Shown piece after piece: positions 1-64,000 of a stretch of 64,000 nucleotides of DNA. This stretch comes from Rhodospirillales bacterium 69-11 (GTDB lineage: Bacteria; Pseudomonadota; Alphaproteobacteria; Acetobacterales; Acetobacteraceae): positions 74,712 to 138,711 of the forward strand of contig MKTV01000032.1 in the NCBI GenBank assembly GCA_001898425.1. Direction: 5' to 3'. The position numbers and the translations under genes are program-made. Positions within the stretch are counted from its first letter, which is position 1. Each line of letters starts with the position of its first letter. A model generated the notes under the pieces. That model had not been told where the DNA came from, made no database searches, and saw nothing but the letters and a program-made list of their open reading frames with translations.

Positions 1-38
1 ACACTCGTGCGTAAGCCCCGGTCGCTCCCTCACCCCGG

Positions 39-61
39 CCCTCTCCCGCGAGGGGAGAGGG
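39..61. terminator. GC-rich hairpin downstream of hyuB
   Basis: A perfect 9-bp stem (39-47 pairing with 53-61, arms ccctctccc/gggagaggg) with a 5-nt loop lies 10 nt beyond the hyuB stop codon. No T-run follows on either strand, so it could be a factor-assisted terminator or part of an interspersed repeat. The flanking ccctcaccccgg is of the kind often seen in proteobacterial intergenic repeats. Confidence 0.4.
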
Positions 62-70
62 GGGCGTGCG

Positions 71-1798
71 TCAGCCTCGGAGCGCGGCGGTGGCGGCCTG
101 ATCCAGCACGCCGTCCGCGGTGACGACCACCTTGTAGTGCGCGCGGGCATTCGCCGCGGAGACGAGCCCGTCGCGCACGTCGCGCGCGACCAGGGCCGGG
201 TCGCGGGTCGTGGGATCGCCCATGCCGCCGCCGCCCGGCAGTTCCAGGATCAGCCGGTCGCCATCGGGGATGATCTGGAACCCCTTGGTGCGCAGCGCCG
301 GGCCGGACTTTAGCGTGACCACGCCCCCGGAGCCCTCGAGGCCGCCTTCCCGCCCCTTCGGCGGATGCGCGACGCGGTCGAACGTCGCGTTCACCGCGAA
401 CTCGAGATCGCCCTTCGTCGCGATCTCCATGATCTGCCCGGCGCCGCCGCGCGTGCGGCCCGCGCCGCCGGAATCCGGCTTGAGCTCCTTCCGCCACAGG
501 ATGACCGGCGCGACGTTCTCCGTCGCCTCCACTGGCATGGTGCGCACGCCGGACGGGAAGGCCGTCGCGTTCAGCCCGTCACTTGTCGGCCGCGCGCCGG
601 TGCCGCCGGAATTGAAGGTGATGATCTCGAAGTCTCCGACCACCGGCTTGTTGCCGCGCCCCTGGCCGGAGACGGAGGACCCGCCTCGCAGCGGCGGGTT
701 CCACAGGGATGAGGCGCCTTCGGCCGTGACGCGCTCCGGTACGGTCTGGTGCAGGCAGCCCATCATCAGGTCGGGCAGCAAATGGCCGATCACGTGGCGC
801 ACCGAGACCGGGTACGGGTGCGGTGCGTTGAGGATGCAACCCTCGGGGATCTTCATCCGGAACGGCGACAGTGACGCCCAGTTGTTCGGGATCTCCGGCG
901 CGACCACGCATTTGAGGCCGAAGCAGGAATAGGCGCGGGTATAGGCCGGCGGCACGTTGATCCCGCGCGGCGCCAAGCCCGACGTGCCGGCGAAGTCGAC
1001 CTCGATCCCGTCGTCGAGGATCGTCATCTCCGCGGCGAGCCGCACCGGCTCGTCATAGCCGTCGCTGTAGATCTCGTTGCGGAACACGCCACGGGGGATG
1101 CGCGCGATCTCCGCGAGGGTGGCGCGGAGCGAACTGTCGAAGATGAACTGGGCGAGCGGATCGAGGCTCTCCATCTCGAACTCGTCCATCATCTCGACCA
1201 GGCGCTTGGCCCCTGCATCGTTGCAGGCACACAGCGAGTAGATGTCGCCCTCGAGCTCGACCGGCAGCCGGGAGCCGGCGCGCATGAAGTCGAAGAAGGT
1301 CTCGTTCGGCTTGCCCTGATCGAAGCATTTCACGATCGGGATGTACATCCCTTCCTCGTAGACGGACCGCCCTTCCGGCCCCATCCCGAGGCCGCCCACG
1401 TCGATGACGTGCGCCGTGTTGGCGAACAGGCCGACGATGTGGCCCTTGTGGAACGCCGGCGTGACGACGGTGAGGTCGTGCAGATGGCCGGTGCCGAGCC
1501 AGGGGTCGTTGGTGATGTAGTGGTCGCCGGGGCGCATGGTGGCGGCGGGGAACTTCTTCAGGAAGTGTCCGACGGATTCCGCCATGGAGTTGACGTGGCC
1601 CGGCGTGCCGGTGACGGCCTGCGCCATCATGCGGCCGTGCAGGTCGAAGATGCCGGCCGAGAGGTCGCCCGCCTCACGCACCGTGGTGGAGAACGCGGTG
1701 CGGATCATGATCTGCGCCTGCTCCTCCACCACCGCGATCAGGCGATTCCACATGATCTGGCGATGGATCTGCGCGAGGGCGTTGGTTTCATGCGACAT
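71..1798 (-). CDS. hyuB: Hydantoinase B/oxoprolinase family protein (HyuB-type subunit)
   Basis: 575-residue subunit of the ATP-dependent hydantoinase/oxoprolinase/acetophenone-carboxylase superfamily, which hydrolyses or carboxylates cyclic amides and ketones together with a HyuA subunit. The chosen ATG at 1798 begins MSHETNALAQIHRQIMWNRL and has gagg about 8 nt upstream; a longer open frame up to 1921 lacks family-like residues. Recognisable family segments are the TNDPWLGTGHLHD-type block near residue 95, GTSGLAPRGINVP in the middle, and a Gly-rich C-terminal block LPGGGGMGDP. It lies 222 bp downstream of hyuA on the same strand, so the two are probably co-transcribed. The true substrate cannot be read from sequence. 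Confidence 0.9.
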   Translation of the reverse strand: MSHETNALAQIHRQIMWNRLIAVVEEQAQIMIRTAFSTTVREAGDLSAGIFDLHGRMMAQAVTGTPGHVNSMAESVGHFLKKFPAATMRPGDHYITNDPWLGTGHLHDLTVVTPAFHKGHIVGLFANTAHVIDVGGLGMGPEGRSVYEEGMYIPIVKCFDQGKPNETFFDFMRAGSRLPVELEGDIYSLCACNDAGAKRLVEMMDEFEMESLDPLAQFIFDSSLRATLAEIARIPRGVFRNEIYSDGYDEPVRLAAEMTILDDGIEVDFAGTSGLAPRGINVPPAYTRAYSCFGLKCVVAPEIPNNWASLSPFRMKIPEGCILNAPHPYPVSVRHVIGHLLPDLMMGCLHQTVPERVTAEGASSLWNPPLRGGSSVSGQGRGNKPVVGDFEIITFNSGGTGARPTSDGLNATAFPSGVRTMPVEATENVAPVILWRKELKPDSGGAGRTRGGAGQIMEIATKGDLEFAVNATFDRVAHPPKGREGGLEGSGGVVTLKSGPALRTKGFQIIPDGDRLILELPGGGGMGDPTTRDPALVARDVRDGLVSAANARAHYKVVVTADGVLDQAATAALRG

Positions 1799-2020
1799 GG
1801 GCTTGCCTCGGGACGGCTGGGCGACGCGGCGAGTTTGGCACGCGAGCGCCGTGGGGACCATGGGCGTTCGGCTCTCGTGGCGTGCGGTGATCCAATTGCA
1901 GCGGCGTGGGCTTGCGGCCACGCGGGTCGAGGCCGCGGTCGGCAGCCGGACTGGACGGCAGCGGACCCGAAAGGTGACGCCTGGCGTGCTCGTCGACTTC
2001 GATGCGGCAGGGCCCGATCC

Positions 2021-4102
2021 TCACCCCGCGTCGCGCGTGAGCTCCAGATACCCGAACCCATTCACCACCGCGCGCCAGCCCGGGCCGACCAGCGTGGACG
2101 TCTCGTCCTCCGCGACGATCGCCGGGCCGGCGAGGCGTGCGCCCACCGGCAGGGAAGCGCGGTCGTAGATTCCCCAGTCCGAGACCTCGCCACTGACGGT
2201 GTCACGCACGCGTTGGGTGCGAACGGGATGGACGGCCGGGGCGAACACCTCGCCCGCGTCGGGCAGCGTCTCCACCGGTTCGGCCACCGTCGTCACCACG
2301 ACGGCGTAGCTCATGATCTCCACGTCCGATCCCGGCACCGGGCGGTCGTAGAAACGGGCGTATTCCTCGTCGTAGCGCGCACGGATCAGCGCCACGTCGT
2401 CCGCGGTCAGCGTGCGCGCGGGCAGCGGCACCGGGATTTCGTGACCCTGGCCGACATAGCGCATGTAGGCGGTGCGCGTTTCGGTCACCGGTGCGCCGAA
2501 GCTGCCCTGCTCCACCGCGGCCATGGCCTCCAGGCGCATCGCATCGAGCAGCCCGTTCACCGCGTCCACGTCGAAGCTGGAGAAGCGCTGGTAGAGGCTG
2601 CGCACCACCTCGTAGCCGACGGGCGCGCGCAGGAAGCCGATCGCACTGCCGACGCCGGCGCCCGAGGGCACCAGCACGCGGCCGATGCCCACCTTCTCCG
2701 CGACGCGGCAACCATGTACGGGGCCGCCGCCCCCGAACGCGATCAGGGTTCGGCCTTCATAGGTCTTGCCCGACTCGATCGCATGGACGCGCGCGGCATT
2801 GGACATGTTCTCGTCCACCATCTCGACCACGGCGAGCGCCGCCATCTCGGCCGTCAGCGCGAGTTTCGAGCCCACGTCGGCCACCAGCGCGCCATGCGCC
2901 GCGTCCACGTCGAGCGCGATGGAGCCGCCGGCGAAACGCGCCGGGTCGTAGCGCCCCAGCGTGAGGTTGGCATCGGTGACCGCGGGGTGCGTCCCGCCGC
3001 GCCCGTAGCAGGCGGGGCCGGGATCGGCACCCGCGCTCTCCGGCCCGACGCCGATCCGCCCCATCGCGTCGACATGGGCGAGCGAGCCGCCGCCGGCGCC
3101 GATCTCCACCATCTCGATCACCGGGATGCGCAGCGGCAGGCCCGATCCCTTGCGGAAACGGCCAACCCGCGCGACCTCGAAGGTGCGGGCGGTCTGCGGC
3201 TTGTAGTCGTCGATCAGGCAGATCTTCGCCGTCGTGCCGCCCATGTCGAAGGAAAGCACGTTCTCGAGCCCGCATTGCCGCGCGACATGCGCCGAGAAGA
3301 TGGCACCGCCCGCCGGCCCGCTCTCCACCAGGCGGATCGGAAAGCGGCAGGCGGTCTCGATCGTGGTGAGCCCGCCGCCCGACATCATCAGGAACAGTGG
3401 CGCGGCAAGACCGAGACTGTGCAGCTCCGCCTCCAGCCGGCGCAGGTAGCGGGCCATCATCGGCTGCACGTAGGCATTGGCGACCGTGGTGGAAAAGCGC
3501 TCCCACTCGCGCATCTCGGGTGAGACTTCGGAGGAGATCGAAACCGCGAGGTCCGGCAGCGCCTGCTCCAGGATCGTGCGCACCTGGCGCTCGTGCGCCG
3601 GGTTGACGAAGGCGTGCAGCAGGCCGACCGCGATGCTTTCCACCTGCTCGCGCTGCAGCAGCGGGATCAGCGCGCGCACCGCCTCCGCGTCGAGCGGGCG
3701 CAGCACCTTGCCCGTGTTGTCGAGCCGTTCGGGGACCGGCAGGCGCAGGTGCCGCGGGACCAGCGGTTCGGGCAGCGTGATGTTGAGATCGTACTGGTCG
3801 TAGCGGCTTTCGTTGCCCATCGCGATGACGTCGCGGAAGCCCTCGGTCGTCAGCAGCGCAGTGCGGGCGCCCTTGCGCTCGATCACCGCGTTCGTCGCGA
3901 GCGTCGTGCCGTGGATCATCAGCGAGATGTCGGCTGGCTGGAGACCAGCCGCCTGAAGGATCGACCGCACCCCGGTCATCACCCCTTGTTCGGGCGCGGC
4001 GGGGGTGGTGAGGACCTTCAGCGTGGTGCGGCGCCCATCATGCTCGACAGCAAGGTCGGTGAACGTTCCGCCGATATCGACGGCCAGACGGGCAGACGGC
4101 AT
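2021..4102 (-). CDS. hyuA: Hydantoinase/oxoprolinase family protein (HyuA-type ATPase subunit)
   Basis: 693-residue ATP-binding subunit, partner of the downstream hyuB. It starts MPSARLAVDIGGTFTDLAVE, the N-terminal hydantoinase A signature (DIGGTFTD), with gagaggg 6 nt before the ATG. An actin-like ATPase core follows: a TTLATNAVIERKGA block near residue 65, SGPAGGA about residue 250, then FDMGGTTAKICL, which binds nucleotide. A Gly-rich FGGGGPVH motif lies near residue 475. Length and domain order match N-methylhydantoinase A/5-oxoprolinase proteins. An M20 carbamoylase-type hydrolase, which acts after hydantoin opening in classic pathways, is encoded far away at 51.5-52.7 kb, so linkage is not proven. 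Confidence 0.92.
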   Translation of the reverse strand: MPSARLAVDIGGTFTDLAVEHDGRRTTLKVLTTPAAPEQGVMTGVRSILQAAGLQPADISLMIHGTTLATNAVIERKGARTALLTTEGFRDVIAMGNESRYDQYDLNITLPEPLVPRHLRLPVPERLDNTGKVLRPLDAEAVRALIPLLQREQVESIAVGLLHAFVNPAHERQVRTILEQALPDLAVSISSEVSPEMREWERFSTTVANAYVQPMMARYLRRLEAELHSLGLAAPLFLMMSGGGLTTIETACRFPIRLVESGPAGGAIFSAHVARQCGLENVLSFDMGGTTAKICLIDDYKPQTARTFEVARVGRFRKGSGLPLRIPVIEMVEIGAGGGSLAHVDAMGRIGVGPESAGADPGPACYGRGGTHPAVTDANLTLGRYDPARFAGGSIALDVDAAHGALVADVGSKLALTAEMAALAVVEMVDENMSNAARVHAIESGKTYEGRTLIAFGGGGPVHGCRVAEKVGIGRVLVPSGAGVGSAIGFLRAPVGYEVVRSLYQRFSSFDVDAVNGLLDAMRLEAMAAVEQGSFGAPVTETRTAYMRYVGQGHEIPVPLPARTLTADDVALIRARYDEEYARFYDRPVPGSDVEIMSYAVVVTTVAEPVETLPDAGEVFAPAVHPVRTQRVRDTVSGEVSDWGIYDRASLPVGARLAGPAIVAEDETSTLVGPGWRAVVNGFGYLELTRDAG

Positions 4103-4275
4103 TCGGACCCTCTCGCAGGTGCAGCGACACGGGCATCAAGGCGTGCGACGGGCGGGAGCGCAAGAGGCGAGTTGGAGCGGAGGGAGCGCTGAGCGGGAGC
4201 GGGTGGGGAGGCTTTCGTCCGGTTCGTGCCGGCCGTAGCGCATTCGGTTGAGACCGAGGAAGACAGCGCATTCGG

Positions 4276-4319
4276 TTCACACAGAGAAAGAAGGAGAGCC
4301 ACGGAGGACCACGGAGGGA
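4276..4319 (+). repeat. Dispersed cacggagg-type intergenic repeat, copy 1
   Basis: Begins ttcacacagagaaag and ends in two ccacggagg units. It is the approximate reverse complement of 4469-4510 and related to copies at 32898, 62919 and 63144. Within the window, copies occur only between genes. Confidence 0.7.
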
Positions 4320-4468
4320 GCCGGGCCAGGGCGTCCGCCTGCCTTTTCGTCCGGCTTCGGCATTCCTGGGGTCCCTCGCAACCGCGTGCCGCTCAGATCA
4401 GCAGAACCTAAAAGCGCTGCGCGCCGCTGGAACGACCGGCCTGCTGCCGCAACCGCTCGGCCAGGAGA

Positions 4469-4510
4469 CCTCCGTGGCCCTCCGTGGCGCTCCGTCTTCC
4501 TCCGTGTGAA
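4469..4510 (-). repeat. Dispersed cacggagg-type intergenic repeat, copy 2 (inverted)
   Basis: Reads cctccgtggccctccgtggc followed by gctccgtcttcctccgtgtgaa, the inverted counterpart of 4276-4319. The pair could fold into a long stem with a loop of about 150 nt in any transcript that crosses it. Confidence 0.7.
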
Positions 4511-4592
4511 ACGCGCACTCGCCCGCCTCGACGCCCGTGCGGATGAAGGCACGACAGGGGGACCCGCCGCGCGGGCGAGCCCCCTCCCCGCC

Positions 4593-6089
4593 CTACTCCG
4601 CCGCGTGCAGCGCGCCGCCCGCCGTGCGCGGATCCGTGTTGGGCGGCGTGGCAACCGACCCGACGGCGGCGCGGACTCCGGCGCCATAGGCAGGATCGGC
4701 CTTGGTGAAGTGGGCAATCTGCCGCTCCACGATCTCCGCCGGCACGCCCTGCATCGACGCCGCGATGTTGGCGAACAGGCGCTGGCGCTGCCCGTCGTCG
4801 AACAGCCGGAACAGCGCGCCCGCCTGGGCGTAGTCGTCATTCCCCGCCCGGTGGTCCCAGCGCGCCGCGTCCCCGCTGATCCGCAAGGGCGGCTCCTGCA
4901 CCGACGGGTCCTGCACCGGTCCGTCGAACGAGTTCGGCTCGTAATACGCGTCCGTTCCCTTCGGCGCGTCGAATCGCATCGGCCCGTCCGCGTGGTAGCT
5001 GTGCACCGGTGCGGCGTGCGGACGGTTCACCGGCAGCGCCTCGTAATGCGTGCCGACGCGATAGCGATGCGCGTCCGCATAGGCGAAGATCCGTGCCTGC
5101 AGCATCTTGTCCGGGCTGAAGCCGATGCCGGGCACGATGTTTGACGGTGAGAACGCCGCCTGCTCGATCTCGGCGAAGTAGTGGTCCGGATTGCGGTTCA
5201 GCTCGACGGTCCCGACCTCGATGAGCGGGTAGTCGGCATGCGGCCAGACCTTGGTCAGGTCGAACGGGTTGTACGGCGTCCTCTCGGCGTCCAGTTCCGG
5301 CATGACCTGCACCATCATGCGCCAGCGAGGGTATTCGCCGCGCGCGATCGACTCGTACAGGTCGCGCTGGCTGCTCTCCCGGTCCGTGCCGATCACCGCA
5401 TTGGCCTCGTCATTGGTCCAGTGCTGGTGGCCCTGCATCGTCTTGAAGTGGAACTTCACCCAGAAGCGCTCGCCCTGGTCGTTCCACAGGCTGTACGTAT
5501 GACTCCCGTAGCCGTTGACGTGCCGGTAGTCGGTCGGCAGGCCGCGATCGGAGAACAGGATCGTCAGCTGGTGCAGGCTCTCGGGCGAGAGCGACCAGAA
5601 ATCCCACATCGCCGTCGCGGACCGCAGGTTGCTGCGCGGGTGGCGCTTCTGGGTGCGGATGAAGTCGGGGAACTTGAGCGGGTCGCGGATGAAGAACACC
5701 GGCGTGTTGTTGCCGACGACGTCCCAGTTGCCCTCGGCCGTGTAGAACTTGAGCGCGAAGCCGCGGACGTCGCGTTCGGCATCCGCTGCCCCGCGCTCGC
5801 CGGCAACGGTCGAGAAGCGCAGCAGCAGCTCCGTCTGCGTGCCCGGCTTGAAAACGGCGGCGCGGCTGTACCGCGTGATGTCGCCGGTGACGGTCAGCGT
5901 GCCATAGGCACCCGATCCCTTCGCATGCACCACCCGCTCCGGGATCCGCTCGCGGTTCTGGTGCGCGAGCTTCTCCAGCAACTGGTAGTCCTGCATCAGC
6001 ACCGGCCCGCGCGGGCCGGCGGTCAGGCTGTTCTGATTGTCGGCGATCGGGGCGCCGGCGGTGGTGGTCAAGGTCGGGCGCTGCGTCAT
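4593..6089 (-). CDS. katA: Monofunctional haem catalase
   Basis: 498-residue catalase that dismutates hydrogen peroxide to water and oxygen, a cytosolic or periplasmic oxidative-stress enzyme. The ATG at 6089 has a near-consensus ribosome site gtaggaggat, so the in-frame extension to 6137 is rejected. The distal catalytic His is in [12 protein letters not shown] (H55), the catalytic Asn in DVVGNNTP (N127/N128), and the proximal haem-ligand Tyr in [14 protein letters not shown]. The length fits a small-subunit catalase without the C-terminal flavodoxin-like domain. It is divergent from a 2-hydroxyacid dehydrogenase across an AT-rich 147-bp spacer. No regulator gene is adjacent. Confidence 0.96.
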
Positions 6090-6236
6090 GGTGATCCTCC
6101 TACAGCGGAGGCAGGGTATGAAGATCGAGTGGTTCACTCAAATTGGAATTTTTCATCATGTCGATCGATAAATTCGCACCCTCTTCCGTCCGCCGTCTTC
6201 GCTGGCCAGACTGATGCGAACACGAAGGAGCCACGA
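6090..6236. promoter_or_regulatory. AT-rich divergent promoter region, catalase / hydroxyacid dehydrogenase
   Basis: The only intergenic region between these two divergent genes. It is markedly AT-rich at 6136-6175 against a GC-rich background and contains the inverted repeat aaattggaattt (6140-6151) and the palindrome tcgatcga (6161-6168). Either could be a regulator site, but I cannot assign a factor or exact -10/-35 elements. Confidence 0.35.
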
Positions 6237-7250
6237 ATGCCCGTGACGACTGCCACGCCGGGGCCGACGCCTGGTGCGGGTGACAAGCCGAGGTTGCTGC
6301 TCGCCAGCCTGATGCCCACCGACGTGGTCGACCGCGCACGGCGGGAGTTCGACGCGGTGATCGCGGAGGGACCGGCCGACATGACCGCGCCCGAGGTGAT
6401 CGAATCCGCGCACGCCCACCGCGCGGAGGCGATCCTGTTCGTCAACACGCTGGATTTCGGCGCCGCCACCATCGCCGCCCTGCCGGAGACGGTGCGCGTG
6501 GGCGCCACAAGCAGCGTGGGGTTCGACCACATCGACGTGGCCGCCGCCCGCGCGCGCGGCATCGTGGTGACCAACACGCCCGATGTGCTGGACGAATGCA
6601 CCGCCGACCACGCCATGATGCTTCTGCTCGCCGCCGCGCGCCGCGCCGGCGAATACGAGCGGATCATGCGCCAGGGCTGGCGCTTCCGGATCGGTCAGGG
6701 CGACCTGCTGGGCGTGCGCGTCACCGGCAAGACGCTGGGCATCGTGGGCCTGGGGCGCATCGGCCGCGCCATGGCGCAGCGCGCGCGGGGCTTCGGGATG
6801 CGCATCCTGTATCACGCGCGCACCCGGCTCCCGCCGGAGCTGGAACAGGGCGCGACGTATTTCGACGACCTGCACGCGATGCTGCCGCACTGCGACTTCC
6901 TGTCGCTGCACGCCCCCGGCGGGCCCGCGACCGATCGCATGATCGACGCACGCGCGCTCGCCGCGCTTCCGGATGGCGCGGTGTTCGTCAACGTCGCACG
7001 GGGCACGTTGGTGGACGAGGACGCGCTGCTCGACGCGCTGACCTCGGGCAAGCTGTTTGCCGCCGGCCTGGACGTGTTCCGGCGCGAGCCCGACTTCGAC
7101 CTGCGCTTCGCCAAGCTCGACAACGTGGTGCTCAGTCCGCATGTGGGCAGCTCGACGCGGGAGACGCGCAACGCCATGGGCTATCGCGCGCTCGACAACA
7201 TCGCCGCCGTGCTGGCCGGCCGCACACCGACCGATCCGCTCTGGCGGTGA
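6237..7250 (+). CDS. D-isomer-specific 2-hydroxyacid dehydrogenase
   Basis: 337-residue NAD(P)-dependent dehydrogenase that interconverts 2-hydroxyacids and 2-oxoacids. The ATG at 6237 has aaggag 7 nt upstream; longer upstream frames are antisense to the catalase. The Rossmann motif is GIVGLGRIGRAMA, preceded by the expected catalytic-domain N-terminus. The catalytic triad is visible as Arg in VNVARGTLVDE, Glu in DVFRREPDF and His in SPHVGSSTRET. Glyoxylate/hydroxypyruvate reductase or D-lactate dehydrogenase-like activities are all possible. The gene stands alone, about 105 bp before the MlrC-type gene on the same strand. Confidence 0.93.
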   Translation: MPVTTATPGPTPGAGDKPRLLLASLMPTDVVDRARREFDAVIAEGPADMTAPEVIESAHAHRAEAILFVNTLDFGAATIAALPETVRVGATSSVGFDHIDVAAARARGIVVTNTPDVLDECTADHAMMLLLAAARRAGEYERIMRQGWRFRIGQGDLLGVRVTGKTLGIVGLGRIGRAMAQRARGFGMRILYHARTRLPPELEQGATYFDDLHAMLPHCDFLSLHAPGGPATDRMIDARALAALPDGAVFVNVARGTLVDEDALLDALTSGKLFAAGLDVFRREPDFDLRFAKLDNVVLSPHVGSSTRETRNAMGYRALDNIAAVLAGRTPTDPLWR

Positions 7251-7354
7251 CGCGCTCCAAGGAGCCCGCGTGCGGGGTGCCTCGGCGCTGACCGGTTGAC
7301 CGCGGCGGCGAACCGGCCGAACCATCGCCGCCTTCCCGAGCAGGAGACCCGGAC

Positions 7355-8848
7355 GTGACGTTGCGCATCGCCATCGGCGGCTTCATGCATGAGAGCCACT
7401 CCTTCGCGCCGCGGCCCACCGCGTGGGAGGACTTCCTGCACCCCGGCGGCTTCCCGCCCTTCCAGCGCGCCGCCACGCTGCTCGACACGCTGCGGCCCAC
7501 CTCCGTGCCCGCCGCCGGCGCGATCGCGGTGGCCGAGGAAGCGGGCGTCGCCATCGTCCCGCTCACCTGGTGCTTCGCCAACCCGGCCGGCCCGGTGCAG
7601 GATGCCGCGTTCGAGCGCATCGCCGCGTCCCTGGTCGACGCCCTGGCCCAAGCGCTGGAGGACGGACCGCTCGACGGCGTCTATCTCGACCTGCACGGCG
7701 CCGCGGTGGTGGACAGCTTCCCCGATGCCGAGGGCGAGTTGCTGCGCCGCGTGCGCGCGGTGATCGGCGACCTGCCGCTGACGATCAGCCTCGACCCGCA
7801 CTGCAACCTCACCGCCGAGATGGTCGCGCGCGCCGATGTCTGCGTGCCGTTCCGCACCTATCCGCACGTGGACATGAAGGCGGCCGGCGCGCAGGCCATG
7901 CGGCTGCTGTTCGCCCGCATCGAGCGCGGCCGCCCCTGGGCCCGCGCCCACCGCACGCTGCCGTTCTGGATCCCGCTGGGCAGCCAGTGCACGCTGATGG
8001 ATCCGATGCAGGCCGTGATGACGGAGCGTGCCGCGCTGGCGGAGCGGATGGGCGCGGTGGAACTCGGTTTCTGCTTCGGCTTCCCCTATGCGGATTTCGA
8101 CGGGTGCGCCCCCGCGATCGGCGCGTTCGCCGACACGCAGGCCGAAGCGGATGCCGTGGCGGATGCGTTCCTCGCCGCGGTGACGGCGCGCGAGTCGGAG
8201 TTCGTGCAGGACACGCTGGCCAGCGCCGCCGCGGTCGCCGAGGCGAAGCGCCTCGCCGCCGCACGGCCCGGCAAGCCCGTGGTGCTGGCCGACACGCAGG
8301 ACAATCCCGGCGGCGGCGGGCATGGCGACACGACGGAGCTGCTGTCGGAACTGGTGCGCCAGGGTGCGAAGGGCGCGCTGGTCTGCCTGATCAACGATGC
8401 GGAAAGCGCCGCTGCCTGCCACGCCGCCGGCGAAGGCGCGACGGTGTCGCTTTCGCTGGGCGGCAAGTCGGACGGCATGCCCTTCCCCTGCACCGCGCGG
8501 GTGGAGAAGCTGACCGACGGCGTGTTCACGCTCACCGGGCCGATGGGGGCCGGCAATCCCGGCAATCTCGGTCCGACCGCGCTGATCGATATCGAGGGCG
8601 TGCGGGTGATCGTGGTAACGCGGAAGATGCAGGCGCTGGACCAGGCGATCATCCGCCATGTCGGGATCGAGCCGTCCACCTGCCCGATCCTCGCACTGAA
8701 GTCGTCGGTGCATTTCCGCGCGGATTTCGGGCCCATCGCGGAGCGGGTGATCGTCGCGATCGCGCCCGGGCCGGTGGTCGCCGACCCGGCGGTGCTGAAC
8801 TTCCGCCACGTGCGGGCCGATATCCGACGGCGGCCGCGCGCAGCCTGA
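7355..8848 (+). CDS. M81 family metallopeptidase (MlrC-like)
   Basis: 497-residue protein of the microcystinase C (MlrC)/DUF1485 family, zinc-dependent peptidases acting on linear peptides and modified amino acids. The GTG start at 7355 has caggag 9 nt upstream. Family hallmarks are GGFMHESHSF at the N-terminus, YLDLHGAAV and SLDPHCNLT, which supply candidate metal ligands, and the Gly-rich DNPGGGGHGDT block in the C-terminal domain. No signal peptide is visible. In many bacteria these proteins sit with amino-acid or peptide transport genes and do not act on microcystin. The preceding dehydrogenase may share the transcript. Confidence 0.9.
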   Translation: MTLRIAIGGFMHESHSFAPRPTAWEDFLHPGGFPPFQRAATLLDTLRPTSVPAAGAIAVAEEAGVAIVPLTWCFANPAGPVQDAAFERIAASLVDALAQALEDGPLDGVYLDLHGAAVVDSFPDAEGELLRRVRAVIGDLPLTISLDPHCNLTAEMVARADVCVPFRTYPHVDMKAAGAQAMRLLFARIERGRPWARAHRTLPFWIPLGSQCTLMDPMQAVMTERAALAERMGAVELGFCFGFPYADFDGCAPAIGAFADTQAEADAVADAFLAAVTARESEFVQDTLASAAAVAEAKRLAAARPGKPVVLADTQDNPGGGGHGDTTELLSELVRQGAKGALVCLINDAESAAACHAAGEGATVSLSLGGKSDGMPFPCTARVEKLTDGVFTLTGPMGAGNPGNLGPTALIDIEGVRVIVVTRKMQALDQAIIRHVGIEPSTCPILALKSSVHFRADFGPIAERVIVAIAPGPVVADPAVLNFRHVRADIRRRPRAA

Positions 8849-9009
8849 GTCGCGGGTAGCCTGAGTCCGGCGCAGCGCGGCGGGAACTCTCCGTCGCGCT
8901 GCGGGATGGCGGCGCGGTCGCTCGTCAGCCGCGGACCTTCGAAGAACGCGATGCGGCGGGGATGTCACCCGCCGTCATCGACACTCACGGCTCGTCGTCG
9001 GCCGAGCTA

Positions 9010-9903
9010 TCAGGCCGCCTCGGCCATGGTCGACCGCTCGCAGGCGACGGTGGTGCGATGCATGTCGCGCACCTGCGTCGCATCGAACGGCCGCGCGCGA
9101 TGCATGGTCGTGCGGTTGTCCCAGATCACCAGGTCCCACTGCCGCCACGCATGCGAGTAGACGAACTGCCGCTGCGTCGCGTGCTCGTTCAGGTCGCGCA
9201 GGAAGGCGCGCGCCTCCGGCACCGGCCAGCCGAGAATGGCACCCGCGTGAGAGGCCAGGAACAGCGACCGCCGCCCCGTCACCGGATGCCGCCGCACCAG
9301 CCGCTGCTGCACCGGCTTGAACCGCTCCAGCTCCTCCGGCGTGAAATCGTCGAAGCCCAGGATACCGCGCGAATAGATCTGGCTGTGCTCGCAGATCAGA
9401 TCCTCGACCTCGGCCTTCGTCGCATCGTCCAGCGCGTCGTAGGCGGCACGCATGTCGGCGAATTCCGTGTTGCCGCCGGCGCCGGGGATCACCCGCGCGG
9501 ACAGCAGCGAGTATTTCGCCGGCACCGCCTTGAACGAGCTGTCCGAGTGCCACAGCCGGTTGCCCAGGCTGAACAGCCGCTTGCGGTCGTCACGCGCCAT
9601 CACCTGGTTGTCGTTGGTCAGGTTCGAGATGTCGTTGACGTGCGGCGAGGCGATTCGCCGGTCCTTGCCCCAGTTGATGTCGCCGGACGCGACCTCGAGC
9701 TCCCCGAAATTGCGGCTGAAGGCGAGCTGGCTGTCGTCGTCGAAGCGCTGGTCGTGGAACACCAGCACGGCGAACTGGTCCATGCCGCGCTCGATCGCGG
9801 CGACCTGGTCGGCGGTGAGCGGCCGGGTGATGTCGATGCCCGAGACCTCACCCGCGAAGGACGGGCGTGAGACCGGGTCGATCGGCTGGATGGAGAGGGT
9901 CAT
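9010..9903 (-). CDS. TauD/TfdA-family Fe(II)/2-oxoglutarate-dependent dioxygenase
   Basis: 297-residue oxygenase expected to hydroxylate a small substrate using O2 and 2-oxoglutarate. The iron facial triad is readable: H119 and D121 in LWHSDSSF and H268 in NRTTMHRARPFD, with R279 or R283 in RDMHRTT as the likely oxoglutarate contact. The ATG at 9903 starts MTLSIQPIDP; its ribosome site is weak (agga). It begins 13 nt after the stop of the 546-residue unknown gene upstream, so they are almost certainly one operon. Family members act on taurine, 2,4-D, alkyl sulfates and similar compounds. The substrate here is unknown. Confidence 0.93.
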   Translation of the reverse strand: MTLSIQPIDPVSRPSFAGEVSGIDITRPLTADQVAAIERGMDQFAVLVFHDQRFDDDSQLAFSRNFGELEVASGDINWGKDRRIASPHVNDISNLTNDNQVMARDDRKRLFSLGNRLWHSDSSFKAVPAKYSLLSARVIPGAGGNTEFADMRAAYDALDDATKAEVEDLICEHSQIYSRGILGFDDFTPEELERFKPVQQRLVRRHPVTGRRSLFLASHAGAILGWPVPEARAFLRDLNEHATQRQFVYSHAWRQWDLVIWDNRTTMHRARPFDATQVRDMHRTTVACERSTMAEAA

Positions 9904-9916
9904 CGCAGGTCTGGTC

Positions 9917-11557
9917 CTATTGCAGCGTCGCGATCTGGAACGCCTGGCCGAAGCGTCGCGCGGCCTCCAGCGGATCGCCATACTTGCGGTGCATCGCCGT
10001 GTGGTACGCCGCCGACAGCAGCAGCCTGTCGCGATCAGGCTGCTGGTTGGTGGCGTAGTCCATCAGCATGCACTGGGCGATTTCCTGATTGTGCGGGTCG
10101 TTGCCCAGCTTGCTGGCCGCGAGGGCGATGCGTTGCACAAGCGGCGCGCGGTCGCTGAAGCTCTCGCAATAGGCCTGCGTCCAGGCGATGCACTCGTCCC
10201 CGCTGAGCGCGCAGATCGACGCATCCACCCGCTCCAGCATCTGTGCCTGGCTCAGTCCGGTCGCGCCTGCCGCGGCCTGCGGCGCGAAGGTCCGCACGTC
10301 ACCGATCCCGCGCTGGTGGTCGGCCACCTGGTTGATGAAGCTCGCCGCCACGAACAGCAGGCGCAGCCGGCGCGGATGGTCGAACGTGTCGTAGAACCAG
10401 GCGAGCGTATTCTGGTACTCGTAGCAATGATGCGGCATGTTGAAGTTGCTGGGATCGCTGGTCTCCAGCACCACCTGCGCCGCGGCGAGCTGCAGCACGT
10501 CGATGATGCGACGCGGATCCTTGCCGGCCTTCAGCAGCTTGGTGATCGCCTCCAGCGTCGGCACCTCCCCCTCGCGCAGCAGCGCGCGCATCAGGACGGT
10601 GGCTTCCTCCTGGTTCACCGGCTCCTTGTTGTCGCGCAGCATCGCGACCTCGGCATCGGAGACGCCGCCGTAGGGGACCGCATGCAGCGCCTCCCCCTCG
10701 ATCGTCATCTTCACCCAGTTGCAGGCCATCTCGTAGCTCGAGTACCAGCGCGGCCCCACCGCCACGTCCAGCGCGCCCGCATAGATCACGTGATGCGCGT
10801 TCTCCCAGCCCAGCACATTGCCGAGTTCGACGGTGGAGCGGGCGCGGTAGGCCTTGTGGCCGGTGGTGTAGGAGCGGTTCCAGAGCAGCCGGTCCTGCAC
10901 GTCGATCAGCCCGGCGAAGCACATCTCCGCCAGCACCTCCTTCCGTTCGGCCGTGTTCTCCATCAGGCCGAGGAAGATGCGATAGGCCTCGATCACCTGG
11001 CCGCGATGCACCAGCGTCATCCAGGTGTTCAGCCGTTCCTTCAGCGGACCGTCCTGGCGCAGCGGCTCCTGGTCGGGCCAGAACACGGCCGGTGCCGGGG
11101 GGGCCTCCACCTTCGTCGGATCGCCGCGATGGCGCGTGTAGTGGCCGGGCGCCTTGTTGATCTTCTGGTTCCAGATATCCAGCCCGGTCGGGATGTACCA
11201 GATGGTCTGTGCCATCGGCAGCATGGTCAGGTCCTGCGGCATCATCCGCGCCAGGTTGATCGTGGCGCGCGCGCTCAGCAGGCAATGGTCGTTGTTGACG
11301 AAGTTCGGGTACCCGTCGTCCATCCGTTCGTGATACGGAACGTGCGTGTAGGGCGCGTGGATGCGCACGCCCTCGGCGATGATTTCCGTCATCGGCCGGC
11401 CGGCCCGCACGAGGTCGTAGTAGACCTCGCTCGCGCCCACCTGATCCCGCATCAGGATCCGGTCTTCCAGCCTGGCGTAGAGCGCCGCCGCCGTCCCGCC
11501 GTTCCGGGTGCCCCCAAGCGGAGCCGTCCTCTGCGCGACCTCGGTCTGGGTATCCAT
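9917..11557 (-). CDS. Uncharacterised 546-residue His-rich protein, operon partner of a TauD dioxygenase
   Basis: I do not recognise this family. The protein is soluble, probably largely helical, with no signal peptide or membrane segment. Histidines cluster in two conserved-looking blocks: H67, H72, H76 and H91 (HAPYTHVPYHERMDDGYPNF and the VNNDHCLLSA that follows), and H376, H377 and H394 (FNMPHHCYEYQNT and FDHPRRLR), with H234, H255 and H256 between. This pattern could bind a metal, which is inference. A very distant relation to questin-oxidase-like proteins crossed my mind but cannot be supported. It starts at ATG 11557, divergent from an ABC transporter across 96 bp, and precedes the dioxygenase by 13 nt. 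Confidence 0.85.
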   Translation of the reverse strand: MDTQTEVAQRTAPLGGTRNGGTAAALYARLEDRILMRDQVGASEVYYDLVRAGRPMTEIIAEGVRIHAPYTHVPYHERMDDGYPNFVNNDHCLLSARATINLARMMPQDLTMLPMAQTIWYIPTGLDIWNQKINKAPGHYTRHRGDPTKVEAPPAPAVFWPDQEPLRQDGPLKERLNTWMTLVHRGQVIEAYRIFLGLMENTAERKEVLAEMCFAGLIDVQDRLLWNRSYTTGHKAYRARSTVELGNVLGWENAHHVIYAGALDVAVGPRWYSSYEMACNWVKMTIEGEALHAVPYGGVSDAEVAMLRDNKEPVNQEEATVLMRALLREGEVPTLEAITKLLKAGKDPRRIIDVLQLAAAQVVLETSDPSNFNMPHHCYEYQNTLAWFYDTFDHPRRLRLLFVAASFINQVADHQRGIGDVRTFAPQAAAGATGLSQAQMLERVDASICALSGDECIAWTQAYCESFSDRAPLVQRIALAASKLGNDPHNQEIAQCMLMDYATNQQPDRDRLLLSAAYHTAMHRKYGDPLEAARRFGQAFQIATLQ

Positions 11558-11590
11558 GCCGGCCGTTCCTCCATCTTCTGAATTTCCCCG

Positions 11591-11619
11591 ATCCTATGCT
11601 TGACAGCCCGCACCCGACA
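11591..11619 (-). promoter_or_regulatory. Candidate promoter for the 546-residue gene
   Basis: On the minus strand, TTGTCG (11614-11619) and TAGGAT (11591-11596) are separated by 17 nt, a plausible -35/-10 pair placed 34 nt before the start codon. On the plus strand an exact TTGACA (11600-11605) overlaps it but has no good -10 partner at 17 nt. Weak evidence. Confidence 0.3.
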
Positions 11620-11653
11620 ACCTTGGCTGGCGGAAAGGGGGACGTCCGAACAC

Positions 11654-13540
11654 ATGACGAAGGGCCAAACGGGCGCGCGCCGACGCGCCGGCACCGCCGG
11701 GAACAGCGGCGCCATCGGTGGCGATCCCCCGACCGCGCGCGCCGCGCAACTGACCGCCTCGCCCTCCCTGGCCGCCGAACAGGCCATGTCCGGGTCGATG
11801 CCTGAGGAGGCGGGGATTCCGGGGCTGCGGCCGCCGGGGATGCATCCGCCGCGCTTCATGCTTCCGCGCATGCCCCAGCCACGCACCTGGATCATGCTGC
11901 TGCTGCTGGTCGTGGCCGGTGCGCTGATCCTCTATCCGCTCGCTTTCCTCGTCACCGAATCCCTCAACGTCGGTGACCCGCAGGTCTTTCCGCCCGAGGA
12001 GGTCGGCTGGCTCAACTACGCCGACCTGCTCGAAGAGCCGCGCGTCTTGCTGAACACGCTGCTGGTGGCCTGCATCGCCACCGTGCTCGCCGTGCTGTTC
12101 GGCTTCGTCCAGGCCTGGATTCTGACGCGCACCGCCATTCCCGGCCGCGCACGGCTCGAGCGGCTGATGGAGCTCCCCTACTACATGACGCCGCTGATCG
12201 GCGCGCTCGCCTGGGCCGTGCTGCTGGGGCCGAAGACGGGGCTGGTGAACCAGGCCTGGCGGACGCTGGGTTTCGGGAGCGACATGTTCGACGTCTACTC
12301 GCCCTGGGGTATCGCCTGGGTCATGGCGTTGTTCGAAGGCACCGTCGCCTTCGTGATGATCTCCGCGGCGATGAAATCGATGGACCCTTCGCTCGAGGAA
12401 TCCTCTCGCGTGCTGGGCGCGAGCAAGCTGCGCACCGCGCTCAAGGTGACGCTGCCGCTGGTCGCGCCCGGCGTCCTGTCCGCCACGGTCTTCGTCTTCG
12501 CCGAGATGCTGGGATCCTTCGCCGCCGCCTTCGTGCTCGGAATCCCCGGCCGCTACTACGTGATCACGACCGCGATCTGGCAGGCGGCCCTCTCCTACCC
12601 GCCGGACTACGGCCGTGCGGCCGCGATGGGATTGTCGCTGTTCGGCGCCATGGTGATCACACTCGGCATCGCGCGGCTGATCATGCGCAAGGGCAGCTAC
12701 GCCACCATCACCGGCAAGGCGTTCCGCCCCCGCGCGATGGAGGTGGGCGCGCTGCGCTGGCCCCTTCTCGGGATCGCCTGGGGCTACATCATCCTCGCCG
12801 TCATCCTGCCCTTGGGCGCGCTCGCGCTCACCTCGTTCCAGCGCTTCGCGACCGTCATCATCTCACAGATGCAGTTCACGCTGGCCAACTACGAGACCGC
12901 GCTCGCCATGGGCTCGCTCGCCCCCGCCTTTGGCAACTCGCTGCTGCTGGGCATCGTGGTGTCGACGATCGGCGTGCCGGTCATCGGCATCCTCGCCTGG
13001 ATCATCTACCGTGCCCGCCTGCCCGGCGCGGCGGCGATGGAGTTCGTGCTGATGATCCCGCAGGCGGTGCCGCGGCTCGTCTTCGGCCTCGGGTTGCTCT
13101 GGGCGTGGATCAACATCCCGATCCCGATCTACGGCACGCTCTGGCTGCTGGGCATCGCCTACTTCACCGTCTTCATCCCCCTCGGCCTGCGCACCATCGC
13201 GGGCGTCGTGCTGCAGGTGGACCCGAGCCTGGAGGAGTGCGCGCGGGTGTGCGGCGCATCGTGGGGGCATCAGCTGCGCACCGTCACCCTGCCGCTGCTG
13301 CGGCCCGGCCTCGTCGCCGCCTGGCTGCTGATCTTTATCGCTTCCGTCCGCGAACTCGGAGTTTCGATCTTCCTGATGGGCCCGCATTCCAAGGTCGTCG
13401 CACCGGCCATCGTCAATTCGTGGCTGTCCGCCTCCTCCGAACTCTCCGCCGCGATGGCGCTGCTGCAGACGGCGATGGTCTTCGTCGCTGTCGCCATCCT
13501 GTTCCGCGTCGCGCGGCACGTGCGGGGAGCCGAAGCATGA
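11654..13540 (+). CDS. ABC transporter permease, two fused transmembrane domains (iron(III)/FbpB-type)
   Basis: 628-residue inner-membrane permease with two BPD-type transmembrane domains in one chain, as in ferric-iron, thiamine and 2-aminoethylphosphonate importers. EAA-loop signatures occur twice: DPSLEESSRVLGASKLRTAL in the first half, and DPSLEECARVCGASWG in the second. The first helix begins at TWIMLLLLVVAGAL, after about 75 residues of charged, Gly/Pro-rich N-terminus. The ATG at 11654 has aaaggggg upstream; later in-frame ATGs (MSGSMPEE, MHPPRF) could be the real start and would shorten that tail. The stop overlaps the ATPase start. No substrate-binding protein gene is adjacent. Confidence 0.9.
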   Translation: MTKGQTGARRRAGTAGNSGAIGGDPPTARAAQLTASPSLAAEQAMSGSMPEEAGIPGLRPPGMHPPRFMLPRMPQPRTWIMLLLLVVAGALILYPLAFLVTESLNVGDPQVFPPEEVGWLNYADLLEEPRVLLNTLLVACIATVLAVLFGFVQAWILTRTAIPGRARLERLMELPYYMTPLIGALAWAVLLGPKTGLVNQAWRTLGFGSDMFDVYSPWGIAWVMALFEGTVAFVMISAAMKSMDPSLEESSRVLGASKLRTALKVTLPLVAPGVLSATVFVFAEMLGSFAAAFVLGIPGRYYVITTAIWQAALSYPPDYGRAAAMGLSLFGAMVITLGIARLIMRKGSYATITGKAFRPRAMEVGALRWPLLGIAWGYIILAVILPLGALALTSFQRFATVIISQMQFTLANYETALAMGSLAPAFGNSLLLGIVVSTIGVPVIGILAWIIYRARLPGAAAMEFVLMIPQAVPRLVFGLGLLWAWINIPIPIYGTLWLLGIAYFTVFIPLGLRTIAGVVLQVDPSLEECARVCGASWGHQLRTVTLPLLRPGLVAAWLLIFIASVRELGVSIFLMGPHSKVVAPAIVNSWLSASSELSAAMALLQTAMVFVAVAILFRVARHVRGAEA

Positions 13541-14619
13541 GCGGCGCCGCGCCCCGCATCGAAGTCCGGGATCTCGTGCTGCGTTACGGCGATGCGACGG
13601 CCGTCGACGGCATCTCCTTCGCGATCGCCCCTGGGGAGCTGGTCACGCTGCTGGGCCCGTCGGGCTGCGGCAAGACCACCACGCTGCGCTCCATCGCCGG
13701 GCTCGAGACCCCGTCCGCCGGCGCAATCCGGCTGAACGGGGAGACCGTGTGGTCGGCGACCGAACGACGGAACGTGCCGGCCGAGAAGCGCGGCGTGTCG
13801 ATGGTGTTCCAGTCCTATGCGATCTGGCCGCACATGACGGTGGCGGAGAACGTCGCCTACGGGCTTCGCGTGCGGAAGGCCTCGGCGGCCGACATCGCGA
13901 CAAACGTCGCCCGCGTGCTCGACCTCGTGCAGATGCGCCGCTTCGCCGACCGCCCCGCCTCGAAACTCTCGGGCGGGCAGCAGCAGCGCGTGGCCGTCGC
14001 GCGCGCCATCGCCTTCTCTCCAACCGTGCTGCTGTTCGACGAGCCGCTCTCCAACCTCGACGCCAAGCTGCGCGCGGAGATGCGGGTGGAGCTGCGCGAG
14101 CTGCAGCGGCGGCTCGACATCACCTCGGTCTACGTCACGCACGACCAGGAGGAGGCGCTGGCGATCTCCGACCGCGTCATCGTCATGAACCACGGCAAGA
14201 TCGAGCAGATCGGCGCGCCCGAGACGATCTATGCCGCGCCCGCGACCCGCTTCGTCGCGGATTTCGTCGGCGCGGCCAACATGATCGAGGGCGAGGTGAC
14301 CGGGTCCGGTCCCAATGGCACGCTCCGCTTCCAGGCGCGGTCCGGCCTCACGCTCGACGTGGCGGCGGAGGGACGCTCGCAGGGTTCGCTCGTCGCGCTC
14401 CGTTCGTCCTACATCCACCTGGATGCCGGCACGACCGCGCGTGAGAACGGCATCCCCGGCACGATCCACCGGCGCATGTTCCACGGCGATTTCATGCAAT
14501 ACGTGGTGGACTGGCCGGCCGGCCAGCTGATCGTGCGCCGCCCGCCCACGGAACGCCTCGAGGAGGGCAGCGCCGTCACCATCTCCTTCGCGCCGGAGCA
14601 CTGCGTCTTGCTGGAATGA
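13537..14619 (+). CDS. ABC transporter ATP-binding protein (FbpC/PotA type)
   Basis: 360-residue ATPase of the adjacent permease, coupled to it by an ATGA overlap. Walker A is GPSGCGKTT, the signature motif [14 protein letters not shown], Walker B LLFDEPLSNLD, and the switch His is in VTHDQEEALA. The C-terminal 110 residues form the TOBE-like regulatory domain found in iron, spermidine and sugar importers. The Q-loop is in VFQSYAIWPHMT. The next gene, a P450, begins 4 nt after this stop, so transport and oxidation are likely co-expressed. The substrate is unknown; family resemblance alone would suggest ferric iron or a small organic anion. Confidence 0.95.
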   Translation: MSGAAPRIEVRDLVLRYGDATAVDGISFAIAPGELVTLLGPSGCGKTTTLRSIAGLETPSAGAIRLNGETVWSATERRNVPAEKRGVSMVFQSYAIWPHMTVAENVAYGLRVRKASAADIATNVARVLDLVQMRRFADRPASKLSGGQQQRVAVARAIAFSPTVLLFDEPLSNLDAKLRAEMRVELRELQRRLDITSVYVTHDQEEALAISDRVIVMNHGKIEQIGAPETIYAAPATRFVADFVGAANMIEGEVTGSGPNGTLRFQARSGLTLDVAAEGRSQGSLVALRSSYIHLDAGTTARENGIPGTIHRRMFHGDFMQYVVDWPAGQLIVRRPPTERLEEGSAVTISFAPEHCVLLE

Positions 14620-14623
14620 GGCC

Positions 14624-16075
14624 ATGGACCGCGTCGATCCCGCCCCGCGTCTCGTTCCGACCGTCCCAGCGCCGCCCGCTTCGCCGCTGTCGTTCTGGGG
14701 CTATGTGCGCGCCATCCGCACAAATGCGCTGACGATCTGGACCGAACGCGCCTATCAGGAGCCGTTCGAGTGGCGGCGGCTGGTGGGCCGCTCCACGCTC
14801 CTGGTCAACGCGCCGGACGCGATCCATCGCGTGCTGGTCGACAATCCCGGGAACTACCGCCGCTCGCCCGCCTCCATTCGCATCCTCCGCCCCGTGATCG
14901 GCGACGGGCTTCTGCTCGCCGAGGGCGATGCCTGGCGGCACCAGCGCCGCACCATCGCGCCGGCACTCGCGCCCCGCATGATGCCGCTGCTCGCGGGGCA
15001 CGTCGTGGCGACGGCCGCCGATCATCTCGACCGCCTCCCGGTCGACGCACCGGTGGACCTGCTCGCCGCCGTGCAGATGCTGGCGCTCGACATCGCGGGC
15101 CGCTCCATGGTCTCCCTGGAGATGGCCGCGTTCGGCCCCCGGATGCGCGCGCTGATCGCGGAGTTCGCGACCGATCTGTCGCGGCCGCATCTGTTCGACA
15201 TGGTGCTGCCGGCCGCCGTGCCGACATGGCGCGACCTGCGCCGCCGCCGCTTCAGCGCGCGATGGATGCGACTGATCGAGGAGATCGTCGATGCGCGGCT
15301 GTCGCGGCCGCCGCAACCCGAGGACGCCCCGCGGGACCTGTTCGACCTGCTCCGCGCCGCGCGGGACCCGGAGACCGGCGCGGCGTTCGACCGCATCGCA
15401 CTACGCGACCGGGTCGCGACCATGATCCTGGCCGGCCACGAGACCACGGCCGTCACGCTGTTCTGGGCCTTGCTGCTGCTGGCCGATGCGCCGCATGAGC
15501 AGGCCCGCGTCGCGGCGGAGGCGCGCGAGATTGGATCCCAAGCGACGGAGGCGCGCGCGGTTGGATCCCAAGCGACGGAGACGCGCGCGGGCGGATCCCA
15601 AGCGGCGGACGCGCGCGCGGGCGGCCTCGACGCTGCCGCGGTGCCGCGGCTCGTGCGCACGCGCGCCGTGGTGCAGGAAACCCTCCGCCTCTTTCCACCT
15701 GCCTTCGCCCTGGTGCGGGAGGCGATCGGCCCCGACCGCCTCTGCGACATGGACGTGCCGAAGGGCACGGTCGTGATGATCGCTCCCTGGGTGTTGCACC
15801 GCCACGCGCGGTTCTGGCGCGATCCGGCCGTCTTCGACCCTGATCGGTTCATGCCCGACGCGCCGCCGCCGCCGCGGCATGCCTGGTTGCCGTTCGGCAC
15901 GGGCCCGCGCGTCTGCGTCGGCGCGCAGTTCGCGCTCACGGAGGCGACGCTCGCGCTCGCGATGCTGCTCGCGCGGTATGAGGTGGGTCGACTCGACTCC
16001 GACCCCGTGCTCCCATCCGGGATCGTCACGCTGATCCCGACACGCGCGCCGGCCTTCCGCCTGCGGCGGCGCTGA
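14624..16075 (+). CDS. Cytochrome P450 with an in-frame decapeptide repeat
   Basis: 483-residue soluble P450 monooxygenase. The I-helix oxygen-activation motif AGHETT is at 270-275, the K-helix ETLR at 352-355, and the haem-binding FGTGPRVCVG at 424-433 with C431 as iron ligand. It resembles the CYP102/CYP4-like bacterial class with long helices. Between the I and K helices, residues 301-334 contain a tandem decapeptide (GSQATEARAV, GSQATETRAG, GSQAADARAG) encoded by a 30-bp DNA repeat; this is not a normal P450 element. The gene starts 4 nt after the ABC ATPase stop. No ferredoxin or reductase partner is nearby. Confidence 0.93.
   Translation: MDRVDPAPRLVPTVPAPPASPLSFWGYVRAIRTNALTIWTERAYQEPFEWRRLVGRSTLLVNAPDAIHRVLVDNPGNYRRSPASIRILRPVIGDGLLLAEGDAWRHQRRTIAPALAPRMMPLLAGHVVATAADHLDRLPVDAPVDLLAAVQMLALDIAGRSMVSLEMAAFGPRMRALIAEFATDLSRPHLFDMVLPAAVPTWRDLRRRRFSARWMRLIEEIVDARLSRPPQPEDAPRDLFDLLRAARDPETGAAFDRIALRDRVATMILAGHETTAVTLFWALLLLADAPHEQARVAAEAREIGSQATEARAVGSQATETRAGGSQAADARAGGLDAAAVPRLVRTRAVVQETLRLFPPAFALVREAIGPDRLCDMDVPKGTVVMIAPWVLHRHARFWRDPAVFDPDRFMPDAPPPPRHAWLPFGTGPRVCVGAQFALTEATLALAMLLARYEVGRLDSDPVLPSGIVTLIPTRAPAFRLRRR
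15512..15631 (+). repeat. 30-bp tandem repeat inside the P450 gene
   Basis: Units at 15512-15541, 15542-15571, 15572-15601 and a partial one at 15602-15631. Each full unit ends with the core ggatcccaa and contains a gcgcgc run. The length is a multiple of three, so the frame is kept and the array codes for 10-residue repeats. The first unit merges into an ordinary VAAEAR-type P450 sequence, suggesting local duplication. Confidence 0.85.
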
Positions 16076-16169
16076 CCAGCTCTCATCACCTGAACGTGTG
16101 TGGCCGGCACCGTTGCGCTCACGCACGGTCGCCTCACACCAGGGAACTCCCAGGGACCGATCTCGCCTC

Positions 16170-18902
16170 ATGCCCACGGCCCTCCCGTCCGCTCCACGCC
16201 CGGCGCTGCTCTCCTCGGTGCGCGGGCTGCTGGTCGCGCTCGCCTGCGCGATCGGGGGACCGTTGTTCGTGTTCTCGCTGATCAGCCTGCGGGATGCGTA
16301 TGACACCGCGGACGAGCGGCAGCGCACCGACCTGCTGAGCCGCGCCCAGGCTGCCGCCGCCACGCTCGACATGCAGTTCCAGAACGCCTTCGCCACCCTT
16401 CGCGTGCTTGCCGCGTCGCGCGCCCTGCAGAGCGGCGACCTGGACGCGTTCGACCACGAGATGCGGGATGCCGCCGCCGCCCTGGACGGCCCGTTGATCA
16501 ACCTTGTCTCGGCCGATGGCGAGACGGTCCTCACCACGTTCTGGGCGCCCGGCGACCGGCATCTCGGCGTCCGAGCGTCCGCGTTCGTGCTGAACGCACT
16601 GGCCCAGAACCGCACGGCCATCTCCGACCTCGTGATCGGCTCCCAGACCAGGCGCGCCCAGGTCGGGGTCGTGCTGCCCGTCCCCGATCCGCAGACCGGC
16701 AAGCCGCGCTGGATGCTCAGCCTGTATCTGCCCCTCGGGCTGCTCGCCGGCGATCTGGAGGCGCTGCACCTCCCGCCCGATTGGCTCGCCTCCATCCTCG
16801 ACAGCCAAGGCCGGTCGGTCGCCCGCCGCGTCGATGCGGACACCTATCGCGGACGCTCGGTTCCGGCCGACCTGCTGCAGGCGATCAACGAACAGCCCGT
16901 CGGCATCATGGGCGGCGACCACGTGGCGATGGACGGCCGGCAGATGACCACCGCCTATGCCCGCGCGCCGGAGAGCGGCTACGTCGTCACGATCGGCATC
17001 CCCAGTGCGGTGCTCGCGCAGCCCTTGAAGGAGAAGCTGCGGGAAGCGGGATTGATCGGCGGCGTCCTGCTCGCGCTCAGCATCGTCCTCGCGCTGCTGC
17101 TGTCGCGGCGGATCATCCGCGGCCTGGACGAGGTGGCGGCGCACCCCAGCGCCCCGCGCCGCACCGGCCTCGTCGAGATCGATCGGCTCGGGACCGCACT
17201 CGCCGAGGCCGAACGCGAACGCGGGCGCGCCGCCGAGGAGTTCCGGACCCTGGCCGACACGCTGCCGGGCTGGATGTTCGTGGCGGATGAGGACGGACGG
17301 AACGTCTTCGTCAACCAGACCTTCGCCGAACAGGTCGGCCGCACCGCCGAGTCCCTGATGGGCACCGGCTGGCTCGACGTGATCCATCCCGACGACCGCG
17401 CCGGCGCCGCGGCGTCCTGGCGCGTGGCGACCCTGGCCGGGACGGATTACGTGGCGGAGTATCGAGCCCGGATGCGCGACGGTACGCATCGCTGGTTCCT
17501 CTGCCGGGGCCGCCCGGTGAAGACCTCCACGGGCATGCCCATCCGCTGGTTCGGCGTCGCGGTGGACATCCAGGACCGCAAATCCGCCGAAGCGGCACTG
17601 CGGGAGGCCGAACAGCGCCTGCGGGCGCTCAACCTGGATCTGGAGACCCGGGTCGAGCGGGAAGCGGCGGCACGAGAGGCCGCGATGGCGCGGGCCGCGC
17701 ACGGCGAACGGATGCAGGCGCTGGGCCAGCTCGCCGGCGGCATCGCGCACGACTTCAACAACGTGCTGCAGGCCGTCCAGGGCGGGGCGGCGCTGATCCG
17801 CCAGCGCGTCGGAGACCCGCCGTCGATCGAGCGGCTCGCCCGCATGGTCGAGGATGCCGCGATCCGGGGCGCGACCGTGACGCGGCGCCTGCTCTCCTTC
17901 GCCCGCCGGGGCGAGCTGCGCGCCGAACCGGTCGACCTCGCGCGGCTCCTGCAGGAGATGCAGGAGGTGCTGGCACCGGCGCTTGGCGCGCAGATCCGCC
18001 TGCACATCGACGCCCCTGACGGACTGCCGCCCGCCCTGGTCGACAAGGGGCAGGTCGAGACGGTGCTGGTGAACCTTGCCACGAATGCGCGCGACGCGAT
18101 GCCCGAGGGCGGCGACCTCACCCTAAGCTTGGCGCATGACGTGATCGCGCCGGAGGCGGCCACGAGCGAGCTGGGGCCTGGCCAGTATCTGCGGCTGACC
18201 GTCGCGGATACCGGCCACGGCATGGACCCTGCGACCCGCGCTCGGGCGCTGGAGCCGTTCTTCACCACCAAGCCGCAGGGCAAGGGCACGGGTCTCGGCC
18301 TGTCGATGGCCAAGGGCTTTGCCGAGCAATCCGGCGGCGCCCTCGCGCTTTCGAGCACGCCAGCTTGCGGCACCACCGTGGAGCTGTGGCTGCCGCAAGC
18401 GGGGACGGAGCCGGCGGCGTCCCCGCAGACGGATCGGCCGCTTCCCATCCCGGCATCGCGGCGGCGGGTCCTGCTCGTCGACGACGAGGCCATCGTGCTC
18501 GAAACCCTGGCGACCGGCCTGAGCGATCTCGGCTTCGCGGTCGCGGTCGCGGCCAATGGTGCGGAGGCGCTTGCCCTGATCGAGTCGGGCGAGCCGCTCG
18601 ATGCGCTGGTCACCGACCTCACCATGCCGGGGATGTCCGGCCTCGCCCTGATCCGGGAGGCGCAGGATCGTCGCCCGAACCTGCCCGCCATCCTGCTGAC
18701 CGGCTATGCGACCGACGCGGCGCAATTCCTGGTCGGTGGCGCGGTCGCGGGGCGGTTCTCGCTGCTGCGCAAGCCGGTGCTTGCGACCGAACTGGTGGAG
18801 CGGCTCGAGACCATGATGGGCCTTCCCCCGGCGGCGGGTCAGGGCGCCGGAGCGTTCGGGATCCCGCGCGGCACGCCGCAAGTGGCAGCCGACCCCTCCT
18901 GA
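16170..18902 (+). CDS. Membrane-bound hybrid sensor histidine kinase (PAS-HisKA-HATPase-REC)
   Basis: 910-residue hybrid kinase. A first transmembrane helix (about 18-40) and a second (about 294-315) flank an extracytoplasmic sensor domain. A PAS domain follows (about 356-480, LPGWMFVADEDG and VIHPDDR), then HisKA with the phospho-acceptor H527 in GGIAHDFNNVLQ. ATPase boxes are N (NLATNARDAMPEGG), G1 (DTGHGMD) and G2 (GKGTGLGLSMAKG). The C-terminal receiver has the acidic pair in LLVDDEAIV and phospho-acceptor D816 in VTDLTMPG. The start is ATG 16170; a GTG at 16098 would add 24 residues. No response regulator or target gene is adjacent, so the signal and output are unknown. Confidence 0.93.
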   Translation: MPTALPSAPRPALLSSVRGLLVALACAIGGPLFVFSLISLRDAYDTADERQRTDLLSRAQAAAATLDMQFQNAFATLRVLAASRALQSGDLDAFDHEMRDAAAALDGPLINLVSADGETVLTTFWAPGDRHLGVRASAFVLNALAQNRTAISDLVIGSQTRRAQVGVVLPVPDPQTGKPRWMLSLYLPLGLLAGDLEALHLPPDWLASILDSQGRSVARRVDADTYRGRSVPADLLQAINEQPVGIMGGDHVAMDGRQMTTAYARAPESGYVVTIGIPSAVLAQPLKEKLREAGLIGGVLLALSIVLALLLSRRIIRGLDEVAAHPSAPRRTGLVEIDRLGTALAEAERERGRAAEEFRTLADTLPGWMFVADEDGRNVFVNQTFAEQVGRTAESLMGTGWLDVIHPDDRAGAAASWRVATLAGTDYVAEYRARMRDGTHRWFLCRGRPVKTSTGMPIRWFGVAVDIQDRKSAEAALREAEQRLRALNLDLETRVEREAAAREAAMARAAHGERMQALGQLAGGIAHDFNNVLQAVQGGAALIRQRVGDPPSIERLARMVEDAAIRGATVTRRLLSFARRGELRAEPVDLARLLQEMQEVLAPALGAQIRLHIDAPDGLPPALVDKGQVETVLVNLATNARDAMPEGGDLTLSLAHDVIAPEAATSELGPGQYLRLTVADTGHGMDPATRARALEPFFTTKPQGKGTGLGLSMAKGFAEQSGGALALSSTPACGTTVELWLPQAGTEPAASPQTDRPLPIPASRRRVLLVDDEAIVLETLATGLSDLGFAVAVAANGAEALALIESGEPLDALVTDLTMPGMSGLALIREAQDRRPNLPAILLTGYATDAAQFLVGGAVAGRFSLLRKPVLATELVERLETMMGLPPAAGQGAGAFGIPRGTPQVAADPS

Positions 18903-19041
18903 ACGCCTGGTTGCGGGTTCCGCTGGACGCCGGCCGCGAGTTGCCCATACGCTGACGGGACGTCAGGCGGACCCGCTGCCTTCTCCGAACCGGGCTCAGC
19001 TTGCCATTACGATAACAATATAAAAAGCCGGAGGAAACACC

Positions 19042-19620
19042 ATGCCGCAGAACGGCCCCGTTACCCCCACCGGACTCAATCATCTCGTGCTGAACGTGCG
19101 CGACCTCGAGGAGTCGCACCGGTTCTGGACCGAGATCATCGGCTTCAAGCAGGTCGGGGAACTCAAGAAGTCGCCCACCCGGCCGAACCCGCCGAAGATG
19201 CGCTTCTACAGTGCCGATCATGGCGGCAAGCTCAACCACCACGACATCGCGCTGGTGGAGAACAAGGAGCTGCCCGAACCGCCCAAGGAATGGGGCATGT
19301 TCGGCATGCCGGTAGCGGTGAATCACATCGCGATCACGCTGCCGGACCGGGACGCCTGGCTGCGGCAGCTCGAATACCTTCAGCAGCGCGGCGTGAAGTT
19401 CAACCGCCGCGTCGAGCATGGCATGACGCACAGCCTCTACATCAACGACCCGAACGGCTACGGGGTCGAGCTGCTGTACGAACTGCCGCGGGACGTGTGG
19501 GAAGGCGACATCGATGCGGCCCTGAACTACGCGGTTGCCCGCCCGACCGAGGGCGATGCCGCGCTGCACGACGACCAGGATGTGCCGGTGTTCCGCGCCG
19601 GCCAGCCGGCCACCGCCTGA
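19042..19620 (+). CDS. VOC-family protein (glyoxalase/extradiol-dioxygenase fold)
   Basis: 192-residue protein of the vicinal-oxygen-chelate superfamily, first gene of a four-gene catabolic operon. Two beta-alpha-beta-beta-beta halves are visible, beginning at GLNHLVLNVRD and AVNHIAITLPD. Candidate metal ligands are those two His, His in the GGKLNHHDIAL strand and the Glu in YGVELLYELPRD. That layout is typical of type I extradiol dioxygenases and 2,3-dihydroxybiphenyl-dioxygenase-like enzymes. The ATG at 19042 has ggagg 8 nt upstream. An AT-rich stretch (19003-19026) just before it probably contains the operon promoter. Confidence 0.9.
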   Translation: MPQNGPVTPTGLNHLVLNVRDLEESHRFWTEIIGFKQVGELKKSPTRPNPPKMRFYSADHGGKLNHHDIALVENKELPEPPKEWGMFGMPVAVNHIAITLPDRDAWLRQLEYLQQRGVKFNRRVEHGMTHSLYINDPNGYGVELLYELPRDVWEGDIDAALNYAVARPTEGDAALHDDQDVPVFRAGQPATA

Positions 19621-19631
19621 AGCCCGGCACG

Positions 19632-20018
19632 ATGACCAGACGCCAGAGCATCAACGGCAGCCGCGCACGCCACGAGAACCCGATCCCGAACGCAAGCCGG
19701 ATCGGGAATCTCGTGATGTCGACCGTGATCGGCGGCGCCAACCCCGGCACGCGCGAGCTGCCCCCCACGCTGGAGGCACAGGTCGCGAACGTGTTCGCCT
19801 ACATCCGTCACGACGTGGAGGCGGCGGGCGGCAGCGTCGACGACATCATCAAGATCACCTTCTGGGTGAAGGACCCGGCGAAGCAGCGGGCCGCGCTGAA
19901 CGAGGAATGGGTGAAGATGTTCCCTGACCCGGATGCGCGGCCGGCCCGCCACACGCTGACCTTGCCGGCGGACAGCCGCGCCCTGGTGCAGGCCGACTTC
20001 ACCGCCGTCCTAGGCTGA
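19632..20018 (+). CDS. RidA-family protein (YjgF/YER057c/UK114)
   Basis: 128-residue RidA-type protein, a family of imine/enamine deaminases or ring-opening amidohydrolases in catabolic operons. It shows the NPIPNASRIGNLVMSTVIGG strand, the VANVFAYIRHDVEAAGGSVDDIIKITFWV helix-strand unit and a C-terminal ADSRALVQADFTAVLG with the expected Arg. The start at 19632 lies 11 nt after the VOC stop and its ribosome site is weak, suggesting translational coupling. Given the neighbours, a role in degrading an N-containing aromatic or heterocycle is plausible but inferred. Confidence 0.9.
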   Translation: MTRRQSINGSRARHENPIPNASRIGNLVMSTVIGGANPGTRELPPTLEAQVANVFAYIRHDVEAAGGSVDDIIKITFWVKDPAKQRAALNEEWVKMFPDPDARPARHTLTLPADSRALVQADFTAVLG

Positions 20019-20069
20019 CCGGACCGCCCGATGCCGGAGGCCGTTTCGCCTGACCTGGGGGTGCAGAGC

Positions 20070-22397
20070 ATGAAGTTCGGCGTTGGCCAGCCCGTGCGGC
20101 GGTTCGAGGACGTGCGCCTGCTGACCGGCAAGGGGCGTTATCAGGACGATCGCGTCCTGCCCTTCGAGCTCTGGACGGTCTTCGTGCGTTCTCCCCACGC
20201 GCATGCGCGGATCGTTTCCGTCGATACGACCACGGCGGCGCGCGCGCCGGGCGTCCGCGCGGTCTACACGGGCACCGACTACGCCGCCGACGGGTTGGGG
20301 ATGCCCAAGGCCAACATGCCACGCAAGAAGCGTGACGGATCGCCGATGTTCGCGCCGCAGCGCCCGGCGCTCGTCACCGACCGCGCGCGTTATGTCGGCG
20401 ATCCCGTCGCGATGGTGGTCGCCGATACGCTCGCCCAGGCGAAGGACGCGGCAGAGCTCGTGCAGGTCGCGTACGAGGCATTGCCGGCCGTCACCGACGT
20501 CAGCGCCGCTGCACGCCCCGACGCGCCGCTGGTGTGGGACGAGAACCCCGACAACATCTCCCACACCACCGAACGGGGTGACCGCGCGGCAACCGACGCG
20601 GCCTTCGCTGCCGCGGCCTATGTCGTGCGGCGTCGCTACGTCGTCACCCGCGTGCACGCGCAGTACATGGAGCCGCGCGGCGCGATCGGGACCTATGACC
20701 CGGGCGAGGATCGCTACACGCTCTACGCCGACGTGAACTACCCGCACCGCGTGCGCAACATGCTCGCCAACAACGTCTTCCGGGTACCCGAGAGCAAGGT
20801 GCGCGTGCTGGTGGAGGATGTCGGCGGCGGGTTCGGCATCAAGGGCTGGCAATATGTCGACCACCGGCTGGTGCTCTGGGCCGCGAAGAAGCTGGGCAGG
20901 CCGGTGAAGTGGCGCTGCGAGCGCTCCGAGGCGGTGCTGGCCGACGAGCACGGCCGCGACAACGTGGGCGAGATCGCGCTCGCTCTGGATGCGAATGGCA
21001 GGATCCTCGGCCTGCGCCTGCACATGCTGGCCAGCATCGGCGCCTACGTCGCCTCCGACCGGCAGTTGCTGACGCCGTTCGGGCAGATCCAGACCGTGAC
21101 CGGCGTCTACGACATCCAGGCCGCGCACGTCACGATCGACGCGGTGCTGTCCAACACCAATCCGACCGCGCCGTATCGGGGCGCCGGGCGGCCGGAAGCG
21201 ATCTACCTGATCGAGCGCGCCATCGAGGCCGCCGCCCAGGAACTCGGCATCGACGCGATCGAGCTGCGCCGCCGCAACCTCATTCCCGCCTCCGCCCTCC
21301 CCTACAAGGCGCCGCTCGGGCCCTATTACGATTCCGGCGACTTCGCGAAGAACATGGACCTGGCCATCGAGGCCGCGGACCTGCCCGGCTACCCGGCGCG
21401 CGCCGACGCCGCCCGCGCGGGCGGCAAGCTGCGGGGGATCGCCGTGGTGAACGCGATCGAGCAGGCCGCCGGCCCCGTCCCCGAATATGCCGAGATCCGC
21501 TTCAATCCCAGCGGCACGGCCATCATGCTGATGGGCACGAAGACGCATGGTCAGGGACACGAGACGTCCTTCAAGCAGATCCTGCACGAGAAACTCGGCA
21601 TCGCACCGTCCGACGTGCAGTTCATCGACGGCGACACCGACCGCGTCGCGTTCGGCATGGGGTCCAACGGCTCACGCTCGATGGTCACCGGCGGCTCCGC
21701 GCTCACGCTCGCGGCGGAAAAGATCATCGCCAAGGGCAAGCAGATCGCGGCCCACCTGCTGGAAGCCGCGGTGGCCGACATCACCTTTGCGGATGCCCGG
21801 TTCAGCGTCGCCGGAACCGACCGGTCGGTGACGCTGAAGCAGGTCGCGGTCGCCGCCTTCCAACCCGCGCGCCTGCCGCCCGGCCTGGAAGCGGGGCTGT
21901 ACGAGAACGCCACCTATACGCCGGCGCGCGATACGTTCCCGAACGGCTGCCACGTGGCCGAGGTGGAGGTCGATCCGGACACCGGCGTGGTCGCCCTGCA
22001 ATCCTATCTCGTGGTGGACGACGTCGGGACGGTGATCAATCCGCTGACGCTCGCGGGGCAGATCCACGGCGGCGTGGCGCAGGGGGCGGGCCAGATCCTG
22101 ATGGAGCAGGTCGCCTACGAGGCCGGATCCGGCCAGTTGTTGAGCGCCAGCTTCATGGACTACGCGATGCCGCGTGCCGACACGATGTGCCCCATCCGGA
22201 TCCTCGGCAACCCGCACCCCACTCCCAGCAATCCGCTCGGCGTGAAGGGCGCGGGGGAAGCCGGCTGCGTCGGCGCCCTGCCCGCGGTGATGATCGCCAT
22301 CATGAATGCGCTCGCGCCGCTCGGGGTGACGGAGCTCGACATGCCCGCCAGCCCGGAACGCGTCTGGCGGGCCATCCAGGCCGCGCGCGCAGCCTGA
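20070..22397 (+). CDS. Xanthine dehydrogenase family molybdopterin-binding large subunit
   Basis: 775-residue molybdenum hydroxylase large subunit (CoxL/XdhB-like), which hydroxylates carbon next to heteroatoms. The start MKFGVGQPVRRFEDVRLLTG is typical of the family and has gggggt upstream; ATG 20031 would add 13 unconserved residues. Cofactor-binding blocks are DVGGGFGIKG and APYRGAGRPEA, and the catalytic Glu is in KGAGEAGCVGA. There is no CO-dehydrogenase AYXCSFR motif. The [2Fe-2S] and FAD subunits normally needed for electron transfer are not encoded next to it, so it must use partners from elsewhere or an unusual acceptor. Confidence 0.93.
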   Translation: MKFGVGQPVRRFEDVRLLTGKGRYQDDRVLPFELWTVFVRSPHAHARIVSVDTTTAARAPGVRAVYTGTDYAADGLGMPKANMPRKKRDGSPMFAPQRPALVTDRARYVGDPVAMVVADTLAQAKDAAELVQVAYEALPAVTDVSAAARPDAPLVWDENPDNISHTTERGDRAATDAAFAAAAYVVRRRYVVTRVHAQYMEPRGAIGTYDPGEDRYTLYADVNYPHRVRNMLANNVFRVPESKVRVLVEDVGGGFGIKGWQYVDHRLVLWAAKKLGRPVKWRCERSEAVLADEHGRDNVGEIALALDANGRILGLRLHMLASIGAYVASDRQLLTPFGQIQTVTGVYDIQAAHVTIDAVLSNTNPTAPYRGAGRPEAIYLIERAIEAAAQELGIDAIELRRRNLIPASALPYKAPLGPYYDSGDFAKNMDLAIEAADLPGYPARADAARAGGKLRGIAVVNAIEQAAGPVPEYAEIRFNPSGTAIMLMGTKTHGQGHETSFKQILHEKLGIAPSDVQFIDGDTDRVAFGMGSNGSRSMVTGGSALTLAAEKIIAKGKQIAAHLLEAAVADITFADARFSVAGTDRSVTLKQVAVAAFQPARLPPGLEAGLYENATYTPARDTFPNGCHVAEVEVDPDTGVVALQSYLVVDDVGTVINPLTLAGQIHGGVAQGAGQILMEQVAYEAGSGQLLSASFMDYAMPRADTMCPIRILGNPHPTPSNPLGVKGAGEAGCVGALPAVMIAIMNALAPLGVTELDMPASPERVWRAIQAARAA

Positions 22398-22483
22398 CGG
22401 CGGTCGGACCCCGACACGTCCTCGGCCGCTCGACCATGCCTGGCGGCATCACGCCGCCGTCCACAGCCAGCAGGAGACGAGGG

Positions 22484-23188
22484 ATGCCCGAACTGTCCGA
22501 GAAGACCCGCGAGGCGCTGCTCACCGTCCCGACGTCGAACCTGACCGGCGCGCTGCTGAAGCGCGGGCTGCGCAACATGTTCCTGCAGGACGTCTCCCCG
22601 CTGCGGGTCGACCAGCCGCGCCTGCTGGGCTTCGCCTTCACCATGCGGTTCATCCCCGCGCGCGAGGACAAGGGACGCAGCAACATCCAGCCGCGCGCGA
22701 TGGAGGAGTGCCCGCCGGGCCATGTCCTGGTGATCGATAGCCGCGGCGACGCGCGTGCGGCGTCGGCGGGTGACCTGTATATCGGCCGGCTGAAGGCGCG
22801 CGGCTGCGCCGGCATCGTCACCGACGGCGGCTTCCGCGATTCCGAGGGTATCCTGAAGACCGGGCTGCCGGTCTACCAGCGACGCCCGACATCCCCGCCC
22901 AGCCCGATCGTCCATCTGCCGATCGACCTGAACCTGCCGATCGCCTGCGGCGGGGTGGGCGTGTTCCCGGGCGACGTCGTCGTGGGCGACGTGGACGGGG
23001 TGGTGGTGATCCCGGCCGAACTCGTGGACGAGGTCGCGGCGGAAGCCGCTGCCGCCACGCTCTATGACACGTTCGCGGAGGAGGAGGTGGCGCGCGGGCG
23101 CCCGCTCACCGGCCTGTTTCCGGTCGCCGACGAGACGGCGAAACGGGACTTCGCCGCGTGGAAGATGACGCGCGGCATCGCCGATTGA
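22484..23188 (+). CDS. RraA-like / HMG aldolase-family protein
   Basis: 234-residue protein of the RraA/4-hydroxy-4-methyl-2-oxoglutarate aldolase fold, last gene of the catabolic operon. The family block DGGFRDSEGI with the conserved G-G-x-R-D is present, plus SAGDLYIGRLKARGCAGIVTD before it and VVVGDVDGVVVIP after it. The ATG at 22484 has caggag 8 nt upstream. Because true RraA regulators are about 160 residues, this longer form with a C-terminal helix is more likely a metal-dependent aldolase or decarboxylase acting late in a ring-cleavage pathway. That assignment is family-based inference. Confidence 0.9.
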   Translation: MPELSEKTREALLTVPTSNLTGALLKRGLRNMFLQDVSPLRVDQPRLLGFAFTMRFIPAREDKGRSNIQPRAMEECPPGHVLVIDSRGDARAASAGDLYIGRLKARGCAGIVTDGGFRDSEGILKTGLPVYQRRPTSPPSPIVHLPIDLNLPIACGGVGVFPGDVVVGDVDGVVVIPAELVDEVAAEAAAATLYDTFAEEEVARGRPLTGLFPVADETAKRDFAAWKMTRGIAD

Positions 23189-23326
23189 GGCCACGAGCGC
23201 GTGGACCGGTCGGAACGCCGGCCCACGGCTCAACCGCGCATCCAAGTGTCCGCGCCACCGCCCTGGAGGGGACGGGACGCGGACACCTGCTTTGACGGGC
23301 GGCGTGCGATCCGCCCGCGGGCAGCC

Positions 23327-23554
23327 TCAGACGTCGCTCGCTTCGTCGCCCTCGAGCGTGAAGCCGACCTTCATCGTCACCTGGTAGTGGCGGATCTCGC
23401 CGTCGTGGATCTCGCCCCGCATCTGCGTCACCTCGAACCACCGCAAATGCCGCATCGTGGCGGATGCGCGCGTGATCGCGTTCTCGATCGCGTCCGCGTG
23501 GCTGATCTCCGACGATCCGGCGAGTTCGATGATACGGTAGGTATGATTGCTCAT
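23327..23554 (-). CDS. Dodecin family flavin-binding protein
   Basis: 75-residue dodecin, a small protein that assembles into a hollow dodecamer storing or buffering FMN/riboflavin. Its hallmark features are TYRIIELAGSSE at the N-terminus, the stacking tryptophan W39 in MRHLRWFEVTQMRGEI, and the HYQVTMKVGFTLE strand. The ATG at 23554 has ggagag 11 nt upstream; a longer open frame upstream is not conserved-looking. It converges on the RraA-like gene; a gggcgg/ccgccc hairpin at 23297-23316 lies between the two stops. Confidence 0.94.
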   Translation of the reverse strand: MSNHTYRIIELAGSSEISHADAIENAITRASATMRHLRWFEVTQMRGEIHDGEIRHYQVTMKVGFTLEGDEASDV

Positions 23555-23837
23555 GGTGTGACTGTTCTCTCCGAAGCTCCGCACCACGAACGCACGGACC
23601 TCCGAACGGATCGCCATCGGCGCGACGATGTGTTCTGCATCCAGGCCGCACCTACTCGGGAAAATCCGCAGTCGAGCACCGTCCCGCATCGTGAGATTGG
23701 TCGAGCGGCATGGGAGGACCGGGAGCCGATCTCGTGACCGCACCCTGCTCCAGGCGCATGAAACGGCTTCCATGCGCGCAAGAGGGGCAAAAGGGAGGCT
23801 GACAAGCGCCTCGCGCAACGCTTAAGCTCCTGGCCGG

Positions 23838-24776
23838 ATGCTGCGCGCCCTCACCCGCCCTCTGCTTCTAGGCCTGCTCCTCGCCCTGGGCGCGTGCGGT
23901 CGTGAACGCGTCGCGGACTGCTCGCTCGTGAAAGTGACCGCCCTCCCGCTGCGCATGGAGAACGGCCTGCCGCTGGTCCGCGTGGTGGTGAATGGCACGC
24001 CCACCTGGTTCATCGCCGATAGCGGCGCGGCGCGCAGTGTCCTGACCGAGTCCGCCCGGACACGCCTCGGGCTGCCGGAGGATCAAGGCCATCTCACCCA
24101 GACGATCGGCGTGGGCGGCGCGACCACGGCCTGGGACGCCCGGATCGACAGCCTCGTCATCGGTGGGGTGCGCTTCCCCGTGGAACGGATGGCGGTCGGT
24201 CGCTTCACCATCGGCCACGACCCTGCCACCGCGCCTGCCGGCCTGCTCGGGGCCGACATCCTGCTCGCCTTCGATCTCGACATCGATCTCGGGAAACGGA
24301 CGCTGACCCTCTATCGCGCCCGGATGTGTCCCGACGGCCAGCCCCCTTGGCAGGAAGCCGCGGTGGCAATCCCCGGTGTGGCGCGGGAGAACGACAGGCT
24401 GGTCCTGCCCGTGCTGCTCGATGGCGCGGAGGGCATGGCCCTGCTCGATACCGGCGCACAGGACAGCGTCGTCGGGTCCCGCATGGCGGAGCGCATGGGT
24501 CTCACCCCGGACGCGACCGCGCAGGATCCGATCGTGGGCCAGCATGGCGCCGGCCCGGCACCGGTGGAGGGACGCCGCCACCGCTTCGCGCGACTCGCTG
24601 TCGGGCCGACCGTCATGCACGAGCCGGAGCTCACGATCCTCCCGAGCGACGGGGCCATCGGGGATGGCGTGCTGGGGCAGGACTTCATGAAGGGCCGCCG
24701 CCTCTGGGTGTCCTTCGCTTCCAAGCAGGTGTTCATCGCGGCGCCGCATACCGAGACGCTCGTCGCCGCGCGCTGA
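23838..24776 (+). CDS. Lipoprotein with duplicated retropepsin-like aspartic protease domains
   Basis: 312-residue predicted lipoprotein: a hydrophobic signal with lipobox LGAC, Cys at about residue 16. Two retropepsin-like units follow, each with the catalytic-type motif: FIADSGAARSVLTESARTRLGL near residue 55 and MALLDTGAQDSVVGSRMAERMGL near residue 200. Bacterial single-domain retropepsins dimerise; two motifs in one chain, as in eukaryotic pepsins, could form an intramolecular active site. It would act at the envelope. Substrate and activity are untested, and some relatives may be inactive. No operon partner is evident. Confidence 0.85.
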   Translation: MLRALTRPLLLGLLLALGACGRERVADCSLVKVTALPLRMENGLPLVRVVVNGTPTWFIADSGAARSVLTESARTRLGLPEDQGHLTQTIGVGGATTAWDARIDSLVIGGVRFPVERMAVGRFTIGHDPATAPAGLLGADILLAFDLDIDLGKRTLTLYRARMCPDGQPPWQEAAVAIPGVARENDRLVLPVLLDGAEGMALLDTGAQDSVVGSRMAERMGLTPDATAQDPIVGQHGAGPAPVEGRRHRFARLAVGPTVMHEPELTILPSDGAIGDGVLGQDFMKGRRLWVSFASKQVFIAAPHTETLVAAR

Positions 24777-24950
24777 TGCGGCGCCGTAGAGACGGGCGCC
24801 CGGTTGGACCGAGTCCGCTCGGCCGAAGCGGGCGGCGGAATTGGCATTTTGCCGCCGTCCTCGAGCGATACCGAAATGGTGGGGCGTTGGCGCGCCGCTC
24901 AGAAGCCTGGGCAGCCTTAGCTGCTCAGGGCCCGTGAGTAGCTGTACCGC

Positions 24951-25379
24951 TTAGGCCGGTGAGCAGCAGTAGGAGAGCAGCGCGAGCAACGCTGTCGGAT
25001 CGTCCTCCTCCCCGGAACAGACTTGCTCCGTCTGGGCCAGGGTCACGTTCCGGTCCAGGGTCGGATCGACGAACAACGCGGTCCACCGTGCAAAGGCGCG
25101 ACGTCGCACCGACTCTCGCTGGATGACGGTGACCCGTTCGTGCCGCGGATCGTGGCTGATCTCGTGAAAGACGGCATCGACGTCCTCGCGCCGGCCTTCG
25201 AGCACCTGCGCGAATCGCTCTCCGTCATACAGCAGCGCACCTGTGATCCGCCGCCGGCTATTGTTCCGGGCCGCCTGCCCGACCAGCGCCTGCAGCGCGG
25301 CGAGCGGTGCGAACGGATCGCTCACCAACCGGCCATCGCTGAAGTAGATCAGACGGAAGAGATCTTCCGAGTCGGCCAT
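24951..25379 (-). CDS. BLUF-domain blue-light photoreceptor
   Basis: 142-residue protein consisting of one BLUF domain plus a short C-terminal helix. It should bind FAD and sense blue light. The key photocycle residues are present: Y12 in RLIYFSDG, N40 in RNNSRRRITG, Q58 in FAQVLEG and a Trp in AFARWTALF. The N40-Q58 spacing equals that of AppA, while the loop between Y12 and N40 is about four residues longer. No output domain is attached, so it probably acts by protein contact, as other short BLUF proteins do. An exact FNR/FixK-type box lies 151 bp upstream. Confidence 0.93.
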   Translation of the reverse strand: MADSEDLFRLIYFSDGRLVSDPFAPLAALQALVGQAARNNSRRRITGALLYDGERFAQVLEGRREDVDAVFHEISHDPRHERVTVIQRESVRRRAFARWTALFVDPTLDRNVTLAQTEQVCSGEEDDPTALLALLSYCCSPA

Positions 25380-25982
25380 GTCACAGGTACCAGCCTGATG
25401 GGGCGTGCGATCGAACGCGCTTGTCGAACGTCGGGACTGACGGATGCGGCGGGACGTTACCGGTCGCCGGTGGCATGCCCGACGTCCTGCCACCGCCATG
25501 TTCATTGCGGCCGGACCGGCGCGTCGGCATTGATGCAGATCAAGCACCTCCCCCATTCATGCCGGGCTCCCGTTCTTGTGTCTGCCTCCCATTCGGAATG
25601 GGATCAGATCGAGTGTTGTCAAGATCGGCTCTTGTTCTTCCCTCCTGCGTTTCCTCGCCCAGAGCGGCGGGCGACGCTGATGTCGGCGAACCCGCGGGCG
25701 GCTGCGGATTCTCGGACGAGACGCCGGAAAGCGCTCCGGGTCTAACCGTTATTAGGCGTTAACGGATCGGCAGACTTGCAACAGTTGCAGCTTTTCAGTG
25801 AAGCCTGCACACGCGGCCGTGATTTCGTGATTGCGCCCGCCGCCAAATATGGCGCAAACAAGGCACGGCGATCGCACGACTCCGGTTCGGGGTGGATCGC
25901 CACTCTCACCTTTACGACGAGACCCGCGGCACGACCCGTTCGTGCAGCATTGCCGGTTCGCGCCACTGCCAGGGAGTCAAGG
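25380..25982. other. 603-bp intergenic region between a BLUF gene and a small ORF
   Basis: Lies between the divergent BLUF gene and a 58-codon ORF. It contains an FNR/FixK-type box (25530-25543), a ccgtta/taacgg inverted repeat (25746-25765) and the near-perfect palindrome tgcaacagttgca (25777-25789). No reading frame in it looks like a gene to me. It may hold two promoters and possibly a small RNA. Confidence 0.5.
25530..25543. promoter_or_regulatory. FNR/FixK-type binding site
   Basis: TTGAT-gcag-ATCAA matches the FNR/FixK half-site consensus exactly on both arms. It is 151 bp upstream of the BLUF start codon and 440 bp upstream of the small ORF on the other strand, so the BLUF gene is the likelier target. 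Chance occurrence of one such 10-base match in 64 kb is low but not negligible. Confidence 0.5.
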
Positions 25983-26159
25983 ATGTCTCACGTCACGCCG
26001 CTTGCCGTCGAAGAACACGTCCATGGCGACACCGTGTGGGTGGCGCTGCGTGCCCGCGGGGCCGACTGGTCCTGGCTGACCCCTGCGGAAGCGGTCCATC
26101 TCGCGCGCCAATGGCTCGCGCAATACGAACAGCCGGGGCGCGCCGTGGCCGGTGATTGA
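25983..26159 (+). CDS. Small uncharacterised protein (58 aa)
   Basis: 58-residue hydrophilic protein starting MSHVTPLAVEEHVHGDTVWV, with an aromatic stretch DWSWLTP and an amphipathic helix HLARQWLAQYEQ. The ribosome site ggag is 8 nt before the ATG. I do not recognise a family. The compact strand-turn-helix look and the clear ribosome site make it a credible gene. It is followed by a REP-like palindrome at 26175 and converges on an aminotransferase gene. Confidence 0.6.
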   Translation: MSHVTPLAVEEHVHGDTVWVALRARGADWSWLTPAEAVHLARQWLAQYEQPGRAVAGD

Positions 26160-26174
26160 GCCGCCTGCCCCGGC

Positions 26175-26208
26175 GGCATGCCGGCCTCGTGCCGGCCATG
26201 ACACGGGG
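26175..26208 (+). repeat. REP-like palindromic repeat, copy 1
   Basis: ggcatgccggcctcgtgccg followed by gccatgacacgggg; the ccggc/gccgg arms form a hairpin. It shares the gccatgacacggggnggg(g) end with the copy at 48028-48066. It sits between convergent genes. Confidence 0.6.
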
Positions 26209-26245
26209 CGGGGCGCGCGCTGACGATCCCGCCCCAGCGTCCGCG

Positions 26246-27421
26246 TCAGGCGTTCGATTCCGTCAGATGGCGCATTGCGGCGAGCACGCCGCCCGGCTGA
26301 TGCGGGATGCCCGCGGCCGCCAGCCCCATCTCCACCCCGGTCAGGGCGCCGGTGAGCTGGAGGACGCCCAGATCTCCCATGTGGCCGATGCGGAACACGC
26401 GGTCCTCGACCCGGCCCAGCCCGTTCCCGAGGCTCATGTCGAACCGCTCGAGGATCACGGCCCGCAGCCGGTCGGCCGAGTGCCCCTCGGGCACCCGGAT
26501 CGCGGTCACGCCGGGCGCGTAGGCCGCGGGGTCCTGGCATTGCAGGTCCAGCCCCCAGGCCGCGGCCGCGCGGCGGGTCGCCTCGGCATAGCGTTGGTGG
26601 CGGGCGTAGACCGCGTCCAACCCCTCCTCCGCCAACTGGTCCAGCGCCGCTTCCAGGGCCCATAGCAGGTTGATCGCTGGCGTGTACGGGAAGAAACCCG
26701 TCTCATTGGCACGCACCAGCGGTTCCCAGTCCCAGTAGCTGCGCCGAGCGCCACCCGCCCGCGAGACGGCGAGCGCCTTGGCCGATACCGCCGTGAAGGC
26801 GAGCCCCGGCGGCGTCATCAGCCCTTTCTGCGAGCCGGCCACCGTCACGTCCACGCGCCAGGCGTCGTGGCGGTAGTCGATGCACCCCAGCGAGGAGATC
26901 GCGTCCACCATCAGCAGCGCCGGATGACCCGCTCGGTCCATCGCGTCCCGCACCGCGGCCACGTCGGACAGGCAGCTCGTGGAGGTCTCACTGTGCACGA
27001 CGCACACGGCCTTGATCCGGTGTTCCCGGTCATCGTCTAGCACCTGCCCGATCACGGCCGGGTCCGCGCCGCGCCGCCAATCCGTCTCCAGCGCAACGGC
27101 GTCGAGACCGAAGCGCCGCGCCATCTCCTCCCAGAGATGGGCGAACTGGCCGGTGCGGCTGATCAGGATGCGGTCGCCCGGCTGCAGGGTGTTCGCGAAG
27201 GCGGCTTCCCAGGCCCCGGTTCCGGAGGACGGATAGATCCCGATCAGCCCCTCGGTCCCGAACACCGGCCGCAACTTGCCGATCACCGACAGGCCCAACC
27301 GGCCGAATTCGGGACCGCGATGGTTGATCGCGTTGCGATCCATCGCGCGCAGGACGCGGTCGGGCAGGTTCGTCGGGCCCGGCGTCTGCAGGACGTGCCG
27401 GCCAGGGGTGAAGGCGCTCAT
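26246..27421 (-). CDS. Class V PLP-dependent aminotransferase (serine-glyoxylate/alanine-glyoxylate type)
   Basis: 391-residue PLP enzyme. The Schiff-base lysine is K199 in VAGSQKGLMTPPGL, and VVHSETSTSCLSDVAAVRD is close to the block typical of serine-glyoxylate aminotransferases. Other family elements are PGPTNLPDRVLRAM near the N-terminus and the C-terminal Arg-containing RVFRIGHMGDLG. The ATG at 27421 has aaggag 8 nt upstream. It likely transfers an amino group between serine or alanine and glyoxylate or pyruvate. 2-Aminoethylphosphonate or purine-ring-derived substrates remain possible. A MetX-like hydrolase on the same strand precedes it by 165 bp. Confidence 0.92.
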   Translation of the reverse strand: MSAFTPGRHVLQTPGPTNLPDRVLRAMDRNAINHRGPEFGRLGLSVIGKLRPVFGTEGLIGIYPSSGTGAWEAAFANTLQPGDRILISRTGQFAHLWEEMARRFGLDAVALETDWRRGADPAVIGQVLDDDREHRIKAVCVVHSETSTSCLSDVAAVRDAMDRAGHPALLMVDAISSLGCIDYRHDAWRVDVTVAGSQKGLMTPPGLAFTAVSAKALAVSRAGGARRSYWDWEPLVRANETGFFPYTPAINLLWALEAALDQLAEEGLDAVYARHQRYAEATRRAAAAWGLDLQCQDPAAYAPGVTAIRVPEGHSADRLRAVILERFDMSLGNGLGRVEDRVFRIGHMGDLGVLQLTGALTGVEMGLAAAGIPHQPGGVLAAMRHLTESNA

Positions 27422-27586
27422 GGACGTTTCTCCTTGCCCGCGTGTGAAGCACGCAGCGGCCGGCCGGTGCAACAACGCCGCAACATGGCGGCATTGCACC
27501 CCGATCCCATGGGCGAGAGCCCGCGCATGTCCGCAGTTGGGCCGAGATGCACGGGGCGCGCAGCGGCCCCGTGAACCTGCGGCGGG

Positions 27587-28615
27587 TCAGCCTTCCAGGC
27601 GGCGGATGAAGTCCCGCAACGCCGGCGCCCATTTGTCGGCGTCGGCCCCGGAGGCGAGATGCCCGTGCTCGCTGTCCAGCAGGACATAGGTCGCGTCGAC
27701 CCCGGCCGCACGGAGCCCTTCCATCACCGTGGGCGCCAGCGACGGTGGGAACAGCGCGTCGGTGCGCGACAGCACGTAGAGCACGGGAACGCGGATCTTC
27801 GCGTAGTGCCGGGTGATGTCGTAGCGCTCCATCGCGCGGCCCAGGATGAACAGGGAGTTGGCATCGAACCCTGCGGCCCAGGCGGCGGCGATCCGCTCGA
27901 GTTCGGCCGCGCGTTCGGCCGGATCGGGGAAGCGGGGCGCCAGGCTGTCGAGCAGGCCGTAACGGGTCAGCGTGTCCACCCGGAGCCGCGTTAGGGTGGC
28001 CTTCACGTCCCCCGTCTCGTAATAGTCTCCACCATTCCACGCCGGGTCCGGCTCGAACCAGGCCCGCAACCCGGCGACGCGGTCCGATTGTGGCGGCAAG
28101 GGCGAGGTCACCACCGGCACGATTCCGTCCATGAAGTCGGGGTGACTTACCGCCCATTGGAAGGCCTGGAAGCCGCCATAGGACGGCCCGACCACCGCAC
28201 GGAGATGGCGCACCCCCATCCGGTCGAGCGCGGCCCGTTGCGCTGCGACGATGTCGGCCACCGTGATCGCCGGGAAGCGCGACCCGTAGCGCCGGCCGGT
28301 GCGCGGATCGACGGACGCCGCGTTGGTCGACCCGTAGCTGGAGCCCAGCATGTTGAAGCAGATCACCCGGTAGCGGTCCGTGTCGATCGGCGCGCCCGGC
28401 CCGACCAGGCTGCTCCACGCGCCCTCCGACGATCCGGCGCCCGGCCGGATCATGTCCGGTCCGCTCGTGTAGCCGTGCGTGACCAGGATGACGTTACGCC
28501 CATCCGGCGCCAGCCGTCCGCGCGCGACATAGGCCAGGGTCGCTTCCGGCAGCACCTCACCGCTCTCGAGCCGCAGGTCGGGGACCGTGATCCGGCCCTG
28601 GTCGATCTCGTCCAT
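27587..28615 (-). CDS. Alpha/beta hydrolase of the homoserine O-acetyltransferase (MetX) family
   Basis: 342-residue alpha/beta-hydrolase. The nucleophile is S145 in VVGPSYGGFQAFQW, the equivalent of the GGSMGGMQ elbow of MetX, and the acid and base are probably Asp in LSRTDALFPP and His in SEHGHLA. MetX-type enzymes transfer acetyl from acetyl-CoA to homoserine or serine. The deviating elbow (PSYGG) is seen in family members that act as esterases or haloperoxidase-like hydrolases, so the acyltransferase role is uncertain. The ATG at 28615 has ggagg 9 nt upstream; a long upstream extension is antisense to sodC and rejected. Confidence 0.88.
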   Translation of the reverse strand: MDEIDQGRITVPDLRLESGEVLPEATLAYVARGRLAPDGRNVILVTHGYTSGPDMIRPGAGSSEGAWSSLVGPGAPIDTDRYRVICFNMLGSSYGSTNAASVDPRTGRRYGSRFPAITVADIVAAQRAALDRMGVRHLRAVVGPSYGGFQAFQWAVSHPDFMDGIVPVVTSPLPPQSDRVAGLRAWFEPDPAWNGGDYYETGDVKATLTRLRVDTLTRYGLLDSLAPRFPDPAERAAELERIAAAWAAGFDANSLFILGRAMERYDITRHYAKIRVPVLYVLSRTDALFPPSLAPTVMEGLRAAGVDATYVLLDSEHGHLASGADADKWAPALRDFIRRLEG

Positions 28616-28727
28616 CGCGCAGTTCCTCCGTGGCGGGCGGCCTCCCGGCCGTCGTCCGCGGGCACGTTGCCATGCCGCCATCCGGCATGCCACTGATCGG
28701 GTCGAACCACGGCAGGGGGGAACGACG

Positions 28728-29285
28728 ATGATCACCACGATCCGCTGGACTGGCCTGGCCGCCGGACTGCTGCTGGCAACCGCGCCGGTCCTGACCGCTG
28801 CACCGGCCCGGGCGGCCGACTCGCTGACCACCACGTTGCATCGCCTGACCGCCGACGGCACCGGGGAGGCGATCGGCACGATCACCATCACCGAGACGTC
28901 CAAGGGCGCGGTGTTCAAGACCGACCTGAAGGGCCTGCCGCCCGGCGACCACGGCATCCACGTGCATCAGAACGGCGCCTGCGGTCCGAGCGAGTCGAAC
29001 GGCACGAAGGTTCCGGGCGGCGCGGCCGGCGGACATTGGGATCCCGCCAGCACCGGCAAGCATGAGGGCCCCGCAGGCCACGGCCATCGCGGCGACCTGC
29101 CCGTGCTGAAGGTGGCCGCCGACGGCACCGCGAAGGAGAGCCTGACCGCGCCCGCGATCAAGGATCTCTCCGCGCTGAAGGGGCATGCGATCATCGTGCA
29201 TGCCGGCGGGGACAATTACAGCGACGAGCCCAAGCCGCTGGGTGGTGGCGGTGCCCGCCTCGCCTGCGGCGTGATCGGCGGCTGA
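28728..29285 (+). CDS. sodC: Periplasmic Cu-Zn superoxide dismutase
   Basis: 185-residue exported superoxide dismutase. A signal peptide (about residues 1-30, cut after AARA) directs it to the periplasm. Metal ligands are visible: H78 and H80 in GIHVHQNG, H103 in GGHWDP, H112, H120 and D123 in GHGHRGD, and H158 in IIVHAGGDNYSD. C85 and C180 can form the conserved disulfide. The C-terminal GGGGARLACGVI is typical. The ATG at 28728 follows aggggggaa. It is divergent from the MetX-like gene. Confidence 0.97.
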   Translation: MITTIRWTGLAAGLLLATAPVLTAAPARAADSLTTTLHRLTADGTGEAIGTITITETSKGAVFKTDLKGLPPGDHGIHVHQNGACGPSESNGTKVPGGAAGGHWDPASTGKHEGPAGHGHRGDLPVLKVAADGTAKESLTAPAIKDLSALKGHAIIVHAGGDNYSDEPKPLGGGGARLACGVIGG

Positions 29286-29328
29286 CGCGGCCGGCGAGAG
29301 ATCGACGGAAAAACGGGGGGAATACCGG

Positions 29329-30396
29329 ATGCAGTTCGCGATCGCGCTGCCCACCGCGGCTGACGCCTGGAAGGTCGTCCGCCGCGCCGAGGAACTGGGC
29401 TTCGCCGAGGCCTGGTTCTACGACACGCAGATGCTCTGCGCGGACTGCTTCGTCGCCATGGGCGCCGCCGCCGTCCAGACCTCCCGCATCCGGCTCGGCA
29501 CCGGCGTGCTGATCCCGTCCAACCGCATCGCCCCGGTCACCGCCAACGCGTTCGCATCGCTCAACCGTCTCGCCCCGGGTCGGATCGATTTCGGCGTCGG
29601 CACCGGCTTCACCGGCCGTCGCACCATGGGCCTCGGCGCCATGAAGCTCGCCGACATGGAAGAATACATCCGTGTCGTCATGGCGCTGCTGCGGAACGAG
29701 ACCGTCGAGTACGAGATCGAGGGCGCCCGCAAGAAGATCGCCTTCCTCGACACCGAACTTGGCCTGATCGACACGCAGCATCCGGTTGGGCTGCACGTCT
29801 CCGCCTACGGGCCGAAAGCCCGCGCCCTCACCGCCCGGCTGGGCGCCGGCTGGGTGAATTTCGTCGGTGACGTCGCGGGCGGAACCGCGGCCATGTCGGC
29901 GATGCGGCAGAGCTGGGAGAAGGCCGGTCGCGATGCCGGCACCCTCACCGCGACCGCCTTCGCCCTCGGCTGCGTGCTGCAAGAGGGCGAGCCGCTCGAC
30001 AGCCCGCGGGCCATCGCCCAGGCCGGCCCCCGCGCCTCCGTCCTGCTGCATCGCGCCGCGGACGAGGCGCTGTCCGGCCTTCCCAACACCTCCCCGGTCC
30101 CGGCCGAAGTGGCCGAGGCGGTGGCGGGCTATGTCGCGCTCTCCAGGTCCTTTCCCGCCGATGCGCCGTGGCTCGAGAACCATCGCAGCCACCTGATGGC
30201 GGTGCGCGAGAACGAGCGGCCCTTCATCACGCCGGACCTGATCCGCCTGACCACCTTCACCGGCACCGAACCCGACTTGCTGGATCGCATCGCCGCCCTG
30301 CGTGATGCCGGCTACACGCAGTTCACCATCCAGCTCATCCCCGGCCAGGAACAGGCGATCGAGGATTGGGGCCGGCTGATGCGGAAGTTCGGCTGA
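29329..30396 (+). CDS. LLM-class flavin-dependent oxidoreductase (first of two)
   Basis: 355-residue member of the luciferase-like monooxygenase/F420-F4mer-dependent reductase superfamily with a TIM-barrel fold. Typical are MQFAIALPTAADAWKVVRRAEELGFAEAWFYD at the N-terminus, LGTGVLIPSNRIAPVTANAFASLN, and GRIDFGVGTGFTGRRTMG. FMN or F420 cannot be told apart with confidence. The ATG at 29329 has ggggggaat upstream. It precedes a DUF4239-like membrane-protein gene by 15 bp. The reaction is unknown. Confidence 0.9.
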   Translation: MQFAIALPTAADAWKVVRRAEELGFAEAWFYDTQMLCADCFVAMGAAAVQTSRIRLGTGVLIPSNRIAPVTANAFASLNRLAPGRIDFGVGTGFTGRRTMGLGAMKLADMEEYIRVVMALLRNETVEYEIEGARKKIAFLDTELGLIDTQHPVGLHVSAYGPKARALTARLGAGWVNFVGDVAGGTAAMSAMRQSWEKAGRDAGTLTATAFALGCVLQEGEPLDSPRAIAQAGPRASVLLHRAADEALSGLPNTSPVPAEVAEAVAGYVALSRSFPADAPWLENHRSHLMAVRENERPFITPDLIRLTTFTGTEPDLLDRIAALRDAGYTQFTIQLIPGQEQAIEDWGRLMRKFG

Positions 30397-30411
30397 ACCG
30401 GATCGGCCAGC

Positions 30412-31173
30412 ATGAGCTACGGCGCGCTCACGCTGGTCGTGCTGGGGGCTGGCTTCATCGGGGGCCTGCTGTCCTGGTTGGTCCGCCGCAAGGTGCGGGT
30501 GGAGACCCTGCGTCGCCACCACGAGATCGGCACCGCGGTTTCCATGCAGTTGGGCGTCGTGTTCGCGGTCCTGCTCGCCTTCGTGTTCAACGAAGTCTGG
30601 TCGGAATACCTGAGCGCGGCGCGCTCGATCGAGCACGAGGCCGCCAGCCTGCACACCATATCGCTGCTCGCCCAATCCTTGCCGCCGCCCCCGCGCGCCG
30701 CGATCGACGGCGCGATCAGCCGCTATGCCGAGAAGGTCGCGACGGAGGAATGGGTCACGATGACGCGGAACCACCACAGCGACGCCGCGCGCGACGCGCT
30801 GGTGGAGCTGTGGCGCGCGGTCATGCAGGCCCCGGCACCGACACCCGGCACTGCGGACACCCGCCCGCAGCTCCTCTCGCTGTTGGAGCGCGTACATGCC
30901 ATGCGCGAGCTGCGGCTGACCACGGCGCGCACGGACGTACCCGGCGTGCTGTGGACGCTGCTGCTGTGCTTCACCGCGGCGATGGTGGGTGCGCTGCTCT
31001 GGTTCGGCGTGGAATACGTCTGGTCGCAGGTGGCCTTCGTGGCGGGATTCGTCGCCTGCCTCGCCTTCGCTCTGGCGCTCGTGCACATGCTGGACCGGCC
31101 GTTCGAGGGCGCACTGCGGATCGGCCCCGAACGGTTCGAGGCGGTGGCGAGGATGGTGGCGCACACGCCCTGA
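30412..31173 (+). CDS. DUF4239-like (bestrophin-like) membrane protein
   Basis: 253-residue integral membrane protein with four predicted helices (about 5-25, 44-60, 180-200 and 205-225) and a long soluble loop between the second and third. The SMQLGVVFAVLLAFVFNEVW segment with the following R-S-I-E-x-E-A region is typical of the DUF4239/bestrophin-like family, whose function is not established. It starts 15 bp after the LLM gene, so co-transcription is likely. Confidence 0.8.
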   Translation: MSYGALTLVVLGAGFIGGLLSWLVRRKVRVETLRRHHEIGTAVSMQLGVVFAVLLAFVFNEVWSEYLSAARSIEHEAASLHTISLLAQSLPPPPRAAIDGAISRYAEKVATEEWVTMTRNHHSDAARDALVELWRAVMQAPAPTPGTADTRPQLLSLLERVHAMRELRLTTARTDVPGVLWTLLLCFTAAMVGALLWFGVEYVWSQVAFVAGFVACLAFALALVHMLDRPFEGALRIGPERFEAVARMVAHTP

Positions 31174-31185
31174 CCCCCGGCCGCC

Positions 31186-31764
31186 TCAGGCGGATCCGAC
31201 AGCCGTCCGCTCCATGTAGCAGGCGTTCGGACCGTAGCCTTCGAGCTTGGCCCCGAGCGTCGCGCTCACCACCGGAAGGAAGCCCTGCCGCCGCCAGAAT
31301 GGCGCCGACCCGCCCACCGCAACCAGCGCGAGCCGCGGATGGGTCGTCGCGGCGGCCAGTCGAGTGACGATGGCCCCGGCGGCGCCCAGGCCGCGGGCCG
31401 CGGGAAGCAGAGCGAGATCGTGCAGATAGAGGCAGTCCGCGGCGGACGGCAGCGCCCCGAGCAGCGTGTCGAGAGGCGGGATGGTGCCGGCGCGCCAGGG
31501 GTGGGCAAGGACGTAGCCGGTCGGGCGGCCGCCCACCTCCAGCAGGAAGGTGCCGGCCGGATACAGGTCACGCCGCTCCGCGAACACCGCCGGGGCCTCC
31601 GCAAGCGCCGGCGGGTGCACGGCGGCCGCGATCCGCACGACATCGGCCAGGTCGCCGGGACCCATGGGCCGCCAGCACCACTGCGGGGCTGGGATTGGGT
31701 CTGGGGTCGGGTCCGGAACCGCGTCCGGGGCCAAGGTGGGGTCCGGGTCCGGGCGGGTGGTCAT
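31186..31764 (-). CDS. GNAT-family N-acetyltransferase with a Pro/Asp-rich N-terminus
   Basis: 192-residue acetyltransferase. The acetyl-CoA-binding segment is LALLPAARGLGAAGAIVTRLA (R/Q-x-x-G-x-G/A-like), preceded by the beta4 strand LYLHDLALL, and the C-terminal GFLPVVSATLG and ACYMER follow the GNAT pattern. Residues 3-28 are a low-complexity PD/DP tract (RPDPDPTLAPDAVPDPTPDP), encoded by a G-run-rich stretch on the opposite strand; the real start may be the internal ATG at residue 34 (MGPGDLADVV). It converges on the DUF4239 gene. The substrate is unknown. Confidence 0.82.
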   Translation of the reverse strand: MTTRPDPDPTLAPDAVPDPTPDPIPAPQWCWRPMGPGDLADVVRIAAAVHPPALAEAPAVFAERRDLYPAGTFLLEVGGRPTGYVLAHPWRAGTIPPLDTLLGALPSAADCLYLHDLALLPAARGLGAAGAIVTRLAAATTHPRLALVAVGGSAPFWRRQGFLPVVSATLGAKLEGYGPNACYMERTAVGSA

Positions 31765-31875
31765 CGGCAGGCCCGCCTGCCGCGCCAGCTCGGCGGCCGG
31801 GTACGCCAGGTTGTGACGGGCGCGCGACGAAACGGGACGTGCGTGCGGCCCGCGACCGCCTGTAGGGTCCGCCGC

Positions 31876-32037
31876 ATGCGTGCCATCACCCTTCCCCTCC
31901 TCATGCTGCCGCTCCTCCTCGGGGGCTGCGTCTACATCGACACGACCCCGGCCGCGCCGCCGCCGCCGAAATACTACTATGCGCCGCCCCCGCCGCCGCC
32001 GCCGCCAGCGCAGCCGCCTGTCCTGGCGCCGCGCTGA
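31876..32037 (+). CDS. Small Pro/Tyr-rich lipoprotein (53 aa)
   Basis: 53-residue predicted lipoprotein. The signal MRAITLPLLMLPLLLGGC ends in a lipobox with Cys18, followed by VYIDTTPAAPPPPK, three Tyr and a run of Pro. The mature part is disordered and may anchor to or cross the cell wall. It stops 3 nt before the uppP start codon, so it is co-transcribed with that cell-wall gene. No family is recognised, but the lipobox and position make it credible. Confidence 0.65.
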   Translation: MRAITLPLLMLPLLLGGCVYIDTTPAAPPPPKYYYAPPPPPPPPAQPPVLAPR

Positions 32038-32040
32038 CCC

Positions 32041-32841
32041 ATGCACCCGCTCTGGCTGATCGCCCTGGTCCTCGGCCTGGTCGAGGGGCTGACCGAGTTC
32101 ATCCCCGTCTCCTCCACCGCCCATCTGCTGCTGCTCGGGCAGGCGTTCGGCTTCCACTCCCCCGGTAACGCCTTCGCGGTGCTGATCCAGTTGGGCGCGG
32201 TGCTCGCGATCCTGCTGGTCTATGCCGGGAGGCTGCTGTCGGTGGCCGCCGCGCTGCCGCACGATCCGGGGGCGCGGCGCTTCGTACTGGGTGTCGTGCT
32301 GGCCTTCCTGCCGGCCGCGGTCATCGGCGTGCTCGCGCATCGGCTGATCAAGACGGTGCTGTTCGAAACGCCCAGCCTGATCTGCGCCATGCTCATCCTG
32401 GGCGGGATCGTCCTGCTGTGGGTGGACCGTCGCGACCTTCGTCCGCGACACCACGATGCGACCCGATTACCGCTCGGGTGCTACCTGGGAATCGGGCTGT
32501 TCCAGTGCCTCGCGCTGGTGCCGGGCGTCTCGCGGTCGGGCTCCACGATCGTGGGCGCGATGCTGCTGGGGGTGGAGAAGCGGGCCGCGGCGGAGTTCAG
32601 CTTCTTCCTCGCGCTGCCCACCATGGCAGGCGCCTTTACCTACGACCTGATGAAGAACCGCGACGTGCTGTCGATGGACGACGCCTGGATCATCGGGATC
32701 GGCTTCGCGGCGGCGTTCCTGGCCGCGGCGGTCGTGGTGCGGGGGCTGCTGGGCTTCGTCGGGCGGCACGGCTACGCGCCGTTCGCCTGGTGGCGAATCG
32801 GAGTCGGAGTCGTGGGCCTGGCGGGGCTGGCGTTCGGCTGA
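32041..32841 (+). CDS. uppP: Undecaprenyl-diphosphatase
   Basis: 266-residue inner-membrane enzyme that dephosphorylates undecaprenyl pyrophosphate to recycle the lipid carrier of peptidoglycan synthesis; overexpression in relatives gives bacitracin resistance. The catalytic motif [14 protein letters not shown] (E15, E19, S24-S25, H28) and the second motif PGVSRSGST (R165) are intact. About eight hydrophobic segments are visible and the length is standard. It starts 3 nt after a small lipoprotein gene. Confidence 0.97.
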
Positions 32842-32897
32842 GAGCGGCGGGAGATCGGGCGGGAGGGGCGGACGCAAGAGCAGGCAAAGGTCCAAGA

Positions 32898-32943
32898 CCC
32901 CTCTGTGGTCCTACGTGCCTCTCCGTCTTCCTCCGTGTGAATC
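32898..32943 (-). repeat. Dispersed cacggagg-type intergenic repeat, copy 3
   Basis: Reads ctctgtggtcctacgtgcct and then ctccgtcttcctccgtgtgaa, matching the 3-prime half of copy 2 (4469-4510). A single copy without an inverted partner, between uppP and kdgK. Confidence 0.65.
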
Positions 32944-32997
32944 AAAGCTGCCGCAGGGCGGCACGAACCCCACCCCGTTCGCACCCTCTCCGACGCG

Positions 32998-33061
32998 GTC
33001 GCCTTTCCACGACCCAAGGCACGTCGCCTCTCCACGGCCCAAGGTACGTCGCCGTTCCAAG
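32998..33061. repeat. 25-bp tandem repeat, about 2.5 copies
   Basis: Units 32998-33022, 33023-33047 and the partial 33048-33061, each starting gtcgcc and containing ccacg-cccaagg. Units differ at three positions. It sits in the spacer after the kdgK stop on the minus strand (convergent with uppP). Confidence 0.8.
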
Positions 33062-33090
33062 ATGGCCGCTCGCCCGGCAGCCCTCCTCCC

Positions 33091-34017
33091 TCACCCCAGC
33101 GCGGCGCGCACCTCCGCCGCGGTCGGGATCGGCGCCACCGCGCCGTAGCCGCGGCACTTCAGGGCCGCCGCGACGCAGGCATAGCGCGTCGCGTCCTCCG
33201 GCCCGTCGCCGGCGAGCAGCCGCGCCATGAACGACCCGCAGAACGTATCCCCCGCCCCGGTCGCGTCCACCGCCTCCACGGTATGCGCCGGGATGCGCAT
33301 CCGCGCCCCGTCCGCGGTCCCCAGCAACGCACCGTCGATCCCCATCTTCAGCACCACGATCCGGCAGCCGAGGCCCAGGTAGAAGTCGACCATCGCCTCG
33401 GGATCGGTGAGGCCGGTCAGCGTCGTGACGTCCTCCATGCCGGGGAACGCGACGTCGGCCTCGGCGATCGCGGCGTGCATCACCGCGGCGGCGCGGGCCG
33501 GCGGCCACAGGCGCGGGCGGTAGTTGGTGTCGTACGCAACCATCACCCCGGCCGCCCGCGCCACCGCTATCGCCGCGAACACCGCATCGCAGGCGGATTC
33601 GGAGATGCCCTGGCTGATCCCCGACACATAGAGCATGCGCGCCGCGCGGATCGCCGCCAGCGGAAGGTCCGCCGCGCGATAGTTCGCCGCGGCCGAGTTG
33701 GCGCGGTAGTGCAGGAAATGGTGCCCTGCCGCGTCATGGGTGACGAAATACACGCCAGTCAGGAAGCGTTCGTCGCGCAGCACCGTCGTGCAGTCCACAC
33801 CCTCCCGCTCCCACAGCGCGATGAAGCTGTCGCCCGGCATGTCGCGCCCCAGCGCGGTGATCATGCCGACGCGCGCGCCCTGGCGGGCGGCGGCGATGGC
33901 AGCGTTGGAGGTATCGCCGCCATGCCCCTCGAGGAAGTGCCGGCTGCCGTCGGGCTCCGGCGGGAGTTGGGAGAACTCCAGCATCGGCTCGCCCATGCAG
34001 AGCAGCTCGACCGGCAT
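33091..34017 (-). CDS. kdgK: 2-dehydro-3-deoxygluconate kinase (PfkB family)
   Basis: 308-residue PfkB-type sugar kinase expected to phosphorylate 2-keto-3-deoxygluconate to KDPG. The N-terminal GGDTSNAAIAAARQGARVG and the C-terminal anion-hole motif DATGAGDTFCGSF are intact, and D in DATGAGD is the catalytic base. The neighbouring eda gene makes the KDG assignment likely over other sugar kinases. The ATG at 34017 overlaps the eda TGA (TGATG); a GTG one codon earlier is possible. The pair together converts KDG to pyruvate and glyceraldehyde-3-phosphate. Confidence 0.93.
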   Translation of the reverse strand: MPVELLCMGEPMLEFSQLPPEPDGSRHFLEGHGGDTSNAAIAAARQGARVGMITALGRDMPGDSFIALWEREGVDCTTVLRDERFLTGVYFVTHDAAGHHFLHYRANSAAANYRAADLPLAAIRAARMLYVSGISQGISESACDAVFAAIAVARAAGVMVAYDTNYRPRLWPPARAAAVMHAAIAEADVAFPGMEDVTTLTGLTDPEAMVDFYLGLGCRIVVLKMGIDGALLGTADGARMRIPAHTVEAVDATGAGDTFCGSFMARLLAGDGPEDATRYACVAAALKCRGYGAVAPIPTAAEVRAALG

Positions 34018-34643
34018 CACGCCGCCCCCTGCACCGCCCGCGCGGCGGCCTCGATCGCGGCGCGGTCACCGGCGGCGATCCGCTTCTCGTCGACCAGGGC
34101 GCCGCCCATGCCGACGAACGCCGCTCCGGCCGCGAGGTAGGTCGTGAAATTGCCCGGATCGACGCCACCGGTCGGACAGAAGGCGACACCGGGCAGCACG
34201 CTCGCCAAGGCGCGGATGTGCCCCGGCCCGCCCACGGAGGATGCGGGAAACACCTTCACCACGTCGGCCCCTGCGGTGAGCGCCGCCCGCACCTCGGTCG
34301 GCGTGACCGCCCCCAGCATCAGCGCCGCGCCGGCCGCGCGACAGGGGGCCGCAAGCGTCGGATCGACCCAGGGCGCCACCAGGAAGCGCGCGCCCGCGGC
34401 CAGGCACCGCTCCGCCGTCGCCGCATCGGGCACCGTGCCCGCACCGACCAGCAGATCCGGCTCCGCGGCCAGTTCCCGGATCAGCGCCGGCGCGTCCGGG
34501 ATCGTCATCGTCAGCTCGAAGATGCGCAGCCCGGCCTCCCGCAGCCAGCGCACCGCGGTCGCCGCATGCGCGGTCGTGTGGGTACGGATCACGGGGACCA
34601 CACGGGCGGCCCGCAAGGTGGGGAGAAGCGGATGGTCGGTCAT
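34017..34643 (-). CDS. eda: 2-dehydro-3-deoxy-phosphogluconate aldolase
   Basis: 208-residue class I aldolase that splits KDPG to pyruvate and glyceraldehyde-3-phosphate in the Entner-Doudoroff route. The Schiff-base lysine is K130 in DVVKVFPASSVGG, E43 in IFELTMTIP is the catalytic base, and CPTGGVDPGNF binds phosphate. The ATG at 34643 has ggagga 9 nt upstream. It is translationally coupled to kdgK. 6-phospho-2-keto-3-deoxygalactonate cannot be excluded as an additional substrate. Confidence 0.95.
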   Translation of the reverse strand: MTDHPLLPTLRAARVVPVIRTHTTAHAATAVRWLREAGLRIFELTMTIPDAPALIRELAAEPDLLVGAGTVPDAATAERCLAAGARFLVAPWVDPTLAAPCRAAGAALMLGAVTPTEVRAALTAGADVVKVFPASSVGGPGHIRALASVLPGVAFCPTGGVDPGNFTTYLAAGAAFVGMGGALVDEKRIAAGDRAAIEAAARAVQGAA

Positions 34644-34709
34644 GGACGAGTCCTCCGCTGCGCACGGAACCGGGTTCCCTGCGACGGCGCAAGTGTCCCG
34701 CGGTTTCCC

Positions 34710-34738
34710 TTGCATCTCTCCAGAACCGTTCTTACTTT
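34710..34738 (+). promoter_or_regulatory. Candidate promoter and operator of the MbcA/RES operon
   Basis: TTGCAT (34710-34715) and TACTTT (34733-34738) are 17 nt apart. Between them lies the palindrome agaac-c-gttct (34722-34732), well placed for autorepression by an antitoxin. The start codon is 26 nt downstream of the -10. Each element is individually weak; the combination is suggestive. Confidence 0.4.
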
Positions 34739-34763
34739 CGTCTGAAACCGGAGAGTCAGCCGC

Positions 34764-35204
34764 ATGGTGCTGCCCCGTGAAGCCTACCCGGCCAGCCGCT
34801 ACGATCCCTCCCCGCTCGTCGATCTCAGCCGAAAGGCGGAGCGGGAGCGGCTGAGCGCGTCCGCGATCAAGGCGTTCCTGGCCCTCGCCCAGCGTTGGCG
34901 GCTGCGGGACGAAGATGCGCGCGCCTTGCTGGGCGGCATGTCGAACGGGGCCTGGTACGAGATGAAGAAGCAGCCCGACCGTGTGCTGGACGCCGACCGG
35001 CTGCTGCGGCTCTCGTACCTGATCGGCATCTTCAAGGCGCTGCATATCCTGCACGGGCCGGAGTTGGCCGACACCTGGGTGCGCCTGCCGAACGCCAACC
35101 GGATCTTCCGGGGCCAGGCGCCGCTCGCCTACATGATCGCGGGCGGTATCCCGGCGATGCAGATCGTCCGCCGCCTGCTGGACGCGCGGCGTGGCGGTTT
35201 CTGA
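34764..35204 (+). CDS. MbcA/ParS/Xre-family antitoxin (DUF2384)
   Basis: 146-residue antitoxin of the MbcA/ParS/Xre type. An N-terminal Xre-like helical region (about 30-95, with LSASAIKAFLALAQRW and LLRLSYLIGIFKAL) is followed by the DUF2384 block WVRLPNANRIFRGQAPLAYM, which binds the toxin active site. The ATG at 34764 has ggagag 9 nt upstream. The stop overlaps the toxin start (TGATG), as in known MbcA-MbcT pairs. It probably represses its own operon through the upstream palindrome. Confidence 0.93.
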   Translation: MVLPREAYPASRYDPSPLVDLSRKAERERLSASAIKAFLALAQRWRLRDEDARALLGGMSNGAWYEMKKQPDRVLDADRLLRLSYLIGIFKALHILHGPELADTWVRLPNANRIFRGQAPLAYMIAGGIPAMQIVRRLLDARRGGF

Positions 35205-35902
35205 TGGACGAGACCCTTCCGCCCGTCACCCTGGTGCGCCAGTACGACACGCAGCGCCTGATCCCGTCGCAGTACAGCCTGCCGCAGGGCGCGTCCGTGC
35301 TGACGCTGCTGTCCGGGGAGGATGATGCGATGCTCGCGGACCTGTTCGACCTCGACAACGCGACCAACGACCGGCTCGCGGCCGAGAACGAACTCCTGCC
35401 GGGCATCGGGCTCTCCGAACTGGTGTTCGGCGTGCCGCATTTCCGCATCGTCAACGCGGCCTATTGCCACCCGCACCCGCTGGGCAGCCGCTTCAACGGG
35501 CCGGACCGTGGCGCCTGGTATGCCGGGTTCGCCCTGTCGACCGCCGTGGCCGAGGTGACGTTCCACAAGACGCTGCATTTGCTGGAGATCGGCGTGCTGC
35601 GGGACAGCGTGACCTATGACGCGTATCTCGCGGACTTCTCGGCTGCGTTCCACGACCTTCGCCAGTCCCCTGCCTTCGCCGACTGCCTGGCGCCAGACAG
35701 CTACCTGGCCTCCCAGGCGCTCGCCGCCCGGCTCCTGGCGGAAGGTTCGCTCGGCGTCGTCTACCCGAGCACCCGGGATCCGGATGGAACGTGTCTTGCG
35801 TGCTTCCGGCCGGCGCTGGTGGGCAACGTGCGGAAGGACGGTACCTGGCGCTTCACCTGGCACGGGTCGGAGACTCCCATCGTGACACGAGAGACCGCAT
35901 GA
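35204..35902 (+). CDS. RES-domain NAD+-degrading toxin (MbcT-like)
   Basis: 232-residue RES-family toxin. Members are NAD+ glycohydrolases/phosphorylases that deplete NAD and stop growth. The catalytic Arg is in GSRFNGPDRGAWYAG, the Glu in TAVAEVTFHK and the Ser in YPSTRDPDG, which matches the R-E-S order that names the family. It overlaps the antitoxin gene upstream and the MmcQ/YjbR gene downstream (ATGA), giving a three-gene coupled operon. The 232-residue length is at the upper end for this family. Confidence 0.94.
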   Translation: MDETLPPVTLVRQYDTQRLIPSQYSLPQGASVLTLLSGEDDAMLADLFDLDNATNDRLAAENELLPGIGLSELVFGVPHFRIVNAAYCHPHPLGSRFNGPDRGAWYAGFALSTAVAEVTFHKTLHLLEIGVLRDSVTYDAYLADFSAAFHDLRQSPAFADCLAPDSYLASQALAARLLAEGSLGVVYPSTRDPDGTCLACFRPALVGNVRKDGTWRFTWHGSETPIVTRETA

Positions 35903-36240
35903 CGTCGATCGACCGGCTTCGCGCGATCTGTCTCGCGCTGCCCGAGGCGCAGGAAAAGGAAACGTGGGAGGCACCCACCTTCCGCGTCCGCGACAAGATC
36001 TTCGCCATGGTGCACCGGTTCGAGGGAAAGGCCTCCGTCTGGTGCAAGGCCCCGCCGGGCGTGCAGGCGATCCTGGTCGAGGCCGCGCCGGAGCGCTTCT
36101 TCCGACCGCCCTATGTCGGGTCGAAGGGCTGGATCGGCATCCGACTGGAGGCCCCGGTCGACTGGGAGGAACTCGCGGGGCTCATCCGTCGAAGCTGGAG
36201 CATGACCGCGCCCAAGCGCCTGCAGCGTGAGATCGGGTGA
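35899..36240 (+). CDS. MmcQ/YjbR-family protein
   Basis: 113-residue protein of the MmcQ/YjbR family with a CyaY-like fold that is proposed to bind DNA or small molecules. Family features are LPEAQEKETWEAPTFRVRDKIFAMV, the central VWCKAPPGVQ and the C-terminal AGLIRRSWSMTAPKRLQRE. The start overlaps the RES stop by 4 nt, so it is co-translated with a toxin-antitoxin pair. Its role there is not known; it may simply ride along. Confidence 0.85.
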   Translation: MTSIDRLRAICLALPEAQEKETWEAPTFRVRDKIFAMVHRFEGKASVWCKAPPGVQAILVEAAPERFFRPPYVGSKGWIGIRLEAPVDWEELAGLIRRSWSMTAPKRLQREIG

Positions 36241-36336
36241 GGCGAACATGCGCGGCACGGTCCGCCGGCGGACCCGGACCGTGTCGCCCCACGCTCGCCT
36301 CAGAACACCCCCCCCGGAGGTCGCCCCTCGGTTCGC

Positions 36337-37002
36337 CTATTGCGACTTCATCGGCTGACTCGGTGCATTCGAGGCAGGCGCGGCCCCTGTCGCGCCTGAG
36401 CTCCCCGCCGCAGGAATCTGCGTGCCGAAAGGCTGGGTCGGCCCTTGCGGCGCGGCCGCTGGGCTGGTGCCGCCGCTCCGGGCGGTCAGGTCCGTGATGC
36501 AGCGGCCAAACGCGTTGCTGATCGCGGTCGAGCCGTTCAGCGGCACCGTCCAGGGCGCCTCGTTCCCCTCGGGGAAGGACAGCGTCAACGACATCGCGCG
36601 GCGGAACTGCTCATCGAACGTCTGGATGGCCGCGCGTTCCATGGTCCAGCTCAGGGCGTGCTCATTGCCGTGGGCCTGCATCGTCCAGGGCGCATCCAGG
36701 CCGATCTGCATCACCACCGGGACCTGCGTGTCCGCCGGGATGTTCCAACTCGGCTTGCTCGCCGAGAACAGCACCTCCGTGCCGCCGATCACGAAGCGCA
36801 GGGTGAAGCGGCGGCCATCCGGGTTGGTGTTGCCCACCCCGCAGACGTAGCGCCCGTCCTCTCCCCGTCCGCTGAACGCGTCCCAGCTTCCGACGTGGTA
36901 ATAGGTGGCGAGTTCGGCCGCGCGCGGGGCAGCACTGCCCAGCACCCCGAAAGCCGCCCCGGCCGAGAGCGCCACGAGCGCCGTTCCGATCCGTTTCCGC
37001 AT
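36337..37002 (-). CDS. Uncharacterised exported protein (221 aa)
   Basis: 221-residue protein with a signal peptide (MRKRIGTALVALSAGAAFGV, cut near AAPRAAEL). The mature region has a small beta-rich domain with one Cys near the start (RYVCGVGN) and one near the end (GRCITDL), probably a periplasmic disulfide. The last 50 residues are Pro/Ala/Gly/Ser-rich. A weak resemblance to invasion-associated locus B proteins is possible but not secure. It is divergent from the SBP gene at 37172. Confidence 0.78.
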   Translation of the reverse strand: MRKRIGTALVALSAGAAFGVLGSAAPRAAELATYYHVGSWDAFSGRGEDGRYVCGVGNTNPDGRRFTLRFVIGGTEVLFSASKPSWNIPADTQVPVVMQIGLDAPWTMQAHGNEHALSWTMERAAIQTFDEQFRRAMSLTLSFPEGNEAPWTVPLNGSTAISNAFGRCITDLTARSGGTSPAAAPQGPTQPFGTQIPAAGSSGATGAAPASNAPSQPMKSQ

Positions 37003-37171
37003 TCGCGCTACCGTCCTCCTTTACGTTCGAGCGGTCGGCCCATGCCGTTCGGACGCGGCATCATTACGGCAAATCGCCTCACGAGTGGGAGAGGCGCCGT
37101 CCGCACACCGCGGGACACCGCTGGCGACGATGTGATACCACGCATCCGCTTCGCCTGAGCTGGAGAGTTCC

Positions 37172-38761
37172 ATGAAACGCCGCACGTTCCTGCAAGCCGG
37201 AGCCGCCGCGCTCGGCAGTCCGCTCGTTGCGCCCTCCATCGTCCAGGCGCAGGGCAAGCGCGTGCTGACCTTCGTGCCGCAGGCGGACATCGCGGTGCTC
37301 GATCCGGTCTGGACCACCACCTACCAGACCCGCGACCACGGCTTCCTGGTCTTCGACACGCTGTTCGGGCTGGACGCCGCCTACAATCCGCAGCCGCAGA
37401 TGGCGGCCGGGGCCAGCAGCGACAAGGACGGTGCGGTCTGGACGATCACGCTGCGGGACGGGCTGAAATTCCACGACGGGGAACCCGTCCTCGCACGCGA
37501 CGCGGCCGCCTCGATCCGCCGCTGGGGGGCGCGGGACGGGTTCGGCCAGGCGCTGCTCGCCGCCACCGACGCGATCGACGCACCGGACGACAAGACGATC
37601 GTGATCCGGCTCAAGCATCCCTTCCCGCTCCTGCCCGACGCCCTGGCCAAGACGCCGCCCAGCATGTGCCCGATCATGCCGGAGCGGCTCGCCCGCACCG
37701 ACCCGTTCAAGCAGGTCACGGAAATGGTCGGCAGCGGCCCCTACCGCTACAAGGCCGACGAGCGGGTGCCCGGCGCGCTGGTGGTCTACGAGCGGTTCGA
37801 CGGCTACGTGCCCCGCGCCGACGGGGTCCCCGAGGGCACCAGCGGCCCAAAGGTCGCCCATTTCGACCGGATCGAGTGGCGGATCATGCCGGACCCGTCC
37901 ACCGTCTCCGCCGCCCTGCAACGCGGCGAGATCGACTGGTGGCTCGCCCCCAATGCCGACCTGCTGCCGCTGCTGCGCCGCCAGTCGCGCCTGAAGGTCG
38001 AGACGACGGTACCGACCGGCTTCGTCGCGACGATGCGGTTCAACCAGCTCCACCCGCCCTTCGATAATCCGGCAATCCGGCGCGCCATCATCGGCGCCGT
38101 CTCCCAGGCGGACTACATGGTCGGCATGGTCGGCACCGATCCGGCGCTGTGGCAGGAGGGGGTCGGGTATTTCTGCCCCGGGACGCCGCTCGCGAACGAT
38201 GCCGGGATGCAGGCGCTCACCAGCCCGCGCGACCTCGACGCCGTGAAGAAGGCGCTGGCCGAGGCGGGGTACAAGGGGGAGAAGGTGGTCCTGCTCTCTC
38301 CGACCGATATCCCGTCGGCCAAGGCACTGGCCGAGATCTCCGCGGACCTGCTGACCCGCATCGGCATGACCGTCGATGCCCAGCCGATGGACTGGGCGAC
38401 CCTGGTGCAGCGCCGCGCCAAGACCGACCCGGTGGACCAGGGCGGCTGGAGCCTGTTCCACACGAGCTGGTCGGGGCTCGACATGGTGAACCCCGCCGGA
38501 CACATCTTCCTCCGCGCCAACGGCAAGGCGGCGGCGCCCGGCTGGCCCGACAGCCCGACGCTGGAGGCGCTCCGCAGCGCCTGGTTCGTCGCGCCCGACC
38601 TGGCCGCACAGAAGTCGCTGGCCGAACAGATCCAGCTGCAGGCGTTCAAGGACGTGCCCTACGTGCCGCTGGGCCAGTACTTCATGCCGACCGCCTACCA
38701 GGGCAACTTGACCGGCATCCTGAAGGGCAGTCCCGTGTTCTGGAACGTGCGGCGCAGCTGA
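37172..38761 (+). CDS. ABC transporter substrate-binding protein, family 5 (peptide/nickel type)
   Basis: 529-residue periplasmic solute-binding protein. The signal peptide begins MKRRTFLQAGAAALG, a likely Tat signal, and is cut after VQAQ. Family-5 features are LTFVPQADIAVLDP, WTITLRDGLKFHDGEPV near residue 90, MVGSGPYRYK near residue 185 and FNQLHPPFDNPAIRRAI near residue 290. No permease or ATPase is encoded next to it, so it is an orphan here. The SMP-30 lactonase downstream (44 bp) may share its transcript, hinting at a sugar- or lactone-like ligand, which is inference only. Confidence 0.92.
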   Translation: MKRRTFLQAGAAALGSPLVAPSIVQAQGKRVLTFVPQADIAVLDPVWTTTYQTRDHGFLVFDTLFGLDAAYNPQPQMAAGASSDKDGAVWTITLRDGLKFHDGEPVLARDAAASIRRWGARDGFGQALLAATDAIDAPDDKTIVIRLKHPFPLLPDALAKTPPSMCPIMPERLARTDPFKQVTEMVGSGPYRYKADERVPGALVVYERFDGYVPRADGVPEGTSGPKVAHFDRIEWRIMPDPSTVSAALQRGEIDWWLAPNADLLPLLRRQSRLKVETTVPTGFVATMRFNQLHPPFDNPAIRRAIIGAVSQADYMVGMVGTDPALWQEGVGYFCPGTPLANDAGMQALTSPRDLDAVKKALAEAGYKGEKVVLLSPTDIPSAKALAEISADLLTRIGMTVDAQPMDWATLVQRRAKTDPVDQGGWSLFHTSWSGLDMVNPAGHIFLRANGKAAAPGWPDSPTLEALRSAWFVAPDLAAQKSLAEQIQLQAFKDVPYVPLGQYFMPTAYQGNLTGILKGSPVFWNVRRS

Positions 38762-38804
38762 GCGCCGCGTGAGGTCGAGCATCGGGACGGTCCGGGAGAG
38801 CAGG

Positions 38805-39671
38805 ATGAGCACGTTCGAATTGGTCTGGGACAGCCGCTGTGGCGTGGCCGAATCGCCGGTTTGGGACCGGGCCAATCGACGGATCCTGTTCGTCGACATC
38901 CCAGGCAAGCGCATCAATGCGCTCTCGGTCGATACCGGTGCCCAGCAGAGCTGGGATCTCCCCGAGGTCGTTCCCAGCCTGGGGCTGGCGCGTTCGGGGC
39001 GGCTGGTGGTGGCCCTGCGAAGCCGGGTGGTGATGTTCGATCCCAAGACCGGCACGATCGACGAGCTCACCGGCCCGATCGATCAGCCGGCGAGCACGCG
39101 CCTGAACGACGGCAAGGTCGGTCCGGACGGGGCGTTCTGGGTGGGCTCGATGGACGAACACTCGCCCCGCCAGCCGATCGGTTCGCTCTACCGCGTGACG
39201 CCAGACGGCCGGGTGGAGACCCGAACCACGGGGATCGCCTCCTCGAATGGTCTGGCGTGGTCGCCCGATGAGAGGGTGATGTATCATTCCGATACCTCGG
39301 GCGGACTGATCGAAGCCTGGGATTTCGACCCGACCACCGGCGACATGCGCAACCACCGCGTGCTCGCGCGGCTCGGCAACGAGGACGGCCGTCCCGACGG
39401 CGCCGCCATGGACGCCGACGGCAACTACTGGTCGGCCGGACCCTCTGCCGGGGTGCTCAACTGCTTCTCCCCCACCGGTGAACTGCTGGCGAAGATTCCC
39501 TTCCCGGTTCCCGGCCCGACCATGCCCTGCTTCGCGGACGAGCAGCTCTACGTGACGTCGCTGCGGGAGGGGAAATCGGCCGAGGTGCTCGCCGCGCACC
39601 CCACGCTGGGCGGGCTGTTCCGCGCGCCAGCCCCGGCGACCGGCGCCCCCGTGGCGGTCTTCGCGGACTGA
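38805..39671 (+). CDS. SMP-30/gluconolactonase/LRE-family protein
   Basis: 288-residue six-bladed propeller lactonase. The metal site is formed by Glu in CGVAESPVWD (about residue 16), Asn in SSNGLAWS and Asp in GRPDGAAMDADGNYW. It likely opens sugar lactones such as gluconolactone, feeding acids into the Entner-Doudoroff route that eda-kdgK elsewhere in the window would serve. The ATG at 38805 has gggagagcagg upstream. The upstream neighbour is an orphan substrate-binding protein. Confidence 0.93.
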   Translation: MSTFELVWDSRCGVAESPVWDRANRRILFVDIPGKRINALSVDTGAQQSWDLPEVVPSLGLARSGRLVVALRSRVVMFDPKTGTIDELTGPIDQPASTRLNDGKVGPDGAFWVGSMDEHSPRQPIGSLYRVTPDGRVETRTTGIASSNGLAWSPDERVMYHSDTSGGLIEAWDFDPTTGDMRNHRVLARLGNEDGRPDGAAMDADGNYWSAGPSAGVLNCFSPTGELLAKIPFPVPGPTMPCFADEQLYVTSLREGKSAEVLAAHPTLGGLFRAPAPATGAPVAVFAD

Positions 39672-39742
39672 CCGAACGGCGCGCGGCGAACCCACGCGCG
39701 CCTGCCGCGCTCTCCTTCCGTTCGCCCCAGAAGGAGAGAGCC

Positions 39743-39934
39743 ATGTCCACGGAAGACGACAAGACGGTCCCCGACCCGGCCACCGATCGCGGCACAGCGT
39801 CCGGCAAGGCGAAATGGGACAAGCAGGATGCCGAGGTCGCGGGCATCACGCGCACTGTCCAGCCGAAGAGCGACGCCCCCTCCCGGTCGGGCGTGACCGG
39901 TTCGGGCAGCGGCGCCGACTCCGAACGGAGCTGA
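39743..39934 (+). CDS. Small hydrophilic, probably disordered protein (63 aa)
   Basis: 63-residue acidic/polar protein beginning MSTEDDKTVPDPATDRGTAS and ending in a Ser/Gly-rich tail. There are no hydrophobic segments, and disorder is likely. A near-ideal ribosome site (agaaggagagag) supports translation. No family recognised. A strong hairpin terminator follows at 39972. Confidence 0.65.
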   Translation: MSTEDDKTVPDPATDRGTASGKAKWDKQDAEVAGITRTVQPKSDAPSRSGVTGSGSGADSERS

Positions 39935-39971
39935 GCCTCGGAGAGGAACGCCCTGCCGGGTCGACACGGAA

Positions 39972-39994
39972 AGGGCGGGGTCAAACCCCGCCCT
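39972..39994. terminator. Bidirectional terminator hairpin
   Basis: Perfect 9-bp stem agggcgggg/ccccgccct with the 5-nt loop tcaaa, between convergent genes ending at 39934 and 40056. It is followed by cgtt on the plus strand and ttt on the minus strand. The strongest intrinsic-type hairpin in the window. Confidence 0.65.
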
Positions 39995-40055
39995 CGTTCC
40001 GCGTCCCCAGCCCGCGGCGGCGCAGTGCGGGCCGCCGCGGGATGACAGTTCAGGC

Positions 40056-40337
40056 TCAGTAGCCGCGATAGGTCGGCGGCGGGGCGCTGTAGTAGGTGGG
40101 CGCCGGACGCTGCGGCGTCGTCGCCGCGCCACCGACCGCGCCCAGGGCACCACCACCCAGCGCGCCGATCGCGGCCCCGGTGCCGCCGCCGGCCAGCCCA
40201 CCGATCGCGGCGCCGCCGGCGGCGCCCAGCAATCCGCCACCGACCGCGCGCTGGCCGGGATCATAGGGATCCGTGCAGCCGCCCAGCCCGACGGCGAGTC
40301 CAAGACCCAGGGCGGCGGGAAGAATCAAATGTCGCAA
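40056..40337 (-). CDS. Glycine-zipper lipoprotein (93 aa)
   Basis: 93-residue predicted lipoprotein. The signal ends in the lipobox GLGGC with Cys21. The mature domain is a glycine-zipper (YMGG/Omp-like) block rich in GG pairs, e.g. GGGLLGAAGGAAIGGLAGG, that can insert into or lie across membranes. The C-terminus is Pro/Tyr-rich. Paired with the next small exported gene (40362), which has a similar Pro/Tyr tail and lies upstream on the same strand. Confidence 0.8.
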   Translation of the reverse strand: MRHLILPAALGLGLAVGLGGCTDPYDPGQRAVGGGLLGAAGGAAIGGLAGGGTGAAIGALGGGALGAVGGAATTPQRPAPTYYSAPPPTYRGY

Positions 40338-40361
40338 GGTGATGTCCTTTCGGTTTGCGGC

Positions 40362-40649
40362 TCAGCGGATTGCGAAGCCGAGGGAAACGGAGGGCGGGTA
40401 ATAGACGGGCGGCGGAGGCGCATAGACCACGGGCGGCGGCGGCGCATACACGACAGGCGGCGGCCCGTAGTAGTATGGGCGCGGCGCCACCACGACGGCC
40501 GGAGGCCCCCAATGCCGGTGCCAATGCGGGTGCGGCCGCCGCCAGCCCCACCCCGGCCCATACCAATCGGCCTTGGCCGGCGCCGCGGCGAACAGCGTGC
40601 CGAACGCAAGCAAGCCCAGGGCGATCGCAGGTGCGCGGAAAGATGCCAT
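40362..40649 (-). CDS. Small exported Pro/Tyr/His-rich protein (95 aa)
   Basis: 95-residue secreted protein with a signal peptide cut after APAKA. The mature part is rich in W/H/P (GPGWGWRRPHPHWHRHWGPP) and then has repeated VVYAPPPP units. Such low-complexity exported proteins are frequent in alphaproteobacteria and have no known function. It shares style with the 53-residue lipoprotein at 31876. Confidence 0.7.
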   Translation of the reverse strand: MASFRAPAIALGLLAFGTLFAAAPAKADWYGPGWGWRRPHPHWHRHWGPPAVVVAPRPYYYGPPPVVYAPPPPVVYAPPPPVYYPPSVSLGFAIR

Positions 40650-40892
40650 GACAGGTCTCCTTCAACGCATCGACATAAGCGATAGATCGTGGCGGACCCT
40701 GGGCGGGCTTCGTCACAATATGGCGAACCGTTCCGAAATCCGCTCGAACGCGTGATCACGTGCCCGAGCGGCGTCTCTGGTCGCGATGGCGGACCGGCCG
40801 CGTGTGCCAACCCATTGGAATCCAGCATGGTCGGAGTCGACCCCCTTCCGCGGACCCGGTATGCTGACCCGGTGCGCGAAAGGAACGCCGTC

Positions 40893-41630
40893 ATGCCGCA
40901 GTCCGAACGGGTTCTGATGCTGACCGGCGCGAGCCGAGGCATCGGCCACGCCACCGTCAAGACGTTTTCCGACCATGGCTGGCGCGTGCTGACCATCTCC
41001 CGCCAGGCGTTCGACCCGCGCTGCCCCTGGAAGGGGGGCGAACGCAACCACATCCAGCTCGACCTGTCCGACGTGGAGGCGGTGCATGCCGCCCTGCCCC
41101 GGATTCGCGACATCACCGGGGGCCGCCTCGATGCCCTGATCAACAACGCCGCGATCTCTCCCAAGACGCGTGGCGGGGGGAAGATCAGCGCGCTCGAGAT
41201 GGCCTATCGGGACTGGCTGCACATCTTCAACGTGAACTTCTTCGCTACCATCGCCCTGACGCAGACGCTCACGCCGCTGCTGACCGAAAGCCGCGGCGCG
41301 ATCGTGAACATCACCTCGATCGTCGGGTCGCGCGTCCACCCCTTCGCCTCCGCGGCCTATGCGACCTCCAAGGCCGCCCTGGCCGCCCTGACACGCGAGC
41401 TCGCCGCCGAACTGGGGGAGCGCGGGGTGCGGGTGAACGCGGTCTCCCCCGGCGAGATCGAGACGGCCATCCTCTCCCCCGGCACGAAGGAGATCGTGGA
41501 GCGCACGGTCCCGCTGCGCCGCCTCGGCCAGCCACAGGAAGTCGCGGAACTGCTGTATTTCCTGTGCTCCGACAAGGCGAGCTACATCACCGGGACGGAG
41601 GTCCATATCGACGGCGGCCAGCAGGTCTGA
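40893..41630 (+). CDS. Short-chain dehydrogenase/reductase
   Basis: 245-residue SDR. The cofactor motif is LTGASRGIGHAT (residues 8-19), NNAA follows near residue 90, and the catalytic Ser-Tyr-Lys lie in NITSIVGS and AYATSKAALAAL. C-terminal SDKASYITGTEVHIDGGQQV is the usual 3-oxoacyl-reductase-like end. The ATG at 40893 has aaggaa upstream; the longer frame is not conserved. The substrate is unknown. Confidence 0.94.
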   Translation: MPQSERVLMLTGASRGIGHATVKTFSDHGWRVLTISRQAFDPRCPWKGGERNHIQLDLSDVEAVHAALPRIRDITGGRLDALINNAAISPKTRGGGKISALEMAYRDWLHIFNVNFFATIALTQTLTPLLTESRGAIVNITSIVGSRVHPFASAAYATSKAALAALTRELAAELGERGVRVNAVSPGEIETAILSPGTKEIVERTVPLRRLGQPQEVAELLYFLCSDKASYITGTEVHIDGGQQV

Positions 41631-41712
41631 GGCGCGATGGGCGGCGCCCGGCAGCACGCGCCTGCGACGATGACGGGTCCGGCCCCGCCGTTCGAGCCCT
41701 GACGCCGCGGCC

Positions 41713-43011
41713 ATGATCCCCCGCCGCGTGCTGTTGACCGCCGCCGGGATCGGCCTTCTCCGTCCCGACGCGGCCCATGCCGGTGCTCCCGACCCGTTGC
41801 CGCGCAACCCGCGCCAGACCGTCTCCCCCGTCTACGATCCGAAGCCCGGCGCGCCGCCGGGCCCGCTGCCGCCGAACGGCACCGCGAGCGTGCTGGTCCC
41901 GCTCCCGGCACAGGCGAGCCACGTCCGGCTCGTCTTCGGCAACGGTGGCGCCGCGCCCTATCGGGTGCGGGCGCTCTGGGCGCCCACCGCGCGGGTCGGG
42001 AATGGCTGGTTGCCCAGCAGGTGGGACGGCTCGATCGACCTCACGGCGTTCCGCCCGGTCCGGTTTGCTGCGCGCGGCGCCGACCTGGAGCCGGACCGCA
42101 CGCCCCGGGGTGGCCCGGCCGAGGCCATGGTGCCGCCCACGACCTTCGGCTTCCACTCCGACTGGATGCCGACCGGAGGCCTGCTCTCGCGGACCGACGC
42201 GGACGGCACGGAACGCCTCATCCTGGTGCGCGCAGAGGTGACGGAGGGCCAGGGCTGGGGTCTGCCGACCGTGAACCCCGGCCTCACCGAGGACCCGCCC
42301 GATGTCGGCGGCCCTTCCGCGCTGTTCGCCGCGCCCGCGCCGCTGACCCGCGTGGCGGAGATGGGCTTCGTCCCCGCGTCCTCACACCCGGTGCAGGCGG
42401 TCCAGTGCTGGTCCGCCGCCGGGGGCTACACGCTGCTGTACTGCGGCTCCTCGATCGTCGCGGGTGCCTCGACCCCGCACGATCGCGGCGCCTTCGCGCG
42501 GATCGCCGCACGACGGCTGACCGAGACGGGCGTGCCGTGCGCGGCGCTGTACAACCACCCGACCGGTGCCCCGGTCATGCGCCTGATCGCGGCGGGCGCG
42601 GAACGGGCGATTCCGCTCTACCGGCCCGACTTCACGCTGATCCAGGTCGCGACCCGCGCCGACCCGCACACGGCAGCGGCGCAGGATCTCACCTGGGCGG
42701 CCGCGCAGCGCATGGCCGCGCTGACCTTGGCGGCCGGCGGCGTGCCGATCTACGTCACCATCTCGCCGTGGCCCATCCGCGACACGCCCGACGCGGCAGC
42801 GGAGGCGATCCGGCAGATCAACAACGAACGCGCGCGCCGGTCGGGCCTGCCCCTGCTCGACTACGACCGGCTGATGAGCAATGCCGATCATCCGCCCCGG
42901 CTCTGGCCGCTGTTCAACGCCTCGGGCGACGGCGCGCATCCCGACATCGCCGGCCACCGCGCCGCGGCCGCGGCGCTGCTCCCGTTGCTGCGGAGCCTGA
43001 TGGTCGGCTGA
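41713..43011 (+). CDS. Secreted SGNH/GDSL-type hydrolase
   Basis: 432-residue exported protein. The first 23 residues form a signal (MIPRRVLLTAAGIGLLRPDA, Ala-rich cleavage). An N-terminal beta-rich region leads into an SGNH-like domain: the nucleophile block is YCGSSIVAG (S247 by position) in place of a canonical GDS, and the C-terminal DGAHPDIAGH gives Asp406 and His409. NHPTGAP and PWPIRD may supply the Gly and Asn of the oxyanion hole. The substrate is unknown; acyl or polysaccharide esters are typical. Confidence 0.8.
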   Translation: MIPRRVLLTAAGIGLLRPDAAHAGAPDPLPRNPRQTVSPVYDPKPGAPPGPLPPNGTASVLVPLPAQASHVRLVFGNGGAAPYRVRALWAPTARVGNGWLPSRWDGSIDLTAFRPVRFAARGADLEPDRTPRGGPAEAMVPPTTFGFHSDWMPTGGLLSRTDADGTERLILVRAEVTEGQGWGLPTVNPGLTEDPPDVGGPSALFAAPAPLTRVAEMGFVPASSHPVQAVQCWSAAGGYTLLYCGSSIVAGASTPHDRGAFARIAARRLTETGVPCAALYNHPTGAPVMRLIAAGAERAIPLYRPDFTLIQVATRADPHTAAAQDLTWAAAQRMAALTLAAGGVPIYVTISPWPIRDTPDAAAEAIRQINNERARRSGLPLLDYDRLMSNADHPPRLWPLFNASGDGAHPDIAGHRAAAAALLPLLRSLMVG

Positions 43012-43076
43012 CTCGCCGCGTTCCCGGCCGGATGCTACCGGTTGCGGGAAGCAAGAACCGGATGGGAGGCCGTCGG

Positions 43077-44135
43077 ATGCGCGTCGAAACGCTGCTGCCC
43101 CTGGGCAAGGTGGACCCGGGTGTGCGAGCCCCGGAGGTGCCGCTCGACGTCACCCGCGTGTTCGAGGACGCCCGCACCGTCGAGCAGCTCGGCTATGACG
43201 GCATCGCGTTCGAGGAGTGCAAGGAGGACCCGTTCCTGCTCGCAGCCCTCGCCGCCCAGGCGACGACGCGGCTGCGCCTCTCCACCGCGGTCGCGATCGC
43301 CTTCCCGCGCAGCCCGGCCAGCATGGCGATGACCGCCTGGACGCTCGCGCGGCTCTCGGGCGGCCGCTTCATCCTGGGCCTGGGGACGCAGGTGCGCGCC
43401 CATATCGAGCGGCGCTACGGCATGCCTTGGCACCCGGCCGGCCCCTGGATCCGCGACTACGTGCATGCGCTCCGGGCGGTGTGGCGCTGCTGGCAGACCG
43501 GCGAGAAGCTGGCGTTCGAGAGCGAGCATTATCGCCTGAGCCTGATGGTGCCGCTGTTCGATCCCGGCCCGATCGAGCATCCCGACATCAAGGTGCAGCT
43601 CGCCGCGGTGAACCCGATCATGAGCCGCATCGCGGGGGAATGTGCCGAGGGCATTCGCCCGCACCCGGTCTGCACCGCCGCCTATATCGAGCAGGTGATG
43701 CTGCCCGCGGTGCATGAGGGCGCCGCCCGGGCCGGCCGCGACGCGCGAGGCTTCGCGGTCGCGATCAAGCCGCTGATCGCAACCGCGCGCACCGAGGCGG
43801 AGCTCGCGAAGCGGCGGGAGGACGTGCGGGCGCGGGTCGCGTTCTACTGCTCCACCCCCGCCTATCGCGCGGCGTTCGACTTCCACGGCTACGGAGATCT
43901 CGCCCGCCGCATGAGCGTGCTGTCCCGCGAGCAGCGCTGGGAGGAAATGCCGGGCCTCATCTCGGACGAGATGCTGGATCTCTACGCGACGGTCGGTACG
44001 GTGGACGAGATCGCGGCGAAGCTGCGCGCTCGCTACGCCCACGTGGTCACGGACGCCGAGGTGAGCATTCCGATCGCATCGGCGGCGGACCTGGAGACGC
44101 TGTCGACCGTGGTGGGCGCCTTGCGGGCGGCGTAA
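43077..44135 (+). CDS. LLM-class oxidoreductase (TIGR03617-type), second of two
   Basis: 352-residue luciferase-like oxidoreductase. MRVETLLPLG at the start, AARTVEQLGYDGIAFEECKEDPF-like block, LSTAVAIAFPRSPASMAMTAW and GRFILGLGTQVRAHIERRYG are characteristic of the F420- or FMN-dependent group sometimes annotated as TIGR03617. The ATG at 43077 has gggagg 8 nt upstream. It is only about 24 percent similar by eye to the enzyme at 29329, so they are not recent duplicates. It follows the SGNH hydrolase by 65 bp. Confidence 0.9.
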   Translation: MRVETLLPLGKVDPGVRAPEVPLDVTRVFEDARTVEQLGYDGIAFEECKEDPFLLAALAAQATTRLRLSTAVAIAFPRSPASMAMTAWTLARLSGGRFILGLGTQVRAHIERRYGMPWHPAGPWIRDYVHALRAVWRCWQTGEKLAFESEHYRLSLMVPLFDPGPIEHPDIKVQLAAVNPIMSRIAGECAEGIRPHPVCTAAYIEQVMLPAVHEGAARAGRDARGFAVAIKPLIATARTEAELAKRREDVRARVAFYCSTPAYRAAFDFHGYGDLARRMSVLSREQRWEEMPGLISDEMLDLYATVGTVDEIAAKLRARYAHVVTDAEVSIPIASAADLETLSTVVGALRAA

Positions 44136-44147
44136 GGCTTCCCCGGC

Positions 44148-44825
44148 TCAGCTCTCGGCGACCCGCCCGCCGCGCAGCGTGACGGTCCGGTCCATCCGCG
44201 CGGCGAGATCGGGGTTGTGCGTCGCGATCAGCGCGGCGAGTCCCTGGTCCCGCACCGTCGCCAGCAATTGCGCGAACACGATCTCGGCGGTCGCCACGTC
44301 GAGGTTTCCGGTCGGCTCGTCGGCCAGGAGCACCTTCGGCCGGTTGGCGAGCGCGCGGGCGATGGCGACGCGCTGCTGCTCGCCGCCCGACAGCTTGCCC
44401 GGCAGATGGCCGGTCCGCGCGGCGAGCCCGAGACTTTCCAGCAGCCCGGCCGCCCGCGCGGTCGCCTCGCGGCGGGACGTGCCCGCGATGAGCTGGGGAA
44501 GCACCACGTTCTCGAGCGCAGTGAACTCCGCGAGCAGATGGTGCGCCTGGTAGACGAAGCCGATCGTGTCGCGCCGCACCGCGGTTCGGGCGGCATCGGG
44601 CAGACCGCCGACCTCCCGCCCCTCGACGATCACGCTGCCCCCATCCGGCCGATCGAGCAGCCCGGCGACGTGCAGCAGCGTCGACTTGCCCGCGCCCGAG
44701 GGGGCGACGAGCGCCACGATCTCGCCCGCCCGCAAGGTCAGGTCGACGCCGCGCAGCACGGGCAGGTCGCCTGCCGCACCGCGATAGACGCGCTGCACGG
44801 CGCGCAGGACCAGCGGTTCACTCAT
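44148..44825 (-). CDS. lolD: Lipoprotein-releasing ABC transporter ATPase
   Basis: 225-residue ATPase of the LolCDE complex, which extracts outer-membrane lipoproteins from the inner membrane. Walker A is APSGAGKST, the signature [15 protein letters not shown], and Walker [12 protein letters not shown], the last typical of the LolD/MacB group. The start overlaps the permease gene by 8 nt. It is the last gene of the rnj-DUF1467-proS-lolC-lolD block. Confidence 0.95.
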
Positions 44826-46071
44826 GGCGCAGCGCCTCCACGGGGTCCGTCCGCGCGGCACGCCAACTGGGATACAGCGTCGCGAGCAGCGAGAGCGCAA
44901 GGCCGAGGACGACGACCTGCGCGACGTCGCCCCAGTCGACCTGGTCCGGCAGCGTGGTCAGCATGAAGACCGAGGAATCGAACACGCGTCCGCCGGTCAC
45001 CCGCTCGACGAAGTGCTGGATCGCGACGATGTTGCGGCAGAACAGCACGCCGATGATCGTGCCGATCAGCGTGCCCGAGACGCCGACGAAGGCGCCGCAC
45101 ATCAGGAAGATCCGCAGCACCGCACCCGAGGAGGCGCCGATCGTGCGCAGCACCGCGATGTCGCCGCGCTTGTCCTTGACCAGCATGATCAGGGAGGAGA
45201 CCACGTTGAACGCGGCCACCAGCACGATCATGCCGAGGACGATGAACATCGTGTCCTTCTGCACCTGCAGGACCGAGATCAGCATGTCGTTGGCGTGGCG
45301 CCAGTCACGCGCATAGACCTGCCGGTTGCCGATCGCCTCCCGCAGCGCGGGCGCGACGGCCTCCACGCGATCGGGATCGGTTAGGCGGATCTCGATGCCG
45401 GTCACGCCGTCGGGCTTCTGGAAGAACACCTGGGCGGCGGAGAGCGGCAGGAACACGACCGAGTTGTTGTAGTCGTTGAGCCCGGCATCGAAGATCGCGA
45501 CCACCTTGTAGGCGCGCACGCGGGGGATCGTGCCGAAGGCGGTCGCGGCGCCCTGGGGGGAGATCAGGGTGAGCGAGTCGCCGATACGCAGGCGGTAGGC
45601 CTGTGCGAGACCGACGCCGATGACCAGCGCATCGTCTCCGGTGAACGCATCCAGGCTACCGGCCACCACGTGCCCGCCGATCGGGCCGAGCGCACGCAGG
45701 TCCTGTTGGGTGATGCCGCGCACGAGGCCACCGCGGGCACCGCCATCCGGCGTGGAGAGCAGTACCTGGCCGTCGAGCACCGGGATCGCCGAGGCAACGC
45801 CCGGGATATCGCGGATCTTCTGGGTGAGCGGCCCGTAATCGTCGATCGCCTGGCCGGCATAGGCCTGGATCGTGACGTGCCCGTTCACGCCGAGGAAGCG
45901 CTGCACGAGTTCGGTCTGGAAGCCGCTCATGACGGAGGTCACGACGATCAGGGTGGCGACGCCGAGGGCGATGCCGACCAGGGAGAAGATCGCGATGATC
46001 GAGACGAACCGCTCGCCCTTGCGGGCGCGAAGATAGCGGCCGGCGACCATGCGTTCGAAGGGGCCGAACAT
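44818..46071 (-). CDS. lolC: Lipoprotein-releasing system permease (LolC/LolE)
   Basis: 417-residue inner-membrane permease of the Lol export machine. One N-terminal helix (about 30-55, [22 protein letters not shown]), a large periplasmic domain and three C-terminal helices match the MacB-like topology. The start [20 protein letters not shown] is typical and has ggag 8 nt upstream. A single fused-type gene (LolC/E) is the norm in alphaproteobacteria, where one permease is thought to homodimerise. It overlaps lolD. Confidence 0.94.
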
Positions 46072-46108
46072 GCGGTGGCTCCGAGTGTTGGCGTGAGCGA
46101 GGCCCACA

Positions 46109-46190
46109 TGTCATGGCCGCCGACGGGCAGCCATCCACGACTTCGTGCCGATGGGAAGTCGTGGGTGGCCCGCCTGCGCGGGCCATGACA
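46109..46190. repeat. REP-like long palindrome, copy 2
   Basis: Two 36-nt arms (46109-46144 and 46155-46190) with a 10-nt loop; the outer ends are tgtcatggc / gccatgaca and the inner ends ccacgacttc / gaagtcgtgg. It lies just upstream of lolC. Related to copies at 26175, 48028 and 58539. Confidence 0.75.
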
Positions 46191-46199
46191 CTGAAAACG

Positions 46200-46283
46200 G
46201 CGACGCCTGGGTTGGACGCGGCGACGCCGGGATTGGAGGCCGCGACGTCGGGACGGGATGCGGCGACGCCGGGACTGGGCGCC
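46200..46283. repeat. 21-bp tandem repeat, four copies
   Basis: Units at 46200-46220, 46221-46241, 46242-46262 and 46263-46283. All start gcgacg; later positions vary. The array is between the REP palindrome and the proS stop, within the likely proS-lolC transcript. On the plus strand it would encode AATPGLE-type heptapeptides, but no gene is evident there. Confidence 0.8.
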
Positions 46284-46313
46284 AGCGAGGGCGAGCGGCC
46301 GGGTGGGCCGAAC

Positions 46314-47633
46314 TCACCCGACCCGCGCGAGCGCCTCCTCCGGCGTGACCTCGACGCGCTCACCGGTGGCGCGGCGCTTGAGTTCGACCTTGCCGGCGGC
46401 GGCGCCGCGGGGGCCGACCACGATCTGCCAGGGATGACCCAGCAGGTCGGCATCCGCGAACTTCACACCGGCGCGGTCGTCCCGGTCGTCATACAGCGCC
46501 GCGGACCCGAACCGGGCGTAGAGCTGCTCGCACAGAGCGTCGCAGGCCGCGTCGCCGCGCTTGAGGTTCAGGATCGCCGCCTTGAACGGCGCGATCGCGT
46601 CCGGCCAGATGATCCCCGCCGCGTCATGGCTCGCCTCGATCACCGCGCCGACCAGGCGGGAGACGCCGACGCCGTAGCTGCCCATCTCCGGGCACACCGG
46701 CTTGCCGTCGGGACCGGCGACGGTGACGCCCATCGCCTTCGTGTAGCGTGTTCCGAAGTAGAAGATGTGCCCGACCTCGATCCCGCGTCCTTCGCGCTTC
46801 CGTTCGGGGGCGATCGTGGCCCATTTGGCCTCGTCGTGCTTCTCGTCGGTCGCGGCATAGTTCGTGGTCATGAGTTCGAAGAAGCGGTGCAGGTCCCCCG
46901 CGTCCTCGTAGCTGAACCCGCCCGAGCCGGAGGAGCCGTAGTCGACCTCCTCGAACGCGGCGTCGTAGTAGACCTGGCTCTCGCCGGTGGGGGCGAGGAT
47001 GATGAATTCGTGGCTGAGGTCGCCGCCGATCGGACCGGTATCGGCCACCATCGGAATCGCCTTCAGGCCCATGCGCTGGAAGGTGCGCATGTAGGCCAGC
47101 ATCATCTTGCGGTAGCTGACCACGGCGCCGGCATGGTCCATGTCGAAGGAATAGGCGTCCTTCATCAGGAATTCGCGGCCGCGCATGACGCCGAAGCGGG
47201 GGCGCACCTCGTCACGGAACTTCCACTGGATGTGGTAGAGGATCTGCGGCATTTCGCGATAGCTCCTCACCGACTGGCGGAACAGGTCGGTGATCATCTC
47301 CTCGTTGGTCGGCCCGTACAGCATGTCGCGGTCATGCCGGTCCCTGATGCGCAGCATCTCCTTCCCGTAATCGTCGTAGCGGCCGCTCTCGCGCCACAGC
47401 TCCGCCGACTGGATGGTGGGCATCAGCAGTTCCTGCGCCCCGGCAGCGTTCTGCTCCTCGCGCACGATGCGTTCGATGTTGCGCAGGACGCGGTATCCGA
47501 GCGGCAACCAGGCATAGATGCCGGCGGAGGTCTGGCGCACGAGTCCGGCGCGCAGCATCAGCCGGTGCGAGGCGATCTGCGCCTCGGCCGGGGTCTCCTT
47601 CATGGTGGGGATGAAGCTGCGGGAGAGGCGCAT
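46314..47633 (-). CDS. proS: Prolyl-tRNA synthetase (short alphaproteobacterial type)
   Basis: 439-residue class II synthetase charging tRNA-Pro. Motif 1 region, motif 2 ([25 protein letters not shown]) and motif 3 ([16 protein letters not shown]) are intact, followed by an anticodon-binding domain. The length of about 440 lacks the large INS editing domain of gamma-proteobacterial ProS and fits alphaproteobacteria. The ATG at 47633 ([19 protein letters not shown]) has a weak ribosome site; the second ATG (MKETPAEAQ) is an alternative. Confidence 0.97.
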
Positions 47634-47738
47634 TGCGGGACATGTTCCAGATGAGTGACGCGCGGACCCTAGCTTTCCCGGCGCGGGATCGGAAGGGGAG
47701 CGCGCGGGGTGCGGGGCGGATCCGTGTTTGCGCAGTTT

Positions 47739-47753
47739 TTGTGCGCCGCACAA
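47739..47753. promoter_or_regulatory. Palindrome upstream of proS
   Basis: ttgtgcg-c-cgcacaa: perfect 7-bp inverted repeat around one base, 106 bp upstream of the proS start, in an AT-richer patch. It could be an operator; no factor can be named. Confidence 0.3.
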
Positions 47754-48027
47754 CAAAAGCGCGCACGATTTTGCCGATTTTTTGCCCCATTTCGCATGAT
47801 CCAGCGTGACTCCCGGGGGTGTCTCATGTAATGGTCGACTTGGCCGCGTAACACGACCAGCAGAGGGCGGAGCGGGGCCAAGTTTGGGGAGGAAACGCCA
47901 GGTTCCGCGGGCAGGTCTGGGTGCCGGAAAGGCCCCGCCTCGCCCGCGTCAACGCGCGTTCATTTCAGAGAAATGGGTGGCTTTACTTGGTGCCTGCGGT
48001 CTGGCCGCAGGGATGCCGGGAGGCGGA

Positions 48028-48066
48028 GCAAGTCGTGGATGGCCGGCCTGCGCCGGCCATGACACG
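48028..48066 (+). repeat. REP-like palindromic repeat, copy 3
   Basis: gcaagtcgtggatggccggc followed by ctgcgccggccatgacacg. The ggccgg/ccggcc arms form a hairpin. Matches the right arm of copy 2 (46155-46190) and the copy at 26175. Confidence 0.7.
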
Positions 48067-48094
48067 GGGAGGGGACGCGAGCAGCACTACGCCG

Positions 48095-48361
48095 TCAGTC
48101 GGGCAGCGGCGGAGCGGCGAACATGCCGTGGCGGAAACTCACATACTCGCTGGTGATCAGCAGATACGCGCCCACCCAGATCACCGCCGCAACCAGCGTG
48201 GTCGCGATCAGCTTGCGCATCAGCAAGGGCCGGACCGGCGCCCCCCGCCACCCGGTCGCCGCATCCGGATCCTCGACGGTGCGCGTCCCGATCGGCAGCA
48301 CGGCGAACAGCGCCGTCCACCAGATCAGGATGTAGAGCACGATGCCAGTGAACCAGTTCAT
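48095..48361 (-). CDS. DUF1467 family membrane protein
   Basis: 88-residue protein with two transmembrane helices (about 5-24 and 52-70) and the conserved WTALFAVLPIGTRTVED segment between them, typical of DUF1467, found almost only in alphaproteobacteria between rnj and proS. Function unknown. It starts 59 nt after the rnj stop and is presumably in the rnj transcript. Confidence 0.93.
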   Translation of the reverse strand: MNWFTGIVLYILIWWTALFAVLPIGTRTVEDPDAATGWRGAPVRPLLMRKLIATTLVAAVIWVGAYLLITSEYVSFRHGMFAAPPLPD

Positions 48362-48420
48362 CGGCCTTGGGTCCCGCAAACGCGGGCGGCTTACACCCGA
48401 TCCCGCAGACGGGGCGCGGC

Positions 48421-50067
48421 TTACACCCGGAGCAGGTGCACGTCCACCAACGGCCGCTTCTGCAGGCGCCGCCCCAGCGCGCGCCGCAACGCCGCCCGCG
48501 CGGCGTCGGCGAGCGCGGCGTCGTCGCGGCGGAGCGGGGCCGGCAGGTCGGCCAGCGCATCGGCGAACTCGTTCACCACGCGGTCGGTCTCGGAATCCTC
48601 GGGCTCGAACAGGCCAGGTGCGCTGACGCGCGGCCGCCCCAACAGGCGCCCGCTCTCGTCGACCGCCAGGCTGCCGACCACCACGCCGTTGAACAGCATG
48701 CGCCGGCGCGCGGCCATGACCTCGCCCTTCAGCGGCACCAGCCGTGCGCCGTCCAGCACCAGCCGGCCCACCGGGGCGCTGTCGGTGATCTCCGGCCGAT
48801 TGCCCGAGAGACTCAGCACGTCGCCGTCCTCCAGCAGGAAGGGCGTCGCCCCCGCCTCCTGCGCGAGCGCGGCATGGGCGGACAGGTGGCGCCACTCCCC
48901 ATGCACCGGCACGGCGTAGCGGGGCCGCACCAGCTTGTACAACCGACGGAGCTCGTCCCGCGCCGGATGGCCGGAGACGTGGACCAGGTGGTCCTGGTCG
49001 GTCATCAGGTGCACGCCGCGGCGCACCAGGTTGTCCTGCACCGTGCCGATCGCCCGCTCGTTGCCGGGGATCATGCGGGAGGAGAAGATCACCGTGTCCC
49101 CCTCGCCCAGCGAGACGCGCGGGTGGTTATCCTGCGCGATGCGCGACAGCGCGCTCCGCGGCTCCCCCTGGCTGCCGGTGACCAGGATCAGGATGTTGTC
49201 GTCGGGGACGTCGTCGATGTCGTCCTCGCCCAGAAAGGGCGGCAGGCCCTTCAGGTAGCCGCATTCGCGCGCCGCCGCATCCATGTTGCGCAGCGAGCGG
49301 CCGACGAGCGCCGTGCTGCGCCCCGCCGCGCGGGCGGCAAGCGCGATCGTCTCGATGCGGGCAACGTTGGAGGCGAAGCAGGTCACCGCGACCCGGCCGC
49401 GCAGGTCGCGGATGAGCGCGGTCAGGCTCTGGCGCACCTCCGCCTCGCTGCCCGAATGCCCCTCCACCATGGCATTCGTCGAGTCGCAGATCATGGCGAG
49501 GACGCCGCGGTCGCCGAGTTCCGCCAGCGTCGCCTCGTCGGTGGGCGGCCCGATCAGCGGCTCCGGATCCAGCTTCCAGTCACCGGTGTGCAGCAGCAGA
49601 CCCGCCGGCGTGTCGATCACCAGCGCCTGGGCCTCGGGGATCGAGTGGGCCAGGCGGATGAAGCGGAGCTTGAAGGGCGCGAGGTCGATCGTGCCGCCGG
49701 GCGGGACGACGTTGACCCGCACCTGGTTCACGAGGCCGGCCTCCCCCAGCTTGCGGCGCAGCACCGCGGCGGCGAAGGGCGTGGCGTACACCGGGCAGCG
49801 CAGCGACGGCCAGAGGTGCGCGACGGCACCGATATGATCCTCGTGCGCATGGGTGATGACGAGGCCGAGCAACTGCTCCCGGCGATCGGCGATGAACGCC
49901 GGATCGGGCAGCATGATGTCGGCCTCCGGATACTCCGTGCCCCCGAAGCCGATGCCGCAATCCACGGCAAGCCATCGTCCGCCGCAGCGGTACAGGTTGA
50001 GGTTCATGCCAATCTCGCCCGTCCCGCCCAAGGGCAGGAAGGCCAAGTCGCCGGTTGCCGCGTCCAT
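48421..50067 (-). CDS. rnj: Ribonuclease J
   Basis: 548-residue metallo-beta-lactamase/beta-CASP RNase that carries out 5-prime to 3-prime RNA decay and rRNA maturation. The zinc-binding HAHEDH is at 73-78, with further His in HTGDWKLD and DSTNAMVEGHSGSE. The beta-CASP motifs include TCFASNVARIE and VTGSQGEPRSAL, and the late His are in MTDQDHLVHVSGHPARDE and PVHGEWRHL. The ATG at 50067 begins MDAATGDLAFLPLGGTGEIG. Length matches alphaproteobacterial RNase J. Confidence 0.97.
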   Translation of the reverse strand: MDAATGDLAFLPLGGTGEIGMNLNLYRCGGRWLAVDCGIGFGGTEYPEADIMLPDPAFIADRREQLLGLVITHAHEDHIGAVAHLWPSLRCPVYATPFAAAVLRRKLGEAGLVNQVRVNVVPPGGTIDLAPFKLRFIRLAHSIPEAQALVIDTPAGLLLHTGDWKLDPEPLIGPPTDEATLAELGDRGVLAMICDSTNAMVEGHSGSEAEVRQSLTALIRDLRGRVAVTCFASNVARIETIALAARAAGRSTALVGRSLRNMDAAARECGYLKGLPPFLGEDDIDDVPDDNILILVTGSQGEPRSALSRIAQDNHPRVSLGEGDTVIFSSRMIPGNERAIGTVQDNLVRRGVHLMTDQDHLVHVSGHPARDELRRLYKLVRPRYAVPVHGEWRHLSAHAALAQEAGATPFLLEDGDVLSLSGNRPEITDSAPVGRLVLDGARLVPLKGEVMAARRRMLFNGVVVGSLAVDESGRLLGRPRVSAPGLFEPEDSETDRVVNEFADALADLPAPLRRDDAALADAARAALRRALGRRLQKRPLVDVHLLRV

Positions 50068-50345
50068 GCCGGGTGTGGAACCTCGTTCGCTCGCAAGGCC
50101 GCGGCCCGCGCGGCAGGGTTGGCTGGTCGGATAGGATGGGCAGTCGCCCGTTGGCGCTGAATATAGGCGCTGCCCGCCGGGATGGCACCATCACGGGCGC
50201 GCGGATGTGTCCCCGCGCCCGAACCTCCTGGTGCGGTGCCCCCTCGCCCCCCGTCCTCGCTCCCCGTCCTCGCCCCCTTGCCGCGCGGTCGGACCTGTCC
50301 CCGCGCGGCCGGCTGCCGCCCCCGAACCCCGGTTCGGGGCCGGGC

Positions 50346-51347
50346 TCAGAGCGTGCCCACCTTCTGCAGGTCCATGCCCAGCGGGTAATAGCGGAACCCG
50401 TCCCCCTGCTTCGCCACATGGCCCACGCCCGGCCAGGCGAAGTGGTAGGCGAGCAGCGGGGTGCGGTTCGCCGCCAGCATGTCCAGCATCCGGACCCGGC
50501 TTTCGGCCGATTGCGCCGGATCGGTGTCATAGGCGAACTGGGTGCGCGGCCGCTCCAGCAGCAGCACCGGGTGATGCGCGAGATCGCCCACGTAGCAGAG
50601 CTGCTTCCCACCCGATTCGATCATGAAGATCGAGTGGCTCACCGTGTGCCCGGGGGCCGAGAGCACGGTGATGCCCGGCAGGATCTGCTCCTCGTTCTTG
50701 TAGAAGTGGATGCGCTCCTTCACGGGCAGCAGATTGTTGCGGGCCTGGGCGAGGAAATGCGCACGGGCCGGGTAGTTGGACGGGATCTTGCCGTCATCCG
50801 TCCAGTAGTCGAAATCGGCCTCGCCCAGATAATACTGCGCATTCGGAAAATTCGCCGCTCCGCTCGGCCCCACGATCCCACCGCAATGATCGATGTGCGC
50901 GTGGCTCATCACCACGGCATCGACCGCCTCGGGCGGGATGCCGGCTTGGCGCAGCGTCGTCTGCAGCTTGCCCGTCGTCTGGCCGAACAGGGTGTCGCCG
51001 CCCATGCCGGTGTCGAACAGCACCACCCGGTCGCCGAAATTCACCACCAGGACGTTCTGCTCCAGCACCGCATTGTCCGCGGGCAGGAAATTGTCATGAA
51101 GCTCGCGGGCAATCTCCGTCTTGTCGATGTTCAGGAAGGCCGTGTTCGGGTCGCCTAGCGGCAACTGGCCATCCGTCACCACCGTGCACTCGGCCTTCCC
51201 CAGCATGAAACGGTAGTAGTACGGCGCCTGTGGCTGCCCGAGCGGCATCTTGGCAAGCGCGCGGCCCGAGAGCGCGAGCGCCGCCGATCCGGCGGCGGCC
51301 GACGCGAGCAGGGTCCGGCGCGTGGTCAGCGCGTGACGTGCGTTCAT
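50346..51347 (-). CDS. Exported metallo-beta-lactamase-fold hydrolase
   Basis: 333-residue MBL-fold protein with a likely Tat signal peptide (TTRRTLLASAAAGSAALALS, cut after ALAK). Zinc ligands are in SHAHIDHCGG (about residue 147), GHTVSHS and the Asp of VGDLAHHP; the last His is in YHFAWPGVGH. It belongs to the quorum-quenching lactonase/AHL-like and arylsulfatase-like class of MBL proteins, but the substrate cannot be named. The ATG at 51347 has gggaga 9 nt upstream. It follows the M20 hydrolase by 198 bp on the same strand. Confidence 0.9.
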   Translation of the reverse strand: MNARHALTTRRTLLASAAAGSAALALSGRALAKMPLGQPQAPYYYRFMLGKAECTVVTDGQLPLGDPNTAFLNIDKTEIARELHDNFLPADNAVLEQNVLVVNFGDRVVLFDTGMGGDTLFGQTTGKLQTTLRQAGIPPEAVDAVVMSHAHIDHCGGIVGPSGAANFPNAQYYLGEADFDYWTDDGKIPSNYPARAHFLAQARNNLLPVKERIHFYKNEEQILPGITVLSAPGHTVSHSIFMIESGGKQLCYVGDLAHHPVLLLERPRTQFAYDTDPAQSAESRVRMLDMLAANRTPLLAYHFAWPGVGHVAKQGDGFRYYPLGMDLQKVGTL

Positions 51348-51545
51348 CGACGTTCTCCCGTTCTTCGTTGCGGAGGCGTCTTCGCGCCCCCGCGGGGAGA
51401 CTGCACGGACCCGGCCATCGATCGCAATCACGCAAAAATACCCGGTCGCTGACGCGATCGCGTGATGTGGCGGCGGTGCCGGACGAGGCACCGTACTCCG
51501 CGTCACCAGCGGTGGGGCGTCGCCGCGGGCGGACCCTCCGCCCGG

Positions 51546-52745
51546 TCAGGCTTCGACGCGCAGGGCGTCCGCCGCGTCGGCCAGCACGCGGCAGCCCAGC
51601 ACGATGTCCTCGTCCGGCGTGTTCTCCGCCCAGTGATGGCTGATGCCGCCGATGGAGGGAACGAACAGCATCCCCGCCCGCATGCGGCCGGCGAGGACCT
51701 GTGCGTCGTGGCCGGCGCCACTCGGCATGCGTTGATGCTGCCCCGCCGCGCGCCGCTCCGCCGCGGCCTCCAGCGCCGCCTGGAATCCGTCATCCATCGC
51801 GGCCGGCGCCGTCCGGCCCGTCTCCACCAGCGTGACCCGGCACGGACCCTGGTTCGCTTCGCCGGCGAGCCCCTGCAGCGCCTCGGTCAGCCGGTCGAGC
51901 GTCGCGGGATCGGTGTCGCGGAACTGGAACACCATCTCGGCGCGGCCGGGTACGATGCTGGGCGCTCCCGGCTCGAGCCGGATGTTGCCGGTGGTCCAGA
52001 CCGTGCGCTCGCTGGCGGTGCCGGGAAACCGGTCCTCGATCGCGGCGGCGAACCGCACCAGCGCGACCCCGGCGTCCTTGCGCACCGCCATGCGCGTGGT
52101 GCCGGCATGGTTCTGCTCGCCCTCGAAGACGATGCGCCAACGCCGGCTGCCGACGATCGCGGTCACGACCCCGATCTTCAGCGCCTTGTCCTCGAGTTCG
52201 GCGCCCTGCTCGATATGCGCTTCCAGGTAGCCCCGGTAGCGTGCCGGATCGACCATGGCGCGGGGTCGGTCGGCGAAGCCTGCCTGCTGGAGCGCGTCCC
52301 GCAGCGACAGGCCGGCACGGTTGCGGCAGCGGTCGATTTCCGCCTCGGTCACCAGCCCGCAGAAGGAGCGGCTGCCGAGGAAGCTGCCGAAATGCCCCTC
52401 CTCGTCGGCCCAGGCGGCCACGTCGATCCCGCCGCCCAGGCTCCGCGCGATCTCGAGCCCGTAGGCCACGCCCAGCGCCCCGTCGAGCCATCCCGCATGG
52501 TCCTGCGTCTCGAGATGCGACCCGATCAGCAGCTTGCGGCCAGGTGCGGGATCGCGGCCGATCACGTTGCCGATGCCGTCGATTTCGACCGCGAGCCCGG
52601 CTTCGGCCAACTGCGCCGCGAACCAGTGACGGGCCTCGACGTCCTCGGCCGAGAAGGTCGGGCGATGCACCCCGGTCTCGTAGGTGCCGATGCCACGCAG
52701 CGTCTGGAGGTCCCGCAGCAGGCGCGCACCGTCGATCTCAGCCAT
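51546..52745 (-). CDS. M20-family Zn-dependent hydrolase (N-carbamoyl-L-amino-acid hydrolase type)
   Basis: 399-residue amidohydrolase of the M20 carbamoylase/allantoate-amidohydrolase group. Metal-binding blocks are GSHLETQDHAGWLDGALGV (His and bridging Asp), WADEEGHFGSFLGSR (Glu pair) and the C-terminal SGAGHDAQVLA with its His. In hydantoin pathways the family cleaves N-carbamoyl amino acids, but no hydantoinase is adjacent; hyuAB is 47 kb away in the window. The ATG at 52745 has gggagagag 3 nt upstream. Confidence 0.9.
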   Translation of the reverse strand: MAEIDGARLLRDLQTLRGIGTYETGVHRPTFSAEDVEARHWFAAQLAEAGLAVEIDGIGNVIGRDPAPGRKLLIGSHLETQDHAGWLDGALGVAYGLEIARSLGGGIDVAAWADEEGHFGSFLGSRSFCGLVTEAEIDRCRNRAGLSLRDALQQAGFADRPRAMVDPARYRGYLEAHIEQGAELEDKALKIGVVTAIVGSRRWRIVFEGEQNHAGTTRMAVRKDAGVALVRFAAAIEDRFPGTASERTVWTTGNIRLEPGAPSIVPGRAEMVFQFRDTDPATLDRLTEALQGLAGEANQGPCRVTLVETGRTAPAAMDDGFQAALEAAAERRAAGQHQRMPSGAGHDAQVLAGRMRAGMLFVPSIGGISHHWAENTPDEDIVLGCRVLADAADALRVEA

Positions 52746-53175
52746 GGCTCTCTCCCGGTCCCGATCTGCTGCACTGCATCATGCCCGCGCCGCTTCGTCC
52801 ACCGCGCCGCTCCCGCTCGTCACGGACTGCTTGGGAGGATGATCCGGCCCGTGGTCGTTCTGGGGTCGAGCCGTCCGGCCGGGGGCCGTGCGCGAGGGAG
52901 CCGTCCGCCAGTCGGAAGTCCGCCGAGAGGAAAACCCGCCGGGGGGAAGTCCGCCGCGCTGTGATCGCTCACCTGGCCGGGAGCGTATCGGCACGGTCGC
53001 CCCATGTGACGGAACGACGGATGACGGTCCTGCAGGTCGGGATATCGAGGCCGGGTGATCCGGAAGCTGCGCCGGCGTGTGTCATCGAACGTTCATAAAA
53101 CTGCAATAGGACGGACCCACACCCTCCCTAGGTTCCGGCCCGCGCATCGCGTCGAAGACTCCGAGGAGGATGATG
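52746..53175. other. Regulatory region upstream of pstS
   Basis: 430 bp between divergent genes, holding the Pho box at 53079-53107 and so the pst promoter. The left half (52770-52990) is GC-rich with no recognisable elements. Confidence 0.6.
53079..53107 (+). promoter_or_regulatory. Pho box (three heptamer direct repeats)
   Basis: Heptamers gtgtcat (53079-53085), cgttcat (53090-53096) and ctgcaat (53101-53107) are spaced by exactly 4 nt, giving the 11-bp period of PhoB sites (consensus CTGTCAT). They match 6, 5 and 5 of 7 positions. The site is 69 bp upstream of the pstS start and would let PhoB, encoded at the operon end, activate it under phosphate starvation. Confidence 0.65.
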
Positions 53176-54207
53176 ATGAAACTCGCCATGACGGCCCTGG
53201 CGATCAGCCTGGCCGGCTTCACCGTGGCTGCCCAGGCCCAGCAGATCACGGGCGCCGGCGCCACGTTCCCCGCTCCCGTCTATACGAAGTGGGGCGAGGC
53301 CGCGAAGTCGGCCATCGGCATCGAGCTGAACTACCAGGCGATCGGCTCCGGCGGCGGCCAGAACCAGATCCTCAACCGCACCGTCGATTTCGGTGCCTCG
53401 GACGCGCCGATGGACCCTGCCAAGCTCGAGAGCGGCAAGCTGCTGCAGTTCCCGACCGTGATGGGCGCCGTCGTGGTGATCGTGAACATCCCCGGCGTGG
53501 AGAGCAACAAGCTGCGCCTGCCGGGTGAGCTGCTGGCCGAGATCTACGGCGGCAAGATCACGAAGTGGAACGACCCGAAGATCGTCGAGGCCAACCGCGA
53601 CGTGAAGCTGCCCAGCATGGCGATCGCGCCGGTCTACCGCGCGGATGGGTCGGGGACGAGCTACGTCTACACGTCCTACCTGTCCGCGGTGAGCTCCGAG
53701 TGGAAGGACAAGGTTGGCGCGAACACCAGCGTGAAGTGGCCGGCCGGCGCGGGCGCGAAGGGCAATGACGGCGTGGCGGCCACCGTGCACAACACGCGCG
53801 GCGGCATCGGCTATGTCGAGTTCGCCTATGCGGCGCAGAACAAGCTGACCACCGTCCAGCTCCGCAACAAGGCGGGCCACTACGTGTCCCCGACGATGGA
53901 GGCGTTCTCGGCCGCGGCGTCGAACGGCGACTGGGCGAACGCCAAGAACTTCGCCGTGAACCTGATCGACCAGCCGGGCGACAAGAGCTGGCCGATCGTC
54001 TCCGCGACGTTCATCGAGCTGCCGAAGGATCCGAAGGACCCGTCCCGCAGCGCGAACGTCATGAAGTTCTTCGACTGGGCCTACAAGAACGGCGACGACG
54101 CGGCGACCAAGCTGGAATACGTGCCGCTGCCGGCGAAGGTGAAGGACAGCGTGCGCGCCGCCTGGCATTCCGAGGTGAAGACGCCGGACGGCAAGCCGGT
54201 CTTCTGA
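53176..54207 (+). CDS. pstS: Phosphate ABC transporter substrate-binding protein
   Basis: 343-residue periplasmic phosphate-binding protein (345 if the first of three tandem ATGs at 53170 is used; 53176 is best spaced from the gaggagg ribosome site). The signal peptide ends at AQAQ. Phosphate ligands are in GAGATFPAPVY, GSGGGQNQI, DFGASDAPM and RADGSGTSYVYT. It is the first gene of a complete pstSCAB-phoU-phoB operon under a Pho box. Confidence 0.97.
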   Translation: MKLAMTALAISLAGFTVAAQAQQITGAGATFPAPVYTKWGEAAKSAIGIELNYQAIGSGGGQNQILNRTVDFGASDAPMDPAKLESGKLLQFPTVMGAVVVIVNIPGVESNKLRLPGELLAEIYGGKITKWNDPKIVEANRDVKLPSMAIAPVYRADGSGTSYVYTSYLSAVSSEWKDKVGANTSVKWPAGAGAKGNDGVAATVHNTRGGIGYVEFAYAAQNKLTTVQLRNKAGHYVSPTMEAFSAAASNGDWANAKNFAVNLIDQPGDKSWPIVSATFIELPKDPKDPSRSANVMKFFDWAYKNGDDAATKLEYVPLPAKVKDSVRAAWHSEVKTPDGKPVF

Positions 54208-54220
54208 TCCCGACGACGAC

Positions 54221-54258
54221 GCTGCCGGGGGACGGACCCGGTCCCGCCTCCCGGCAGC
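54221..54258. terminator. Hairpin between pstS and pstC
   Basis: Stem gctgccggg/cccggcagc (54221-54229 and 54250-54258) with a 20-nt loop that holds its own ggaccc-type pairing. A hairpin at this spot in pst operons is commonly an attenuator or RNA-stabilising element giving excess PstS. No clear T-run. Confidence 0.5.
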
Positions 54259-54290
54259 GCCCCTTCTCTTCCCCGCCGAGGGTCCCCGCC

Positions 54291-55259
54291 TTGCAACACG
54301 CAGTCGCCGCCTCCGCCTCCAGCGCCGCGCCGCCGCGGCGCATGCCGCATCTGGGGGATGCCGTCTTCGCGGGCGCCGCGCGCTTCGCCGGCGTTTTCGT
54401 ACTCCTGTTGCTGGGCGCCATCATCGTGGTGCTCGCCATCGGCGGGCTGCAGGCGTTCCGCGCCTTCGGGCCCGCGTTCCTGATCTCCACCGACTGGGAC
54501 CCGGTGCAGATGGTGTTCGGTGCCGCGGTGCCGGTCTTCGGCACGCTGGCGACCTCGGTGCTGGCGCTGATCATGGCCGTGCCGCTGTCCTTCGGGATCG
54601 CGGTCTATCTGACGGAGCTGGCGCCCGCCTGGGTGCGCCGCCCGGTCGGCACGGCGATCGAGCTGCTCGCCGCCATCCCGTCCATCATCTACGGCATGTG
54701 GGGCTTCTTCGTGATCGTGCCGATCATGGCGCAGTGGATCCAGCCGCACGTCATCGACACGTTCGACGGCATTCCGGTGCTCGAGGACCTGTTCGCCGGC
54801 CCGCCCTTCGGCACCGGCCTGTTCACCGCGGCCCTGATCCTCGCGATCATGATCGTGCCGTTCATCGCCGCGACGATGCGGGATGTGTTCGAGACGGTGC
54901 CCGCGGTCTACAAGGAATCGGCCTACGGCGTCGGCTGCACGATGTGGGAGGTGATGCGCTCCATCGTCATCCCCTACACCCGCACCTCCGTCGTCGGCGG
55001 CATCATGCTGGGTCTCGGCCGCGCGCTGGGCGAGACGATGGCGGTGACGTTCGTGATCGGCAACACCAACCGGATCGCCACCTCGCTGTTCGGCCCCGGC
55101 AACACCATCGCCTCGATCGTCGCGCTGGAGTTCCCCGAGAGCCAGGCCGGCTCGCTGAAACTCTCCGCGCTGCTGGCGCTGGGCTTCATCCTGTTCGTGA
55201 TCTCCTTCATCGTGCTGGCGATCTCCAGGCTGCTGCTGCGCCCGCGGCTGAAGGGCTGA
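54291..55259 (+). CDS. pstC: Phosphate ABC transporter permease PstC
   Basis: 322-residue permease subunit. About six helices, with the EAA-type loop ([14 protein letters not shown]) and [22 protein letters not shown], typical of PstC. The TTG at 54291 is preceded by gaggg; ATG 54342 (MPHLGDAV) is a shorter alternative. The next gene starts 10 nt downstream. Confidence 0.95.
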
Positions 55260-55269
55260 GGACCCCGTC

Positions 55270-56175
55270 ATGAGCGCCACCACCGCTGCCCCGGCCCTGC
55301 CCGGCTCCATCCCCGGCCCAGCCAAGGACGCGCGGGTCGCACGCCAGCTCTCGGGCCGGCGCCAGCGCACCAACCGCATCGTCAAGGTGCTCTGCATCGC
55401 GGCGACGGTGATCGGGCTCGCCTTCCTCGCATCCATCCTGGCGACGCTGCTCTGGCGCGGGCTGGGTGGGCTGAGTCTCACCGTGTTCACCACCTCGACC
55501 CTGCCGCCCGGCTCGCAGGGCGGGCTGCTCAACGCGATCATCGGCTCGTTGATCCAGACCGCGCTGGGCGCCGCGATCGGCACGCCGATCGGCCTGCTGG
55601 TCGGCACCTACCTCGCCGAGTATTCCCGCGGGTCGGCGCTGGGCAACGCGGTGCGCTTCGTCTCCGACGTGCTGCTCTCGGCGCCGTCGATCCTGATCGG
55701 CCTGTTCGTCTACCAGCTCCTGGTGGCGCCGTTCGGCGGCTTCTCCGGCATCGCCGGATGCATCGCACTCGCGGTCATCGTGATCCCGATCGTGGTGCGC
55801 ACGACGGAGGACATGCTGCGCCTGATCCCCGTCTCGCTGCGCGAGGCGGCGGTCGCGCTGGGCACGCCGCAGTGGAAGGTCATCGTCATGATCTGCTACC
55901 GCGCGGCCAAGGACGGCATCGTCACCGGCATCCTGCTAGCGGTGGCCCGCGTCGCCGGCGAGACCGCGCCGCTGCTGTTCACCAGCCTCGGCAACCTCAA
56001 CTGGTCGCTGAGCCTCACCAAGCCGATGGCCAGCCTGCCGGTCACCATCTACCAGTACGCGGGATCGGCGTTCGAGGATTGGGTGCAGCTCGCCTGGGTC
56101 GGCGCCCTGCTGATCACCGCCGGCGTGCTGGCCATCAACATCATCGCCCGCGTCGCCCTGCGCGGCGGCAAGTGA
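55270..56175 (+). CDS. pstA: Phosphate ABC transporter permease PstA
   Basis: 301-residue partner permease. The family features are [21 protein letters not shown] near residue 75, [19 protein letters not shown] and the loop [21 protein letters not shown]. It starts 10 nt after pstC and is followed by pstB after 7 nt. Confidence 0.96.
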
Positions 56176-56182
56176 GGACCGA

Positions 56183-57004
56183 ATGAGCGTGACCACCGAA
56201 CAATCGGCAAGCTTCGGCGGCGTGCAGGCGCGCGCCGAGACCGCGATGAACGCGCCGCGCATCGCCATCCGCAACCTCGATTTCTTCTATGGCAGCAACC
56301 GCGCGCTGAAATCGATCAACCTCGATTTCCCGGACCGCCAGGTGACCGGCATGATCGGGCCCTCGGGCTGCGGCAAGTCCACCCTGCTCCGCGTGCTGAA
56401 CCGGATGTACGACCTCTATCCCGGCCAGCGCGCCACGGGCGAGGTGATGATGGACGGGGTCAACCTGATCGACGCCGGCATCGACCTGAACAGCCTGCGG
56501 GCGCGGATCGGCATGGTGTTCCAGAAGCCGACCCCGTTCCCGATGACGATCTACGAGAACATCGCCTTCGGCGTGAAGCTGCACGAGCGGCTGTCGCGGT
56601 CCGCGATGGACGAGCGGATCGAGTGGTCGCTGACCCGCGCCGCGCTGTGGGGCGAGGTGAAGGACCGGCTGCACAGCTCCGCCATGGGCCTGTCGGGCGG
56701 GCAGCAGCAGCGGCTCTGCATCGCACGCACCATCGCCGTGCGGCCCGAGGTGATCCTGTTCGACGAGCCGACCAGCGCGCTCGACCCGATCTCCACGCTG
56801 AAGATCGAGGAGCTGATCGACGAGCTGAAGCACGACTTCACCATCGCGATCGTCACGCACAACATGCAGCAGGCGGCCCGCTGCGCCGACCAGGTGGCGT
56901 TCTTCTACCTGGGCGAAATGGTGGAAGTCGCGCCCGCCGCGCAGATCTTCACGGCACCCCGCGAGAAGCGGACGCAGGAATACGTCACCGGCCGGTTCGG
57001 CTGA
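56183..57004 (+). CDS. pstB: Phosphate ABC transporter ATPase
   Basis: 273-residue ATPase. Walker [10 protein letters not shown], signature [14 protein letters not shown], Walker [13 protein letters not shown] and switch [13 protein letters not shown] match PstB closely, including the PstB-typical [10 protein letters not shown]. It drives PstCA import. Confidence 0.97.
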
Positions 57005-57023
57005 GCGGAAAGGGACACGACCG

Positions 57024-57743
57024 ATGTCCGACGCCTCACAACACGTCGTCAAGAGCTACGACCAGGAGCTCAAGCGGCTGCGCAACATGATGACCGAAAT
57101 GGGCGGCATCGTGGAAAACCAGGTGGCGCTCGCCGCCGAAGCCATCATGCACCGCGACGGTGCCGCGGCGACCCGCGCCGTGGAGGACGACCCCAAGGTC
57201 GATGCGCTGGAACGTGATATCGAGCAGTTCGTCATCCGCCTGCTCGCGCTGCGCCAGCCGATGGCCGGCGACCTGCGGCAGATCGTCGCCGCGCTCAAGA
57301 TGACCGGCGACCTCGAGCGGATCGGCGACTACGCCGCGAACGTGGCCAAGCGCAGCATCGTGCTGGGACAGTTCAACCTGCCCTACTCGCTCGCCGGTCT
57401 CGCGCACATGGCGCATCTGGTGCAGCAGCAGCTCAAGTCGATCATCGACGCGGTGGGCGAGAGCGATCCGGAGAAGGCGGTCGAGGTCTGGCGCTCCGAC
57501 CAGGTGGTGGACGACATCTACAACGCGATCTTCCGCGAGCTCATCACCTACATGATGGAGGATCCGCGCAACATCACGCCCTGCACGCACCTGCTGTTCA
57601 TCGCCAAGAACCTGGAGCGGATCGGCGACCACGCGACCAACATCGCCGAGACCGTCTACTACGCCGTGACCGGCGACGTGCTGCCCGACGCACGGCCGAA
57701 GGGCGACACGTCCGCCTATGCGGTCGTGCGCCCGAAGGAGTGA
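57024..57743 (+). CDS. phoU: Phosphate transport regulator PhoU
   Basis: 239-residue negative regulator linking PstSCAB status to the PhoR kinase. Two PhoU helical repeats are visible with the metal-binding E-x-x-x-D motifs: DLERIGDYAANVAKR in the first half and NLERIGDHATNIAET in the second. The ATG at 57024 lies 19 nt after pstB. Confidence 0.96.
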   Translation: MSDASQHVVKSYDQELKRLRNMMTEMGGIVENQVALAAEAIMHRDGAAATRAVEDDPKVDALERDIEQFVIRLLALRQPMAGDLRQIVAALKMTGDLERIGDYAANVAKRSIVLGQFNLPYSLAGLAHMAHLVQQQLKSIIDAVGESDPEKAVEVWRSDQVVDDIYNAIFRELITYMMEDPRNITPCTHLLFIAKNLERIGDHATNIAETVYYAVTGDVLPDARPKGDTSAYAVVRPKE

Positions 57744-57785
57744 CGCGTGTTTCCGATGGCCCCCACCCCGCGGGAGGGAACGAGG

Positions 57786-58502
57786 GTGCAAGACAGCGCA
57801 TCGAGCCTCGCCAAGCCGCTGGTTCTCGTCGTCGAGGACGAGGCGGCGCTCGCCACCATGCTGCGCTACAACCTCGAGAAGCAGGGCTTCCGGGTGGAGG
57901 AGGCGGGTGACGGCCAGGAGGCGCTGACCCGCATCGCCGAGACCCAGCCCGACCTCGTCCTGCTCGACTGGATGCTGCCGGTGATGTCGGGGATCGAGGT
58001 GTGCCGCCAGATCCGCCGGCGCGCCCAGACGCGCGACCTGCCGGTGATCATGGTCACCGCGCGGACCGAGGACCAGGATGCGGTGCGCGGCCTCAACACC
58101 GGGGCCGACGACTACATCACCAAGCCGTTCAACATGGATGCGCTGCTCGCCCGCATGCGCGCCTTGCTGCGGCGGTCGAATGCGGTGCCGGTGAAGGGCC
58201 AGCTCGTGTTCCACGACATCGCCATGGACCTCGCCGCGCATCGGGTGACGCGCAACGGCCGGCGGGTGCATCTGGGGCCGACCGAGTTCCGCCTGCTCGA
58301 GTTCTTCATGCAGCACCCGCGCCGGGTGTTCTCGCGCGAGGAGCTGCTGGACGCGGTGTGGGGCCCGGACATCCATGTCGAGCCGCGCACGGTCGACGTC
58401 CACATCCGCCGCCTGCGCAAATCCATCAACGGCGAGGGCGAACTCGACGTGGTCCGCACGGTCCGCACGGCCGGCTACGCGCTGGACACCGAACCCGTCT
58501 GA
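57786..58502 (+). CDS. phoB: Phosphate regulon response regulator PhoB
   Basis: 238-residue OmpR/PhoB-type response regulator. The receiver has the acidic pair E17-D18 in VLVVEDEAAL, the phospho-acceptor D61 in LVLLDWMLPVMSG and the switch Lys in DYITKPF. The winged-helix DNA-binding domain has LGPTEFRLLEFFMQHPRRVFSREELL-type sequence and VRTVRTAGYALD at the end. GTG 57786 is chosen because ggaggga lies 7-10 nt upstream; GTG 57747 would add 13 residues. It presumably binds the Pho box upstream of pstS. phoR is not adjacent. Confidence 0.95.
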   Translation: MQDSASSLAKPLVLVVEDEAALATMLRYNLEKQGFRVEEAGDGQEALTRIAETQPDLVLLDWMLPVMSGIEVCRQIRRRAQTRDLPVIMVTARTEDQDAVRGLNTGADDYITKPFNMDALLARMRALLRRSNAVPVKGQLVFHDIAMDLAAHRVTRNGRRVHLGPTEFRLLEFFMQHPRRVFSREELLDAVWGPDIHVEPRTVDVHIRRLRKSINGEGELDVVRTVRTAGYALDTEPV

Positions 58503-58538
58503 CTCGCGCCCGCCGCCATGGGGCATGGCCGCCGCCAC

Positions 58539-58576
58539 GTGCCATGACCGCCGGCGGGCGACCATCCACGACGTCA
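58539..58576 (-). repeat. REP-like repeat, copy 4
   Basis: gtgccatgaccgccggcggg followed by cgaccatccacgacgtca; it parallels the left arm of copy 2 (46109-46144). A second half-copy, ggcatggccgcc, lies at 58522. It sits after phoB. Confidence 0.6.
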
Positions 58577-58746
58577 CGACGGCACGCAGCCCCAGGACCG
58601 CACGCCACGACCCGGCCCGCTGCCACGCCAAACTACGCCCCCAACACGCACGCCAGGGTGGCAGCCCCACCCCGCCCTGCGCTATGCGTGCGCCGATCTG
58701 TCGGCCCCGGGACGCGGCGGCCCGCCACAACAGGGAAGATATCGGC

Positions 58747-59697
58747 ATGCTGGTGAGGGCCACCTTGCCCGCCGAACGGAGCCGGCGCACGCGCTCCGCT
58801 CTCGTCAGGGCAGCACTCCTGGGCTGCGTGGCCACGACGCTGCTGGGCGGCTGCGTCTCCCGCCCCCGCCCCATCGCCACCGACGACCGCTACGCGCCCC
58901 TGGTCGAGGGGCCGAACATGCGGATCGTGCGCGGGGAGGACGTGCCGACGAAGCCGCTGAACCCCGAACCGGGCGATGTCTGGGCTGACATCGTGCCCGA
59001 CCGCGAGACCGCCCTCGCCGAAGAAGGACCGCCGCCCCGGTCAGCGGGGGCCAAGCGCACCGGCGTCGGCCAGAGCAAGGAGGCCGCGACGGCGATCACG
59101 ACACCGCTCGAGGCGGATTGGCCGGTCTCGCAGGCGGCCCAGGCCGCCGCAGCCAGCGACCTGTCTCCTGCCGGCACGTCCGCGCCGTCCACCCGTCCAC
59201 CCGCCCCGAGCGCAAGCGGGGCCAATGACGCCGCCACCGCCGCGACGCACCCGACCTCCTCCGGGAAGGATGCGTCCACCGGTGCCCCCGCCGCTCCGGA
59301 TGGGGCCGCGCCCCGTTCCGGTGCCGCCGCGGCCGCGTCGACGAATGCCTCGACCGCATCCGCCGCCGGCCCCGCCCCGGGGGCGCACGCCGCGACGAGC
59401 CGCGCGCGCCCATCCGCCGATGCGGCGGGCGCATCCGGCAGGCCGGCCCACGGGCGAGAGGTGCAGCTTGCCGCCGCGGGCTCTCCGGCCGAGGCGGAGG
59501 CGACCTGGGCGCGGCTCGTCGGCCGCTACCCCGCGCTGCTGCAAGGCCGCAGCCCGATCCTGCGCCAGGGGGAGGCGAACGGCCGCCAGGTCTGGCGGCT
59601 GCGCACCGGCGGCTTCGGCAGCGCGGCCGAAGCGAAGCGTTTCTGCGACCGGCTCCGCGGCGCCGGCGGCACCTGCTGGGTCGCCACCAGCATCTGA
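58747..59697 (+). CDS. SPOR-domain lipoprotein
   Basis: 316-residue predicted lipoprotein: lipobox LLGGC near residue 37, then about 60 ordered residues (MRIVRGEDVPTKPLNPEPGD). A long Ala/Ser/Pro/Thr-rich linker of about 120 residues follows, and then a C-terminal SPOR-like repeat domain (VQLAAAGSPAEAEATWARLVGRYPALL and VWRLRTGGFGSAAEAKRFCDRL). SPOR domains bind denuded peptidoglycan at division sites. Two Cys near the C-terminus may pair. The ATG at 58747 has agggaag upstream. Confidence 0.85.
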   Translation: MLVRATLPAERSRRTRSALVRAALLGCVATTLLGGCVSRPRPIATDDRYAPLVEGPNMRIVRGEDVPTKPLNPEPGDVWADIVPDRETALAEEGPPPRSAGAKRTGVGQSKEAATAITTPLEADWPVSQAAQAAAASDLSPAGTSAPSTRPPAPSASGANDAATAATHPTSSGKDASTGAPAAPDGAAPRSGAAAAASTNASTASAAGPAPGAHAATSRARPSADAAGASGRPAHGREVQLAAAGSPAEAEATWARLVGRYPALLQGRSPILRQGEANGRQVWRLRTGGFGSAAEAKRFCDRLRGAGGTCWVATSI

Positions 59698-59742
59698 CCC
59701 GCCCCTCGGCACCCACCCCGTGGTGCCGAGACGCGCCCCTGC

Positions 59743-60390
59743 TCAGCCGCCGCCCGCGAGGCCGAGGCTCTGCAGGTAGATCAGCACGCCGGCCTCGAGC
59801 AGCTCCTCCGCGGTCATCGGCAGTTTCCGGCGCGACGGATCGGGGCGCACGAAGAGGGACGCGATCCCGTGCGCCATCGACCAGACGTGCAGGGCCATCA
59901 TCAGCGCCGGCGGCCGCCGGTCGCGCGGCACGCCGGCGGCGAGCCGGTCCGCCGCTTCCCGCAGTACCGCGAAGGCGCGGTCGCCGGCGGACTGGAGTCC
60001 GGGCGCCGCCTCCCGCGGGACATGGGCCTCGAACATCGCGGCGTAGTAGGCGGGTTCGTCGCGGGCGAAGGCGAGATAGGCGCGGCCCATCGCCTCGAAG
60101 GCGGGCACCGGCGCCGGCGTCCCGTTCGCCCAGGCGCGGGTGAGCGCCGCCTCCAGCCGCTCGAAGCCGCGCAGCGCGACCTCCCCCAACAGGGCGTCGG
60201 CGTCACGGAAATGGCGGTACGGGGCGGCCGGGCTGACCCCGGCCTGGCGCGCTGCCTCGGCAATGGTGAAGCCGGCCGGTCCCTTGGCCGCGATCAGCGA
60301 CACCGCGGCTTCGATCAGCGCCTCCCGGAGGTTGCCGTGATGGTAGCCCCGGCGCTCCGTTCCGCCTCCGCCTTGTCGTGACCAGCTCAT
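59743..60390 (-). CDS. TetR-family transcriptional regulator
   Basis: 215-residue regulator. The N-terminal helix-turn-helix reads TIAEAARQAGVSPAAPYRHFRDADALL, and the C-terminal domain has the WHG-type WSMAHGIASLFV motif common in this group. The start MSWSRQGG is at 60390; the extension to 60480 is not supported. The 22-bp perfect palindrome at 60487-60508, 97 bp upstream, could be its operator. Confidence 0.93.
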   Translation of the reverse strand: MSWSRQGGGGTERRGYHHGNLREALIEAAVSLIAAKGPAGFTIAEAARQAGVSPAAPYRHFRDADALLGEVALRGFERLEAALTRAWANGTPAPVPAFEAMGRAYLAFARDEPAYYAAMFEAHVPREAAPGLQSAGDRAFAVLREAADRLAAGVPRDRRPPALMMALHVWSMAHGIASLFVRPDPSRRKLPMTAEELLEAGVLIYLQSLGLAGGG

Positions 60391-60456
60391 GTGAGCGGCT
60401 CTTACATGATTCGGCGCGTGGTCGGAATCCGGCGCGTTCTCGGGTGGGGAGGGTGG

Positions 60457-60482
60457 AACCGCTGAAGCACGCTGATGCACGC
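60457..60482. repeat. Inverted repeat arm (aaccgc...atgcacgc)
   Basis: Matches the reverse complement of 60619-60644 at 21 of 26 positions, around a 136-nt centre. Resembles the tctgcgttcatctg-type repeat seen in several bacterial genomes (recollection, not checked). Confidence 0.6.
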
Positions 60483-60486
60483 CGAG

Positions 60487-60508
60487 GGGGTCGGTCCGGA
60501 CCGACCCC
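60487..60508. promoter_or_regulatory. 22-bp perfect palindrome
   Basis: ggggtcggtcc/ggaccgacccc reads the same on both strands. It may be the operator of the adjacent TetR gene or the terminator of dnaQ transcription; no T-run follows, which favours an operator or repeat. Confidence 0.45.
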
Positions 60509-60618
60509 GTATGCGTCCCCCCGCCGCGTCCGTCGCAGGATGGGGCGCGCAGCGCGCAGGAATCCTGCCCCGGCCGCCAAGCCGAGGCTCGCCGCTCCCG
60601 CCGACACCGGCCCCATCA

Positions 60619-60644
60619 GCGTTCATCTGTGTGCATCTGCGGTT
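60619..60644. repeat. Inverted repeat arm (gcgttcatctg...tgcggtt)
   Basis: Partner of 60457-60482, 45 nt beyond the dnaQ stop. Confidence 0.6.
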
Positions 60645-60689
60645 TCATCCGCCGCCCCGGCCACGCTCAGCCGGCCCAAAGCGAAGCCG

Positions 60690-61367
60690 TCACGCCGCCA
60701 GCCAGACCGGGTCCTTCAGCCGCGCGACGAACGCCGCATGCGCCGCCAGCTCCGCCTCGGTCGGCACGATCGGCCGCGGGGTGCGCGTGCCCTCCAGCGT
60801 GTAGACCGCGACCTGGGCCGCCGCCTCCTCCGCCGCGAGCGACAGGCCGCGCTGCCGCCCGCCGGTCAGCTCGACATACACCTCGGCCAGCAGCCGGCAG
60901 TCGAGCAGCGCGTTGTGGGTGGTGCGGGCCGAGAGATCGATCGAGAACCGCCGGCACAGCGCATCCAGGCTGTTCGGCATGCCGGGGAAGCGCTGCTTCG
61001 CAAGTGCCAGCGTGTCCACCATGCGCGCGGCATCGAGCCGCCGCCGGCCGACCCGGCCCAGCTCCGCATCCAGGAAGCCGAAATCGAACGGCGCGTTGTG
61101 CGCGACCAGCGGCCCCTCGCCGAGGAAGTCCAGCAGCTCGTCCACGATCTCGCCGAATCGCGGCTTGCCGGCGACGTCGGCCGAGGTGAAGCCGTGCACC
61201 CGGGACGCCTCCTCGGGAATGTCGCGCTCCGGGTCGATCACGCGGTGGAAGTGCCGTCCGGTCGGCAGGTCGTTGATCAGCTCGAGCGCGGCGATCTCCA
61301 GGATCCGGTCGCCGTTCAGCGGGTCGAGCCCCGTGGTCTCGGTGTCGAACAGCACGGCGCGGCTCAT
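60690..61367 (-). CDS. dnaQ: DNA polymerase III epsilon subunit (proofreading exonuclease)
   Basis: 225-residue 3-prime to 5-prime exonuclease. The DEDDh residues are visible: D8 and E10 in FDTETTGLD, D95 in HNAPFDFGFLD, and H151/D156 in HNALLDCRLL. The C-terminal helix needed to bind the polymerase alpha subunit is present. The ATG at 61367 has gggagg 6 nt upstream. Its start overlaps the coaE stop by 4 nt in an aroE-coaE-dnaQ operon. Confidence 0.96.
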   Translation of the reverse strand: MSRAVLFDTETTGLDPLNGDRILEIAALELINDLPTGRHFHRVIDPERDIPEEASRVHGFTSADVAGKPRFGEIVDELLDFLGEGPLVAHNAPFDFGFLDAELGRVGRRRLDAARMVDTLALAKQRFPGMPNSLDALCRRFSIDLSARTTHNALLDCRLLAEVYVELTGGRQRGLSLAAEEAAAQVAVYTLEGTRTPRPIVPTEAELAAHAAFVARLKDPVWLAA

Positions 61368-61951
61368 GCGCGCACCTCCCGGATCAGCCGGTGCAGGGCA
61401 CGCAGCGTGTGGTTGCGCGACAGCCCGGTGCGGATCACCACGTCGGCGCGGCGGCGCTTCTCGGCATCGGGCATCTGGCGCGCGATCACCGCCTCGATAT
61501 CCGACGTGCTCATCCGGCGGCGCTGGCGCACCCGCTGGATCTGCACCGCGCGCGGGGCGGAGACCACGACCACCAGGTCGACCCGCTTGTCGGCCCCGAT
61601 CTCCAGCAGCAGCGGGATGTCCAGCACGACGGCGCGCCGCCCTTCCCGCCGCGCACGCCCGACGAACTCGCGTTCGGCCTGCTCGACCATGGGGTGCAGG
61701 ATGTGCTCCAGCCGGGTCAGCGCCGCCTTGTCCCCCAGCACGGCGCCGCGCAGGGCGGTGCGGTCCACGGCGCCGTCGCGGATGGTGCCGGGAAACGCGG
61801 CCTCGATCGCCTTCACGGCGCGGCCGCCGCGCGCCTGAAGCCGATGCACCTCGGCATCCGCATCGAAGACTGGGAGGCGGGCGCGGCGAAATGCGTTCGC
61901 GGCGGTCGACTTGCCCATGCCGATCCCGCCGGTCAGGCCGATGATTTTCAT
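61364..61951 (-). CDS. coaE: Dephospho-CoA kinase
   Basis: 195-residue P-loop kinase for the last step of CoA synthesis. Walker A is GGIGMGKST (8-16); the lid and CoA region include DADAEVHRL, VLDIPLLLEIGADK and R-rich RQRRRMSTSDIEAVI. The start overlaps the aroE stop (ATGA) and the stop overlaps dnaQ. Confidence 0.96.
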   Translation of the reverse strand: MKIIGLTGGIGMGKSTAANAFRRARLPVFDADAEVHRLQARGGRAVKAIEAAFPGTIRDGAVDRTALRGAVLGDKAALTRLEHILHPMVEQAEREFVGRARREGRRAVVLDIPLLLEIGADKRVDLVVVVSAPRAVQIQRVRQRRRMSTSDIEAVIARQMPDAEKRRRADVVIRTGLSRNHTLRALHRLIREVRA

Positions 61952-62820
61952 GGTGATGGCGGTGCCCCGGCGCCCGCCCCGAGCAGGTCGCCGGCGACGA
62001 AGCGGCGGAGGTCCTCGTCGACGACGGGGGTGACGCCGAACCAGGCGCGGAAACCCGGCACCGCCTGGTACAGCAGCATGCCCAGCCCCTCGACGCAGCG
62101 AAGCCCGCGGCGTTCTGCCGCCGCAAGCAGCGGGGTCTGCAACGGTACGTAGACGATATCCGCCACCACCAGCGCATCCGGTGCGGCCGCGAGATCCAGG
62201 TCCAGGGCAGGGTTGGCGCCCATGCCCAGCGACGTGGTGTTCACCACCAGCGCATGCTCGCGCAACGCCGCGCTCCGCTGCTCCCAGGGCAGCACCCGCA
62301 GCCCCGGCAGGTCGGCCGCGAGGGCGGTGGCGCGATCGGCTGTGCGGTTGCAGATCGTGACCGGTGCCCCGGCGTCCTGCAGCGCGGCGGCGATGGCGCG
62401 GGCCGATCCGCCGGCGCCCAGCAGCAGCGCGGGTCCCGCATCCGGGGCGACGCCGTTTGCCTGCAGGTTGGCGACGAACCCCCATCCGTCGGTGTTCTGC
62501 CCGGTGATCCGCCCATCCTGGAATACAAGCGTGTTCACGGCACCGGCCCGCCGCGCCGACTCGTCCACCGCATCGCAGATCTCGAACGCCGCGACCTTGT
62601 GCGGGATCGTGACGTTGGCGCCGGCGAACCCGGCATCTCGCAGGCCGCGGACCGCGGTCGTGAACGCCTCCGGCCGGATCGGCAGAGGCACGTAGATGCC
62701 GTCGATCCCGTGGCGTTCCAGCCAGAACCCGTGCAACCGCGGCGAACGGGAGTGCGCGACCGGCCAGCCGATGATCCCCGCGACTCGCGCCGCGCCTGAC
62801 AGAATGGGCATGCCGCACAT
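61948..62820 (-). CDS. aroE: Shikimate dehydrogenase
   Basis: 290-residue NADPH-dependent enzyme reducing 3-dehydroshikimate. The substrate block has SRSPRLHGFWL and the catalytic Lys in NVTIPHK, with Asp in GQNTDGWGF. The Rossmann motif is LLGAGGSARAIAAAL and NADPH specificity is in CNRTADRA. The ATG at 62820 is preceded by aggg; ATG 62811 is a possible second start. Confidence 0.96.
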   Translation of the reverse strand: MCGMPILSGAARVAGIIGWPVAHSRSPRLHGFWLERHGIDGIYVPLPIRPEAFTTAVRGLRDAGFAGANVTIPHKVAAFEICDAVDESARRAGAVNTLVFQDGRITGQNTDGWGFVANLQANGVAPDAGPALLLGAGGSARAIAAALQDAGAPVTICNRTADRATALAADLPGLRVLPWEQRSAALREHALVVNTTSLGMGANPALDLDLAAAPDALVVADIVYVPLQTPLLAAAERRGLRCVEGLGMLLYQAVPGFRAWFGVTPVVDEDLRRFVAGDLLGAGAGAPPSP

Positions 62821-62918
62821 TTCCCCGACCCTGTCCCGAGATCAACCACCGTCCGTTCGGCAATACGGGTCAGAGGCCTGCGCGCGGCATCGGTGCCGAC
62901 CGCAACCGGGGTGCGGTC

Positions 62919-62950
62919 GACACGGAGAAGCGAGGAGGACCACAGGGCGC
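62919..62950 (+). repeat. Dispersed cacggagg-type intergenic repeat, copy 4
   Basis: gacacggagaagcgaggagg and then accacagggcgc. Degenerate relative of copy 1 and in opposite orientation to copy 5. Confidence 0.55.
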
Positions 62951-63143
62951 CCGGAGTTGCCCCGCCCTGCGCGCGGGTCATGCCGGACGCGCCCCCATGC
63001 GCCTCCCACGAACGTTCGAACCGCCCACACCGCTCGGATCAGCCGAAATCCCGGCGCCGTGCGCCCCGTGAACGCGCCGCCAGGGGACGCCTCGGCCTCC
63101 CTGGCGAGCTCCCCCGCGCGCACCAGCCACCACCCAACCAGAT

Positions 63144-63190
63144 CCCCTCCGTGGCCCTCCGTGGCTCTCCGCCTTCCTCCGTGGTGAAAC
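63144..63190 (-). repeat. Dispersed cacggagg-type intergenic repeat, copy 5
   Basis: cccctccgtggccctccgtg followed by gctctccgccttcctccgtggtgaaac. Nearly the same as copy 2 (4469-4510). Confidence 0.7.
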
Positions 63191-63307
63191 CACCCCCACC
63201 CCGGCACCCCCGCGAAGTGACGCCGCGTCTTCATCGAAGCGACACACGATTGACGCGAGACGCCCCGTAGACCTCCGCCCGCACGAGACGACAGGGGGTT
63301 CACACCG

Positions 63308-64000
63308 GTGCTGGGGCGGCAGCCTGCCGAACGCGCGGAGTCGCGCAACGACGCCACAACCGGGGCGGAGATCCGGCTGCAGGGCGTGAGCCGCGCCTGG
63401 GGAGACACCCATGCGGTTTGCGAGGTCAGCCTGACCGTGCCTGCCGGCAGCTTCACCGTGCTCCTCGGCCCCTCCGGCTGCGGCAAGACCACCTGCCTGC
63501 GCCTGGTCGCCGGGCTCGAAACCGTCACCGCCGGCACGATCGAGATCGGGGGCCGCGACGTCACCCACCTGCCACCGGCAGCGCGCGGCGTCGCCATGGT
63601 GTTCCAGTCCTACGCGCTGTTCCCGCATCTCTCGGTTGCCGAGAACATCCTGTTCGGCCTGCGCGCCCGCCGCGTGCTGGCCGCCGAACGCAAGCGCCGC
63701 CTCGATCGCGCCGTCGAGATCCTCGGCATCGCCCCTCTGCTCGGCCGGCGCCCCGCCCAGCTCTCCGGCGGCCAGCAGCAGCGCGTCGCGCTGGGACGGG
63801 CGATCGTGGCCGAGACGCCGGTCTGCCTGATGGACGAGCCGCTCTCCAACCTCGACGCCCAGCTCCGCGCCGAGATGCGGCGGGAGATCCTGGCGCTGCA
63901 GCGCCGCATCGGGCTCACCATGCTCTACGTCACCCACGACCAGACCGAGGCCATGAGCATGGCCGACCAGGTCGTGCTGATGCGCGCCGGCCGGATCGAG
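63308..64000 (+). CDS. ABC transporter ATP-binding protein, 5-prime part (truncated by window end)
   Basis: First 231 codons of an importer ATPase. The GTG at 63308 has aggggg 8 nt upstream. Translated motifs: Walker A GPSGCGKTT, Q-loop VFQSYALFPHLS, signature [14 protein letters not shown], Walker B CLMDEPLSNLD and switch VTHDQTEAMSMADQV. The DEPLSNLDAQLRAEMRREI block points to the CUT1/MalK-UgpC sugar or glycerol-3-phosphate group. The regulatory C-terminal domain is beyond the window. Its permease genes are not in view, so the substrate is open. Confidence 0.92.
   Translation, partial: MLGRQPAERAESRNDATTGAEIRLQGVSRAWGDTHAVCEVSLTVPAGSFTVLLGPSGCGKTTCLRLVAGLETVTAGTIEIGGRDVTHLPPAARGVAMVFQSYALFPHLSVAENILFGLRARRVLAAERKRRLDRAVEILGIAPLLGRRPAQLSGGQQQRVALGRAIVAETPVCLMDEPLSNLDAQLRAEMRREILALQRRIGLTMLYVTHDQTEAMSMADQVVLMRAGRIE

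Follow-up and report, generated by a model that had tools for sequence, protein, structure and literature searches.

A tandem duplication of a native segment as the probable source of an in-frame 30-bp repeat in a bacterial cytochrome P450 gene

A cytochrome P450 gene of Rhodospirillales bacterium 69-11 carries four successive copies of a ten-codon segment, an array very probably produced when a native segment was duplicated in tandem in this lineage alone, the extra copies being tolerated as a surface spacer with the P450 core intact. The gene lies in a 64,000-nucleotide stretch of DNA, referred to here as the window, from the first nucleotide of which all positions are counted. The duplication appears to be of the slippage type and, although real, is fairly ordinary, in an otherwise intact-looking gene. 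Its value lies in the clean before-and-after pair formed with the orthologue of a sister species, one unit against four, in which a compact enzyme seems to have taken up extra tandem copies at what is proposed to be a contact for the redox partner. Were the copy number to prove variable and functional, the array would offer an easy, naturally occurring means of acting on electron transfer in P450s.

Table 1. Positions in the window of the P450 gene, its repeat units and the adjacent helices.
Feature	Residues	Positions	Strand	Basis and remarks
Cytochrome P450 gene	483 aa	14624..16075	+	PF00067; closest solved structure CYP184A1 (7wzl/7wzm)
Helix I, AGHETT at 270-275	257-287	15392..15484	+	AlphaFold2 model; alignment
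Helix J, predicted, repeat-lengthened	290-318	15491..15577	+	AlphaFold2 models
Repeat unit 1, EAREIGSQAT	299-308	15518..15547	+	Left part matches the sister's native junction VAAEARAIG; TRF, alignment
Repeat unit 2, EARAVGSQAT	309-318	15548..15577	+	TRF, protein register
Repeat unit 3, ETRAGGSQAA	319-328	15578..15607	+	TRF, protein register
Repeat unit 4, DARAGGLDAA, degenerate	329-338	15608..15637	+	Right part matches the sister's native junction DATAVPRL; TRF ends at 15620
Helix K, ExxR at 352-355	344-356	15653..15691	+	AlphaFold2 model; alignment

The P450 gene and its repeat array

The open reading frame is uninterrupted, with the array in frame inside it. The encoded protein matches the Pfam profile PF00067 with an E-value of 8.6e-58 and 196.6 bits, against a cut-off of 22.8, and its AlphaFold2 model (mean pLDDT 78, pTM 0.83) has the P450 fold; all 50 Foldseek matches listed with that model as the query are P450s. 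The closest solved P450 by sequence and, among the matches listed, by fold is CYP184A1. Alignment revealed that the P450 motifs are whole on both sides of the array, comprising AGHETT, the ExxR motif (present as ETLR) and FGTGPRVC with the haem-binding cysteine at residue 431, in keeping with what an earlier, sequence-only reading had stated of the flanking motifs. Judged by profile and modelled fold, the gene is a member of the cytochrome P450 superfamily, with a putative monooxygenase activity. A domain scan of four neighbouring proteins revealed no redox-partner domain.

Tandem Repeats Finder (TRF) delimits the 30-bp array at 15512-15620, with 3.6 copies, 88% matches and no indels; its score of 162 is above that of every other array in the window. 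When read in protein register, the array resolves into four units that span residues 299-338. Shuffling of the P450 gene gave maximal scores of 88 in 300 dinucleotide shuffles and 77 in 300 codon shuffles. The sequence-only reading had reported a 30-bp in-frame tandem repeat between the I and K helices, and these values bear it out: this is an in-frame coding tandem repeat, beyond chance, with a unit length that is a multiple of three. Units 1-3 are identical to one another at 24-28 of 30 bases, whereas unit 4 is identical to them at only 17-21 of 30. The palindromic core that had been described for the unit is present in part, since GGATCC is a perfect palindrome of 6 bp and is flanked by 4-bp TTGG and CCAA arms, but copy 3 is without the TTGG arm. 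Single-strand folding of the array was not unusual on either strand compared to shuffled sequences (z = +0.44 and +1.45), and hairpin-driven instability is unsupported, given that the array folds no better than shuffles.

Origin and distribution of the copies

The closest orthologue, at locus L039 of a Rhodospirillales metagenome-assembled genome, encodes a protein of 83% identity (its sequence is identical to that of L010, from genome G030) and is syntenic, with positions 11866-15554 of the window aligning to the sister at 85.6% DNA identity and positions 15602-19128 at 75%. The two proteins cluster with a support of 1.0 in a tree made without the loop. Where the sister reads VAAEARAIGTDATAVPRL, the window equivalent is VAAEAREIG[...]GLDAAAVPRL; a single unit, EARAIGTDAT, therefore stands in the sister against four in the window, and the sister is shorter by exactly 30 residues at the array. 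Since one homologous unit stands at the equivalent place in the sister, the array would be a duplicated local segment, and by this alignment it is to be classed as one. The decapeptides, which had been described as inserted, are therefore real copies but not foreign ones, being copies of a native segment that is single in the sister.

The array is absent from all 57 distinct relatives examined; a search for the same repeats at fixed number in distant genera, which the sequence-only reading had named as evidence against its proposal, accordingly found none. A tandem duplication on the branch leading to the window gene would be the simplest account of a single-copy sister and array-free relatives. 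After the split from the sister species, a native 30-bp segment coding for the last part of helix J and the beginning of the J-J' loop would have expanded to four tandem copies, likely by replication slippage or unequal recombination. The additional 30 residues would make helix J longer and contribute a flexible spacer while leaving the P450 core unbroken, because the unit is of ten codons and the loop is at the protein surface. The expansion was probably near-neutral.

Comparison with the sister gave a dN/dS of 0.113/0.553 (∼0.20) before the array and 0.083/0.746 (∼0.11) after it, values that are typical of a constrained gene and that point to purifying selection on both flanks, although they average over the whole time since the sister split and do not in themselves show function after the expansion. 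Between units 1-3, non-synonymous changes number 2-5 per pair and synonymous ones 0-1, with a sum over the three pairs of 10 versus 2; small as these numbers are, they approximate what unconstrained change would give, and would fit a weakly constrained spacer.

Within the organism's own 6.5-Mb genome, no exact or one-mismatch copy of a 17-mer unit core was found outside the P450 gene, and five two-mismatch matches were found elsewhere, as against one with a reversed-pattern control. A search of 298 further genomes from the family yielded only isolated, imperfect matches and no repeated occurrence. The repeat region had no DNA match on plasmids, and plasmid-borne relatives of the P450 are at most ∼50% identical. 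A match to the Pfam Decapeptide repeat region (PF25296) was discounted, its 21.6 bits being below the curated cut-off of 45 and similar weak matches occurring in unrelated control genomes, and nothing specific on decapeptide repeats was found in the literature.

A repeat census on 464 kb sampled from this genome revealed many tandem arrays with equal or higher scores, so the P450 array is not exceptional for its genome; a GC3 test places most of these arrays outside coding-like ORFs, and arrays that lie in frame within a well-defined enzyme are less common in the sample. The strongest (L091:11463-11672, contig C52) has a 53-bp unit in four nearly perfect copies outside coding-like ORFs. A CGCCGGCCATGACACGG-like motif is common to arrays at several sites in the genome, the periods of which are in some cases not divisible by three, including three arrays on contig C45 (L075:10901-11012, L076:11726-11949 and L080:15359-15534). 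The window itself contains a 21-bp repeat at 46198-46282 (four copies, 79% matches), where the ORFs that it overlaps, on both strands, are not clearly coding, and arrays of 30 bp x 2.0 at 48372-48429 and 25 bp x 2.5 at 32998-33059.

Structural setting and alternative explanations

The J/J' region of P450s has been described as reductase interaction site 1 (RIS1), a proposed reductase contact of 'strongly' variable length, with class I enzymes having 3-5 residues there, class II enzymes 21-22, and 0.5% of entries more than 35 (PMC3224734); an insertion at the site of the array is thus not forbidden. The distance from AGHETT to ExxR-P is 89 residues in the window protein compared to 46-63 (most often 63) in the 57 relatives, and the window's J/J' length falls in the rare tail. 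The suggestion that P450s rarely tolerate insertions here is contradicted by this variability. AlphaFold2 places helix J of the sister at residues 292-305, J' at 309-314 and K at 316-328 (sister numbering). Modelling of the window loop, as the sequence-only reading had proposed together with the orthologue alignment described above, gave a longer helix J, a stretch of low confidence at residues 317-332 (pLDDT < 50) and J' at 337-342, with the fold kept. Tentatively, helix J may be extended and followed by a disordered loop with the core intact; the extension is tentative because only 11 sequences went into the alignment behind the models.

The J/J' region is ∼16 residues shorter in related P450s of one genus (L013, L032, L024, L026, L023 and L036), which is again indicative of length tolerance. 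The shortened region reaches a class-I-like length, and in the family the length of RIS1 may not follow the redox class. With the exception of L013, the placement of which is weakly supported, the short-loop proteins form a clade in the tree, and it is therefore unsure whether there were one or two loop losses.

The array lies at the proposed interaction site (PMC3224734) and could conceivably serve to tune function, with slippage altering copy number between strains and thereby redox-partner docking or P450 activity. The unit length preserves the frame, and the inner copies are nearly identical, such that slippage could still take place. However, the copies have already diverged, to the extent that unit 4 is degenerate, the differences between them are mostly non-synonymous, and other species manage without the array, all of which renders this reading very unlikely. 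The more specific proposal of slippage-tunable length control of the redox-partner contact, with copy number setting the choice of electron-transfer partner or the rate of transfer, is highly improbable. Most likely, the array acts as a passive spacer; any influence on the docking of redox partners would be modest at most, and would arise because the J/J' region is the proposed reductase contact.

An error of assembly, in the array itself or in its copy number, has to be considered given that the source is a draft genome of 124 contigs, that tandem repeats are a known cause of assembly errors (PMC6868369), and that the copy number is known from a single strain. Such an error is nonetheless very unlikely, since the copies are distinguishable from each other, the array is ∼120 bp and so shorter than a typical read, the reading frame is preserved, and the outer units join native sequence at both ends. 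The short, partly palindromic GGATCC core and the in-frame position within a gene might suggest that a mobile or palindromic coding element (RPE or PARCEL type) has been inserted. Yet the unit is confined to the P450 gene in its own genome, does not recur in relatives, has its homologue in the one native copy of the sister and does not fold unusually on either strand, and this origin is scarcely credible. Indeed, dispersed elements of this type occupy several sites, whereas the present unit is unique to one gene.

Comparison with known systems

CYP184A1 of Streptomyces avermitilis shares 28% identity with the window P450 in the fold alignment and is without the repeats. The RIS1 length variation described for P450s (PMC3224734) concerns the same structural position as the array, and occurs among P450 classes as well as among the relatives of the window gene; the window region differs in being far longer than that of its relatives, and in that the extra length is recognisable as a recent tandem duplication. 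The array resembles the palindromic amphipathic coding repeats known as PARCEL (PMC2996958) in being a tandem repeat of coding sequence that has a degree of dyad symmetry, but PARCEL units are 25 residues long and dispersed across genomes and taxa, as opposed to a 10-residue unit in one gene. Bacterial satellites predominantly have units with a length that is a multiple of three, which has been read as coding (PMC6749651), and the array is similar to such in-gene minisatellites in its multiple-of-three unit, its position within a gene and the uniqueness of the unit to its locus. It differs in being accommodated in a compact enzyme fold rather than in a surface or repeat protein.
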